A DNA stretch of 64,000 bases from Terebella lapidaria (Eukaryota > Annelida > Polychaeta > Terebellida > Terebellidae): the NCBI GenBank assembly GCA_949152475.1, contig OX424563.1, positions 19,565,001 through 19,629,000 on the forward strand. Direction: 5' to 3'. A program made the position numbers and the translations under genes. The notes under the pieces are model-generated. The model did not search any database. It worked only from the letters and a program-made list of their open reading frames with translations, and was not told the origin of the DNA. Every line of letters starts with the position of its first letter. The stretch's first letter is position 1. Positions 1 to 64,000 of this stretch are shown one piece after another.

Positions 1-263
1 ATGTATCTGATCTGTTAGATTCATGGAATGAGTTAAAGTTATCCATATGTGTATCCTATAGCATTGATTCCCTACCCTCGCTTCAATCAAACCGTTTGTG
101 GCCTAAATGGCGCCAGTTATCCGCAATTAAGCCCAATAATAGAACCTACTTCCCTTCTGGGGCCCACTCATGAGCCCCATACAGCACCTACTGCCTCTTT
201 ATTGGGGGCACACTCGCCTCGTTCGTGTACTCATACAATGAATCGAGGAGACTATACTGCTTG

Positions 264-431
264 ATAATTCGTCGGGACGAAATACTAATTCGTCGGGACA
301 AAATACTATTTCATCCAGGTGAAATATTAATTCGTCCAGACGAAATATTAAATCGTCCAGACGAAATACTAATTTGTCCAGACAAAATAACAATTCGTCC
401 AGACGAAATATTAATTCGTCCAGACGAAATA
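264..431. repeat. 21-bp tandem array
   Basis: About eight copies of a 21-bp unit, seen as GAAATATTAATTCGTCCAGA plus one base, with some divergence between copies. Because 21 is a multiple of three, both strands stay open through the array and read as a seven-residue repeat (RPDEILI on the plus strand). I see no start context, no splice logic and no homology, so I treat it as a minisatellite and not as a gene. Confidence 0.85.
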
Positions 432-467
432 AAGCCTAATCTAAAATATTTTCTCATGTCCTATTGG

Positions 468-573
468 GGCACCGTAATTTTGTCCCATGACATTGACAAT
501 AAAGCGGATGGACGACGGACGCAACACGACGGCAATAGGTTATCAGACCATAGGTCCGGTAACCTGGAAATGT
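468..573 (-). repeat. Fragment of the GGTTACCGGACC repeat family
   Basis: Contains GACGACGGACGCAACACGAC and GGTTATCAGACCATAGGTCC followed by GGTAACC. These match one end of the family seen at 39.0-40.1, 46.5-48.6 and 57.3-58.3 kb. Only about 100 bp of that end is present here. Confidence 0.7.
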
Positions 574-1005
574 ATCATGAAAGTTTTTTTCATTGAACAT
601 TGATATTCAGTATATTATATTCCAAATATATATTTTGTTGCATTCATGACAGTTGGAAAACATGATAATGAATTTTGGAAATTTCACTAAGTTTGTAAGA
701 GGTATTTAACCTTATTTATTGTGACATGAATCGTATCATTTTGATATTTAGGTTTGTAACATTATGATTATCTTTATTTGGAAGGAAATTACATGTAAAT
801 TGATTAATGAAAATTAAGTTTTTGCTGTAAATATTTATTTTATTGATTGCATATATATTTCATTGTATCATAAATAGTGAATATATCATCAATCTACATG
901 TACATAAAAACTGCTTGTATATAAATATGCATGATTAAGCTTTAAATTAATTTTATTATGGATTAAAATCCATAAGAATCACATAATCTAAGAATCACAT
1001 TTTGA
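574..1005. other. AT-rich spacer
   Basis: No gene, RNA or bounded repeat recognised. The sequence is AT-rich with short A and T runs. Confidence 0.5.
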
Positions 1006-1182
1006 TACAGTGGTCCCTTAAAATAAAACCTCAATTTTTGAACATAAAATGACGTCTTATCTAACAAGGTATTATTTCACAGATTCATTTACATGTTAAT
1101 TGATATTTGGGGAATAAAAAAAAGTCTTTAGAGACAGGGAAGTCTTACTTTGAAGGTGTCTTATCTTACAGGGACCACTGTA
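1006..1182. mobile_element. 177-bp TA-flanked MITE
   Basis: Begins TACAGTGGTCCCT and ends with its reverse complement AGGGACCACTGTA, giving 13-bp terminal inverted repeats that start with TA. The small size, absence of coding capacity and terminal TA fit a non-autonomous Tc1/mariner-type element; the superfamily is inferred only from the TA. Confidence 0.7.
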
Positions 1183-2979
1183 GTAACATTGACAATACTA
1201 ATACAGTGAAAGTAAATTTACATTAAAATTTTTCAAGAAATGTAACATAATCCACATCTTGACATTCTTGTACGATGCTCATAAAGTGAAATATAAATGT
1301 ATATGTAATATGAACATTGAGTAACACAGCAATACTTTTCATAAATATTATGACATAGTTAAATAGAACTGTAATCCGGTTTCACAAAATATACGCCTGT
1401 GTGTGCCACTTCCACAGTCAACCTGTTTGAACAAAGAGGAAATATATTTTGTACTGTTCAAGGTGAAACATTTCAAAAGTGTTTACAACTATATACATGT
1501 ACCACTTAGGGCATATTCCGTGCTAAAATGAATGTATTAATATTGTGTCATCACTTTCGTTCTTGAATGACTACTTAGCATGACTAGCAACTTGGTATGT
1601 TTCTCCATCTTTCATTTGATATATCTAATCGAAATCAGTACTTCTTAAAGTACATCATCATAATCATTGTTCTGCATAAAAAAATTCATTAATAGTATCC
1701 TGTATAAATTATATGTTCTTCACACCAGCATTACTGCTGACATTCATGATGTACAGTATTTTTTCCAATTTTCATAATGTATTCAGATTGATTTGGTTGC
1801 ATGAATACATATATATATATATATTTGGGTAGACATCATTTATTCAAACAACATACATTTTAATAATAATAATTTTATATTTCACATATTTTTCATTTTA
1901 ACTTTATTATATATAATACATATCATAAATGTGGAGATGACGGGAGTAGCATAAATAAGGCTGTATTTATGCCCCCATCACATAAATTCTTAAAATAATA
2001 TCAATAAATACACAATCTCATAAAACAATGCCTGTTGAAAAATATATTCGACAAACCTGTCATTGAGGTATAGCAATGACTGGTGTAAGTGATGAATTAT
2101 TCATGTAAATAAGAAAGCATAGTGTTTAAATATTACATGATGTACATGTATGTTCAATATAGCAGAGTTACTGAATCTAGCATCCAGTCCCCCAAGATAT
2201 AGTATCAATGGTATTGTGTTACTATGATCTTGTATTATCCACTCAAGGTGGGGGTTTCACAGCTGCCAAGCTGCTCACTGTAGCTGGATGATGTGTACTG
2301 TACTGCTCACAAACACCATTTGCCTTGATATTATTGACGAATTTCAAGACAAAAATGGTACTAACAGTCATATACCATTTTTATGATAACCTGTAGTAAT
2401 ACAATATATCACACATATATCACACAAAAATTTAAGTGACATACAAGATTTCAAACAGGAATGTGCTGAAGGCAGTTGGATTTGTAAAATGGAATGCTGC
2501 AGATTAATTTCAAAGTGGCAAATCTCACAATACATACATTACAATAAAGTACATAATAACCATTTCATTGAGCATATATTGGATTGCTAAGTTGTAATGA
2601 GCATTTTAGTGAAACACCTTTTCAGATAGCTCCTTACAGTGAAAGAGGATTCTATATTTTACAATGGTTTCACATAACAAGCTCAATATCTTAGCGAAAT
2701 GGTCCACAGGTCTAGAATCTGATAGTCATTGACCATATTGCAATATAATTCTATACATCTATATATCTCTAGCATAAAGTGACCAGTAGTCGAATAGTGA
2801 CCAGTGCTCATACAGTCAATGAAAAAATCAAAACTACGGCAGACACATTTCTCATTATTTGAATCAAACATAAGGAGCAATGGGAGTAAATTCACATGGA
2901 AACAAATAATTCCAATTTCTTACCATGTCAGCATCTCAAATGTACGAGCACTGGTCACCACACTATAAATGTAGCCTAT
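1183..2979. other. AT-rich intergenic stretch
   Basis: No coding region or structured RNA recognised. It contains an (AT)n run near 1806-1823 and many TACATGTA and CATGTAC words. Short open frames exist but none has a recognisable product. Confidence 0.5.
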
Positions 2980-3209
2980 TACTGTAAAGCCATTAAAGTT
3001 CGCTGCCAGTCTCCCCAAAATTTACATGTTTTTGCGATCAGGCCATATTCGCGGCCGTTTAATTTCGCGGTTTTGCCGTCTTAACAATTTCTTCATGACA
3101 ATGTGGGTTGTCATCAGAAATGTTTCGCATCCATTTAGTTTCGCGACTTTTTTGTACTCGCAAAATTCGCGAAAATAAAAGGTCGCAAATAATTTGTGGC
3201 TTTACAGTA
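2980..3209. mobile_element. MITE with TACTGTAAA ends, copy 1
   Basis: Starts TACTGTAAAGCC and ends GGCTTTACAGTA, a 12-bp inverted repeat with terminal TA. The interior repeats TTTCGCG and AATTCGCG words in both orientations. Two related elements with the same TACTGTAAA ends occur at 21729-21921 and 24500-24697. Confidence 0.8.
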
Positions 3210-3333
3210 ATTATACGCTTTTTTATCTACAATTAGTCGGGTTGCATGTACGATAACATAGTCAATGTCATACAGAGGCTGTTATTGGTTCAAAACTGGT
3301 AACTACATCTGGTGCAGATAGCACAGGTTTGCC

Positions 3334-3810
3334 CAGCCCAAGCGACGTGGAGTGCGTCCAAGATGGCCCACATTGATGCTAACGACGAAGAAAAACAAAT
3401 CATGATTATGGCTGATTTTACATGCTGACACACAGACTGTTAGTATTATATGTTTGCTAATACATGAGAGGATCCAAATTACAATTTTTATATGATAACT
3501 CTAATTGATATATATTGCTCAAAATCCCCTCCAAACATTGCAAATCCTTACAGATAAAATTTGTGATTTGTGACAGGCAAGGCTAGAGTCAATGTTTGGA
3601 GGGGATTTTCAAAAATACTTCTGGGTATTTAAGGGCGTTGTCAACTTGTCATACATAAATTGGGTACTCTCATGTATCTGACTTTTTGAGTGAATGCGAA
3701 AAGACAATTTGGTGTGTTGATTCAGATAACTGTCATAATAGTGATTTGTTTGTTTTCGTCCCGAGCACAAATGTGATCCATTTTGGATGCACTCCGCGTC
3801 GCTTGGGCTG
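3334..3810. mobile_element. 477-bp MITE, CAGCCCAAGCG family, copy 1
   Basis: Terminal inverted repeats begin CAGCCCAAGCGACGTGGAG on the left and end CGCGTCGCTTGGGCTG on the right. It is flanked by AGGTTTGCC (3325-3333) and ATGTTTGCC (3811-3819), a 9-bp target duplication with one difference. The interior is non-coding and is shared with the copy at 28039-28496, including the phrase CCCCTCCAAACAT in both orientations. A 9-bp duplication suggests a Mutator-like or Merlin-like mobiliser, but the family is unassigned. Confidence 0.8.
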
Positions 3811-4043
3811 ATGTTTGCCTGTCCAGAGTCAGATCAAGCGAACGTCGGTTGGGGTTACATGTACAATTTAGTGGGCAATTTCATTCCCAGCTGATTTCCA
3901 GTAGATCTAATTAAGATCCAGAATGACAATTGATTAAGATAGAAGTATGTATACTATCACACATCATTCGTTTTTTAATCTGTGCAGCTGTGATAGACGT
4001 CTAATCATTTTGTACGGCTGATAGACATCATTATCATTGACTA

Positions 4044-4610
4044 TACTCTGATTTTTCTAACTCGTTTACACTGTTTTTCGCTAATATTTATGCGATGCTA
4101 AATGCTATCATTCTATAACTTGACATACTTCACCTAGGAGTCAAACGGCAATTCTCTACCAAATTTCAGACCTCTATCGCGAAAACTGGAAAAGTTGGCA
4201 ATCTACCCCAATGTTAAGTTCAGCCCTGTCATCTAATTTCTGGGCCCCGCAAATTTTGTGCAATTGCTCGGTTTTGTAGTGGTGCAATTTTTCGAAATCG
4301 ACATTTTTTATGTAGAATACATCCCAATTGGTCGTTTGGCCAAAAATAATAGGAACACTTCGAGTCCTGATGGATGTAAACAAGAATAAAACATGGAGAA
4401 TATTCAGATTCTCGAGATCCCGTTTTGACCTGAAATTTGACATTGGGGTAGATTGCCAACTTCTTCAATTTTTGTTATAGAAGTCTGAAATTTGGTAGAA
4501 AATTGCCGTTTGAATCATACGTGAAGTATGCCAAGTTATAGAACGATAGCATTTAGCATCGCAAAAATATCTTCAAAAACCGGTGTAAACACGTTAGAAA
4601 AATCAGAGTA
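4044..4610. mobile_element. 567-bp TA-flanked MITE, copy 1
   Basis: Ends are TACTCTGATTTTTCTAAC and GTTAGAAAAATCAGAGTA, flanked on both sides by TA (4042-4043 and 4611-4612). The inverted repeats extend inward for about 80 bp and both halves carry the phrase GTTGGCAATCTACCCCAATG. Two other copies of almost the same length lie at 52921-53488 and 63225-63791, plus a one-ended copy at 31400-32022. Confidence 0.85.
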
Positions 4611-4612
4611 TA

Positions 4613-5590
4613 GATCTCTCTATTAGGCCTAAGGGAAAACATAATCGCCAAATAAATTGAACATGTGCACCTTCGCTTGGACTGGACCAGAGTGGCAATG
4701 CAAGACATATTCGAGTACGTTATGATCTCCCTATAGTCTGATGCTATAGAGTCTACATAGACAACACTGGCAGCAAAAAATGTCCACTAGATTCGACAGA
4801 TGCTCCGCACTTCAATCCTACATTTACTCACAGGAGCTAGGAGTCTACATCTAGAGTATACCTTATGCTTACAGCTGAAATCACCCTGATCACTGTCCTG
4901 CTTTGACAGTCATGACGATCTGTCAAAGTCGTCTGACTAATGCACAACTTTGGAATCTTCAATTTCTCTAGATTGATAGATCTACTTTATGTAATGAGTA
5001 TGAATAGCTTCAATACTATAGGCCTATAGATCTAAATATCTATGAGTGTATCTAGGCCTGGCCTATAATAAAATATAAGCTCGCAAATAGATCTTCGGCT
5101 GTAACCGCCAGATAAATTTTTGTGCCTTTTGTTGTTGTTGTTGTTGTTGTTTTAATGATGATTAATTTCTTCTTTCAATATTTTTATTTCGAGATTGTAC
5201 ATTCCAAGTTTGTTTACTCCAGACTTGGCGCTGTCTAAACTGCAGACACTTCATCCGTCATGTGGGCGCATGCGTACTCAAGGGGGGAACTGCTAGCCAG
5301 GGGGGAACTCTCAGTTCGTTACACGGGTTTCCCTCCCAAAATTTCCAGAAATATGTAACTTTCCAACTTTCCATGCTCAAATAAAATGTGAGCGTGCTAT
5401 CATATTGTGATTGTACACATAAGTAAGCTCTAGTTCCTTATGTCAGAATAGGTGTAGGTCTTATCTGTTTACATTTAGTCACTTGTGTGTTTCTGATTGG
5501 TTTGAATGACAAGTTGAAACATGCTTGTTCAAGCTGTTGCATGGCTTGTTCAGTGGTTGAGCCAAGTTCACTTAATAAAATTAATATCAC
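4613..5590. other. Spacer with a short (GTT)n run
   Basis: No gene seen. There is a GTT microsatellite at about 5129-5150 and a duplicated AGGGGGGAACT phrase near 5280-5310. Otherwise ordinary intergenic sequence. Confidence 0.5.
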
Positions 5591-5591
5591 T

Positions 5592-5922
5592 GTTTTACGC
5601 CCCTGAGCCGTAAGGGGACATAGATCTACTTGTACGTGAAAATATTTTCTCACTCTGGTGATCTTTTTGCATTTCCTTGCGATCTTCTCGCGTTAATCAT
5701 GCTTGAACATGATCTCTTAATTTGTGCTTCCTCGATCGTAATCTTTTCGCATTCCCTTGCGATAAACATAGCATTTGAATGAGATATTCTCGAGATTTTG
5801 TAGCGAAACCTCAGAATTCGCGGAACACGAAAAGATCGTGTTCGAACGTGATAAGAATGCGACGGAGCCTGAAAAAAAAAAATTTTTTTCACTCACGGTT
5901 GTGTCCCCTTAGGGGCTTCATA
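5592..5922. mobile_element. Probable foldback MITE
   Basis: The left end GCCCCTGAGCCGTAAGGGGA and the right end TCCCCTTAGGGGC are complementary except for a short insertion on the left. The interior has inverted words around GCGAGAA and GATCTTTTCG and an A11T7 junction near 5872-5889. No clear target duplication, so boundaries are approximate. Confidence 0.45.
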
Positions 5923-6107
5923 CTTCAGCCCCATTGGCCGGCATCATCCTCACTGTGGTTGTCGTACCGAGGTCATATTGTGATATAGGTTCCGCTTATT
6001 TTTGTATAGTGTATGACTCCATCCACCCCCACCATCTTCTTCCAGGATTCTCCAAGATATAGAAGTTGAACAAAAACATTAAAATGGTGTTACTGTTTCA
6101 ACTGAAT

Positions 6108-6469
6108 TAGGGCTGCGACGGTAAAGGAAAATCACTACCGGTAATATTTCATGAGTTTTCACTACCACCGTATGAATTTATGTCTGGGGCAGTGAGCACT
6201 ATAGAAGAGGCCAAAAACCGACATGAAAAGCGCTGGAAAATTGCTGCACACTGCTAAATTAGGTCAAGACTAAACTTTGCTAACAACACAGACTGCAAAA
6301 AACGTTTGAACAAGCCCACCAAAGTCAATAAAATGTACGAAAAGAAATGTACACGTTGAAAAGTCTAGCTCCTGAGATTTTCTACGGTTAATCGGCAGTC
6401 AACTTCACTACAAGTAGTGCAGAAGCATCACTGCTGTTAGCGGCAACCGGCCTTACCGTCACAGCCCTA
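6108..6469. mobile_element. 362-bp hAT-like MITE
   Basis: Terminal inverted repeats are TAGGGCTGCGACGGTAA and TTACCGTCACAGCCCTA. A perfect 8-bp target duplication AACTGAAT lies on both sides (6100-6107 and 6470-6477). TAGGG-type ends with an 8-bp duplication are characteristic of hAT elements. No transposase is encoded. Confidence 0.88.
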
Positions 6470-6619
6470 AACTGAATAAGCCTTGTCATAATGTAGCTGG
6501 ACCTATTTCACGAGAATGCCCGTTCCAGTTGTTGGGTAAATGGTCACATGGAAATATCAGTTGGAAAAGGTTTCATGGAGAATCTGTAGCTAGGTTACTG
6601 TATGCAATTTTATATCCTC

Positions 6620-6844
6620 ATGTTACAGATGTGCCTATGTTCCCGAGCGGGGGCTTGAACCTGATCACCCTTAGGTCATCATCGTCGTTGATTGTACACG
6701 TGTGACACATGACAAAACGATTGCATACAGTGCAAAGTTTATCGCTATAGCTACCACAACAACAGAATACGACTTATAACAACCAAAATGGAGGGTGCTC
6801 GGGTTTGAATCCCCGCTCGGGAATAGGCATGTCATCTGTAACAT
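6620..6844. mobile_element. Foldback element with inverted tRNA-like T-arm
   Basis: The ends ATGTTACAGAT and ATCTGTAACAT are inverted, followed inward by TTCCCGAGCGGGGGCTTGAA on the left and TTTGAATCCCCGCTCGGGAA on the right. GGTTTGAATCCCC resembles a tRNA T-arm/B-box, so each arm may derive from a tRNA 3' half. No A-box or complete tRNA fold is visible, so this is not a tRNA gene. Confidence 0.6.
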
Positions 6845-7023
6845 TGCCAAATCGTAATGTACCCAAGTCTGAGCGATGCGGTGTGCCTGAGATGGCTGTC
6901 AATAACCCTTCTGGGCAAACAAATGTTTGGATATCTTTTTAACGAATAAAGCAAAATCTTTCACAATTGTTTCTTCTATAGGCCTTATCTATAAGGAGAA
7001 TCCTTAGGTGGCCATGGGTGGCT

Positions 7024-7814
7024 TATTTATGCGCTTTTAGGCGCATGCGCTCATATATATATACTCGAATATGTGCTTATACTCGAGCATAAGCACATGT
7101 GCTTTCACTTTAGTGCAAATCAAATGCACTAGTTTGTATCAAATTATTGCACCTCTAACTGCACTATTCAAGACAGCAGCAGATAGCCATTGCACACCCA
7201 TCCTTAATGACACAGATCACGTCAGCCTATATCGGAAGTTTGATGAAAGCTTTGAACATATATATATATTTTTCAGAGGTGGTAATAAATTTTGATGTTA
7301 GTATTGAAGCTGTAATCACTTTTAGAATTGACAAAATTTATTCATTCTCTTTCAGCTTTATTTTGTCTATAGAATGAGACGTCGTACAAATTTGAGCCTG
7401 AAAATGTGTATTACGTGCCTAAATTGAGTTGCCAAATCAAGATTCAAATTCAGACCAGCCAACCTCGCCTCAATTTTTTCCTCGAAGCGACCCGCCTTGC
7501 GGGCGAGATCTACACACAGTCTCGTGACGTCATTGGTATTTGTCTAGATACTGTGGCAACCGGCAATGTAGACTGGCCAATCATTCTCTATCCACTTATT
7601 TCATGCACAATTAACGGCAATTTCCTGAGTTTCTGTTGTCGAACTGTGCATATTTCCTATATATTCCCGAATGGGGTGTACTTATAAAATGTGGTGCACC
7701 TAAACACGAGTATAGCGCATGTGCTTATAAGCGGAAAATAAAAAAAAAATACAAACCGTTAAAAAAATTGCAATATTTTGCTTGTAAGCGCATGCGCCTA
7801 AAAGCGTATAAATA
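7024..7814. mobile_element. 790-bp TIR element
   Basis: Left end TATTTATGCGCTTTTAGGCG and right end CGCCTAAAAGCGTATAAATA form an inverted repeat that continues into CATGCGCT. The subterminal region repeats GTGCTTATA and AAGCACATGTGCTT. The interior shows no recognisable protein. The target duplication is not clear. Confidence 0.7.
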
Positions 7815-8481
7815 CAGTATATAGATTAACTAGCTTTTACATCTTATTCCCAATATTTTTACCTTGAATTAGTCTAAATTTCCAAAGGGTCCAGTGTCTT
7901 TTCATGCTTTCTGGTATGCTCAAGTTTGCCCTGGCCCTACTTGCGATGGTCCAATATTCCGGAATTGACCAAAACATGATCACTGAGAATATAGACGGTT
8001 TGCAAGCGCCGTCATACACATAGGTTTTCTCTAGCTATGAAGGCATAAATTAGAATAAAATCTCGACAAAAGTCCCTATAAAGTCTCAGCAAATTCAACA
8101 TACCAGTGCCCTGGATGTTGTACAGTGATTTTATTGCCCCAAGGGTGATGTAAAATGCTGCAAATAATCTATTGATATTGGACCATCTACAGGAGAACCA
8201 AATGGTTTTAATATTCTGGTGATATTGAAAAAGTGACTTACATTTATATATATATTAATTAGTTAGTATGTTGCTAGAGGTATGAAATATATTTACTGGT
8301 AGAATTTATCTGATTTATTAGTTGTTACATACTGTAATTATAAGATACTGTTGTGCATGGTTGTCCTGCATCAACATGGTCAATCAAATGACTTGATTGT
8401 ATTGTTTTTGGAGCTGAGTTGGCCAGCCCGCAGGTCTCCTCTTATCTCAGTGATAATGACAAATTTGGCTTGTCTTTTTAG
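7815..8481. other. Spacer upstream of the LAS2-like gene
   Basis: No coding region recognised. The promoter of the LAS2-like gene may lie here or further upstream, but I see no clear TATA box or initiator that would locate it. Confidence 0.4.
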
Positions 8482-8673
8482 GTGCTCAACAGCGTGATCG
8501 AGCAGAGTTGCCGAGCTGAGCGTCAATCAGAGTTGTGTGTTGCTGTGTAGGGCGTAGACATCGGGAACCTGGAAACCTGGATCTCGAGTCTCAGGACTGA
8601 CTTCTGGATACATGGGACAATGTCACTTGGACAAGAAACTTCGCTGGAAGGGAAACTTCAACAGACCTTGCAG
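8482..8673 (+). other. Probable 5' UTR exon of the LAS2-like gene
   Basis: Bounded by an acceptor-like TTTTTAG (ending 8481) and a donor CAG/GTTTGT (after 8673). It joins in phase, through a short ORF, to the next exon at 10235. The left boundary is less certain than the donor, since this could instead be the first exon with a start inside it. Confidence 0.5.
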
Positions 8674-10304
8674 GTTTGTATTCACTCTCGCGAGATCAGC
8701 GTTTTCAGGATAAAACATTGTACGGTACAATTCATTGAAAGGGAATTACAGACTTAAAAATTGATGCCGTTAGATATTATAGTACATCAGAAATACATAA
8801 GAGAGATTATGTATTTCTGAGTACATGTATGTTGCCTTCTTGCAAGCTGTCTGCCATGTCTTATGGTCATTAGGGTATAATAATGGAAAGAAAGTATACA
8901 GGAACCTAACAAACATATAACATGGTATACTAGTATATCATATTTATACCAATGTGAAACATGGTTTTTGTAGCCATGAGATGTTCCTGGTATGAAATTG
9001 TGGATGAGACTGTGTCAGTTTATGAAGGATCATCTCTAAAAGGGTTAACCTATTAGGAAAGACACACAATTTCATATATCTGATTTGCCGGATAACAGGA
9101 TAAGGCCATATACTTTCAATTACCGGTACACAAATTTGTGTGGTCTTCGAGAAGTACTGAGTGAACATAGTGAAGCTGAATCAGTAATAACTTATTGTAC
9201 ACATGGAACAGATTTGTAGGGAGGCGCATGACTCCAATACTTTCCAGTTGCTGGACTGATTTATTATGCTATTGAATATTAGGCTAGATTAGCTGTGGGT
9301 TTCCATGCTTGTGAATATATCAACATTATGGCCATAAATCCTTTTGAGTGGACAGTAATTGGGTGAACATGATGGATACCACTCGTGTGAATGCTGTTGC
9401 ATGCCATGTCCAGACTTAGATCAGGCCAAGATTTGTTATGTTGTCTCATGACCTTTTCTCTTGTATATTACGATTTAATGTGTATTTTACATTGATCGGA
9501 GTCTCCCAAGTGTGGTTTCGTGTTTCAATGGCATACTCATATCTGGAAAGTGATCTTGTTGAAGTTTTGATGAAATGGGCGAGACGTGTTGAATCCATTC
9601 AGATCACCGGACCAGAAGAGGCAGGAACTCGAGACAGTCTCTGTTTGCTTTTCTTGGCTCAATTGGCTCGGTGTGGCTGACTAGCAAAAAATTTATTTGT
9701 TTTTTTTCGATATACCTGGACGGCAGCCCGGTGAGTAGGGCAAGCATGTAACATGATATAATCTGGTCCAAGAAGGTGATTATTTACAAGTCAGCAACCC
9801 TCTTGTGATAGGATCACTGCCAATTAGAAATTATTGGCATATACAGTGATAAGCTAGTGATATGAGTGGAGTGGTGATAAGTCAGTGTGACAATTGGAGG
9901 ACACAAGAGCCAGGCTGATGCACACGTAGAGTGTCTGAGAGTGACAAGACACTTGTATTAATGTCATATTCTGTAAGGGTTATATTTTCTGCGATTATTG
10001 ACATTTTTGTCATGTCTGATTACATACTGATTGTGTTCAGTGACCTACCAAGCTACCAACCAATTAACTTTTCTGATAAGATGCATGTATAATGCATGAA
10101 ATTTGTATTTGTAAGTAGTGTTTCTGTCTGGAATTCGTACATGTATGCATGTATCCGCAAAGCACAGGCAAACATTTGCATTCTTGGAAAAAGTATGAAT
10201 TTTTATTCAGAAAACTGTTTTCTTTGCATTTCAGCAACTCTTGGAACCCAGTTCTTCAAATAACCCAGGGAGATAACCAGCGACAAGCCTGTATGTGGGA
10301 GTAA
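8612..10304 (+). promoter_or_regulatory. Spliced upstream ORF of the LAS2-like gene
   Basis: An ATG at 8612 opens a frame that reads to the donor at 8673, continues in phase from 10235 after the acceptor TTTCAG, and ends at TAA 10302-10304. It encodes 43 residues beginning MGQCHLDKK. The stop lies two bases before the main ATG at 10307. If the exon join is correct, translation of the main frame would need leaky scanning or very close reinitiation, so the uORF could throttle the gene. Transcript evidence is not available here. Confidence 0.5.
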
Positions 10305-10306
10305 AG

Positions 10307-13300
10307 ATGGATTATAGCCAGTATAACGGCTTCGCATCGACACACCGCCCAAGGTTGTCCAAACACAGCTCCAGTATGACGAATGGCAGCTTCAGCGAAC
10401 ACAGCCTCAGTGGCACAAGGTGGGTGAAAGATTCTGATATTCTCGCCATAAGAATAATTGACTGTCAGCAATGATTTACATGTAGTATCGATAATAAATA
10501 AAGATAGTTAAAATAGCCATAGAAATGTCCGAATATGATTGCATACTGACAGGATTTATCTATCGTCTGAGCCATTAGTTGGTGCATTTATATGTAATTT
10601 CTCATGATACATTAACTTGCTTGAGTCTGAACAGTGCAATTTTTCCTACGTGTCAGCATGTTGAACAAAAAAGACAAAAAAACAGCAGTAAAGTAAAGTA
10701 TTTTCTTGAAAGATACATCATGTACATGTAAAAACCAGCTAGGAAATTAGTTCCATGTATGGTATGTATGTTATCATCATTATAAACACAGATCTTCCAC
10801 GAAGTCATCTTGTCACCGAATCCCCACCAAATACCAGGATCACACCTACCCATCAGCATCTGATGCATTAGAGGCATACATCGGTGAACATGATGGCAGC
10901 AGCCGAAACAACTACAAGATTCGCACGAAATATGCTCGCGAGCTTGAGCGCCTTCTCATATCCAAGTACACTGGGAGAGATGAGGCGTGCAGCGCAGAGG
11001 ATTTGAGACGTCAGCTAGAGATAAAGCGACTAGTCGACGAATCCTATGAGAAGTTGGGGAATGGTCACCATGGACTGCCTCCTCCAAGTGAGTTCTGAGA
11101 CATTCTGGGGAATTCCATGTAATGCCTGGTGATGTCTATATACAAAATGTATCTATTTGAGTTTGAAAAGTTCAGTGATTTTGAAGTGAGAATGTATCCA
11201 TATTTTGTTGAATTTGGGTGAATGGGAATTGAAGATCATGGTTGATTATGTAGAAACAACACATTTGGTTTCGAAGCCCATTGAGTATATTCAGCATTTC
11301 AAGTCACCATACATATTGAACTAAAACACCTATTAACTGTCATCAAGATTCTGATAGACCTAACAAATGTTTCACTGTAAGAAACTCTTACATTTTCAAG
11401 GTTCAGTTGTGTCAAATGGGGGACATTTCCAGTATGCACTTCCACCCGAGAAGCCACCTCCAACTGCTCCAAATCCCAGCATGGACCCTCTACAGTATCC
11501 AGTATCTACAACCACAGAGCCCCTTGATAAACCACATGTCAACTACCAGAGTGGCTCAATCCCAGATACCACAAACCCTATCACTTGGGTTCCTCCTGCA
11601 CCTCCTCAAAACAATGGAGTCACGCGACAGGAATTCGATGTGAATTCTTGGCATGAGAAACTGCTGAGCCAGTCGCAACTTGACAATATCAAAGCGAAAC
11701 TGCGTCAGGAAGCGTTTGGTGGAAAGGGGGCCATGGACAAATCCGCTGAATCAACAATGCGTGATGGACTTTTGATCCCGGTGGGACATGATACGACGCT
11801 TCACAGCATGAGACGGGATTCACTGCTGTATGATCGCGGAAACATCCGGCTCAGTTCTGACAAGTCTGGAGACAGGAGCAGGTCATAACATAAATTTGTT
11901 GGGAATTTCCGCTCTATCTGAACGATGTGAAATGTGATATTTTGTAAAACTTTTATTTCTTTGTAGTACGCTGTTTATTTTGATTCGCAGTCTATGTTCA
12001 ATGTTTTAGGAAGCAAATGACCAATTCACGATGAAGAAGTATTTTCAAATAGCATGTATTTGAACCTATTTGAATGTTTAAATATTTCTCTTAACATGAT
12101 AATACATACTGGTATTTTTTACCTCCTTCTTAGGACTGGGCTGACTGATTCTCTGCACAGAACCCCTTCAGTGCCAAGTTACTATGGAGCTGCTGATGAT
12201 ACAATGACTCAGTTGCTAAGTGGCAAGAAGCCAGCTGCATCGTCGAATGTACCGAGCTGGGTTGAAGCAATTGCAGGTCAGTGGTCTGAATAATATATGT
12301 TCACACATATATAGCACAGAGTCTGAACTTGAATATGGTAAAACTAAATTCAAGTACTGGTCATAAACTTGATGAAATGTGGACTCATCCGAGGCTTCAT
12401 GAATATAAAATATCATTGCAATATTCACATTTGCAGCTCCAGATACATGTGGTAGCCATGGCAACAATAGCACTATCCTGACGGGTCTAGGTCAGAAATC
12501 GTCGGAAGGATCCAGTAAAGCCGTCAGTACCCCCAACTTGGCCATCAGTCAGTCCGCCCACGGAGTCGACCCTGCGAACTATGCCACACAGCTCCTCACA
12601 ACACCCAAGAAGCAGCTCCGCTTTGACCTTGACCTCACGGGGTCAGTCCCGGAGGACTTTACAAGGGAACAACGGTCCCCAACAGGCATCACACTCAGGA
12701 CGGCTAATGGGTACACAGCAGATGAAGATGCTAATCAAGAGAAGAAAACCGGACACCTGAATGGTGTCACGTCCAATGGGAGCCCACCGAAGTCAGGCAT
12801 TTTGAAGTCACCGCAGAAGAAGGAAAAACGGAGACCTCAAGATGTGAGTTTCACAATGGAAGACATTGCATTTGGTGCACTGCATTATGGGAAGCCTCAG
12901 GATAACTTTCAAGAGAAGAAAGGTGGACGCCATTCCCGATCGTTTTCAGCATCTGGTCGACTGAGCAGCACCCCTGTGAAAGTCTCACCAGGCCGAGTTC
13001 CCATCTATGATGAGCGACCCTGCCTCTCTGAGCTGTCTTCAGTTCGGGGTAGTAGTGCTCCAAGTTCAGTCGCCAGTGATGGACGCTATGATTTCCTGAA
13101 GAATCCTGTCATGTACGATCCTGTTCTAGACTTATACAAGGTCCCTAGCCCTCGAGACGGCAACAGGGAGCACCAATACCTCAAACAATCCATGGTAGAG
13201 AAGGATTCGTGTGCATTGTTGAGATCAGCCACTGCCCGAGCGATGTCCAAAACTGCAACAGAACCTGTAAAAAGAAATGATGCCATGAGCAAGCCTATAG

Positions 13301-16123
13301 ATAGAGGTAATTTGAACACCAAAGGGCCCAGGAATGACCAAAAGCAAAATCCACCATCACAGAAATTTGACATCACAATTCCTCGCTCAACATTGGAATC
13401 AATACCAGTTGAGAGTAGGGCTCCCAAGGAGATCTCCAGTCAGCGTCCAGATTCGTCCAAGACGGCGACAGGACCCACCAGCGCAGACCCAAGTTCTGCA
13501 CACAAGGAGTACCTGCAAGACCTGGTGCGAGACATAGAGGACGGGTCTAGCAGCATTGTGACAGCTCTCACAGGCATACAGGATCTGCTACACCCTTCAG
13601 GTAGGCATTGTTCAACTGCTTTAAAATTAAAAATGCAACTGATGGTGGTGAATCAGAAAAGAGCTTTGAATATGAATGTTCCAGTTTCTTAGATCTATCC
13701 AAAGTTTACTCTTCAGGAACACATTATTATTTCACTCAAACAAATGTTTTATCCAGATAAAAAATTGAAGACCAAAAGAACTCGGACTCCACACACACCC
13801 GACACAAGCGTGCTGCCCCCTGGTGCCCTCATGGTGGACTACAGCCCGCCCATGCTGCCCCCTAGTGAGGGTTTAGTGCTGCCCTCTAGTGAGTCGATGC
13901 TGGACGGCCTCCGGACCCCGTCAGAACTTGGTGACCTCCCGATTCGTGCCTCTGGGCTCGAAGACTCTCCCGGGATGGATGAGGGACAGGGTGACTGGCA
14001 GTTACGGTATGTAAGCACAAATAGTCCATCAAAACAAATTACTGTTGCGTCTGGTCATCCTGTTTGAATCATAATATATTTATTACCACACACTTAGTAA
14101 TTGCCCGCCATGAAATTGATTGGTACCGGCTTTTCATTGCTTCTGTGATTGGCATCTGGAATGTTGTGTGTAAAATGGGTGCTTATTGTACACATGTAGG
14201 GACTCTGGTTTTATATGTCTCAGCAAGAATCAGTACTTGTGTTTTTTTGTCCACAATCATATCCACCCATTTATGATATCTTAAAATTGTTCTGTTTGCT
14301 CCGATGTTTTATATGGACTACCAGTGACATATATTCTTCATGTTATCAGGTTATATCTGCATGTAACTGCATTTTCCCCGGTTTTTGTTTTGGCAGGAGT
14401 GAACCACATCAGTACGCAACAAAAGGCACATTACCGCAACACCCGAAGGAGTTTCACCACAAGAAGGGCGGCATCGTTGACAAGTTCTTACAGGAGTGCA
14501 GAGAACTACAATCGGAAACGGCAAAGGTTCGGAAATGTCCTGTTATAAATGAATGTGGATCTTCTATTAAAGCTGTCGTGTGTGATATTAACATGACCTA
14601 ACAAGCATCGGCCATGCAGCTTTGAAACAATAGCTGATAAGACATGAATTGTGAAATATTCGTCAATTAGATAATATACCATCCAATACTAGTTTGTGCT
14701 TTGCAATACCGTATTGCACGTTTTTTCCGTGAATCTGCACTGTAACCAATCATTTTGGATCAATTAAATATTTATCAACCTCACTTTAGTAACATTTTTA
14801 GTAATCCTCGTTCTTCTCACATTACTATAAATTTGATATGGTACATATATTTCACCTTATTTTATGTGATTTATTTGATCATAAAGGAACCAAAGGTAAG
14901 ATCTTGAAATTCAATGGCACAATTCGATAGAGTGCCAGTAATTCTAGTCAATGAATGCACGGAAAATCATTGGAACTTGCATGACTTATAGCTGCATGAT
15001 GTATAAACCTAGTATGTAGTGTGAATATATGATTGAACTGCATGATTCGCTCCATACTTCATTGTAGTGTCCAATGAGTCACTTTGTAGAATTACCTTGA
15101 CATATGTAATCTGATAAATTTGATTCGAATAATGTGAATCTAATAATTTGTGATACTTACGGTAGTGAACTATGCTTCTTCTCTGTTCGCTTGCAGGTCG
15201 GTCAAAATTTAGATAATGAGCATTGGATAAACTGTTTGCAACACCTGAACACTTGCTGTGATTGTAATAGTCTTAGTTATTAATCTTCAAATGTGCACTC
15301 CATAGAAATTCTCCATCACAAAAAGCGACTATCATGAAAATTTGGAGCATGTCTACTGATGACAAAAATAGTTTGACCCAGGCCCACTATTTGATAAATA
15401 TTTTAATGCATTTACTGTTCCATCCCACCCCAGATCCTGAACCGGTCGAGTGCTGGTGACCGGTCCCAGGTGGAGCCCGTTGGGACCATGGAGGCCCTCA
15501 AGAACATGCTGTTCACGATGCAGAGTCTGTCCGCCCCGGAGGAAGGGGATGGCGAGAACGGGGGCCGACCTCTCAATTCCACCACTCTAGAACAGGTGTG
15601 TGTACCAGGGGTGTATCAGGAGAGAGGAGTATTTGGAGGGGGGTTGGTTTGAGTTGATATGGATGGAATTTAGCTTTTAAATGTGGAATTTAGCTTTTGA
15701 ATGGACTGTCCTCATTTGGGAGATATGGGGAGAAACTGCTAATGAAAGTTTATATCTAAAATTTGAGTTCTACATGTACATGATCTCAAATGGTGTTTCA
15801 GTCAAGTTATATTTATGTAACATACAATATTTCAGCCCTGATTTCAAACTGCCATGAATACATTTCCAGCTGCACAGCTCCTGTGAAGAGGCTCTGTCAC
15901 CAGCGACTAAACAGCTGTTGGCGTCTCAGAAAGGTGGCGACTCCCTGGAAAGGTGACTAAGGTTTTGTCAAATGTGGAATGAACCTTTGAATGTATTGCT
16001 ATTGGTATCAAGTCATGGATCACTGAAAATATATACACTGATTCCCTATATAGGGCAATGATGCATCTGGATCGACTCAAGTCGATGGTGCGAAATCAGG
16101 ATGAGATGCCGAATGGCTCCTGA
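10307..16123 (+). CDS. LAS2-like protein (C18orf54 family), 963 aa
   Basis: Ten coding exons: 10307-10419, 10792-11087, 11401-11881, 12134-12276, 12437-13600, 13757-14006, 14397-14526, 15434-15595, 15870-15952 and 16054-16123. All phases close and the sum is 964 codons. The start sits in AAGATGG. Residues 57-72 contain SASDALEAYIGEHD, matching the N-terminal motif I recall in vertebrate lung adenoma susceptibility protein 2 (SASQALQAYIDDFD in human). Further shared blocks are SFTMEDIAF near 482-490, GGIVDKFLQEC in exon 7, MEALKNMLFTMQSL near 878-891, and the C-terminal GGDSLERAMMHLDRLKSMV. Most of the protein between these is low-complexity, rich in Ser and Pro. It is longer than the vertebrate protein, mainly because of exon 5. 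The molecular function of the family is poorly known; Las2 was named from a mouse lung tumour locus. No catalytic domain is visible. Confidence 0.8.
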
Positions 16124-17266
16124 TTGGCTGACCTGCTTGATATGATGACAAATTTCAACTTCGCTTGGTGGAGGGTCGACTCCACATATCATGCACATTG
16201 GAAGGGAACAGTAGTGTAGTATTGTAACCTTGTGGCTCATATAGAACATTTTTGCCTAATGGAGCCTATCGGATATGTAGTTGTTCAGTGGTTCAACTTC
16301 GATGTTTGTGGTTACAGATGGACCAAAATATAGTGAGTTTTCTAAAGCAAAACTTGACTATAAAATGATGAAGTTCAATTTATGATGTTTGCAGATTTAA
16401 TCCTGTGAATGTGACTTTGATATTTAGTTTTGTTTTTTTTTCTGTTTGGTTATACACTGTACAATTGTATGTTTGGGATTATGTACGTTAAGGATTCTGT
16501 GGTATGATTGTGACAATATTTTTCAATTATGCACATTCAGTGTAATTTCAGAGAATATTCATGCTTGTTCCTGTACATGTATATATCATTTAGTTTTGCC
16601 TAAATCATTTTCAGCGCATTCAAATTTTTAGGAATTGTAGGGTATTTTCAGCTTGTGTAATGACCAGTACCTTCTTTTGAGGTTTTACTAGTTCATACAC
16701 TTGTATAATTTTCACCTTTGCTATGAAAGATTCTAGTGGATGCAAGCTTTTAAGAAAAATGTTGTAATTCTCGCAATGACTGAACTTGAAGACTTGTACA
16801 TAGTTCAAACCAATGACTTGACTATTCAGTGCCAAATTTGTGCTTTGATATCAATCTTTAAATGGAGGATGTCCAGGTAGATGTTGTTGTTTATGTGTGG
16901 TTCCTTACATTCGTAAGGAAAATTTTCTTTGCCTCGCTACAATGGTACAATATTTAAACACTTACATGTGTATGTGCTGCCATTTGTCTCAGATTATCTG
17001 TACACTGATAACATTTACAGATTCGTGATTAGAATCAAAGATAAAATGTATCCCTTGGGACTATTTCTGCTATTATGACAATATCGAATGTAAAATGGTA
17101 ATATTAATGATTACTATCATAAATCATGACAAAATTGTTCGTATACAAAGGGTACAATCAGTGATTGCTTAAAAGGTATTCAACAATTACTTGTTTGTAG
17201 CTGTATCTTTGTTTCACAGAAAGTACACACTAAATACGAGTATATTTTTCAAATGCTTTGTATGTT

Positions 17267-17296
17267 AATAAAATCTTTTTTTGTGGATTCAATAAA
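17267..17296 (+). terminator. Candidate poly(A) signals of the LAS2-like gene
   Basis: AATAAA occurs at 17267-17272 and again at 17291-17296, about 1.15 kb after the stop; a third lies at 17431-17436. The interval 16124-17260 would be 3' UTR, with no other gene visible in it. Which signal is used cannot be told from sequence alone. Confidence 0.5.
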
Positions 17297-17565
17297 CAAT
17301 TTTCCTTGGGTGTTTTTACAAAATTTATCACTAAAAACTACAAGTTCTAGCAGTTTATCTGCAACTTACTGATACCTGTATGGTATAAACAGTACATCAC
17401 TTTGTGAAAGGTCAATTCAATTGAACATTCAATAAATTTGTTTCATGGTTTGAGGTGTGGTCCAATTCTTCCGAATTATTTAGATATGGACATGCTGCAG
17501 GAAAAATCCATGCATTCTTACTGGCCGAGAATAGAAATGTTTGTACGCTGTATGAGATGCTATTT

Positions 17566-17701
17566 CAGGGCTAGAATTTCGTAAAATTTTGCGAGAATCC
17601 TATTCTCATATACTCCATTATATTTTGCGAGAATCAAGGGCCATTTTGCGAGAATGTTTGCGAGAATCGATTCTCGGATTCTCGCCGAAATTCTAGCCCT
17701 G
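17566..17701. mobile_element. 136-bp MITE with CAGGGCTAGAATTTCG ends
   Basis: The left end CAGGGCTAGAATTTCG and right end CGAAATTCTAGCCCTG are perfect inverted repeats. TATTT flanks both sides (17561-17565 and 17702-17706). The interior repeats TTTTGCGAGAATC several times. CAGGG ends recall hAT elements, but the flank match is 5 bp, not 8, so the assignment is open. Confidence 0.75.
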
Positions 17702-18399
17702 TATTTGCTCTTAGCATGCTTAGCAGAGGGGTGCTCTCAGACAAAGAATTATGCATTTATGAATGAAAATGTTTTCCACCAGATCTATACTCGTGAAAAG
17801 AATTTGTGAATGAAAACATGAATTTCCAAAATGATTCAAGGTATTGATAGACACTGCCATAAAATAATTTCTGTGTATAACAACAAACAAAGTACAACAT
17901 GGCAACATCCAACCACTAGGTTACTGGTAACTGCTGTCAATGAAACACAATACATGTAATAATACAGTTAGAGAACTGTAGAGACACTCCTTTTTGATTC
18001 TTTGTCATTGGTTTTCAAGAAATAACGAAACTTGTGTTACAAACATCTACAACTTTATATTCACAAGCATGATACATACAATGGTTCAACCAAACAAACA
18101 TGTACATATGAAGCATACATGTTCAGAACTTGAGGCCGATGATAAAAAAAAATCTAAAATATTGTGACGTATCTCTACCTATAGATGTATCAAAAACATG
18201 AATGTTCGAACAAATGATGAATGTTTGGAGTGTTTCGCGTAAAAATTATCCGACAGAATCGCTGAGGACAATCGTCGAAATTCACATAAATGCAGCCGCC
18301 AATCTGCGCTTCACATTTTGTTCATTCAACATCATCGTTTATGGAGTTGGGGATGTAAAATCGTGATTTGATGAATACACAAAATGTCCCGTTGAACAT
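17702..18399. other. Tail-to-tail spacer and SNRPB 3' UTR
   Basis: Lies between the 3' ends of the LAS2-like gene and SNRPB. On the minus strand a variant signal TATAAA (18054-18059) could serve SNRPB. No other gene is seen. Confidence 0.4.
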
Positions 18400-18978
18400 C
18401 TAGTATCCCTGGTATCCTCCATAACCTTGGTTACCACCACGACCCATTGGAGGTGGTCCCCTTGGCTGCATCATCCCTCGAGGTGGCCCTCCTCGCATGT
18501 GGGGTGGTCCACCGTAGCCGCCACGTCCCTGCGGTTGCATGTGCTGGTGTGATGGACCGCCAACACCACGGACTGGTCCCTGTAGACCTTGACCTGATCC
18601 GCCGTAACCACCGCTGCCTCCGTAACCACCACCCATTCCACGGCCAGCCGCGCGTCCCAGTCCTGGACCGGTTAGACCACCAGGCAGCGGTACACGCGAG
18701 AGACTATCGTCGGCAGGCGGAGGACCCTCAACAGTCATAGACACGAGATTTTCGCCGCGTAGCAGAACCAAACCAAGGGGACGCTTCTCCTCGCGTTCAG
18801 TGGTGGTGCGACCGGGCTTGGGTTTTACTTTTCTGAACTCATCGCAGTCGCCCAAGATCAAGTTCATATGCTTGTCGAATGCCTTGTACGTTCCTACAAA
18901 CGTTCGCCCGTCTTGTAGCGTACATCGCATCCTATAATTGATGTGCTGGAGCATTTTTGAGCTTCTTCCGAACGCCAT
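18400..18978 (-). CDS. SNRPB: Small nuclear ribonucleoprotein SmB/B'
   Basis: Encodes the SmB core protein, which forms the heptameric Sm ring on U1, U2, U4 and U5 snRNA. The 192-residue frame starts at [17 protein letters not shown], chosen over an in-frame codon 38 positions upstream because human SmB begins [17 protein letters not shown]. The Sm fold spans about residues 5-85: Sm1 includes FDKHMNLIL (34-42) and Sm2 includes [14 protein letters not shown] (68-81). The tail from about residue 110 is Gly/Arg-rich ([26 protein letters not shown]), consistent with arginine methylation as in other animals. It ends in [11 protein letters not shown] and lacks the PPPGMRPP repeats of vertebrate SmB. 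The gene has no intron in its coding part. The frame is intact and the Sm core is highly conserved, so it looks functional. Confidence 0.96.
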
Positions 18979-19103
18979 TTTGTCCGCGTGTGTTGAACGT
19001 TTTCCGGGCGATAATAGGTGATTTTCGCCGAGCCGGCACCATACAAATCCTAACTTCCGATTCTCTGGGTAAATTTGTAATGCGGTCAACAAAGGGCCAC
19101 CAC

Positions 19104-19109
19104 TTTATA
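19104..19109 (-). promoter_or_regulatory. TATA-like box upstream of SNRPB
   Basis: On the minus strand the sequence reads CCTATAAAGTGG, with TATAAA at 19104-19109, about 125 bases upstream of the SNRPB start codon. A GGAAGTTAGG motif resembling an ETS site lies between it and the ATG. No transcript start is known, so this is a candidate only. Confidence 0.4.
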
Positions 19110-19212
19110 GGCTGAGCGCGGACCTCATAGCGCCCGCGATACGTTTTGCACGGGCAACTAAGGTTGTAGGCCTACGAATAAAATACATGGGGGACCTTCA
19201 CCACTTTAAAAT

Positions 19213-19671
19213 TTATAGGTTACAGATAAACGCAATAGTAATGAAATATTGATATTCATAAGCAATATATATCATGACCTTGTATCGAAATTGTGGTAGT
19301 CTGCTCGATCGCCTCACAACGTTTTGATCATTTGCTTTCGCTAGAGGGAGCTCTGAAAGTGGGCTAAAATTTCTATCAGTCAAACTACCCTGGATACCCG
19401 GAATTAGGTACGGGGCTAATAATTTGGAAATAGGTGTTGCATGGTCATGAAATTTATTCCATTCAAAGCTATCAAGGCCCATGGGTTTAAATTGGGGAAT
19501 TTTTATTTTTGTGTATAGTAAGGAGGAATTGATAGGGGGGAATTGTATTGTATTTAATTCCTGTTCACACATGAATACCGGCAACATATGTGATGAACGA
19601 TTGCCAGCATCATGGGTCTGAATATCAGTCTTCCAACTGGCTACAGAGTACAGATAGACTTTGAATTCCAT
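19213..19671 (-). mobile_element. Possible LTR-retroelement coding remnant
   Basis: A 152-codon open stretch whose C-terminal part contains RRSSRLPQF, a type of basic motif often found near the end of Ty3/gypsy polyproteins. The rest has no clear match. It may be a fossil scrap of such an element or chance; no boundaries or LTRs are visible. Confidence 0.22.
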
Positions 19672-19884
19672 GTATTCCCATTGATGTCTATTTCACCAGT
19701 GTCTCTATATGCAAAACAATTACAACAAGCAAATATGGCTATAGGGCCATGAATGTTGAGAGATCTGTGGGAATTGGAGAAAGAATGGGATAAGAAAGGT
19801 GTGTGTGTGTTACCAGAGAGATAAAGATCAGATGCAACGGCTGCAAAACTCACCTTGCCAAGATGGCATTTGCCCACATTCGTA

Positions 19885-21405
19885 GGGTAGATTCAGGTTG
19901 ACCGATACATTCAGGTTGACCGATACACGGAAGGTTATGTTACGATAAAATAAAATGCGATAAATTCATTATTGATTTTATATGGCGAACATATTAATGA
20001 TACGGGGACACGTATTTTGATAATGCGTTTTCCCGCCAAATCATCAAATTGCCGATTTGGCACGTTTTCGCAAAAATAGTGCAATACAACGCTCGGCAAA
20101 ACCAGGCGAGCAACGTTTTACTTGGATATTTATCGCTAAGAACGTCATTTGCTTCAAAATAAATACAGGACAATATAATTAATATCATCTATCAGCTTTT
20201 CGGCGACATTTTTTGGATATCAACAAGAATGATTTTCCTAGAAAGAAAATGGGCGATAATATGGTTATTTTAGATGTGTATCGGTCGACCTTAATACATT
20301 CAGTTTGAACGATACAGCATGATTCAGGTCGACCGATACACTTAAAGGTCACCCGTTATGCCCCCATACAAATTAACTAAATATATTATAAAGCAATTCA
20401 AACATATATTTGTAATAATAACAATATATTATAGTAATAATATTAATACCAAAAACTGTACAAATACATATAATATGTAGCATGTTAGTATATATGCCTA
20501 TATATAAAATAGGCTTGAACGAATATACCACATGCTGATTGGTCCTTTGATCTTATAGCTGTTAGATTTCATCGAGAGATGAAAATTATTACCATATTCG
20601 AGAGTAAGGAGGGAAAACCATGGACTGGCGCCATCAGGAATATAATACACACTACTGGTGGTATAACAGTATATGGTGTCTGCAACTTCTGGCTCGATGT
20701 GCCATGTGCCGAAGAGGACTGATTTTTTGATAATCATGGCACGCGTTATATCTTTAGTGTATGTAGTTTATATGTAAATAGGTAAATGATATGTATTCTT
20801 GAGTGTTCCCGGACATGCACGTTATTTTTGTTGATGACTGTTGTGCCACAAGGTGCTTTATGTAAGTATATTGCAATCGCCTTTAATCTGTTGATAATCA
20901 GAAGGATCATCTAAAGTTTCATATGCAATGTCATGCAATTACGTTATTCCCACGTTGTCTTTGCTGAATGTCTCCATACCTATGTAGTCCCTACATGTAG
21001 TCTAATATATTGTCACTACCTACAGACACACTGTGTGTATAGTATATTGGTTTCACGCGGATACCATAACTTGTGAGTCAATAAATATGTACACATTTGC
21101 ATGCTATTCGCACAGTTGTGCTCTCAGACGCGAAGATATGTGTGTGGTACCAGTTCGTGTATCGGTCAAACTGAACGTACTGTATTGGTCAACCTGAATC
21201 AGTCAAGTTTCACCAATAGAGCAACACTCCGAATATATTTTTCTATGTATAAAAATATATTCACATTAATACGATAAAAACCTTCGAGTTCGGACCGTTT
21301 GGATACTCAGGTAATATAATTATCATCAGACCGTGAAAAAATTATATTGCCTAATCGTGAACATGGGTCGAATGCTTAAGTGTATCGGTCGACCTTAATC
21401 TACCC
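19885..21405. mobile_element. 1.5-kb TIR element with repeated GACCGATACA motif
   Basis: Left end GGGTAGATTCAGGTTGACCG and right end CGGTCGACCTTAATCTACCC are inverted, flanked by TA on both sides (19883-19884, 21406-21407). The motif AGGTYGACCGATACA or its complement recurs at about seven places: near both ends (twice on the left), around 20274-20342 and 21158-21195. The interior is AT-rich and non-coding. A TA duplication fits Tc1/mariner-type mobilisation; the repeated motif may be a transposase-binding array. Confidence 0.78.
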
Positions 21406-21419
21406 TACCAGGTTAGGTC

Positions 21420-24300
21420 ACTTTAAGCTCGAATTTGAAGGATGATGCCATGGTTATGTGTGGAAAATCTCGATATCTGAGCTGTACCGAGAACCAACTC
21501 ATGACATACCAAAATGAGGCAAGACACAACAACACAGCCTGGAGCCTGAAATGTACACGGCCTCACAGTCGCAAACTCTGCGAGGTGCAGGCACAATGCT
21601 GGTTTGCTCCTTTACCTTGGGAAGACAAAGCTTCACTTCCTAGCTCTGATTCCGAGATATCTGTAGTATCTTTAATATGTCTTCAATGAGGAGCCAGCTC
21701 CCCAGAAACGGCATTTGGTAGGTGATGATACTGTAAAAAGACTAATTTTGGCGGCTATTAAATTTGGCGGTTTTGAGCCCCACGTCATTTGGCGGAGATT
21801 TAATTTGGCGGTTTCAAGACAACTTACATTTCTTAACATATAACTAGTTAATTTGGCGGATTTCCCCCTACCGCCAAATCCGCCAAATAATTTGTCCGCC
21901 AAAATCAGTCGTTTTACAGTAGATACTGGAGGCGCTTGTACGACCATGATCCCCACTACCCTAGGGGACTGCTAGTACCACGTACTCTACCAAGGTACTG
22001 GTGGACGCCATTACATGTAACTGTCAAGGAGTTATGAGAATGAACTCCCTCACTCTAGATAACATCTACAACTTTAGAAACGGGGAGTTGAATGTCGAGG
22101 GGCTCGGTCGTTTCAAGTGGAAACAGCCAAAGAAGCAGCAGTACTTACTCAGACTGTTGAGGTGAAGAACACCTCGGTTGGACAAGGCTAGTCTGTCTAA
22201 CCAGCGAGCTATTTTGCCTAAAAGATTTATTTATCTTTGGGTGTTGGACTGGCACTCACGGCTGGCACTGCTAACAAACCATATAGGCCGACTTATCATG
22301 ACACCCAGAGACCTAATCACAGCAATCTTCATGCGAGCCTATGGTATGCACTCAACCAGAGTTCCTACCACGATTGGTCTTGGTGAGAGTCGCTGAGCAC
22401 CTGGTGAGTTGCAGATCACCCTGGCTCCAGATCATTTGGAACATCTCGTTCTATGAAATCGCATAAATATGACGTATGGAAGGTTCTTGCCTCCTACTCA
22501 GACATGTTCACCCAGATGGCCCAACAGGGAGGACCAATGTGATGCAACACATCGATCATTGGATGGATGACCTTGATTTTAAAAATGATTATGCCAAGGC
22601 GCCACAGTGTACCAAGAGATCATCTATCGTGAGGTGAAAAAGATGCTGACGAATCGAGTGACAAATCATGTGGTAGTTCTGTGTGTATGATAAAATAGGG
22701 CGTTTCGTGGATGTTTTTAAAGTCAACGACCTAACATGAGAGGATTCTTATCCTGTCCCACACATCAGGGGTCAGTGTCGATGCCTTGGTCGAATTGCAC
22801 CACTATTGTGCTTAGGATTCAGCCTCTGGGTATTGACAGGATGATAAGGCCAAACCTGGCCAAGGCTATCAAGCAACATGAGCAAGGGCTGTAGGAATTC
22901 AAGGCTATGACATTCAGAATGTGCAACGGCCCATATGGAAGGATATGATCCTAAAATGCTAACTTCAGAAGCATTGCACGGTGATAGTATGAAACCCTCA
23001 CCAAACCTCAATTTGGCCCGCCTCAGACAGGCCACACTCCAACTGAAGCCTTCTGAGTGTGATATCTTTGGTGAGGATATTCCTACTTGTGTTTCTCGAT
23101 TGACAGTAAATACATCCGACCCAACCTTTTACCAGATCGAGGTCACGCAAGTAACCCAACCCAACCGGGCATGCATGGGGTTCACCAGATGTCACCGGTG
23201 ATTCTTCAAAGATTACACTGAAATCATTCAGACCCTTGACGTCATTAACTGAGAAGAGGGTAGCCCGAGGGTCTGGAAAAAACAGGCATCCCTAAACCTT
23301 CGATTCACTCTCTGCTCTACCCTGGTGCCTAACCTCCCTCGTGCTGACTGTGTCTTCATACACGTCACTGACGCCAGCAACTTCAGTTTGGCAGTGTCCT
23401 CTCACATATTGTGGACATAAGGAACAAGTAGGTGTGTATGCTAGCATGGCCCTCGGACATTTAATATAACTACTGCACTCACATGGAGATGCTGTACCTT
23501 ATCACAAGTCCATAGCTTCTAGCATTATGTCTATGATGGCATTTCCAGCTTCTCAATTACAAAAAGACTTAGATGGAAAGCTGACCTGGTGGCTAGTAAA
23601 ATTGCAAGAGTGTGATATGCAAAGTGAGCATAATCCCAGTCCCCGGTTCCCAAATCTGGGCCCGTCGACTGTGCTGATGTTCCAACTGGATGGTAATATA
23701 GGGAGAGAGAACTGGCTTTTTCTGTCATGGCCGCCTGCCTCAAAGCAGCACCGGGCCAGACACCCGTCATTTCAGTTTCTAGGAGGGAGCACCTGCATCT
23801 CCTGCTGTCTGACGGGAACAGTTGCAATTACGGTACAGACTTGTCTGGTGGGTGTCAAAGCTGAGCGGAGGCTGCCATCCGGTGATGCGACTCATCTTGC
23901 CCTCAGATTTTTGAACGGACGTTGTACACAAACACCATGACATGCAGCGGACTGTGACACAAGTACAGCATTGACTGAACAGCTGCAGTATTGGATGAAA
24001 ACCCAGATTCCCGATGCTGCACGTAGTAGTTGCAGATTGTGACAGTTGCAGCGTAGCTGGTGTGGGAAATTGAGCTGGGGCAAGGAGAATCTATAGGCTT
24101 TCTGCAATGTATGTATGACCTGTATCTGTCAGGAATCATTCCAAGGTCTGATTGATCAAAACATGGTAGCTTGGAATTTGGTAGAAACGTAACTGCCACT
24201 CTGACAGTCAGACACATACCGCAGTTACAGCCATATCAAGTGGAGCAACCTTGCAGACTATCTTGCCATCCATCATTCTGAACCAGCATCAGCCTCTTAT
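21420..24300 (+). mobile_element. Ty3/gypsy-type LTR retroelement fossil
   Basis: Scattered plus-strand remnants occur in the order expected for a Ty3/gypsy pol region: a stretch like the segment leading into reverse transcriptase near 22500-22670, an RNase H-like stretch near 23340-23640, and weaker traces resembling the linker toward integrase up to about 24300. It is heavily broken, with many breaks, and appears old. LTRs were not found, so the ends are approximate. A MITE (21729-21921) sits inside it. Confidence 0.55.
21729..21921. mobile_element. MITE with TACTGTAAA ends, copy 2
   Basis: Starts TACTGTAAAA and ends TTTTACAGTA. The interior contains repeated ATTTGGCGG and its complement CCGCCAAAT. 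It lies within the decayed gypsy-type fossil, so it inserted after that element, or the two came together by later rearrangement. Confidence 0.78.
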
Positions 24301-24499
24301 TTTAGCTAAGTGTTTGTTTCCAATAATTTTGTTGGTACCGGTAACTCGTTTTCTCAGGAAATTCGTTCATAACAATAATAGGAAATACACTTCGGGTACA
24401 TATGAGGACTAGTACTGGAGATCGTCCATTTTCAGTATGTTCAATTTTCCGTCCAGTCGAGTCCAATCCACTCCAGGTCTCTTTTCGAAAAACACGATA

Positions 24500-24697
24500 T
24501 ACTGTAAACGTACAAGATTTCGCGATGTAATAATTTCGCGTTTGAAAAGAAAACACGAAAATAAATACACGCGAATACACGGTTATTCAATCGGGGGGCC
24601 GACCATTCAAACAGTCACGAACTTAAATCCACGAGAACATGTTGATATGTTGAAAACGCGAACATTGATACACGCAAAATTTTATACGTTTACAGTA
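24500..24697. mobile_element. MITE with TACTGTAAA ends, copy 3
   Basis: Starts TACTGTAAACGTA and ends TACGTTTACAGTA, an inverted repeat with terminal TA. The interior carries ATTTCGCG and CGCGAA words, like copy 1. Confidence 0.75.
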
Positions 24698-24778
24698 AGC
24701 TGCCATCGCCAATCCATAGTATCCACCTCAATTTGTACAGGGTATACAAGAAGGAAGTAATGACACACTGAACGAGAT

Positions 24779-24784
24779 TTTATT
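24779..24784 (-). terminator. Candidate poly(A) signal of the FEM1 gene
   Basis: AATAAA on the minus strand, 676 bases past the FEM1 stop codon. The interval 24785-25459 would be 3' UTR and shows no other feature. Confidence 0.5.
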
Positions 24785-25459
24785 TCCACAGTGTCAGACA
24801 GTGATAAACAGCCTTCAAAATATGTATCTCTGACTCTGATCCTGCGTATTACTCATTAATTACACATGACTAACTACTTCTTAGATTTCAAATGGATGTA
24901 GCATAGGTATATATGGTATAGGTCTTATTGGTATTCAAGTAAACACATGGACATTATTCTGCAAATAAACGTATTGAGAATGAACGTGGATGTCCTGAAT
25001 TCTTTGTCTTGGTTACGTAATAACACACCAAAAGATTATTATCAAACTAAGAATAGATCTTTGACCAATGGTTGAGTATATTGTTGCAAGGGTATCAATA
25101 GGTGACATTTGGCCTCCAATTCAGAGGTGGGAACCACATGGTAGCCACATGTCTAAAAACACCCCCAAAATCCTGAAATACAAGGTACAATTCATCACTA
25201 TATTTTCCACAACACACTGAAAGACATAAGACACATGTATACAAAATGTATGGGCATGTTTCTAATTATTATATTCATATAACCATATTTTCCGCAGTCT
25301 CATGAGTATAAATGGTATATGGGGTACCTACCTGGTTACATTGATGATCAATAATGATGTGAGTTTGTGAACAGTGAACAAATGGACTCCAACAACTATG
25401 TACAAATTGATCAACATTATATTAAACAAAAATGTTTTGTTGTAAATACTGAACAGCTG

Positions 25460-27626
25460 CTAATGCATCTCTATAAACTCAACTAAGGATAGTGGCACTT
25501 CCCCCGCATAGGGAATTTTCTTCTGTCGAACAACACGAGCGGAGAGACACTTCAACGTCATGTGATCGAAGATCTTCAGCTGCAGGAAAGCGTTGCTAAT
25601 GTCACGAGCGGCCAGAGTTCCCCGGCTATCGGTGGCGTCGAGGTGTGCGCCGTGGTTGATGAGAGTCTGTGCCACCCTAGCATGCTCCTGGCGCTCCTTG
25701 TCGGTGCTGAACTTGTCCTCGGCAATCTCCGTGATGCAAGCGTGCAGCGGTGTCCGACGGTCCCCGTCCATGGCGTTGACATCCGCGCCGCACTCCAGCA
25801 GGACGTAGATTGACTGCGCACTCGGGAATTCCGAGAAAAGTTCCTCGTTGACGTGTGAGTTACGTTTGTTGATGGCGAGATGGAGCAGGGATTTCTGGCC
25901 AGTGCCGCGTGGATCTAGACGGATTAGTCGATGAACAAGACACTTGAACATGTACGTCTGCTCCGGGGAGTTCTTCAGGGAACAGAGGAGGTGAACCAAG
26001 TGCAGGACCAGCAACAGGATTGTGTGGAAGTCCTCTAGTTGGACGACGCTCTTCCCTCCTGGCTTCATTTTGAGGCTTGCCTGGGCCAGCTCGACCTCAC
26101 GAATGGCCATCTTGAAGACCTGGATGACATCATCGAAGAGGACGTTCTCTGGAGTGAAGCCGCCTGCGTGTTCCTCGTAGATCTCCCAGAACAGCTTACA
26201 GAGAGCTTGTAGAGTGAAGAGGCATTCATGATTGAGGGCTTCCTGTTTGCCATGACGCAGGGTGAACGCATACCGCCAGAGGTCGACACAGCGCTGGTAC
26301 CGATGGGTGTCAGCGTACACTGCACCACGGTACATCAGCCCAAAGATCGTGTCCTTATGGTCGGGTCCGAGGATTCGCTCCCGAATCAGCAGCGCCTGCA
26401 TGTAGACAAGATCTGGGTTCAAGATTATTTCCTCCAGTTGGCGAATAGATGTTGCCTCCATGGCAAACTGATAGGCTGGGTTGGGGTTCTCTGTTTTGAT
26501 TTTTGTGATAATGTTCTTCGGGTCCTGGTATCGCATCTCCATAGCTTCCCGCCAAATCTGGATGGCCTTTTGCAAGTCGTGTTTCTCATCCACGTAGTTT
26601 GTAGCCATCAGTTCATACGCTTCAATTTCACGATCCTTGGCAGGTTTTATTCTCTGTATCAAGTACTCAAGCATTTCCTGGTAACCTCGAAGACTTGCGG
26701 TCTGGATGGCGTCATCTCCGAAGTCATTACGGACGTACGGCGCAGAACCGTGTTTCAACAACAGCTTCACGGTCTCCATCCTGCCTTCTCGTATAGCGTA
26801 GTGCAGTGCCAAGTTACCCGAGTTGTCCTGCGCATTCACGTTGGCACCTTTCTCAATGAGAAACCGACATAAGTCAACACTCTGAACTGAATTGATTAGA
26901 CAGGTGCCTCCGTTCATGTTTGGTTTATGGATGTCTGCCCCGTTCTCCACAAGATACTTGACGACGTCAATGTTGGTCATGTAGCATGCAGACCGAACAG
27001 GAGTAGATTGTGTGTCTGAGGTGGCGTTGACATCTGCGGCATGCTTGATGAGCGTGCGGACAACTTCCAGCTTGTTGGCGACTGCAGCGCACCACAGTGG
27101 CGTAACCTGGTGGCGAGAGTGGTCCTCCTGCACCTCATAAACTCCACGCTGCTCGATGCCTGCGCCACACTCATCTAACAAGTAGTTGACGAAGTGGATC
27201 TGACCCTGTTGTGTTGCAGTGAATAGCGGAGCATTGCCTTCAAAAGTCTTGGAAACAATCCGATGTTTGTCCTCTTTTGTGAGACCTAAAAAAGAGGAGA
27301 TACTGAATCATGTGAATATGGTGAAAATATAACGAAGATCATTAATGAGTCAGAAGGTATTGAGAAATACAAACAGTAACTGAATGTGGTTACCATAATA
27401 ACATAGAAATATGGGATAGTAATCAAAGGAATGATGTCTTCACTTGAATACAAGTCCCAACCAACTGTTGAATCAAGAATAATTGATTACCTTTGAGAAC
27501 AAACTTGGCTTTGACAAATTGATCTTTGCGCAGACATTTATTGAGGTCAACTGCAAGTTTGTCAATAGCCTCCTGGTCCAGAGTGTGACTGGAGCTTAGT
27601 GACGAGACTCCGGTACATGTGGCCAT
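25460..27626 (-). CDS. FEM1 homologue, FEM1A/FEM1C type, 653 aa
   Basis: Two coding exons, 27491-27626 and 25460-27285, join in phase across a CAAAG/GTAATC donor and a TTTTTTAG acceptor (654 codons with stop). FEM1 proteins are substrate receptors of CUL2-RING ubiquitin ligases and read C-terminal degrons. Ankyrin repeats run from about residue 61 to 260, for example APLFTATQQGQIHFVNYLL and PLWCAAVANKLEVVRTLI. A middle helical block contains ALLIRERILGPDHKDT and YRGAVYADTHRYQRCVDLW. Two more ankyrin units follow near 510-600, and the end LKCLSARVVRQKKIPY lies in the family's VHL-box region. The block YVDEKHDLQKAIQIWREAME and the C-terminus resemble FEM1A/FEM1C more than FEM1B. The N-terminus MATCTGVSSL is not conserved, so the start is the most likely one and not certain; an in-frame upstream ATG at 27692 would add 22 residues. 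Family usual length is 617-670, so this is full length. Confidence 0.93.
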
Positions 27627-27777
27627 ATTGTGACGACCAGCCGAAAACTGAAAATACACAATGTGACTTGAAAAAAACTGAAAAATACACAATGCGACTG
27701 GAGGTTATTTAGTGATGGACTCTGGTAGGCTACATGCCTACATGTGGCCAGCTTGTGACAACCAGAAGCGAACCAAA
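27602..27777. repeat. Local duplication around the FEM1 start
   Basis: The phrase around 27602-27645 (GTACATGTGGCCATATTGTG, the stretch that contains the FEM1 start codon on the minus strand) recurs in diverged form at 27714-27777 (TACATGTGGCCAGCTTGTGA). CTGAAAATACACAATG also recurs twice between them. The unit is about 110 bp. It means the 5' UTR of FEM1 contains a diverged copy of its own translation-start region. Confidence 0.65.
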
Positions 27778-28038
27778 AAAGTTAAATACAGATTGTGACT
27801 ACGAGCCAACCGTCCTAAATTCGCCGCATCCCAAAATTCGCCAACTCAATATTAAAAGACCTCAGAAATTCATTCTATGGAAAAAACTGCTGCTACAAAG
27901 ATTGAATATCAGAATCTCGATTGATGATAGAACTGATTGGTTTCATTTGCATTACAAGGTCTGAAAACCCTGTTGGCGAATTTAGGATGTACAGCTCGTA
28001 TAGCTTAATGAGCAGTGGTGACAGGGCATCAGTAGGCC

Positions 28039-28496
28039 CAGCCCAAGCGACGCGGAGCGCTCCAAGATGGCCCACATTGATGCTCGGGACGAAAACAAAC
28101 AAATCACGATTATGACCGATTTACGGGCTGACACACAAACTGGTAGTATTGTATGTATGCTAATGCATGAGAGGACCCAAATTACATATGATAACTCAAC
28201 TAAACACCTCAATATTTTGCTCAAAACCCCCTCCAAACATCGCTAATCCTTCCTGGTAAAATTTGTGGTCGGTGACAGCCAAGGCTAAAATCAATGTTTG
28301 GAGGGGGTTTTCAACAATATTTCAGGATATTTAAGTGCGTTGTCATACATAATTTGGGTCCTCTCGCGTATCTGACTGAATACAAAAAGACAATTTGGTG
28401 TGTCAACCCAGATGACTGTCATAATCGTGATTTGCTTGTTTTCGTCCCGAGCGCCAATGTGAGCCAACTTGGACGCGCTCCGCGTCGCTTGGGTTG
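28039..28496. mobile_element. 458-bp MITE, CAGCCCAAGCG family, copy 2
   Basis: Left end CAGCCCAAGCGACGCGGAG, right end CTCCGCGTCGCTTGGGTTG, flanked by a perfect 9-bp duplication CAGTAGGCC (28030-28038 and 28497-28505). It is clearly related to the element at 3334-3810 throughout. Non-coding. Confidence 0.88.
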
Positions 28497-29245
28497 CAGT
28501 AGGCCTAAAATAAATGTGGTCATATTGTCTTCTCTGAGGGGGTGATAGAGGTCTATGCTTTTTGTCAACAACATAAGATTCTATATGGACAATTTGGTGT
28601 GTCAACCCAGATGACTGTCATAATCGTGATTTGCTTGTTTTCGTCCCGCTGCTCTAATCACATATAGCGACAGAAATAGTTAAGTGAATAAACTATATGA
28701 ATTGTATGAAATTTCCCATATTCTTTATATTTTATGACCGGTTCATGATTTATCTCTACATGATCCTGTTCATTCTTGGTCTAAACTGGAATCCAACCAC
28801 ACCGACCCTGCCCTCTGCCCCTCCATCTCCGTCGTCTTCGGGAGGCTTGTGTGCAAATATATGTCCCTAACTATTAAAAGTAAATAATTGTATTTCCATA
28901 CATATATAGATGTATGTATAATATTGTCATTCGTGTAAATAATAACAATAGTGAGTTTAATTTTATTTCATTTTGGGCCAAATGGAAGACAGCTTTTGGC
29001 TAATTTGGTCCCTCAATTTTCATCACAAATATTAGTTTTCGCCATTCCATCATTTGTATATAACGTGTGAAAATTGAATAAATTGCTATCCTATCCTATC
29101 CTATCCTATCCCGAGCGCCAATGTGAGCCATCTTGATCTTGGACGCGCTCCGCGTCGCTTGGGCTGCAGTAGGCCTAAAATAAATGTGGTCATATTGTCT
29201 TCTCTGAGGGGGTGATAGAGGGCTATGCTTTTTGTCAACAAATAA
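28389..29245. repeat. 199-bp tandem duplication of a MITE end
   Basis: The segment 28389-28587 (right part of the MITE plus flanking sequence) is repeated at 28588-28648 continuing at 29110-29245. The second copy is split by the retroposon at 28649-29109. The order of events is therefore MITE insertion, tandem duplication including its flank, then retroposon insertion. Confidence 0.8.
28649..29109 (+). mobile_element. 3' fragment of a non-LTR retrotransposon
   Basis: About 460 bp ending in (CTATC)n, seen as CTATCCTATCCTATCC, and flanked by CCCG on both sides (28645-28648 and 29110-29113). The insertion point is exact because the uninterrupted parental sequence lies 199 bp upstream. A 5'-truncated body with a short tandem 3' tail is typical of LINE insertions; no reverse transcriptase segment remains, so the clade is unknown. 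Confidence 0.7.
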
Positions 29246-29488
29246 AAGTTCGAACAAAAATCTAGTCTGTGTTTCCCTAGTCTACGAGCGTAAGGCCTAA
29301 AAAAATTTTTTTAGGCCTAACAGTGCTAGAGCCAGAGGCTAGATCTATTTTATTTAGTGTTTACGAAATGAAGCAACCTCGTCTACTAGCCTATTTGGTG
29401 ACGTGGAAGCGATAAATTATGATCTACATCAAGTTGAAGTTCACAGTGGCTGAAAAACGTGGAAACACCAGTGTTTAGTACTGTTTAC

Positions 29489-31106
29489 GGCCATATCGTG
29501 ATATAGTCCCCGCCGGGGAGTATTTCCCTGCACTGGTTAGGGCATGCGCATTTGACATCTGTGGTGTATGCTGTGTATAGTTGGCTGTGCATGCACCAAA
29601 CCATGAAATATATCCCTTTATAGTACAATATGCCGACAGCTACGACGTTTTGATAATTTGCATTGCCGTTTATTCCGTTTTCAGTCACGGAATGAGGGGC
29701 ATAGACATATTTAGGCTTGGGATTTTGTATCCCAATATATACACTTCACATTGTTACAGTGTATACCAGGCCTATATTTTCGGACTCACATTCTTTCTTT
29801 ATTCTAACCCAATCATATCCGTCGCCCTCTTTAGCTTCTAAACTAATGGTGTCTCCTATATATTACTCGTGATATAGTCCCCGGGGACTATTTCCCTGAG
29901 CCCTGAAATACACCCAGTACCAATCCGACGTTGATCTCTACCCCCAAAAAACAACTCCCCATTTTTTACTCTAACCCCATCATATCCGTCGCCCTCTTTA
30001 GCTTCTAAACTAATGGTGTCTCCTATATATTACTCGTGATATAGTCCCCGGGGACTATTTCCCTGAGCCCTGAAATACACCCAGTACCAATCCGACGTTG
30101 ATTTTTACCCCCAAAAAACAACTCCCCATTTTTTACTCTAACCCCATCATATCCGTCGCCCTCTTTAGCTTCTAAACTAGTGGTGTCTCCTATATATTAC
30201 TCGTGATATAGTCCCCGGGGACTATTTCCCTGAGCCCTGAAATACACCCAGTACCAATCCGACGTTGATTTTTACCCCCAAAAAAACAACTCCCCATTTT
30301 TTACTCTAACCCCATCATATCCGTCGCCCTCTTTAGCTTCTAAACTAGTGGTGTCTCCTATATATTACTCGTGATATAGTCCCCGGGGACTATTTCCCTG
30401 AGCCCAGAAATATGCCCAATACCAATCCAACGTTGATATTTACCCCCCAAAAAAACATCGCCCCATTTTCTACTCTAATCCCATCATATCCGTCGCCCTC
30501 TTTAGCTTCTAAACTAATGGTGTCTCCTATATATTACTCGTGATATAGTCCCCGAGGACTATTTCCCTGAGCCCTGAAATACACCCAGTACCAATCCGAC
30601 GTTGATTTTTACCCCCAAAAACAACTCCCCATTTTTTACTCTAACCCCATCATATCCGTCGCCCTTTTAGCTTCTAAACTAGTGGTGTCTCCTATATATT
30701 ACTCGTGATATAGTCCCCGGGGACTATTTCCCTGAGCCCAGAAATACACCCAGTACCAATCCGACGTTGATTTTTACCCCCAAAAAAACAACTCCCCATT
30801 TTTTACTCTAACCCCATCATATCCGTCGCCCTCTTTAGCTTCTAAACTAGTGGTGTCTCCTATATATTACTCGTGATATAGTCCCCGAAAACTGTACGAA
30901 CCTATTTCATTCTCATTCGTGAAATCGTCCCCGGGGTCTATTTCACGAGTAATATGTAGACACGGAATAAAGTGCAACATTATGACGAGGCTTATTCCGT
31001 TGAAATAATAACACCATTTTAATATTTCGATCCAATTTTTATATATCGAAAGTCTTTGGGTGGTGGGAGACGGTATCCCCGGCGGGGACTATATCACGAT
31101 ATGGCC
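29489..31106. mobile_element. 1.6-kb TIR element expanded by an internal satellite
   Basis: Ends are GGCCATATCGTGATATAGTC and its complement GACTATATCACGATATGGCC, flanked by a perfect 8-bp duplication CTGTTTAC (29481-29488 and 31107-31114). More than 1 kb of the interior is a tandem array whose unit carries a copy of the element's own end. No transposase. The 8-bp duplication is compatible with hAT, Merlin or Zisupton-type mobilisation, but the ends fit none of these clearly. Confidence 0.88.
29814..30890. repeat. 167-bp satellite inside the TIR element
   Basis: Seven anchor points of CATATCCGTCGCC recur at spacings of 167, 167, 168, 169, 166 and 167 bp. Each unit contains CGTGATATAGTCCCCGGGGA, close to the TIR sequence CGTGATATAGTCCCCG of the host element, and TTACCCCCAAAAA. 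The copies are very similar, so the expansion looks recent. Confidence 0.92.
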
Positions 31107-31114
31107 CTGTTTAC

Positions 31115-31399
31115 ATGTGTACCATTCGAGTCCGAACGTCAAATTTTCTTTTCTTCAGTTCTGGGACTGGGGAAAGCCTTTTTATGATGATATGACGTCA
31201 GAGCTACGTCACGCCAATCACTGTCTACAAAGGGGTCGGATGAACAGTAGTTACCACCGTCACACAACACTGGCTGCATACTGATCAGACTACTGTATCA
31301 TTATCAGAGTATATTCTATTTTGTGAAACCTCGTTATGTTGTTGCTAATATTTGGCGATGGTAATTGGTACCGTAATATAAACAATAAATGGCCACTTC
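31115..31399. other. Short spacer
   Basis: Nothing recognised between the satellite-bearing element and the partial MITE that follows. Confidence 0.4.
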
Positions 31400-32022
31400 A
31401 AGCCAAAGTCAAAGGGCAGTTTTCTGTCAAATTTCACACCTCTACAGTATCGCAATAGTTAGCATTAAACGGCATGCCGTCACGTTACTGTGCACAGCGC
31501 TGTACTGAGTGTATACACTCAGTACAGCGCTGTACACAGTAAGTGTGTTGGTCACTAGAATCACACCATGACGGCACGTGAGATACAGGCCCCTATTGAA
31601 AAAAAGGTTGCATATTATACCGTTACGCGGCAATTAGACCCTAATCTACCATACGTATTACATACCCCAACATCCAACGAAACTGGGTGACTGACCATGC
31701 ATTGGCCCAGGGTTGCGATGTAACTACCTAAACAGCCTCATCATTGAATTTCAGGGTCTGCACACGATTTTGCGCGATTGCTTGCTTTTGTGGTGGTGTA
31801 TTTTTTCAAATCAGCATGTTTGCTTAGAATACACCCAATGTAATTATGTATAAGTCTGTATTATATTATTCGTGTATATAAACACGACAAAATGTATACC
31901 CAGATTCCTGAGATCCTGTTTTGGGCTGAAATTCAATATTGGGGTAGATTGCCAACTTTTTTGCGATAGAAGTCTGGAATTTTGTTTCACTCCCAAAACA
32001 CAAATTTTGACAATCAGAGTAT
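31400..32022. mobile_element. Partial copy of the 567-bp TA-flanked MITE
   Basis: Shares interior phrases with the complete copies (TTTTGTGGTGGTGTATTTTT and GGGGTAGATTGCCAACTT) and retains the right end AATCAGAGTA followed by TA. The left terminal repeat is missing. A 58-bp palindrome lies within it. Confidence 0.7.
31485..31542. repeat. 58-bp palindrome
   Basis: Two 29-bp arms meet without a spacer at 31513/31514 and differ at one position. The core reads ACAGCGCTGTACTGAGTGTA followed by its complement. It could extrude as a cruciform; it lies inside the partial MITE and is not present in the complete copies. Confidence 0.85.
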
Positions 32023-32090
32023 AGTGTATATTGGGTACAATCGAAGAAGATTGTGAAAATAAATAAGCTTAAATAAATAATTCTAACGCC

Positions 32091-32455
32091 TAAATTACAG
32101 CGTAATAACGCTCTAATACAGTGTAATAACACTGTAATTAGAGCGTAATTACGCTGCAAATTTAAGCGTAATTACGCTATAAATTAGAGCGTTATAACGC
32201 TGTAATAGAGCGTTATAACGCTGTAATAGAGAGTAATAATGCTCTAATTTACAGCGTAATTACGCTATAATTTACAGCGTTAATATGCTATATTACAGCG
32301 TTATAACTAATAAGGCTGTATTAGAGCGTAATTACGCTGTAAATTACACCGTTAACACGCTGTAATTTAAAGCGTTATTACGCTGTAAATTAGAGCGTTT
32401 TAACGCCGTATAACAGCGTTATATCGCTGTATAACAGCGTTATATAACGCTGTAA
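32091..32455. repeat. Array of about 18 short palindromes
   Basis: Words such as AGCGTAATTACGCT and AGCGTTATAACGCT recur about every 20 bp, separated by TAATTTAC or TAATAGAG-like linkers. Each word is self-complementary, so the array is nearly its own reverse complement. No sign of coding. It starts shortly after the end of the partial MITE. Confidence 0.88.
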
Positions 32456-33155
32456 AGAAAAAAATGTATTCCTCCATCTGGCGAATATGAGCCACCGTAG
32501 AATACACCACCCCGAGATCGAGCCTCTTTCTAAACGATTTTACTGCTTTGAGTCCATGCGTGTATACTAGTAGGCTTACTTTCTGATGTGATGATCTGAG
32601 TTGCAACAAAGGACCACCAAAACAAATGCAACACAAATTGTGCATGTATTTGAGATTCAAATATTTTGATACTTTGGCATGTCTGTTCCTGTTAGATGGA
32701 ACTAAAAAATGGTTTGATATTGTCACAGTCGGCTTTGATGCAAATTGAAAGATAAACCTACAGACATGCAGATATGCCGAATATCTCCACTTTTTCTCAT
32801 GCAAACATGGTACATTTTGACCATACACGCAAGTTACCAGCCCGGACTGTAGGCGGTGCATGGTATATTTTATCCTTCTCATTTGGAGGGAATCCCAACT
32901 TCCGTTTCACATTTTGTTGCACAAGGATGAAAAAAAAATCTACACTCTAAACAACCTGTTCGCCTAGTTTTCACTGTAACACAGTTATTGTATGCTAATC
33001 AGAGTAGAATGTTGTACGAGTTAAACTAAGTTCCACACAAATCCACGTACGCATTTAGATTTGCTTGATTCCCGCAAGCAACATTTAGATTAAACTTTTG
33101 AGCGATAATAGAGGTTTTTATATAAGAACAGACTGTCAACGCCGGCTACTCGGTA
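32456..33155. other. Spacer with a long minus-strand open frame
   Basis: A minus-strand frame of 160 codons overlaps this stretch (32400-32882), but it runs out of the palindrome array, has no recognisable domain and is probably chance. Nothing else is seen. Confidence 0.4.
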
Positions 33156-33651
33156 GAATGCAAGACGTTTCACCGACACTGCCAGTTCACCGACACTTTT
33201 TCTGGACGATTCACCGACAGTTATATCGCTGGGTCTAGACTGGTGGTGGCCGGCTGAGGTGTAAAAACACGCACAGATGAACGAGCACAATCGACCGTGA
33301 CAATGGAATCAACATAATCAACACAACACTGACTGATCTGTGAACTGGTGAACGATATCTTAAGTCGAATGATGACATCTTCACCGACCTGACGGCATGC
33401 GGCTGCCGGTATACAGATTAGACCAATATTTTTTTTTAGGGCGGAGCCCATCTACTTCACTTTCGGACATAGGCCTACTGTGAAACCTGGACTGGACTAT
33501 AGTCTACTTGACTAATATTGGTTTCAAAATAAATCGTGTATTTCAAGACCAAACACATTTTCTTATCTGACACAGTAGAACATTTATTTCAGTAAACACA
33601 TATAACATGAGACACAAGAAAAGCAGAACCAGTGCAGATGACAATCACCAA

Positions 33652-34080
33652 TTAAGCAAGTACAAAAATAGTTGGACCATTGACCTTTGAGCAGTTCTTA
33701 AGCAGATCTTTTGCGGAGATGTTCCCAGTTCTGAACTCTTCCCACCAGGAGATGATTTTTGCTTGGGTTTGTTTGAAGGTCTTTCGCTGGTAGCGCAGGA
33801 TGTCGCCTCTAGACAGAAACTGCATCTGGAGTGTGATGAGGCTGGCTTCTTCTTGTAGAAGGTCGATCAGCTGGTATAGGTTGAGGGAGGACTGGCCCTG
33901 GCGCTTGGAGTTGACACGATTGTGCCAGCCCTCTACATCGTTGTTTGTTCTGATCGGTCTTCCGTATGCACTCCAATCAGTCACTGGAAAGATGGCGTTT
34001 TGTATCCATTGTCTGTCGAAATAGTCTATCAGACTTTGCACTTTTTCTGGCAGTTCCAGGGATTTGATGACGTCAAACTG
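33652..34080 (-). pseudogene. MULE transposase C-terminal remnant
   Basis: The frame open from about 34080 to a stop at 33652 contains DYFDRQWI, TNNDVEGWHNRVNSK and LNLYQLIDLLQEEA. NNDVEGWHNR and LYQLIDLL are hallmarks of the C-terminal region of MULE transposases from animals. It overlaps the end of the PHD-FLYWCH frame in a different phase, so a frame change or a deletion junction separates the two. The DDE catalytic region is not seen anywhere in the element. Confidence 0.75.
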
Positions 34081-34793
34081 GGCTCTGATGTATTCACATC
34101 ACATGGTTCTGCAGGATTCAGAATCTGGTGTATTGCTGTCTCTACGATTTGTGCCGCCGAGGTGAAAGGCTGTGCAACCCCCTGCTCTCGCATCTGGGCC
34201 TTGACTTTAGCAGCATTGGTCGCACCAGCAGAGGGTGGATGACAATGTTCATGGACACCAGGGAAGAACATGCCATTGCTCTCACGGACACGAGCCTTGC
34301 ACTTCATTGTCTTGTTGTGGATCACACAAACCCAGTGGATTGCACTGTTACGGCGCTTGGACACAACGTAAGTGTAGCCCAGTGAATTCGTCAGATGAGC
34401 AGCCCCACGTTTGGTGGCGTTAGGAACAAGAGTCCAGGTCAGCTCAGCGTCTTCGTCACTTTCTACCTCAGGGGTGGGTTCAGCTATCGAGGACTCTTGG
34501 TGAACGTCAGGTTCAATGAAAGACACACGCCCTTCATCGACCAGTGAGAGGTCTGGAGCAGAGGACTCGGCAGCTGGGGTGGGGACAGTGCAAATATCAC
34601 ATGTCCATTCAAGGGTGACACGGCCTGCAACGGCTGCCAGATACTGGCGTCGTGTGATGTTAGTATAGCAAGTGCGATGCTGCCATAACGAACAGCTTTC
34701 GCATTGCACAGCTTCATCACTGTCTGCGACAGGACCGGAACAATAGGTGCACGGGTATTCGACAGGATTCATCTTGAGACACTTTTGACACAA
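34029..34793 (-). CDS. PHD finger and FLYWCH zinc finger protein (transposon-borne)
   Basis: A 254-codon frame. A PHD finger occupies residues 15-68, with ligands C15, C18, C31, C34, H39, C42, C65 and C68, and carries CESCSLWQHRTC. After an acidic linker, a FLYWCH-type zinc finger spans about residues 134-190 (IHWVCVIHNKTMKCKARV then HEHCH). FLYWCH fingers are common DNA-binding modules in MULE transposases, and a PHD finger ahead of it may read chromatin. The frame then leaves the expected transposase phase and stops. It lies wholly within the TIRs of the Mutator-like element. It could be translated as a truncated DNA-binding protein, acting as a repressor of transposition, or be dead; sequence alone does not decide. 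Confidence 0.55.
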   Translation of the reverse strand: MCQKCLKMNPVEYPCTYCSGPVADSDEAVQCESCSLWQHRTCYTNITRRQYLAAVAGRVTLEWTCDICTVPTPAAESSAPDLSLVDEGRVSFIEPDVHQESSIAEPTPEVESDEDAELTWTLVPNATKRGAAHLTNSLGYTYVVSKRRNSAIHWVCVIHNKTMKCKARVRESNGMFFPGVHEHCHPPSAGATNAAKVKAQMREQGVAQPFTSAAQIVETAIHQILNPAEPCDVNTSEPSLTSSNPWNCQKKCKV

Positions 34794-36313
34794 GTAATGA
34801 CCTCCAGAATACTGTGTGGGTTTATATAGCCACTATTTGTTTGAACACCTCTCACATAAAACAATATTGACTTGAATCATTGAAGCTACTTCGTTCTCAG
34901 TTAGCTATCATGAAAGACATGAGCTACTAATTGCAATCGAATCTACTTTGAAGCTGAGTAGTGGTGAGAAGTGTTCAACTCCTGTCACATGCTGATTATA
35001 GGGTAGAATATTCACTCAATTGGATGTCAGTTTTCTGATCAAAGCACATTGATTGTTCACGCCGTATCAGCTATGCAATGTTGAAAAGTGTTCAACTCGT
35101 GTAGCAAGCTACTGATCAATCAATTATGCCAGTTATGGTAAACAACGATGTCAGGTTCATGTATGTAAAATATGTATATTAATTTGTGGAAAATTTACTG
35201 TTGATGTTTTATGTTGACAGGAACACAACACCGTGTAATTACCCTTCTTGTCGGTTTTTTTTTTCTCAAGCTCATACATGCATGAAAATATATAAAACAT
35301 TTATCCAAGTGAAATTAAGACAAATTTTCTTTAACTTGCTGCATGTAAAATAAATCTTTTCAACATTATTGCTGATAACAAAATTCTGACAGGAACGCCT
35401 CCACTTGCTTGGAATACCGTTTCCATGATGGACTGGGGCACGGTGGGTGGTCAAGATGTCAGCCTGCAAAGATACCAAAGACATTCTATATGGCAAAATT
35501 ATTTTGATCTGCGATTTAAAAAAATCCTTATGATTGTACGCATACTAAATATCTTATTGAACATGTTTAGCCTGAGAACAATTCACAAGCATCATGATAT
35601 GAGCTGACATGCTGATACCAGTTTGGCTTTCGGCCAAAGGATGTGACCATTTCCCACAAACCAGGCCGCGCCAGGTACCTGCAAAATATACTAATAAGAC
35701 ACTCAAATTTTCCCGCCATATGGCAATGCGGTGCTGCCGCCAAGTGTCAAATTACAGTAAAATATCTTAGACTCGAAATATCTTAGACTGAATGATAGCC
35801 TATTCCATGTTGTCATACAGCTTTCACTCGCACCAAAATTCCACTCACACCACTTCACATAACACCTGATGCCCACCGGCCCACCCCAATCGTCGCCCGA
35901 TGAATCTGCCCTGTAACTGTCGGTGAATCGTCTCGAGAAAAGCGTCGGTGAACCGTCCCGTCGGTGAACCGTCCTGTTACCACTCGGTACACAGTACATA
36001 AGAAGTCCGAATCGGAGGTGAAAATCAGAGTCGGAGCTGAGAAGTCCGAATCGGAGCAGTTTATTTCCGAATCGGAACAGTTTGTCATCATATAATAATG
36101 ATAAAAAGATAATAAATAGGACGATTTAATAGAAAGCACTGATAATAGATATATTTGCAAATTCGGTCGTTTGTCCAGCCTTTTTCACAAAGAATCTAAA
36201 TCTAATTCAGCCGACAAAGTTTGACATTGAGCAATTTGCGAACATTTGTTCAACGCGCTGCGCGATTTGTGAATAGTTCGCAGTTGCCATTGACAAAACG
36301 CGCAATGCCAGTC

Positions 36314-36361
36314 ATTTTCAAATCGCGCGCCGATTTCGAAATCGTCGCGCGATTTGAAAAT
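36314..36361. repeat. 48-bp palindrome
   Basis: Symmetric around TTCGAA, with arms ATTTTCAAATCGCGCG and CGCGCGATTTGAAAAT and one mismatched pair. The surroundings (36230-36415) contain more GCGCGATTT and its complement. Confidence 0.8.
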
Positions 36362-36449
36362 TTGCAAAACGCGCAGCGCGATTTCGAAATCGTGCAAATT
36401 GGCAAATCGCGCACAACAGATCTACGTACTGCAGTAGGCTGGGTGTAAT

Positions 36450-36540
36450 TGTTGTCTTTGAAAAACAGAACTTGCGCTCATCTTAGATTCTATGGCATAG
36501 AATCTAAGATGAGCGCAAGTTCTGTTTTTCAAAGACAACA
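36450..36540. repeat. 91-bp perfect palindrome with one-base centre
   Basis: Arms of 45 bp (36450-36494 and 36496-36540) are exactly complementary around a single G at 36495. The left arm starts TGTTGTCTTTGAAAAACAGA. A repeat this close to loopless is unstable in most genomes and in cloning. It may be a recent inverted duplication or an assembly artefact. Confidence 0.92.
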
Positions 36541-36556
36541 CGTACAGGGTTTTCAT

Positions 36557-37180
36557 TAGCAATACATATGACTATTCATTTGGTACCGTCATCCCTTCGG
36601 GCGGACCAAATATAGTCATAAAGGCTTTTGACCCTGACAGTTCTGACTAAAATTGCGGCGGCTCCAGCATCTACAAAACACTTGACAACACATACCTCGA
36701 TTATTTGCCAGAATGTCCAGTCATTTCCGAGCAAAACGACACTATCACTGTGTCGATCACTCGAACGGATTGCCGACAATAAATTTATTTCCACAGCGCT
36801 ACCAAATTCGAGGTTCCTGGCCGCCTTCTCGAAGCCGGGAATTTCCATTCACCGTTACGTACAGCATCGATTTTACGATGACCAAACTCCATTTTGCTGT
36901 CTGCGCATGTCCGGGAGCCATTTTTGTCATCGAAAACAGTGGAAAAATCGACGCTGTACGTAACGCTGAATGATCACCCTGCTCGCCAGAAGGCGGCCAG
37001 AAAACTCGAATTTTATGATGCTGTGGAAATGAATTTATTGTCGGCAATCCGACATGTGTTTTGTAGATGCTGGAGCCGCCACAATTTCAGTCAGAACTGT
37101 CAGGGTCGAAAGCCTTTATGACTATATTTGGTCCGCCCGAAGGGATGACGGTACCAAGTGAATAGTCATATGTATGGCTA
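36557..37180. mobile_element. 624-bp Mutator-like foldback element
   Basis: Flanked by a perfect 9-bp duplication GGTTTTCAT (36548-36556 and 37181-37189). Ends are TAGCAATACATATGACTATT and its near-complement AATAGTCATATGTATGGCTA. Almost the whole element is a long inverted repeat: the outer 125 bp of each arm are nearly identical and the inner parts still pair (GGATTGCCGACAATAAAT). The left arm has about 95 bp more than the right. Long inverted arms with a 9-bp duplication fit Mutator-type elements. Its ends differ from those of the element at 33156-35981. Confidence 0.85.
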
Positions 37181-37333
37181 GGTTTTCATATAATCAATAT
37201 AGTGTTGTTGTTTTTTTAAAAAAATATTCATCTAGTAGGCCTAGTAAAATAGTAAGTAACAAAATATTGGCATGAATTTTATAGCCCAAAACACTCCGAT
37301 TCGGACATATAAACTGTTCCGATTCGGACTTCT

Positions 37334-37668
37334 AAGCAGTCATGTGGCTGGCTGTTGCCCTAGATAAAAGGACATTTTACCTCTTCTTCACTTGATATAA
37401 ACTGATGTTGTAAAATGTCAACAATTATTTTGTTGTGTCAATTTATAGAGCAGTGACAAAAGCTGTGAGGTAAAAGCTACTGTAGGTCCTAAATCACCTA
37501 TGGGTAATTTCGATAGGGCAAGTTTATTTCATGATAACAGAATATGTTAGGATTTGGTGACCTGCTCATGAGGTATGAGCCGCAGACATGTTGATCTGTT
37601 GGTTGTCACTGATTGTTAATGTCTGGTGATTCTATTTCAGGTAAACCCATCCGGGCAAAGAATACAGT
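37334..37668 (+). other. NOA1 upstream region
   Basis: An acceptor-like TTCTATTTCAG ends at 37640, so the sequence just before the NOA1 ATG probably belongs to an exon whose upstream partner I could not identify. No clear promoter element is visible. Confidence 0.4.
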
Positions 37669-40600
37669 ATGTGGCAGACAGGAACTTTTCTCCGAGCCTC
37701 GTGCCATTTTTCTGCTGCATCACTGAGATACAACCAGCGTCATTTATTAGCAAATAGATCATGCTATCAGTCATGTATTTGCTTCTCTACGACTTCATCT
37801 CTCGACAAAAAGGCTGCAACAAAGTCAAAGCCAAAGTCAGATTTTGCAGTACATCAAACTTCTGCCACAGGTGTACCACTGATTGTTGAATTGTCACTGC
37901 AAGAGAGCAACATAACACAGAAGCAAACAGGGGAAACACCTGAAACAGGTGATAACAGTAATGACTTCCATGAACTCAAAACACTTCTGAGGTCATTCAA
38001 TGAGACTGAAGTGAGCTCACGCATGTCTCACGCTGAGGCTATCGAAGACCATGATGTTGATTCCAAAGACCTTGATTCAAGTGAAGCTGACACTGTTGCT
38101 AAAGATGATGATAGCAGTGAATTTGTGGAGGAGATTTGCCTTGATGCCCTGACTCAGGCGCAGACAAACCGAGCGGCCGTCTTGGACAAAAGACTGAACT
38201 CCTCCGAGACGGACTCTGCAGAAGCAGTTAGTGATGTTCCCTGTCATGGCTGCGGTGCCTTACTACATTGTCAGGTTTGTGACATCACGGCCCTCTATAA
38301 ATTTTAGTATGTTCATGAGCTCTTGGGATTCATCTTGCTAGTACTTATAGAAATCTCATGTTATTGGTTATGCTTATGGGTCAACGGTCCTAAAATTTTC
38401 ATATTCAATACGAGCACCCTCTGTCCTTATTGGTTGATGTTTGTTTTGCTGCATGTATCTTCAGGACCCACTGAAGCCCGGATACATGCGCGGTTCTCGC
38501 TTCAAGTCAGTCCCTGCCGCCAAGCTCCGAGACCATCTCTGTGAGCGGTGCCAGTTGCTACGGCGACACAACATCGCACTGAATGTGTCCGTCCAGCCAG
38601 AGGAATACGTAAAAATCATCAAGCGTATCAGGGACGTTTACGCCCTCACAATCCTCATCGTCGACATCATGGACATGCCTAACAGCCTCCTGAGAGGTCT
38701 CCCAGATCTGATCGGTCGCAAGCGTCCAGTGGTCATCGTTGGAAACAAGGTGGATCTCATCGCCAAAGATGGGGATGATTACTTGCCGCGACTACGGAAC
38801 AGGTTGGAGCAGATGTGTCGAGAGGCAGGATTGTACAAGGACTTGTACGTACACCACGTGTGCTTGGTCAGTGCTAAGACGGGCTACGGGATCGAAGATC
38901 TAGTCACAAAGCTTTTTGACACGTGGGCAACGCGAGGTCAGTCATTAATTGCGTTGTTGTATTGTCATTTGTGCATGTTTATGAATATGTTAAACATGAT
39001 AAAATGCTTTTTTAGGTTACCGGACCTTTGGCCCGATAACCTATTGGCATGGCGTTGCGTCCGTCGTCCGTCCGTCCGTCCGTCCGTCCGTCCAGCCGTC
39101 CGTCCGTCCGTCCGTCCGTCCGTCCGGCGTTAACATTTTTATCTTTAAAGTTAACGATCGAATCTTTCTGAAATTTTGCAGAAAAATGCCTAAAAATATT
39201 TTGAGAAGGAGGTATTTTTTTGTTTTTTGATTTTCGCATTTTTTTCAAAATGGCGGCCGTTTTTGTCGAAAAACCCTCAATTTTGGACTTTGACGGCCAT
39301 TTTCTGAAAAACTGTCTGATCAGTTTTGAGTTTTTAGTTTCAAAAGATTCCCCTCATATACCTCTGTGATATGTATAAGTTTGGTTGCCCTAAATCTGCC
39401 GGTTTCTGTGTGGCGGCCATTTTGAATTTTTGGCGGGTCGGCGAAAAAAATTTTTTTCGCCCCAAATCGCATTACTATCCATTTTGGGCCATTTCTAGGG
39501 CAAAAAAATTTTTTCACCCTTTGAAAAAAATTTTGGACTTAGAAAATTTTCGGCACTTTTTCCCTTCATAATGGGAGCTGTCCGGACTGTACTCATAGAA
39601 CGCTTGAAGATAGAGCATAGAAATTGGCACTTTCAAATGGGAAGTCATATATGGCGACTTGTGTGGTGACCTTGAATTTGACCTTCGATGACCTTGAAAG
39701 GTCAAAACAGCCATTTTGGGGTCAAAAAATGCCCAGATTTGCCTTTGTAGATGAAATGCTTGCAGATAGAGCTCATGTTTGCATTATGAACATATAGGAA
39801 GACATATATGGCACAACTAATGATGACCTTGAACTTGACGTCAGATGACCTTGAGTGCCAAATGTCTGACTTGGAATGTGTAAATTGACCTGAGCGGCCT
39901 AAACGATTCCACCCAACATATAGAATATCAAATGCCGCACACATACATGTAATGGTTACATCGAAGTTCATACGGATGACCTTGATTGGTAAATCCCAAG
40001 GTCATATGTTTACACTGCGAACCTTGATTAGTAAATCTCAAGGTCTGTTACCTGCCAATGCTGCCATGGCCAAACCAAAATTGTCCGGTAACCTATCTTA
40101 GCCTTTGGGCTAATTTTTTCTTTCACTTTGTGTGAACAGTTTATGATTACTTGATTTATCTCAAATTACTTATGTTTGTTAATTAACAGTTCTGCATGAA
40201 TATAAATGTTAGCAGACTGTCCCGTTATCATAAATTCTATGATATTTTGTACTTGAATTATACCATGATGTATGATAAACATACCTGTCGTGTAGTCAAG
40301 ATATGTTTATACCATTCAGCATGCATGATACTCATTGTATTGTTATGGGAATTCAGGTCATGTTTACATACTCGGCTGTACGAATGTCGGGAAGTCGACT
40401 TTGTACAACAAGCTCCTGATGTCAGACTATTGTAAGGCTGGGGCTCGTGACTACATCTATAGAGCGACGACATCCGTGTGGCCAGGTTTGTGTCACTTTG
40501 AAAGCTGTGAACTATGCCATTGACTATGATGTACACACTTTGATGTAAACTAATAACCTGTGTTAGTTATCGGTCAATATGTAACAGAACTCCAATCGTA

Positions 40601-43275
40601 CCTCAATGTGCAGTGCACCAATTCCCTTGGCCCCAAACAGTTACTTATCATGTGCACTTGTAATGTAAAATGATAGAAACAAACCTGACATGCAAACATG
40701 CCATCTTCGGTGGTCCCTTGGCTGACCTTTAAAACCCAACATGTACTGAGCATGTCATGGTGATTTTAATTTTGAGAATGAACAATAATATTGTTTTTGC
40801 AGGAACGACTCTGAACCTCTTACAGTTCCCGATCTTGTCGCCTGCACGTTCAGTGATCGCAGACCGTGTCCTTCGTCTACAGCAGGAGCGCAGAGCCATG
40901 ACACAAGAGGCCATCACGCGCTCCAGGCTCGGGCAAGCTAAGAGTAACAGCAAGAAAATGCTGCCAGCAACAGGTGATTCATGCTGCGAATTCATATAAA
41001 TATGATAGTTGTCACAATATGAAACTAAATCTGTGACAGTTTCCTCAGTCTGCTCATTTTGAAGAACACAAGTGATATTATTTTCTGTCACCCTGTGAAA
41101 GAAGCTTATTTTTGTAAAATAAATGAAAAATGTCACGAACCTTTCGCAATAGAAATAAGGTTTTACTTGCAAATGTATTTTCACATATTTATTCATAAAT
41201 ATTATATTGCATCAGGTACGCTAGGGCAGACATTCATGAGCAAAAGTGAAAAGCAACTAGCCGACCACCATAGTCACATCCATGGCTATGAAGGCGCTAC
41301 ATACAGGTTTGACCCTGAAGCAGGGGGCGTGGCGGAAACCGTCCAGTCTCGTGGCTCCCTGCGGGCGGATGTCTTCGGCGACAAGGAGGAATATGACGAA
41401 GATCGACATCCTGTCAGTCACTGGTGCTACGATACGCCCGGAGTGGTGAACCCACAACAGGTCACTGCGATAGTTTGTTATGTTTGTTTGAAAATGGAAT
41501 AGTTTTTGTATTGTATTGGTCCTAAAAGTAGCATGGCAAGCCAAAGCAAGACCTCCTGCAGCAGTGCACGCAAAAATGAGGTCGAATTAAAAAAAAACAC
41601 TGACCATCATACCTAGAGCCTTCAATCCGCTTTATTAAATTCAAATAATACAAATGAGTGCATTTGAAGACTTCAAGGTTTTATTAGAATGATAGGAAGT
41701 GAAATACAAGGTTACAAAAATCGAACATTTTTGGAGAAATGAGGAGGGCACTCTAGTATTAGGGTATGTGCCACTATTAGGACCAATACAGTATGTATGT
41801 TTGATTTCAGTTGGGATTGAGTTTGCTAACTTTGCGAAGAAAATTATTGTATAATTTGCTTCATTTCAAATTTGACAGTATTTAAAATGATTATTACCAG
41901 TATGTACAATGATTTCATAAAAACTCAATAATTCAGGAATTTTTCACGATATTTGTTGTCTTGTCATCATGATCATAATAATGTGTGAACAGATACGTGT
42001 ATCATGTATTTATCCATAATACACAATATCCATCAATACGCCTACAACATGGTGCATTTCTTGTATTTGATACAGATCATAAACTTGTTGAATGAAGAGG
42101 AGTTGACAGCGGTTACAAGCAAGAAAGTCGTTAAACCACGCATGTTTGTGATGAAACCCTCCCAAGTCATGTTCATCTCAGGGCTAGGAAGGTTGGACTA
42201 TATAGAGGTAAGTTACCATTGCCGTATATGTAACTATGGTTACCAAAAGATTTACATGGTTTTATCATTAGTTGCATTATTGTACATATCATTATGTAAA
42301 CCAATTATGATAAAATTACATGTAATGTAAATATATGGATCTGTATGTTTGGTATGAATAACTCATTCATCCAGATTGCTATCTGGATTCAATCTACTGT
42401 AATGTCTTCATGAATGAACATGTAGGAGTATATTATACTTTATAAAAAAAATACATGTAAATTTCCCAATGAAAGTTCATCAACCCACCACACTTGACTG
42501 TTCTAGGGCTCCCAGTCCATCCAGCTGGCAGTCTTCGCATCCACCCAGCTACCAGTTCATGTTCTCAACCAATCAGAGGCTGACGATTTTTATGCAGATA
42601 ACATCGGCTCCACGAACCTCGGGGTGTGTACGTGTAGATGAAACGAGTATGCCTTGTGCATTCAGTTTGAAGAAATGCTTTAAATCGTAATAAATAATCG
42701 TAATAAATCTTTCATGAATTAGAAGATAAATAATATATTAGATACCGTAATACATGTACATGTATATCTACAAATTTCTGTGCTGTGTTGGACTTGCAGA
42801 TTCCACTGGGGAGCCGAGATCGTCTATGGCGACTGCCGTCCCTCGTGGGTCAAGAGCTTGAGGTTGTAGGAGCTGGGTGGGACCTCAGCGCCAGTGATAT
42901 CATGTTCTCATCCCTAGGTAACTTGTACAGTACATCGTTCTTGTTCGTGGGAATACCAGTGCAATGTTTGGACATTGATGATGCTTGTGTGATTTCTGAA
43001 ATTATGTTCAATCAAATGGGAAAATGGCAATAGCTTTTTTTAGAGGAGTTTTAACTGCTGTTTATTGCTCATTATGTGTTTTAAATGGTGTTTCCATGGT
43101 TTCAGGCTGGGCTGCAGTGACGGCTGGGGAAGGAGTGAGGGTGAAGTTCCGAGCGTTCACACCAGGTGGTGCTGGCTGTGGCCTACGGGTCCCCTCGCTA
43201 CTGCCGTTTGCGATCAGACGCAGAGGTCCCCGTGTCAGTAAAACTGCCACGTACAAACTCAAGTCTGCCAAATAG
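37669..43275 (+). CDS. NOA1: NOA1 mitochondrial GTPase, 719 aa
   Basis: Nine exons: 37669-38274, 38465-38936, 40357-40485, 40803-40973, 41216-41460, 42076-42207, 42507-42623, 42800-42917 and 43106-43275. All phases close and give 720 codons. NOA1 (nitric oxide associated 1, YqeH-like) is a circularly permuted GTPase needed for mitochondrial ribosome assembly and translation. The first 50 residues are rich in Arg, Ser and Leu without acidic residues, as in a mitochondrial targeting peptide. A low-complexity acidic stretch follows, then a zinc site with C192, C195, C228 and C231. GTPase motifs come in permuted order: G4 NKVD 296-299, G5 SAK 338-340, G1 GCTNVGKS 366-373 and G3 DTPG 532-535. The C-terminal block [14 protein letters not shown] matches human NOA1. 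Human NOA1 is 698 residues, so length is normal. Introns 2 and 5 carry mobile repeats. Confidence 0.96.
39012..40113 (+). repeat. GGTTACCGGACC repeat family, copy in NOA1 intron 2
   Basis: Begins TTAGGTTACCGGACC and ends with GTCCGGTAACC followed by a GCCTTTGGGCTAA tail, so the GGTTACCGGAC motif stands inverted at the two ends. Inside are a (GTCC)n microsatellite (39060-39125), AAAATGGCGGCC, and repeated TGACCTTGA words. The microsatellite side sits about 75 bases after the donor of NOA1 exon 2. No protein is encoded. Mobilisation type unknown. Confidence 0.75.
41511..41791. mobile_element. 281-bp TA-flanked MITE in NOA1 intron 5
   Basis: Left end TTGTATTGGTCCTAA and right end TTAGGACCAATACAG are inverted repeats, flanked by TA on both sides (41509-41510 and 41792-41793). 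It starts about 50 bases after the exon 5 donor. Non-coding. Confidence 0.7.
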
Positions 43276-43382
43276 TAATTTGTTACTTATTGTATCCCCC
43301 GAACAAAGTTCGGCGGATACTATGGATTTGGCTTCGTCGTCCGCGTCCGTGTCCGCGTCCGCGTCCGCAGAGATTTTCTTGT

Positions 43383-43735
43383 GAACGCGCTACAGGCCGC
43401 AATTCTCATCCGATCACCATTATTTTTTGCAGGCACATATATAATGGTAAGATCCCGACACCAATCGATTTTGGTTGCTGTGGCAACTGAATTGGTCGTT
43501 TGGGGACACATTTTGCATTGAAAACAGCCTGTTTGAGACACATGGCTTGTGAACGCGCTATAGGCCGCAATTCTCTCCCGATCACCATTATTTTTAGCAG
43601 GCACATATATTATGGTAAGATCCCGACACCAATCGATTTTGGTTGCCGTGGCAACTGAATTGGTCGTTTGGGGACACATTTTGCATTGAAAACAGCCTGT
43701 TTGAGACACATGGCTTGTGAACGCTCTACAGATGG
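43383..43735. repeat. 168-bp tandem repeat, two copies plus
   Basis: GAACGCGCTA starts at 43383 and 43551, with a third partial start at 43719 (spacing 168 and 168). The copies share CCAATCGATTTTGGTTGC and CATTTTGCATTGAAAACAGC and are nearly identical. A short GCGTCC microsatellite precedes the array. Confidence 0.9.
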
Positions 43736-43983
43736 CAATTTTTGACGAATCTCGATAATATTTGGAAGTGTTGTTGGGAAGGGCTGTCACACGAAACCAA
43801 TCGTTTTTTAGAATGATCATATAAATATTAATATGTTAACAGCCTAACTTATTACAGAATTTTGAAATATCCATTTTGATATGTACGATCATTCCAATAG
43901 CCTGTACAGTGGAAGGTAATGACACTGGTTTCTTGTTCAGAATGGAGAACTGAAGTTTTCAGTGAAAACAGGACAATATTACT

Positions 43984-44860
43984 GAATAAGTTAACATTAG
44001 TTTTATTAGTTAAGTCTATTATTGTCCACAATAAAAATAGTTAAGACGAGAAACGTTTATTATTAAGCTCAACAAGGTAAAGGTTTTGTCCAGTACAAAT
44101 TTCATGGGTGTAACTGAATAAGTTAACATTATTTTTAATAGTTAAGTCTATTATTGACCACAATAAAAATAGTTAAGACAAGAAATATTTATTATTAACC
44201 TCAACAAGGTAAATGTTTTGTCCAGTACAAATTTCATTGGTGTAACCGAATAAGTTAACATTATTTTCACTAGTTAAGTCTATTATTGACCACAATAAAA
44301 ATAGTTAAGTCTATTATTGACCACAATAAAAATAGTTAAGATGAGAAATATTTATTATTAAGCTCAACAAGGTGAAAGTATGTCCAGTACAGATTTCATG
44401 GGTGTACTGAATAAGTTAACATTATTTTTACTAGTTTAGTCTATTATTGACCACAATAAAAATAGTTAAGACAAGAAATATTTATTATTGGGCTCAACAA
44501 GGTAAAGATTCTGTCCAGTAGACATTTTATGTCTGTAACCAAATAAGTTAACATTTTTTTTGCTAATTAAGTCTATTATTGACCTCAATAAAAATAGTTA
44601 AGATGAGAAACAATTATTATTGAGCTCAACAAGGTTAAGGTTTTGTCCGGTAGAAATTTCTGGGTGTAACCGAATAAGTTAACTTTATTTTTACATGTTA
44701 AGTCTATTATTGACCACAATGAAAATAGTTAAGACAAGAAATATTTATTATTGGGCTCAACAAGGTGAAGGCTTTGTCCAGTAGAGATTTTATGGCTGTG
44801 ACCAAATAAGTCAACATTATTTTTTTGCTAGTTAAGTCTATTATTGATCACAATAGCTTT
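43984..44860. repeat. 132-bp satellite, about 6.7 copies
   Basis: The anchor GAATAAGTTAACATT recurs at spacings of 132, 132, 161, 132, 131 and 132 bp; the 161-bp unit has an internal duplication of about 30 bp. Units share CTATTATTGACCACAATA and GCTCAACAAGGT. Confidence 0.9.
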
Positions 44861-45780
44861 TTATGAAAACATTGATCAACTTTTACTTTGAATTTCAACT
44901 TGAGACCATGTTTGGCTCAAATTATGAGTTAGAATATAACTTATGGTGAAAAATTCGATCTGGCTCCAATTTTGTCATCTTGAAATGCAGTTTTGGTCAA
45001 CTTTTACTTTGAATTTCAACTTGTTTGGCACATATTATGAGTCGAAATATAACTTATGGTGAAAAGTTCGATCTGGCTCCATCTTGAAATGCAGTTTTGG
45101 TCAATTTTTAGTTTGAATTTCAACTTGAAACCAAGTTTGGCACATATTATGAGTTAAAATATAACTTATGATGAAAAGTTCGATCTGGCTCCAATTTCTT
45201 CATCTTGAAATGCAGTTTTGGTAAACTTTTAGCTTGAATTTCAACTTGAAACCAAGTTTGGCACATATTATGAGTTAAAATATAACTTATGACAAAAAGT
45301 TCTATCTGGCTCCAATTTCGTCATCTTGAAATGCAGTTTTGGTCAACTTTTACATTGAATTTCAACTTAATACCAAGTTTGGCACATATTATGAGTTGAA
45401 ATATAACTCATGGCGAAAAGTTTGATCTGGGTCCAATTTCGTCATCTTAAAATGCAGTTTTGGTCAACTTTTAGTTTGAATTTCAACTTGAAATCAAGTT
45501 GGGCAGGTATTATGAGTTAAAATATAACTCATGACGAAAAGTTTGATCTGGCTCCAATTTTGTCATCTTGAAATGCAGTTTTGATTACCTTTTACTTTGA
45601 ATTTCAACTTGAAACCATGTTTGGCACATACATATATTATGGATCGAAATATAACTTATGGTGAGAAGTTCAATCTAGCTCCAATTTTGTCATCTTGAAA
45701 TGCATTTTTGGTCAAATTTTACTTTGAATTTCAACTTGGAACCAAGTTTGTAAAATATTCTGAGTTGAAATATAAATAGG
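44861..45780. repeat. 121-bp satellite, about 7 copies
   Basis: The anchor TCATCTTGAAATGCA recurs at about 121-bp spacing, with one shorter unit. Units share TTGAATTTCAACTTGAAACC and TTCGATCTGGCTCCAATTT. It follows directly after the 132-bp array. Confidence 0.9.
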
Positions 45781-46492
45781 TGAAAAGATTGATCTATGAT
45801 TCTGTATTTTCGTTATTTTATCAAACATGTCGAATGGAAATTCATATAAAGAGATTTCAGTGGTGATTTTGAATTCGACCTTCAATAACCTCAGAAAATC
45901 AGTGCAGCAATTTTGGTGGGGAAAAGAAAACAGTTGTGACTTGAGATTTAACATTTCTCTGGTAATCTTTTTGCTCTAGTTTTTCACACTTGACAGTGAT
46001 ATATTTGGGGCAACAGAGATGATAGGGCTACGGGGGATACACCCAAGCGGTCGTAGGCGACCGGAAGCGTCTAGTTGAATAAATATGTACATATCGAGAA
46101 CTTGTCTTTTCAAGTGTTGCAATGGGTGAATAATATAATGGAAGAGAAATTCATGATATCTGTCCATGTCAGGCACCCCCCCCCCCCTCTGAAATAATCC
46201 AGATCCGCCCCTGCTTGGTGCTATGGTTCCATTATGACACCATTAAATGTGCTGAAATATATGTGATAAGTAATATCATGTTCACTGTGGCATATTGTGA
46301 ATAATTCACAGTTCAGTTTAAGCAAAAGTCCTCATTTTAGTAAAATAGATGCTAGAACATTTCGTCATAACGTTCACCGCGGATTTGATTTGTCCTGTAT
46401 ATTCGAGGTCATCATGATGAACATTTTCCTTTCTGTATTCTCTTGAAATTCGGGCGTAATTAAAATCTACCGCAATACTATACTTTAAAAAA

Positions 46493-47498
46493 TTAGCCCA
46501 AGGACCCAGAAAGGTTACCGGACAATATCTTTTATATTTCAGATATTAGCCATTTTGTCCGGTGATCTTGAAAATGAGGTCAAGGTCAAATTCAAGTTCT
46601 AGAGAATCGTAGATCATTTATTTTTTGTCTACAATTGATCCCCAACTATGAAGCTGATAAAAGCGAGATTTTAGCCATTTTGTCATGTGACCTCGAAAAT
46701 TAGGTAAAAGTTCAAAGTCAATGTCATGAAAATATTCAGCATATATCATTCCCTATATGTCCACAATTCATTCCTGAGCTGTAAAGTCGATCATAAGCGA
46801 GATATTAGCCATTTTGTGTTGTGAACTTGAAAATAAAGTCCAAGGTCAAGTTCAAGGTCATGAGAATATTCAGCGCATATCATTTCCTATATGTGCTTCA
46901 TAATTGATTCCTAAGCTGTAAAGTCAATTTCAAGGTCAAGATAATATTCAGCACATATCATTTACTAAATGTGCACAATTGATTCCTAAGATGTAAAGGT
47001 GAGATAAAGCATATATCATTTCCTATGTGCCCACAATTCATTCCTAGTCTCTAAACTCACTGGTAAGTGAGATATTAGGCATAATGCATCCCATTATAAA
47101 GCATAGGAGAATTTAACATGAGAAAGTCCCCCTTGGGCCAAGTTTGGGCCAAAATGGCCCACTTCGAGCGATTCAAGGGCAACGAAACTTATACACATCA
47201 CAGGGGTACGAGGAGTCTGATGCATCAATAAGAAAAAAAGTTACCGAACAGATTTTGAGTAAACAGCCATCAAAATTCGAAATTGATCATTTTCCGTCGA
47301 AAATGGCCGCCATTTTGAAAAAATTGCGAAAATAAAAAAACCCTCAAAAATATCTCCCTCTTGAAATATTTTTAGGCATTTTTGTGCAAAATTTCAGAAA
47401 GATTCGACCATAAACTTTAAAGATAAAAATGTGAACGGACAAACGACGGACGCAACGCCACGGCAATAGGTTATCGGACCAAAGGTTCGGTAAACTAA
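46493..47498 (-). repeat. GGTTACCGGACC repeat family, copy B
   Basis: Starts TTAGCCCAAGGACC and ends GGTTCGGTAAACTAA, in the opposite orientation to the copy in NOA1 intron 2. The interior repeats a phrase like GATATTAGCCATTTTG with TGACCTTGAAAAT at roughly 120-bp intervals, followed by AAAATGGCCGCCATTTTG. A second member follows without a gap. Confidence 0.72.
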
Positions 47499-48584
47499 CC
47501 GTCGGGCTCTGCGCTTACCGGACCCAAGATATATGTTTCAGTTATATGTAAGCTGAAAGCAATGTCATGAAGTCATGAGAATAATTGCACATCATTCACG
47601 CCTTAAACTTGCTCTACGTAAGTCGATCGTGTTAGAGTCTAATATACAATGATATGAAACTAGAATGGAACTGACTAGTACTGTCAAAGATATTCTTTGC
47701 TTTTGTATCTGTTTCAGTTTATTGAGGTCAAAGGTCAAATTTAAGCTCACAAGAATATTCGGCATATATAATTCCCTATATGTCCTCAATTGATGACTAA
47801 GCTCCAAAGTCGATAATAAGCAAGATATTAGCGATTTTGCGCTCTGACCTTGAAAACGAGGTCAAGTGTCAGGTTCAAGGTCATCGAAATATTCAGCATA
47901 TATCATTTCCTATATGTTCACAATTGATTCCTAAGCTTTAAAGTCGATAATAAGTGAGACATTAGCCATTTTGTAGCCATTTTGTGAGACATTAGCCATT
48001 TTGTCATTCTGTGACCTTGAAAATTAGGTCAAAGGTCAAATTCAATGTCATGATAATATTCAGAATATATCAATTCCTATATGCTGACAATTGATACCTA
48101 AGCTGTAAAGTCGATAATAAGCGAGATATTAGCCATTTTGTGCTGTGACCTTGAAAATTAGGTCGAAGGTCAAATTAAAGGTCACAAGAATAATCGGCAT
48201 ATATAATTTCCTATATGTGCACAATTGATTCCTAATGTCTAATCCCAATATTAAGTGAGATATCAGGAGAAATTTGTCCCCATTATAAAGCATAGGCTAA
48301 TTTAACATGGTAAAGTCCTATCTGGGACCGGTCGAAAAAATCATTGGCCATTTTTCGACAAAAATGGCCGCCATTTTGGAAAAAACGATTCAATCGATGA
48401 AAACAAAAAGGTCCGGAGATATGGGCCCATAGAACATATTTTGTGAATTACGGCAATATTCATCGAACAGATTTTTCCCAGCGTTTGACAACGACGACGC
48501 CGACGCCGACACCGACGCCAATGGACGGACGCCGGATGCAACCTGACGACAATAGCTTATCGGACCATAGGTTCGGTAAGCTAA
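47499..48584 (-). repeat. GGTTACCGGACC repeat family, copy C
   Basis: Begins CCGTCGGGCTCTGCGCTTAC and ends GGTTCGGTAAGCTAA, head to tail with copy B. Its left portion (47500-47780) matches, inverted, the fragment at 62740-63015. Interior phrases as in copy B, ending in GACGACGCCGACGCC and AATGGACGGACGCC. Confidence 0.7.
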
Positions 48585-48656
48585 TAAGTAAAATGGCAGA
48601 CTAATGTAGTTTTATCAAAAACACTCATTTAGCTGATTAATATTGTAGTGTATTAT

Positions 48657-50978
48657 CACAGGGCGTAATCAGTCAGCCGGTACTGTGGGGAGAACCGGCT
48701 GATACCCGCCGTTCTGTGTGATTCAACGCTGGTTCTGTGTGAATACAGGCGTGATGGCCGACATGTAAGATAGTCTCCACCAGAAATGAAGCTGTATTTT
48801 GGCCAATGATGAGTAATGAACCTAATAATTATGTCTATTAGTTGCATAAACAAGTACTGTTTAGAAATAAGTTCACTAGAAGTGAGAAATATGTAACATT
48901 TTATTACAATAGTGTTCAGAGTTCGGCTGGTGGGTTTGTTTTTGGCAAAATGTTGTGGAAAAGTTAACGAAATAAATGAAATCTGATTGAAAAATGTTGT
49001 GCAATTAGCTGATAGAACAAACGATATGTAATGAAAATCAAACCTATTAGGGGTTGGCATAATAAATGTGCACAGGTGACAGTAAATCTGCATATTAGAG
49101 ATGCTCTGCCGGTTCTGGGTGGTGGCAACGCCGGTTCTGTGAGAGTTTACGAATATAAGGAGCTGACAATTGTACCTTTTTCGTGGTATAAAAAGCATGA
49201 CCAAGTTGACTATACTTTATAGGCTATACTTCCAGAGCCCAACCTTGAAAGAGGAAAACATTGCATCCAGATGGATTAGAGCGAAAAAAAAAATCAACAA
49301 GAAAATGCAGCTAACTGCGGGAGACGACATTAGAGCTCGAGCACACCATCAACATATCATGTCATGTCCCACATGATTCCAATTCATTCCCGTATATTAT
49401 GATGAAACACATAGGCCTACTTCAATCATATTCCTAATGAGTAAACATTTATTTTGAACTCAATGAAACAGACACGCCTGATAAAATGATATTGAACCTC
49501 AATAAAATATCCTTAAAATATTGGAAACTATGTCTATGAGGAATATCTGCATCTGATATCATGATATAGATAACACATGCATACTGAGCAAATTAAAAGA
49601 CCAGTTTAAAATAAAAAGGTTTCGCAACCCAGCATGGAACACCTTGTCATGTGATAAAATATGTCCAATTCCAGTAAATGTAGTCGTGGTACCGCAGACG
49701 AATCGTTGTGTTTACTTCATGACGCCAAAGAATGCCACACGCAAGGTTACATGTACATGCATGCACAAAATGCTGCACAGAAAATTGTGCGTACCAAAGT
49801 ACGCGTCATTGCGGTAAAATTTGCTTTGCATTCTGGGAACGTGAATTTCCATCGGCTCCGCCATTTTGACGTTTTCCAGACGAGCTGACCATTTTGCGTA
49901 ATTTTCTCAAACCTAACACATCGATTTATGCATTATATATCTGTGGAATATTCCAAGCTTGCCATCAAATCGAGAGATGTTATGTCAAGGACGAAGAAAA
50001 TCCTCATTTGAAGTAGGTGTACAAAGGTTTACATGCGAGAACGGGCGTCGATAGGTTGGCATGAAACCTCCATAAAAAAGTCAGCACATAGACATGTAGA
50101 GAGTTGGGGGCTTCGCCCCCAACGCTCTAATGTCAAAAACCGCGAGTACATTAACCATTTTAATGGATATGCCCTCTAAAACAAATAATTAGACTTTATT
50201 GGTAATTTTCGGAAACACAATTGATCCCGGCATTATCACTCTATATCTGTACAAAACCCTATATGTAGAATGCAACGGGAAGCTGCACGTGAAGGGGCCA
50301 TCCATTTCATGACAAACTGTCCCGTCTATTATGTTTCTGAAAATCGACTACTAGCTATCATCCAGTCACTGGGCCATCGAGCACTAAAGTGGTGTATCTA
50401 CATGTATTAGAATTTATATGTGGTTCGTCCTATATGCCTACCTAATGAAATGTGTTTCATCACACGTAATCTAAGTGTACATGGTGGTCATAAACGGCTT
50501 GATCATTTAACTCGAGTTCAAAGTTCACATAGAACCAGCGTTGCCTTTACACAGAACCGGCGTTGACATGAAAAACCTTTGATTTATTCAATTTTCATAA
50601 CGATTTGTTCAAGCTCACACTTGCCAATCATTTCTGGCGTTTACTAACATATATATTCGGCATACGAGCGAATCATGAAACCAAAAATTGGGCCCAAAAT
50701 GTGCTCAATATTTCGAAACAGTTGTCAAAACTTTGAAACATATTGAAAAGTTTCTTCTAAAAAACGATGAAATGCGTCACCCGTAAGTTCGTATGAATCA
50801 TTATTGTTACATATTTCAACTAATAGAACACTCCATTAGCCAGTATATAACTTTTAACCTAGATTTGTGACAATTATTATCATGTGTATGACACAGTAAG
50901 ACAACTTTTACCCACAGAACCAGCTAGTTGTCTCACAGAACGGGCGTTTTCCCACCGGCTGATTGATTACGCCCTGTG
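48657..50978. mobile_element. 2.3-kb TIR element with ACAGAACCGGCG repeats
   Basis: Ends CACAGGGCGTAATCAGTCAG and CTGATTGATTACGCCCTGTG form an inverted repeat of about 25 bp. The motif ACAGAACCGGCGTT or its complement recurs near both ends and around 49100-49150 and 50530-50570, at least eight times. The interior is non-coding apart from a 182-codon frame without recognisable domain. Target duplication not identified. Confidence 0.75.
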
Positions 50979-51279
50979 ACTATTGGACAGTAACGGCCCG
51001 TAAGGCCGTAACCACCCCCGCCCTTGCACGTGCTCTTGCCCTACATGTAGGCCTATACTGTATACAACGCATGTTCAGACACACCAGTAGCGGATTTAGA
51101 GGGGGGGGGGGGAGGGGGGTTACTTATATATAATATCATATATATAATATCAGAGTTTCCATAGGCGAATTCAGGTCTCCTACCCGAAAAAATTGTGTCG
51201 AAATATCATGTTTGAGTTCAGGTTGATCATAGTGAGTTTTTTTAAATGTATACTCAGGAGAAACCAGTATGCTCAGCTA
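50979..51279. other. Spacer with G-run
   Basis: Contains a run of G with one A near 51100-51118 and ATATAATATCATATATATAA. No gene seen. Confidence 0.4.
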
Positions 51280-52570
51280 CCACAGAACATGAAGAGTTCT
51301 GGCTTATGGGGCCCTTCAGTGGGCCCCAGACCCCCGGCCCAATTGTGCAACTCCTCTTCTACATTTGTTGTTTTTTTACAATTTTTTTCAGAAAATGGTA
51401 ATCAATAACTTTTTAGTGAAATTTATTCTCAGGAAAGGCCACTAAATTAATTCTGACGTAAAAGAAAGGCTCTGACTTCTGGGGCCCCCGGCCCAAATAT
51501 GCAGCTCCTTTTTTTACATTTTTTAAAACAAATTTTTCAGTGTATGGTAATCAATGACTTTTAAGTGCAAGTTATTTCCAAGAAAGGCCACACAATTAAT
51601 GCAGAACATAAAAAAGGCTATGACTTCTGGGGACCTTCAACGGGCCACAGAACTTTCCTTCTACATTTTTTTTACAAACTTTTTGGTTTGATGTTTATCG
51701 ATGAATTTTCAAGTGCAGTTTATTCCTAGGAAAGGCCACAAAATTAATTCAGAGCATAAAAAAGGCTCTGGCTTATGGGCCCTTCAGCAGGCCCCAGAAA
51801 ACCCCAGCGGAGACGAGCTCGCTTTGTTTCTATTTTTGGCATTAAATATAAAAGTAGGGCGATCCATGGTATTCAAGTGGAAGTCATACCAAGGAGATGC
51901 CATCAACTTAACACTGAACATAACAAAGACTCTTGCTTCGAGGTCTATTGAGCGGCCCCAGACCCCCACCACGACAGGCTCGCTCCACTCCATAATTTTT
52001 TATGTACCAGGGGCATGAAGTGGAATTTATACCCAAGAGATGACAGGAAGCTACCACAGGACATAAAATAGTGTTACAGGGTTCGGAAAATCCACTTGCC
52101 CGAGAGGGGATTCGAACCCAGGACCCTACGAACAGTAGTCCAACACTCTACCAGGTGAGCTAAAGGGATATCCCACTAGCCGAGCTAGTAGGAATGCTAA
52201 CTACCAAATTGGGCGAACCCCGAATGGGCCCTGGCACATACTCCCCCCTCATCGGAAATCTCGTCCCCGAGATTTGGGCAAGTCCCACATTGGGCGCCAA
52301 TGTTACAGGGTTCGGAAAGATCCACTTGCCCGAGAGGGGATTCGAACCCAGGACCCTACGAACAGTAGTCCAACACTCTACCAGGTGAGCTAAAGGGATA
52401 TCCCACTAGCCGAGCTAGTAGGAATGCTAACTACCAAATTGGGCGAACCCCGAATGGGCCCTGGCACATAAGGATCTGGTTTCTGGGGCCCTTGCGCGGG
52501 CCCCAGACCCCACGCCGTATAATGTTGGACCCCCTCTTTTCAAATTCATGGATCCGCCCCTGGTCACGCA
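51280..52570. repeat. Tandem array of 150-175-bp units, interrupted
   Basis: The phrase GGCTTATGGGGCCCTTCAG and relatives recur near 51300, 51474, 51622, 51770 and 51930, with AGGAAAGGCCAC and GAACATAAAAAAGGCT in between. The next unit resumes at about 52475 (TTCTGGGGCCCTTGC) after the miniature LTR element at 52072-52468, which inserted into the array. Units are diverged. Confidence 0.75.
52072..52468 (-). mobile_element. Miniature LTR element (TRIM-like) with tRNA-like LTRs
   Basis: Read on the minus strand: 5' LTR 52301-52468, internal region 52239-52300, 3' LTR 52072-52238. The LTRs begin TGTGCCAGGG, end CCCTGTAACA and look almost the same. One base after the 5' LTR stands TGGCGCCCAATGTGGGAC, which fits a primer-binding site for lysine tRNA. 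Just before the 3' LTR is the purine run GATGAGGGGGGAG. Only 62 bases separate the LTRs and there is no coding capacity, as in terminal-repeat retrotransposons in miniature. Each LTR holds a tRNA-like segment with an A-box-like TTAGCTCACCTGGTAGAG and a B-box GGGTTCGAATCCC. It looks structurally whole for its class and young. No clear target duplication was found. Confidence 0.78.
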
Positions 52571-52920
52571 CACATACACAGATCACGCGCGCATATATAC
52601 ATGTACATATTCCAAGGGGACCACACACCCTACCTCCATCACGTGGACAGTGCATGATACGGCGTCATCACTGACCAATCAGACACGGCCCCACAACTTT
52701 AGGCGCGAAAATACTTGCACCGTTGTTCTGAGATATAATTCAATGTGAGAAGACTATGGAATTCCCATTACGAACCGCGAGCTGCGACCTGCGTACTGCG
52801 AGCTGCGATCTATAAACTGATACGGACATATGTGACCTGCGAGCTATAACTGCGACCTGCGAGGTGAAAACTGCGACCTGCGAGGTGAAACTGCGACCTG
52901 CAAGGTCAAACTGCGACCTA

Positions 52921-53488
52921 TACTCTGATTTTTCTAACTTGTTTACACCGGTTTTCGACGATATCTTTGCGATGCTAAATGGTATCGTTCTATAACTTGG
53001 CACACTTCACATTGGAGACAAACGGCAATTTTCTGCCAAATTTCAGATTTCTATCGCAATAATTGAAGAAGTTGGCAATCTATCCCAATGTTAAATTTCA
53101 CACAAAAACAGGATCTCGAGAATCTGAGCTCATTCGAGGATTTGATCCTGTTTACATCCATCAGGATTCGAAGTATTGGTGTAACTTTATACCAGATGAC
53201 ACATTGGTGTGTATTCTACACAAACATGTTGATTTTGAAAGATTGCACTAGTACAAAACCGAGCAAATGCACGAAGTTGTGGGCGGACCCAGAAATCAAA
53301 TGACAGGGCTAAATTTAACATTGGGGTATATTGCTAACTTTTTCAATTTTCGTGATAGAAATATGAAATTCGGTAAATGATTGCCGTTTGACTTCCAGGT
53401 GAAGCATGTCAAGTTATAGAACGATAGCATTTAGCATCGCAAAAATATCAGCGAAAAACTGTGTAAACGAGTTAGAAAAATCAGAGTA
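52921..53488. mobile_element. 568-bp TA-flanked MITE, copy 2
   Basis: Ends TACTCTGATTTTTCTAAC and TTAGAAAAATCAGAGTA, flanked by TA (52919-52920 and 53489-53490). Inserted within the outer MITE. Closest in layout to copies at 4044-4610 and 63225-63791. Confidence 0.87.
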
Positions 53489-54066
53489 TACTAGACTTTT
53501 TTCGTGTCGGGGTTATTTCGAGGGTGTTTCGGGGGTACTTCGGGGTGAAGTACCGCGGTCAAGTGAGTAGGGGTTTTTGCGCATTGAAGCGTGGCGAATA
53601 TAACTCAGATTCATTAATCAGCGCCTGTTAGGCCACACAAAATAGAACCGAACTCTAGCAGAGGTATGCTATACTGAATTTTCTTTTATCTCTAATCAGG
53701 ATTGAAAGGGTGTCAGACGGATTAAATGAGATGTTTCCCGTTGTCGCGCAGTGTTCATGGGAAGCATACTAAAGTCGGCCCAAATACCGTACGTTATTCC
53801 TTAATACTACTCGTCCAATGAAAACATACCATTTAATCCGTCTCGCACCTTTTCAATCCTTCTTGAATATAGAGGAAGGCGCAGGATTTGATACTTGGGC
53901 GCATGTAGCGCAGCTTACTTTTTCTTCTAAATTCAATGAAAATTTAAAATGTGCCAGATTGATTAAATATGGTATACATCAAATGGGTGAGTAGTATTAA
54001 CAGATTGGGCCCTACAGGCTTAGACAACCCTGAACATATCACCTTTTGTAAATGTTATTGCTAAAA

Positions 54067-54580
54067 TACACTGAAAAAATAATCTCGTCATAAAATTGTC
54101 AAAATGACAAGTTTTCGATTGTCAATATGACTGTGTCAAAACGAAGCACTTTAGCCTTGTCGGCGACAAAATTTGACAACCCTAAACTCGTCAAATCCTC
54201 GTCATTAATACTATGCAAATTTGGAATAATTACTATTACAGCAATATCAAATCATATGAATTTCTACGAGAGATGGGCCATCAATTGCACGGACTCTGAG
54301 TCCAGAGCAACTCTGCCCAAAGTCAAAACTGCGTCAAATGCACTTGACGACGTATCAAGTACTTGTGCTGTAACCATACTGCAAGTCTGCTTTGATATGC
54401 CTGATGTTGAACATAAAAATGGTGTCAGTATGTGGCACTGCATGACGACATAAAAGTTGTCAATGTGACGAGTTCTTTGACAAGGCCGACTTTACCCTTG
54501 TCAAAAACGTGTTTATTGGGAAGACAACCCATAAGTTTGTCATAATGACGAGTTTATGACGAGGTAATTTTTTCAGTGTA
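54067..54580. mobile_element. 514-bp MITE with TACACTGAAAAAAT ends
   Basis: Left end TACACTGAAAAAATAA and right end AATTTTTTCAGTGTA are inverted, with terminal TA. Subterminal CTCGTCATAAA and TTTATGACGAG extend the match, and GTCAAAATGACAAG-like words recur inside. Non-coding; the 108-codon frame within has no recognisable product. Confidence 0.78.
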
Positions 54581-54988
54581 TGATATATTTCACCTAAGGT
54601 ATCTGTTATTTGCTCTTTCAGTCACTCTCATCTTTGTATGCACAAATAACATCAGACATTCAGAAATCGTGCAACATCAGAATACTTTATTAATATTGGG
54701 CGAAACACGCTAAATTAATTTGCAGGGGAAAAATAATGGAGTGCGAAAATTAACATGACAATGGTGAAATATGGTTGGTGATTGTATATTGGTCAACATC
54801 AGTTCCATTGCAACCAGTTACTTTCATGTGTTTCACTATGGAGCGTTTTTAGGGTCAATATTCATTGACATGCATTGTAGATTTTCTTGTTGTGAATGAT
54901 TGTATCAACCGCGAAATTTTTCATTCCACATTATTATTTCTAAACTTTCTGTGTCGAATTTACATATATTCTTACTGCATAGTTCTAA

Positions 54989-56305
54989 GGGGCCGGTCAT
55001 TATTTATCGGGTGGGGGGGTTGGATGGATTTTCCGAGAAATGAGTTTTCAAAGTTTGACCCCCCACCGATATTGAAAAACAATGTATGACCCCCCCACCA
55101 AGATCAAAAATAAAAGTGTGACCCCCCCAATCCCCAAGTACATATACAAGGTCATAATACGCAATTGATGACAATTATAAGGAACCAGTATGATATCTAA
55201 ATGCTATTTTTACACTTCATTCACATCTCTATTAAAACATTTGTGACTTTTGTCGCAATTTCTTTTTCATATAACGTGAGTGGATATTATGAATTTGTGC
55301 CATTACAACTGATTTAGTTATTATTTGTGGGCATACTATATCGGTATGGTAATGACAGCCTCCGAGTGAACTCGGAAAAATTATGACTCTTCCACATATC
55401 ATTGATGAATCAGGCCATCCTGGACTGGTACTTTCCCGACCTTGAATCAAATCTGTGTTGGCTCCATTATAGTTCATGCTCCGAACGTGGGTATTATCCC
55501 ACGTTCGGAGCATGAACTAGCTCCATGATGGGTTCATAATGTTTCGTGATGATCCGCGATTGTCTCGCAATGTCCTGGCCACCAAGAAAGTCAGGTAAAT
55601 CAGATTCACTATATCGTAATCCGGGGCGATCCAGGACTATTTTGCAATCCTGGATGGAAATGTCCATATTTTGTTCATGGTGGTCCAGGACAGTCCTGAG
55701 CCCATCGAGGATTATCCTCAGTGGCCTAGGTTCCTGAGTTGGCAACGTGTTGAGTGGAAAATCGGTCTGTGATTTTGACATACTGGTTCGGGGTCATTGG
55801 ATGTTATGAGATGTTGGTCAGCATGGTATGGGCCGTGTGATCCATTGATAGTCTGTGACAGTGCCCTGAATGTTGAAAATCCTGACTGGCACCCTATTCA
55901 GCTTCAGTGCTGCTGTGTTCTACGAAAGGTCCAGTCTGACAGTGTTTCAGTCTGTGGGTGATGAGCGGTTGTCGATTCACGACATCTCCTGATTTTGGGT
56001 GTTCCTGGATGGTCCTTTCTAGGATCAAATTTTGGCGGAACTATAGTTTCACTGATAATGTGACAAAAGGATGGTTTCCAAATGCTGTATACTCCAGTGA
56101 ACCATCAGTCCAGGTTGAGTGGATTGTTTTCACCCAATTCACTATTTCAATATAAAATTTTCCTCAAATTAACTAAAATTCGAACTCCGACCCCCCCAGT
56201 TCCATTGAAAATAAAAGTATGACCCCCCCAATAATGTTGAAAATGAAAGTGTGACCCCCCCAGTTTTTACCCAACCCCCCCACCTGATAAATAATGACCG
56301 GCCCC
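54989..56305. mobile_element. 1.3-kb Harbinger-like element
   Basis: Ends GGGGCCGGTCATTATTTATC and GATAAATAATGACCGGCCCC, followed inward by runs of GGGGGG and CCCCCC, flanked by TAA on both sides (54986-54988 and 56306-56308). The uninterrupted right arm of the surrounding inverted repeat shows the empty site with a single TAA, confirming the 3-bp duplication. A TWA duplication with GGG-type ends is characteristic of PIF/Harbinger. No transposase; it holds a hairpin with 22-bp arms and a 6-base loop at 55470-55519. Confidence 0.88.
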
Positions 56306-57339
56306 TAACTTCCATATCCTTGCTGCTTACTTCCAAGTTCTTATTGATACTTTCTCAATGCTTAATTCATCATGTCAAATTCTAACACCTTTGTCCATGC
56401 AAACTATCAAAAACAAATCGCATCTGGCACAATGCATATGGAACTTAGCACATTGCATTTAGAATATAGCATATCGCATGATGAACAACGCACAACGAAA
56501 GAAGCACTCGGCGGTTAGCGCCGCCTGTCGTCATAATGATGCAGTAGTAATTGTTGTGGACAAAATTACTACTGCAACATTATGACGAGAGGAGGCGCTG
56601 GCCGCGCGTATCCACATGATGTATGAGAAACTAAGAACTCCTTTCATTGGACACGTGAATTTTTGGCGCGACCAACAGGCGCCACACTCATGCAGCTGAG
56701 CACAGGCCCCGAATGAATTCCCACGCCCTGCCCTGTAAATGAAAGAATAGTGAGAGATGATTATTATGAGCCTATTATTAAGATTTCTATGCTCATTAAA
56801 ATCAAATTTCGATGTGACGTCATGAATACTCATTATAATATAATACACTGTTGCTAATTAGGTGCAGATATTATCATGACATAGGCCTGAAATTAACACA
56901 CAAAAATAGTCATAACTTGAGCCGGACAGTGATAATTGAGATATGAAAAAAAAAATTTCAAGTCTAAATATTATGATCTCTCCGATCATAATTTCTTCAT
57001 GCCGTTAATTTGGCCCGAGTCCAACTCGTGACAGTACAGTAGATACACTAGCACTACGCTACGGTAGTCGTATTGGATTTAATTTATAGATCGTATTTAC
57101 CTGTTTGCCATATAAAAAGACAATGTAGCACCAAGGGTGCTGCAGCTTACCGGCAGATCATGAGAATTACACAAGGTATTGATTTTCCCAAATATAAATT
57201 GTTAAACTGATCTTCAAACCTATTGTCAAAACATGTTCGTAAATGTTGCCAAAGACATATTTCCTGTGTGGAATATAATACGAAATCAAGTTACATCTTG
57301 AAAGGTTTCTTCCGTTAATGACATATATTCACATACCGT

Positions 57340-58295
57340 CGATTCAAAGGCAACAAAACTTATACACATCACAGAGGTACATAGGGAGAATCTTATGTAT
57401 TTTGAGGAAAATTGTCAATAGTTTTTGAGAAAATGGCAGCCAAAGACAAAAGTCATCATTTCTTGTGACAAAATAAGGTTTCGATCTTCCAAAGTCATTC
57501 AAGGCCAAATTCAAGGTCATCATTCAAACCGCAATATATGATTTCCCATTTGAATGTGCCAATACTTAGGCTCTATCTGGAAAAGTTCTAGAAGTTTACC
57601 CCCGCAAAGCTAACATTATGAAGAAAAATTGGGTGAAATTTTCCCAAAAATTTTTCAATGGCCAAAAAATTTATTTTTTTTGCTGGAAATGGCTCAGAAC
57701 AAATAGTGGCTCGATTTGGGACAATAACATTTTTTTTCGCTGACATGTCAAAAAATCAAAATGGCTGTCACACGCAGACCGGTGATACAAGGGCAATGAA
57801 ACTTGCTATTGATGTACATGAGGGAAATGTCTTGAAACAAAAATCTCAAACTGATCAGACAGTTTTCGAGAAAAAGGCCATCAAAGTCCAAATTTAGCCA
57901 CTTTTCATAAAAAATGGGCGCCAAATCGGCAAAAACGATTCAATAAAAAAGACGGAAAAGGAGAAAACGTCTCAGGGTATTAGCCCAAGGAATGTTTCAG
58001 TAAATTTCAGGAATGTTTTAGTAAATTCATCAAGGCAAAAAAAAGTTATTTGCAGGACGGACGACGGACGAACGTACCAACTTTTTAGGTTAAAGGGCTT
58101 TCACCATGTTAAATTTCCTCACCCGTGTGAGCCCCGTATCCCCAAATTATCCCCTTATATACACGTCTGCTCATAAAAAGGGTTTAGGGCTATTTTCATC
58201 TTTTTCAAGCCCCTAAACCCCGGAAGTTTTCCCGGACGGACGACGGACGAAAAACCACGCCAATAACTTATGGGGCCATGGGACGGTAAGCTAAA
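57340..58295. repeat. GGTTACCGGACC repeat family, divergent copy D
   Basis: Shares CGATTCAAAGGCAACAAAAC and TTATACACATCACAG with copy B and ends with GACGGACGACGGACGAA and GGGACGGTAAGCTAA. It lies in the spacer between the inverted arms of the 6.5-kb element. Boundaries approximate. Confidence 0.6.
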
Positions 58296-58790
58296 AATTA
58301 AGTACGAACCAGCGGTCCATCAAACCAAGGTCTTTCCCTCATCCAGGAGTGTTCAGTTTCTCATTCACAATGTGGCCACTCGACCCGCAGCGCCGTCTGT
58401 TGTCATAATAGTGCAGTAGTAATTTTGGCACATGAAATGCTTCATTCGTTTTGCTTTGTTCTTCGTGCGATGTGCTTTATTCTAAATGAAATGTGCTAAG
58501 TTCCATATGCATTGTGCCAGATGCGATTTGTTTTTTGATAGTTTGCATGAACAAAGATGTTAGAATATGGCATGATGAATCAAGACTTGAGAAAGTACCA
58601 GTCAGAACTTGGAAATAAACAGCAAGGGGATGGAAATTAGAACTATGCAGTAAGAATATGTGAATTCGACACAGAAAGTTTAGAAATAGTAATGTGGAAT
58701 AAAGAATTTTGCGATTGAAACAATCATTCACAACAAGAAAATCTACAATGCATGACAATGAATATTGACCCTAAAAACGCTCCATATTTC

Positions 58791-59940
58791 ACCAATGTAA
58801 CACGAGTTGGTGACATATGTGTTTAAGTTTGTTGGTATAATTTGTCGATTTCACCAGAATAAACCTTCTGGTGTGATTTTGAGATACTTGTCTATAAAGT
58901 AAAGACAGGGGATTCACTATTATAGACCGCCCGTAATAAACACATTTCTTACGACATTTCTATTTTCATGATTGTATGACTCTCGTGTTTCTCAGTCTTA
59001 GACTTTCGGATCCATTGTATAGCTGGGTTCTGTTATAATGGGTGAATTGTAACAAAATGCCACAGGCATCCTCCTTAGGTAATATCGTCAGTGTTTGGCT
59101 AGTAAGCAATCGGCCAGTCTCATGATTTGTGTGTGAAAAGTGTAACCTGGAGCAAAATCAATGACACTGCGATCATTAAAGTTATGTGTCTGTGGTTTTA
59201 ACAGGGCTATCATTAGGCCTATAGGTTTATCACTCATCGAATTTGACCGTTCATGACATTGATTTTGTAAGTATCATTCATGAATCACTCCTAAAATATG
59301 GATTTGTCTATATCGATATCCATTCGTCAGTAGGCCTATACATATGTAACGTGAGACCAAAGAAAACAGTGATCCCCAAAAGTCCCCCCGCCCCTAAAAA
59401 AGGATCAAAAACACGCTGACCGGCGCTTTTTAATTCGAATGACATTTACTGCTCTGATATACAACATTTATCGTAGGAATAGCATATAGCTGTCTGTACT
59501 TCCAATGAAACATTATGTGAATATAAAACAGACTACTCCTCCCGACGTGTATAGAACATGATTCGTTTCATATATAAATATAAACATGCTTTCGCATATC
59601 AAATTCTTCTAATTTGAATCCGAATTATAACAAACGACTCAAATCTCGACGGTGACACACTACACGGTCTTGCCAAAAACATGTGTGAGGTGAACACTGG
59701 ACCATTGAGCTACTGAGACCCGATGAAACAAAAATCCTTGCATAAGTCACATACGGAGATTGTAATACAATGAACAGTAATAGTGGTAAATTAGTCAGAC
59801 ACTATAAACTGGTTTATAATTTTGTTTGGCCTCAATCTCTGTGGAGTGTCGACTGGAAATCGCTCTTGTTGGATTAGTTTGCTTTAAGCTGCACGCATCA
59901 CTGAATAAACCCCTGGGTGACGAGAAGAGGGGATTATTGC
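58791..59940. other. Right internal part of the 6.5-kb element
   Basis: No coding region or further repeat recognised between the right inverted arm and the terminal inverted repeat. Confidence 0.4.
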
Positions 59941-60231
59941 GTTACTTCACCCCGAAACACCCTCGAAATAACCCCGACACGAAAAAAGTCTACTAGGTAC
60001 AAACTGCGACCTGCGAGCTCACGTTACAAACTGCGACCTGTGTGTAACAAAATACAACTTGAATATTTGTCAGGTCTATATACATTTTCCGTATTAAACC
60101 ATGGTTTACTACGGAATAAGCCATGTATACGATATCATTTCTCGTTTCTATACTAGCTCGCAGGTCGCAGTACGCAGGTCGCTGCTCGCAGGTCGCAGCT
60201 CGCGGTTCGTGATGGGAATTCCATAGAAGAC

Positions 60232-61599
60232 GTATTTTAGACACTGAGAAATCTGAGAGAATTGTGGATGTGAAATATTAAAGTGAATTAAACCAAAGGA
60301 CTCGAGGATATCTAGAAGGACATCTGTGTAGCGGTGTGAAAGAGGCCGTAAGCGTGTTGCATCCCAATCGTGATAACTTGTGCCAATAAAGGAGAGTTGT
60401 TCAAACTGGACTTGAGTTTGTACAGCGATATCGTGCCATACGATCCGTAGAGACTGATAGGACCCTGAAGAACGCCTATCTCCTCACAGTATGGTTTTAT
60501 ACTGTGTCAATATCTTTATCGGTTCAAAAGTTATAGACATTTGAAATCAATATTTTTTCTACTATATTGACAGTAATTGACTCATAACTGAAGCATTTGA
60601 TGCATTCGGTACATCTTTGAAGTCATAAAATTGGTTCACAGATCCTGGATTTTCATAAAATCACTTATTAATGGAAACATCTTGAGTTTGAATATTCAGG
60701 TCACATGAGGTATTATTCAAGGTCACTCAAAAAAGCATATATGTCATTTTAGGTTATCATGTTTTGTTTGATAGAAACACTAATGTGCTGTCTTGTACAG
60801 AACATGAATATTTTTAATGGTTCTCGAGATATGAATTTCGTATAAATTTTGTTGCGATTGTTACCAGAATTTGGGGGCTATATTATAAAAGAGTGCTCAT
60901 GATGTCACATAAGTATATTGCTTCAACGGGGTGCAAATTGTTTGTGTCTTTCTGTATTTTGGCATACCTTGCCATATACACTGTAGCGAGACTGGATGCC
61001 CTAACGGTCAGTTTGGTTTTTAACCGTATTTTATCAAATGACAGGTCCATTTGTGATAAATGAATATTTCGAAAGTAGCTTAGCATTTTTGGTCAAAGAC
61101 ATGAGTGGGAGATGGTGTATGGCATCACGCCACAATAAGATCTGCATTGGTGGCAATGATAACGAAAAAAAATATTTAAAAAAAACGAGCCCACAAAAAA
61201 CCTCCATATAACATGATTAGCGAGATCATTACCTTGGAACAAAATAATATCAGATTCGTGCAAATTCGCCGTCGAAAATTTGTTTAAATGTCCCTCGAGT
61301 GACAGTACCGTTCAAATCACATGTTTTCTGGCGCGCATTGACACAAAAGCAAGGTGCTTGTTTACAAAATTTCTAAATTTTTGTTTTATAGCCAAAGATT
61401 ACAAATTTGCATTTGCCTGATCAACAGTTGAACACACAACACATTTCTGAGCAGAAAACACTGATATACCACACATTTCCCTGACATTTCTCACCTTTCT
61501 CCACAAGATTTACTTTCTTTAAGCCGATTTATAGCCCACGACGAGTGGTGTTATGTGTTATTCCGCATCGTCGTGGTGTTATTCCGCAATAGTGGTGTG
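60232..61599. other. Spacer
   Basis: AT-rich, no gene or bounded element recognised. Confidence 0.45.
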
Positions 61600-61830
61600 A
61601 TCCCGTATGCCGAATGTTCTGGTGGCATTGGGTTTGACCTTTGACCTCATTTTCGGGGAGATGATATGCTTTGATCTCACTTTCGGAGATATGCTATATG
61701 CTGAAGAATCTGGTGACTGAATTTGACCTTTAGTCCCATTTTCAAGGTCGGAGCACACATCATATATCACCTGCTATGTTAAAACATGAAATTGTCCGGT
61801 AACCTATGCAACCCTTGGGCTCTTTTTTTT
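61600..61830 (+). repeat. GGTTACCGGACC repeat family, fragment E
   Basis: TTTGACCTTTGACCTCATTT and related words lead to GTCCGGTAACCTATGCAACC and CTTGGGCTC, matching the right end of the NOA1 intron 2 copy. Only the terminal 200 bp or so is present. Confidence 0.6.
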
Positions 61831-62739
61831 ACGTATAATATCGATGCATTATTACTCTTATTCATTTTTCTGTGCGGGACGCAATATGCTCCAAAGCGAG
61901 AGGGTAGTCTACCCCGATGACTCCGTAAATGTATGCTACTATACCATATGATTGCTACATGTAATACTAGTATCATAACACATTTATTACGTTCTCCGTT
62001 AGATAATCATGTTATACAATTAATAATTGTCCACACTCATAACAAGTTGAATTATTTTCATGATATGAATTGATAAATTGTTAACGTTGTGTTTCTGATA
62101 TCGAGTTATTTCATGGTCAATCTGAAAGTTCTATAGTTTCATCATGCCATTATAAAAATACATATTGATTGTCATACTATCATGCTTTCATCATTATTGC
62201 CATGTACATACTGTGAATATTGTTGTGTCTTATACGTTGTATAATATTGTGTTGCCAGTTTTGTTTATTCACGTTGTAAATAGTCGCACTCGCAGAGACC
62301 TTCACATAGGGCTTGCCCTGCTGGTCAATGCACAATGTTAATAAAATATGTTTACACCAAAGACATGAGTAGTTATTTTTAAAAGATCAGGCTTTTTGTC
62401 ACAAAAATGTGATATTCCCTAACGATATAGACCTATACTTGTATATTGTGATAGGTCCATATCATACACCGTTGTGAAGTCGCAGATTTATGTGGCATAA
62501 ATTAGCGAACGTCACATTAAAAATATAAAAAATGTACTAGATAAACAGACCTATATGCACTTTTGTGTACATTTTGTCTAACTATCGCAAATGAAACTCC
62601 AGCTCCAAGTGAAGTTGGAATAAAGTGAAGTTGGAATTAATGGTGTGTATCAGTAAATAGCTACACAATATAGTAAGTTTTATATCAGAAGATCATATGT
62701 ACACATCAATACATGATTATTGGTACTTTATTTTAAGGA
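61831..62739. other. AT-rich spacer
   Basis: No gene or bounded repeat recognised. Confidence 0.45.
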
Positions 62740-63015
62740 ATATATATGCCGAATATTCTTGTGAACTTAAATTTGACCTTTGACCTCAATAAACTGAAAC
62801 CGATACAAAACCAAAGAATATCTTGAGCATTTAGAGTTCCATTCTAGTTCCATATCATTGTATATTAGGCTATAACACAATCGACTTTCGTAGAGCAAGT
62901 TTTAGGCATGAATGATGTGCAATTATTCTCATGACTTCATGACATTGCTTTCAGCTTACATATAAAACTGAAACATATATCTTGGGTCCGGTAAGCGCAG
63001 AGCCCTACGGCTCTA
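62740..63015 (+). repeat. GGTTACCGGACC repeat family, fragment F
   Basis: Matches copy C (47500-47780) in inverted orientation, from GCCGAATATTCTTGTGA to GGGTCCGGTAAGCGCAGAGC. The rest of the element is absent. Confidence 0.7.
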
Positions 63016-63224
63016 TTTTTGTTCAGACGAGTTTTTCATGCTCAAACCAACATAAATCGCCATGTATTTGCGACGAATGGTTGTTTCATGCGCATAAGAA
63101 TCAGCAGGTGTATGTGTGTATCGCTCACAGTCGTAAATTTCGGGAAAATGAAGAAAATTCAAACGAACTGCGAGTGCTGTTCGCCGTTGCGGGATCACTA
63201 ACGATCGTTGGTGAATCCAGTCTA

Positions 63225-63791
63225 TACTCTGATTTTTCTAACTCGTTTACACAGTTTTTCGCTGATATTTTTGCGATGCTAAATGCTATCGTTCTATAAC
63301 TTGACATACTTCACCTGGGAGACAAACGGCAATCATTTACAGGATTTCAGATTTCTATCACGAAAATTGAAAAAGTTGGCAATCTACCCCAATGTTAAAT
63401 TTAGCCATGTCATTTAATTTCTGGGTCCGCACACAATTTCGTGCATTTGCTCGGTTTTGTAGTAGTGCAATCTTTCAAAATCAACATGTTTGTGTAGTAT
63501 ACACCCCAATGTGTCATCTGGTCTAAAATTACAACAATACTTCAAATCCTGGTGGATGTGAACGGGATCAAATCCTCGAATAAGCTCAGATTCTCGAGAT
63601 CCCGTTTTGGGTGAAATTTAACATTGGGGTAGATTGTCAACTTCTTCAATTATTCTGATAAAAGTCTGAAATTTGGTAGAAAATTGCCGTTTGTCTCCGA
63701 TGTGAAGTATGCCAAGTTATAAAACGATACCATTTAACATCGCAAAGATATCGTCAAAAACCGGTGTAAACAAGTTAGAAAAATCAGAGTA
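63225..63791. mobile_element. 567-bp TA-flanked MITE, copy 3
   Basis: Ends TACTCTGATTTTTCTAAC and TTAGAAAAATCAGAGTA, flanked by TA (63223-63224 and 63792-63793). Same length and layout as copies 1 and 2. Confidence 0.87.
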
Positions 63792-64000
63792 TAGCCACAG
63801 TGATATGAAGATATTCCAATTTCCACAGTTTAATCATGCATGACTAAAATTAATCGATATTCGTAGGACATGGTCGGTGGGTCTTTACCGAATGACTTCA
63901 ATGAATTTGCAATTGGCGCAGGTACCCCAATAACTACTTCTATAGCTTTTTCTGACTCAAGAATACCCGAGATCAAGGTCTCTACAAGATACGCCACAGA

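What the first reader, a model, noticed from the sequence alone, without database searches (positions are those of the whole stretch)
52072..52468. LTR element of about 400 bp whose LTRs contain a tRNA-like Pol III promoter
The two near-identical LTRs, a lysine-tRNA-type primer-binding site and a purine tract identify a TRIM-like element with an internal region of only 62 bp. Each LTR carries an A-box-like and a perfect B-box sequence in tRNA spacing. Plant Cassandra elements carry 5S rRNA promoters in their LTRs; a tRNA-derived equivalent in an animal would be a parallel case in which a miniature element may be transcribed by Pol III. I see the structure directly; Pol III use is inference.
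Basis: partly seen in the sequence, partly recalled or inferred. Interest (0 to 1): 0.72.

Follow-up and report, generated by a model that had tools for sequence, protein, structure and literature searches.

The report
Helenus-type miniature LTR retrotransposon in annelid
A 397-base jumping element in a worm genome carries a tRNA-like promoter in its end repeats; the kind was published in 2024, but here some copies also preserve pieces of the tRNA that primed their copying.

Summary
Window 52072-52468 is LTR-internal-LTR (167 + 62 + 168 bp), sense on the minus strand, with a tRNA-Lys primer site, a purine tract and tRNA-type A and B boxes in each LTR. It is a dispersed family: of 41 copies fetched, 29 of 38 distinct sites have exact 4-bp target duplications (control 14 of 1406), and solo LTRs exist; the window copy has no duplication. 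The kind is published: Kojima 2024 named tRNA-LTR miniature elements Helenus (animals: 4-bp duplications, probably Gypsy-mobilised) and Pol III-type TRIMs TRIMp3. So this is a new member of a known kind; the host looks like an annelid, a phylum not among that paper's six animal phyla. Not seen in print by my searches: at 19 loci this family's LTR is fused to the reverse complement of mature tRNA-Lys-CTT including CCA, for 38-76 nt, a few inside insertions with 4-bp duplications. These read as integrated reverse-transcription intermediates in which plus-strand synthesis ran into the primer tRNA. A T4-T6 run follows the tRNA-like part in 110 of 131 scored LTRs, and 5 of 11 truncated LTR pieces start 3-12 nt before box A, both fitting Pol III. 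Transcription itself could not be tested.

The parts
52301..52468 (-). 5' LTR of the element (sense = minus strand), 168 bp, TGTGCC...GTAACA
52072..52238 (-). 3' LTR, 167 bp, 99.4% identical to the 5' LTR
52284..52300 (-). primer-binding site TTGGCGCCCAATGTGGG; nt 2-17 complementary to the 3' end (with CCA) of the host's tRNA-Lys-CTT
   Evidence: tRNA-fused copies
52256..52275 (-). 8-bp hairpin AAATCTCG-GGGA-CGAGATTT before the PPT; Gypsy X of the same genome has AAATGTCG-GGA-CGACATTT at the same place (compensatory change)
52239..52250 (-). polypurine tract GAGGGGGGAGTA
52381..52392 (-). A box TAGCTCACCTGG of the 5' LTR (LTR position 77-88)
52338..52348 (-). B box GGTTCGAATCC of the 5' LTR (LTR position 121-131); mean column conservation 0.978 against 0.951 over the LTR
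52151..52162 (-). A box of the 3' LTR
52108..52118 (-). B box of the 3' LTR
52087..52090 (-). T4 run after the tRNA-like part of the 3' LTR, candidate Pol III terminator (T5 in 94 of 131 scored LTRs; only T3, 52316-52318, in the 5' LTR here)
52395..52404 (-). GGGATATCCC palindrome (LTR position 65-74); inferred RNA 5' end at or just after its start
   Evidence: inferred from truncated copies
51281..52067 (+). flank with diverged repeats, in part spaced about 148 bp, that the element is inserted into (not part of it)

Best explanation
A Helenus-type TRIM (TRIMp3): a non-coding LTR retroelement with a tRNA-derived type-2 Pol III promoter in each LTR, moved in trans by tRNA-Lys-primed Ty3/Gypsy elements of the same genome. 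Proposed cycle: Pol III starts about 12 nt before box A in the 5' LTR (inferred), reads leakily through the first T-run (inferred) and stops at the T-run of the 3' LTR (inferred), giving an R-U5-PBS-hairpin-PPT-U3-R RNA. A Gypsy particle copies it from tRNA-Lys-CTT, and integrase inserts the DNA with a 4-bp target duplication (primer site and duplications shown, helper inferred). Plus-strand synthesis sometimes runs past A58 of the primer tRNA; some of these products are rescued by microhomology or template switching and still integrate, leaving LTR-tRNA fusions (fusions shown, route inferred).
For: Structure. Dispersed copies. Exact 4-bp duplications at 29 of 38 distinct sites, cross-pair control 14 of 1406; of 33 copies with two scorable LTRs, 7 pairs are 100% identical. 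Solo LTRs with 4-bp duplications: L116, L118, L132, L137 and one triplicated site L123-L125 (36 new loci). Real tRNA-Lys-CTT genes, 204 places at up to 3 mismatches; those read in L147 and L148 have no encoded CCA. LTR-tRNA fusions include TGG, the complement of CCA: of 20 loci chosen for an extended PBS, 14 carry this family's LTR, two of them partial and one at 83% identity. L089 and L095 are such fusions with 4-bp duplications. L057 has 38 nt of tRNA, then a GGGA microhomology back into the internal region, identical LTRs and an AAAA duplication. T4-T6 run in 110 of 131 scored LTRs. Two tRNA-Lys-primed families with RT domains are present; their 4-bp duplications (CTTA, AAAA) I read by eye.
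Against: No expression data: Pol III use is untested. A-box conservation (0.945) is no higher than the LTR mean (0.951), so the copies show no selection on it. The window copy lacks a target duplication and its 5' LTR has only T3. 9 of 41 copies lack an exact 4-bp match. No element with coding capacity and this family's own 3' end turned up except the chimera L082: all 43 hits of the 3'-end pattern have Helenus-like TGTG, so the helper is inferred. The start-site inference is post hoc and falls on a palindrome that may break by itself. Most LTR-tRNA fusions show no duplication at the end of the tRNA part.
Confidence: 0.87

Rival explanations
1. A TRIM whose LTR merely contains a decayed SINE or tRNA insert; transcription is by Pol II and the A and B boxes are passengers.
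For: Box A is not conserved above the LTR average; no cloverleaf is found by ARAGORN or Rfam; the two tRNA-Lys-primed relatives have AATAAA in the LTR and no A/B-box pair there by a simple motif scan of six loci.
Against: Box B columns are conserved at 0.978 against 0.951 overall; a T4-T6 run sits directly after the tRNA-like part in 110 of 131 scored LTRs, while only 8 such runs start before LTR position 140 in 113 distinct LTRs; the kind recurs with conserved boxes in many hosts (PMC10886601).
Confidence: 0.2
2. A tRNA-derived tandem repeat or SINE, not an LTR element.
For: Tandem units exist (L040, L054, L058, L078).
Against: Fixed 4-bp duplications, TG...CA ends, PBS and PPT at the right places, solo LTRs and fusions to the mature primer tRNA.
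Confidence: 0.02
3. The 6-kb element L082, which has the same LTRs and Gypsy domains, is the autonomous parent and the TRIM is its internal deletion.
For: L082 has both LTRs at 93.5% identity to the window LTR, the PBS, 49 nt of the 3' internal end, a CATA/CATA duplication and zinc-knuckle, RT, RNase H and integrase-zinc domains.
Against: Its body after the tRNA part is about 60 nt of another Gypsy (X) backwards, then X forwards at 99.2% over 1682 nt, with a 0.9-kb inverted repeat; X has its own LTR, and no tRNA-Lys PBS was found in the X pieces scanned. No second copy of the combination was found (both limited). It reads as a chimera made by template switching.
Confidence: 0.06
4. The LTR-tRNA fusions come from LTRs inserted beside tRNA genes or from assembly errors, not from reverse transcription.
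For: tRNA genes are known targets of some retrotransposons (titles); about 200 tRNA-Lys genes exist here.
Against: The junction is at the same base and includes the CCA that the genes read lack; the tRNA part ends at different points; none of the 20 loci lies inside the C4 tRNA array; L089 and L095 have 4-bp duplications outside.
Confidence: 0.05

Closest known systems
Helenus (Kojima 2024, PMC10886601)
   Same: TRIM with tRNA-like sequence in the LTR (TRGCY/YGG and GGTTC), PBS and PPT, 4-bp duplications in animals, tRNA-Lys primer in some, solo LTRs, tandem arrays in a zebrafish family, Gypsy as likely helper.
   Different: Host appears to be an annelid, not among the paper's six animal phyla. 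Primer-tRNA read-through copies, chimeras, a T-run after the tRNA-like part and the pre-PPT hairpin are not in the parts of the text that I read (parts 1-5 of 6; figures and supplements not seen).
Cassandra (plants)
   Same: TRIM with a Pol III promoter in the LTR.
   Different: 5S rRNA-derived in Cassandra, tRNA-derived here; Cassandra transcription is experimentally supported, as told in PMC10886601.
biv-TRIM of bivalves (PMC6934838, part 1 of 5 read)
   Same: Short animal TRIM with a short internal domain, solo repeats and tandem copies.
   Different: Terminal repeats of 202-218 bp, no unambiguous canonical PBS; no tRNA-derived promoter is mentioned in the part I read.
Plus-strand strong-stop products of HIV-1 (review PMC13191261, passages read)
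   Same: Plus-strand synthesis copies the primer tRNA and stops at m1A58, psi55, m5U54 or ms2t6A37, or runs to the tRNA end if it is unmodified.
   Different: There these are reaction products in vitro or in cells; here some corresponding lengths are seen integrated in a genome.

Membership tests
Helenus (TRIM with tRNA-like LTR) | Two LTRs around a short non-coding internal region, short total length (311-1263 bp in the paper) | tested here: met
   397 bp, 62-bp internal region
Helenus (TRIM with tRNA-like LTR) | tRNA-derived sequence with boxes A (TRGCY...YGG) and B (GGTTC) in the LTR | tested here: met
   TAGCTCACCTGG and GGTTCGAATCC in both LTRs; no intact tRNA gene
Helenus (TRIM with tRNA-like LTR) | PBS complementary to a tRNA 3' end, and a PPT | tested here: met
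   16 nt to the host's tRNA-Lys-CTT plus CCA; GAGGGGGGAGTA before the 3' LTR
Helenus (TRIM with tRNA-like LTR) | 4-bp target duplications in animals | tested here: met
   29 of 38 distinct sites exact, control 14 of 1406; not met by the window copy
Helenus (TRIM with tRNA-like LTR) | PBS shared with Gypsy elements of the host | tested here: met
   two tRNA-Lys-primed families with RT domains, PBS match of 14 and about 11 nt
Helenus (TRIM with tRNA-like LTR) | Sequence similarity to a published Helenus consensus | not tested
   the consensus sequences are in a supplement that was not available here
TRIMp3 (Pol III-transcribed TRIM) | Transcription by RNA polymerase III | not testable with these tools
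   no RNA or ChIP data; only promoter, T-run and break positions
Cassandra | 5S rRNA-derived LTR promoter | tested here: not met
   no 5S match in Rfam at E up to 1 over 51900-52600
SINE | LINE-type insertion: variable duplications, 3' tail, no LTR/PBS/PPT (recalled definition) | tested here: not met
   fixed 4-bp duplications and LTR ends

The most novel reading that the evidence does not exclude
The genome keeps an integrated record of plus-strand strong-stop synthesis: the primer tRNA-Lys was copied to about 16-17, 21, 22, 38-46, 51-60 and 73-76 nt, which in part matches the modification stops known for HIV-1 (m1A58, psi55, m5U54, anticodon A37, full tRNA). Such products can still complete or terminate insertion by microhomology and template switching. 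The frequent read-through may reflect incompletely modified tRNA-Lys made from the ~200-gene tandem array, and 5'-truncated copies record a Pol III start site about 12 nt before box A.
Probability: 0.5. Interest if true: 0.7.

Novelty: new member of a known kind. Interest (0 to 1): 0.52.

Why it matters
The element extends Helenus to what appears to be a new phylum. The more useful result is that its many small copies act as a recorder of reverse transcription: they show the primer tRNA, how far it was copied, and a template switch with another Gypsy. That makes two questions testable from genomes alone: which helper moves a TRIM, and how the tRNA modification stop works outside retroviruses.

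Tried and rejected
I first took L082 as the autonomous parent because of its matching ends. Rejected after searches showed its body to be a rearranged piece of another Gypsy with other LTRs. I looked for coding elements with this family's 3' end: 43 hits at 1 mismatch, all TGTG, one of them (C1:41436885) being L082. I searched for strong-stop foldback dimers with a palindrome pattern (5 places); the three perfect hits belong to a sister tRNA-LTR family and not to this one, so they are not counted; the two imperfect ones were not read. L084 is a duplicated segment with a solo LTR, not an element. Conservation of box A gave no support. 5'-truncation starts: 8 of 11 pieces fall at LTR 65-86 (binomial P 0.0003 under a uniform model over 108 positions) and 5 of 11 at 65-74 (P 0.002) (starts). 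This was post hoc; near-complete pieces L114, L117 and L133, the duplicate L145, and rearranged L014, L026, L115, L136, L141 and L142 were left out, and one start (133) lies outside the modelled range.

Literature: searches. No paper on genomic LTR-primer tRNA fusions or on Helenus in annelids was seen in these listings, of which only the top rows and abstract starts were shown; subscription papers and preprints are not held. I read PMC10886601 parts 1-5 of 6 plus a term search, part 1 of 5 of PMC6934838, and passages of PMC13191261.

Full report
WHAT IS THERE. The window is G000:C9:19565001-19629000 of a 761.6-Mb genome in 438 contigs. Positions 52072-52238 and 52301-52468 are direct repeats of 167 and 168 bp at 99.4% identity with 62 bp between them. 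The signals read on the minus strand: TGTGCC...GTAACA LTRs, PBS TTGGCGCCCAATGTGGG, hairpin AAATCTCG-GGGA-CGAGATTT, PPT GAGGGGGGAGTA; in each LTR a box A (TAGCTCACCTGG, LTR 77-88) and a box B (GGTTCGAATCC, LTR 121-131). ARAGORN calls no tRNA in the window and Rfam sees only the T-arm (tmRNA model) at 9.7 bits against a gathering score of 47.

IT IS A TRANSPOSED FAMILY. The whole element found 47 matches with only 40 of 679 candidates scored, so this is a lower bound; the internal region gave 40 matches with 40 of 130 candidates scored; a 27-nt LTR core has 304 places at up to 2 mismatches and none for the reversed control. In 41 fetched copies (40 plus the window's; some in tandem or partly rearranged), 32 have an exact 4-bp target duplication; after collapsing two duplicated sites 29 of 38 do, against 14 of 1406 left-right pairs taken from different sites. 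The nine without are L053, L054, L055, L058, L060, L064, L075, L078 and the window copy. LTR-LTR identity runs from 88% to 100% in the 33 copies with two scorable LTRs, 7 being identical, so activity is recent. Of 36 further loci taken from LTR-core hits, solo LTRs with exact 4-bp duplications are L116, L118, L132, L137 and the triplicated L123-L125. The window copy's missing duplication (CTTA/CTAT) could be a decayed TAAG pair, by comparison with the flanking repeats; that is inference.

THE KIND IS KNOWN. Kojima 2024 (PMC10886601; [quoted passage not shown] and proposes TRIMp3 for Pol III-type TRIMs including Cassandra. Each defining feature that I could test fits. [quoted passage not shown]

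THE HOST. Contig C438 carries nad3-trnS-nad2-cox1-trnN-cox2-trnD-atp8-trnY-trnG-cox3 on one strand (gene names by my reading of the frames; ARAGORN also reports a trnF-like hit on the other strand at 4-62), the order that I recall as typical for annelids. The annelid extracellular haemoglobin linker domain (PF16915, taxon range recalled) gives 7 matches above its cut-off and rings in none of the 14 control genomes (those named are prokaryotes, so this control says little). I therefore take the host as an annelid; the species is unknown.

THE PRIMER. The host's tRNA-Lys-CTT gene is found as an exact 73-mer and 204 times at up to 3 mismatches; of the 100 places listed, all but three lie in a tandem array at C4:27.54-27.61 Mb. 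The genes that I read there are followed by TTAC or TTAA, not CCA. The PBS matches the tRNA's 3' end with CCA over 16 nt.

LTR-tRNA FUSIONS. A 20-nt tRNA-Lys pattern gave 46 places. Of 20 loci taken around extended sites (the 19 listed that match only the PBS and tRNA part, and one), 14 have this family's LTR (two partial, one at 83%) and 6 have two other LTR types; in all 20 the LTR is followed by the reverse complement of tRNA-Lys with CCA for 39 to 76 nt by a simple extension count. L102 has one change in the CCA complement. More cases, not counting the spacer T: L114 (56 nt), L146 (54), L078 (45), L082 (42). In the ordinary copies the tRNA match is mostly 16-17 nt, one internal mismatch allowed, with L042 at 21, L053 at 22 and L057 at 38. 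That makes 19 loci of this family with 38 nt or more. L057 rejoins the internal region at a shared GGGA and is a complete insertion with identical LTRs and an AAAA duplication. L089 (LTR, 53 nt tRNA, 15 nt, LTR 3' part) has TGTA duplications and L095 (LTR, 56 nt tRNA, inverted LTR end) has CACA duplications; L090 holds 73 nt of tRNA in an otherwise complete element but without an exact duplication, and L096 resembles L095 without one. L082 has CATA on both sides. The remaining fusions have no duplication at the end of the tRNA part, so their right ends are unexplained. HIV-1 plus-strand synthesis stops at m1A58, psi55, m5U54 or ms2t6A37, or runs to the tRNA end when unmodified (PMC13191261, passages). 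On my numbering (tRNA of 76 nt with CCA) the 21 and 22 nt copies end just before positions 55 and 54, a 39 nt copy (L105) just before 37 and the 38 nt copy one short of that; each of these is a single copy, and most fusions end beyond (41-60 nt), so the match is partial.

TEMPLATE SWITCHING. L082 has this family's ends, 42 nt of tRNA, then about 60 nt of Gypsy X reversed and X forwards at 99.2% over 1682 nt, an internal 0.9-kb inverted repeat, and 49 nt of this family's 3' internal end, with CATA duplications. X has LTRs identical over the compared 267 nt; a scan of its 5' pieces for the tRNA-Lys PBS found none, and by eye its PBS reads TGGAGCCTCC. The simplest reading is a chimera formed by template switching in a shared particle.

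HELPER. Two tRNA-Lys-primed families leave the same kind of fusion. The L098 type (LTRs identical over the 549 nt compared, CTTA duplications read by eye; RT, RNase H, PNMA-like gag) and the L106 type (AAAA by my reading; RT and RNase H part). The L106 type and X also have, just before the PPT, a hairpin matching the one in the TRIM with a G-C to C-G exchange in the stem (AAATGTCG...CGACATTT in X; one mismatched pair in the L106 type); the L098 type does not show it in the piece read. The L106 type shares most signals (Lys PBS of about 11 nt, hairpin, 4-bp duplication, TGTxxCAGGG start) and is my favoured helper, as inference.

POL III. After the tRNA-like part a T-run of 4-6 occurs in 110 of 131 scored LTRs (8 of 139 could not be scored; duplicates included); before LTR position 140 only 8 runs of T4 or longer occur in 113 distinct LTRs. 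The window has T3 and T4. Box B columns are conserved at 0.978, box A at 0.945, the LTR at 0.951. Truncated LTR pieces start at LTR 65-86 in 8 of 11 cases, including 65, 65, 66, 72 and 74, about where a Pol III start before box A is expected; the GGGATATCCC palindrome there is an alternative cause. Transcription itself was not testable.

VERDICT. New here, as far as the papers listed by my searches show, are the apparent phylum, the tRNA read-through fusions, the chimera, and the pre-PPT hairpin shared with Gypsy.

Noticed in passing
L163, L164, L165 (C8:35177620-35178020, C14:8351940-8352340, C14:9296635-9297035); L014 about 740-865: A sister tRNA-LTR-like family...CCCTTTAGCTCATCTGGTAGA...CCGGGTTCAAATCC...GGTTACA followed in L164 by ATTGGTGGCAGCGGTGGGAT (another PBS); units stand head to head at GGGATATCCC, and L163 has repeated jumps at GCTAAAGGG, like strong-stop cDNA ends.
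   Followed up: partly
G000:C4:27538256-27606429: Tandem array of about 200 near-identical tRNA-Lys-CTT genes in roughly 70 kb (100 of 204 places listed).
   Followed up: partly
L083 (C4:10675000-10683400): A Gypsy element nested between the internal region and 3' LTR of a TRIM copy; its 482-aa gag-side frame scores RRM_1 and weakly PNMA.
   Followed up: no
L121 (C5:14927238-14928008): Palindromic insertion made of two LTR 3' halves, TGTCAC...GTAACA, with a TAGT duplication on both sides: integrase seems to have used two U5-type ends.
   Followed up: partly
G000:C417:44633-46450: A second COX1-like stretch with TGA codons on another contig, in two pieces; a nuclear copy or another organism's mitochondrion.
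   Followed up: no
window 52919-53098 and 53311-53490: 180-nt inverted repeat, 85% complementary, 212 nt apart: looks like a foldback element.
   Followed up: no
window 29798-30887 and 43378-45775: Satellite-like arrays with 167-168, 131-132 and 121-bp units.
   Followed up: no
L089 (C16:25627881-25628600): Between the tRNA-Lys part and the LTR remnant lies GTAAACAGGAGATCC..., which looks to me (recalled) like the 3' half of tRNA-Thr, perhaps a closer ancestor of the LTR's tRNA-like part.
   Followed up: no
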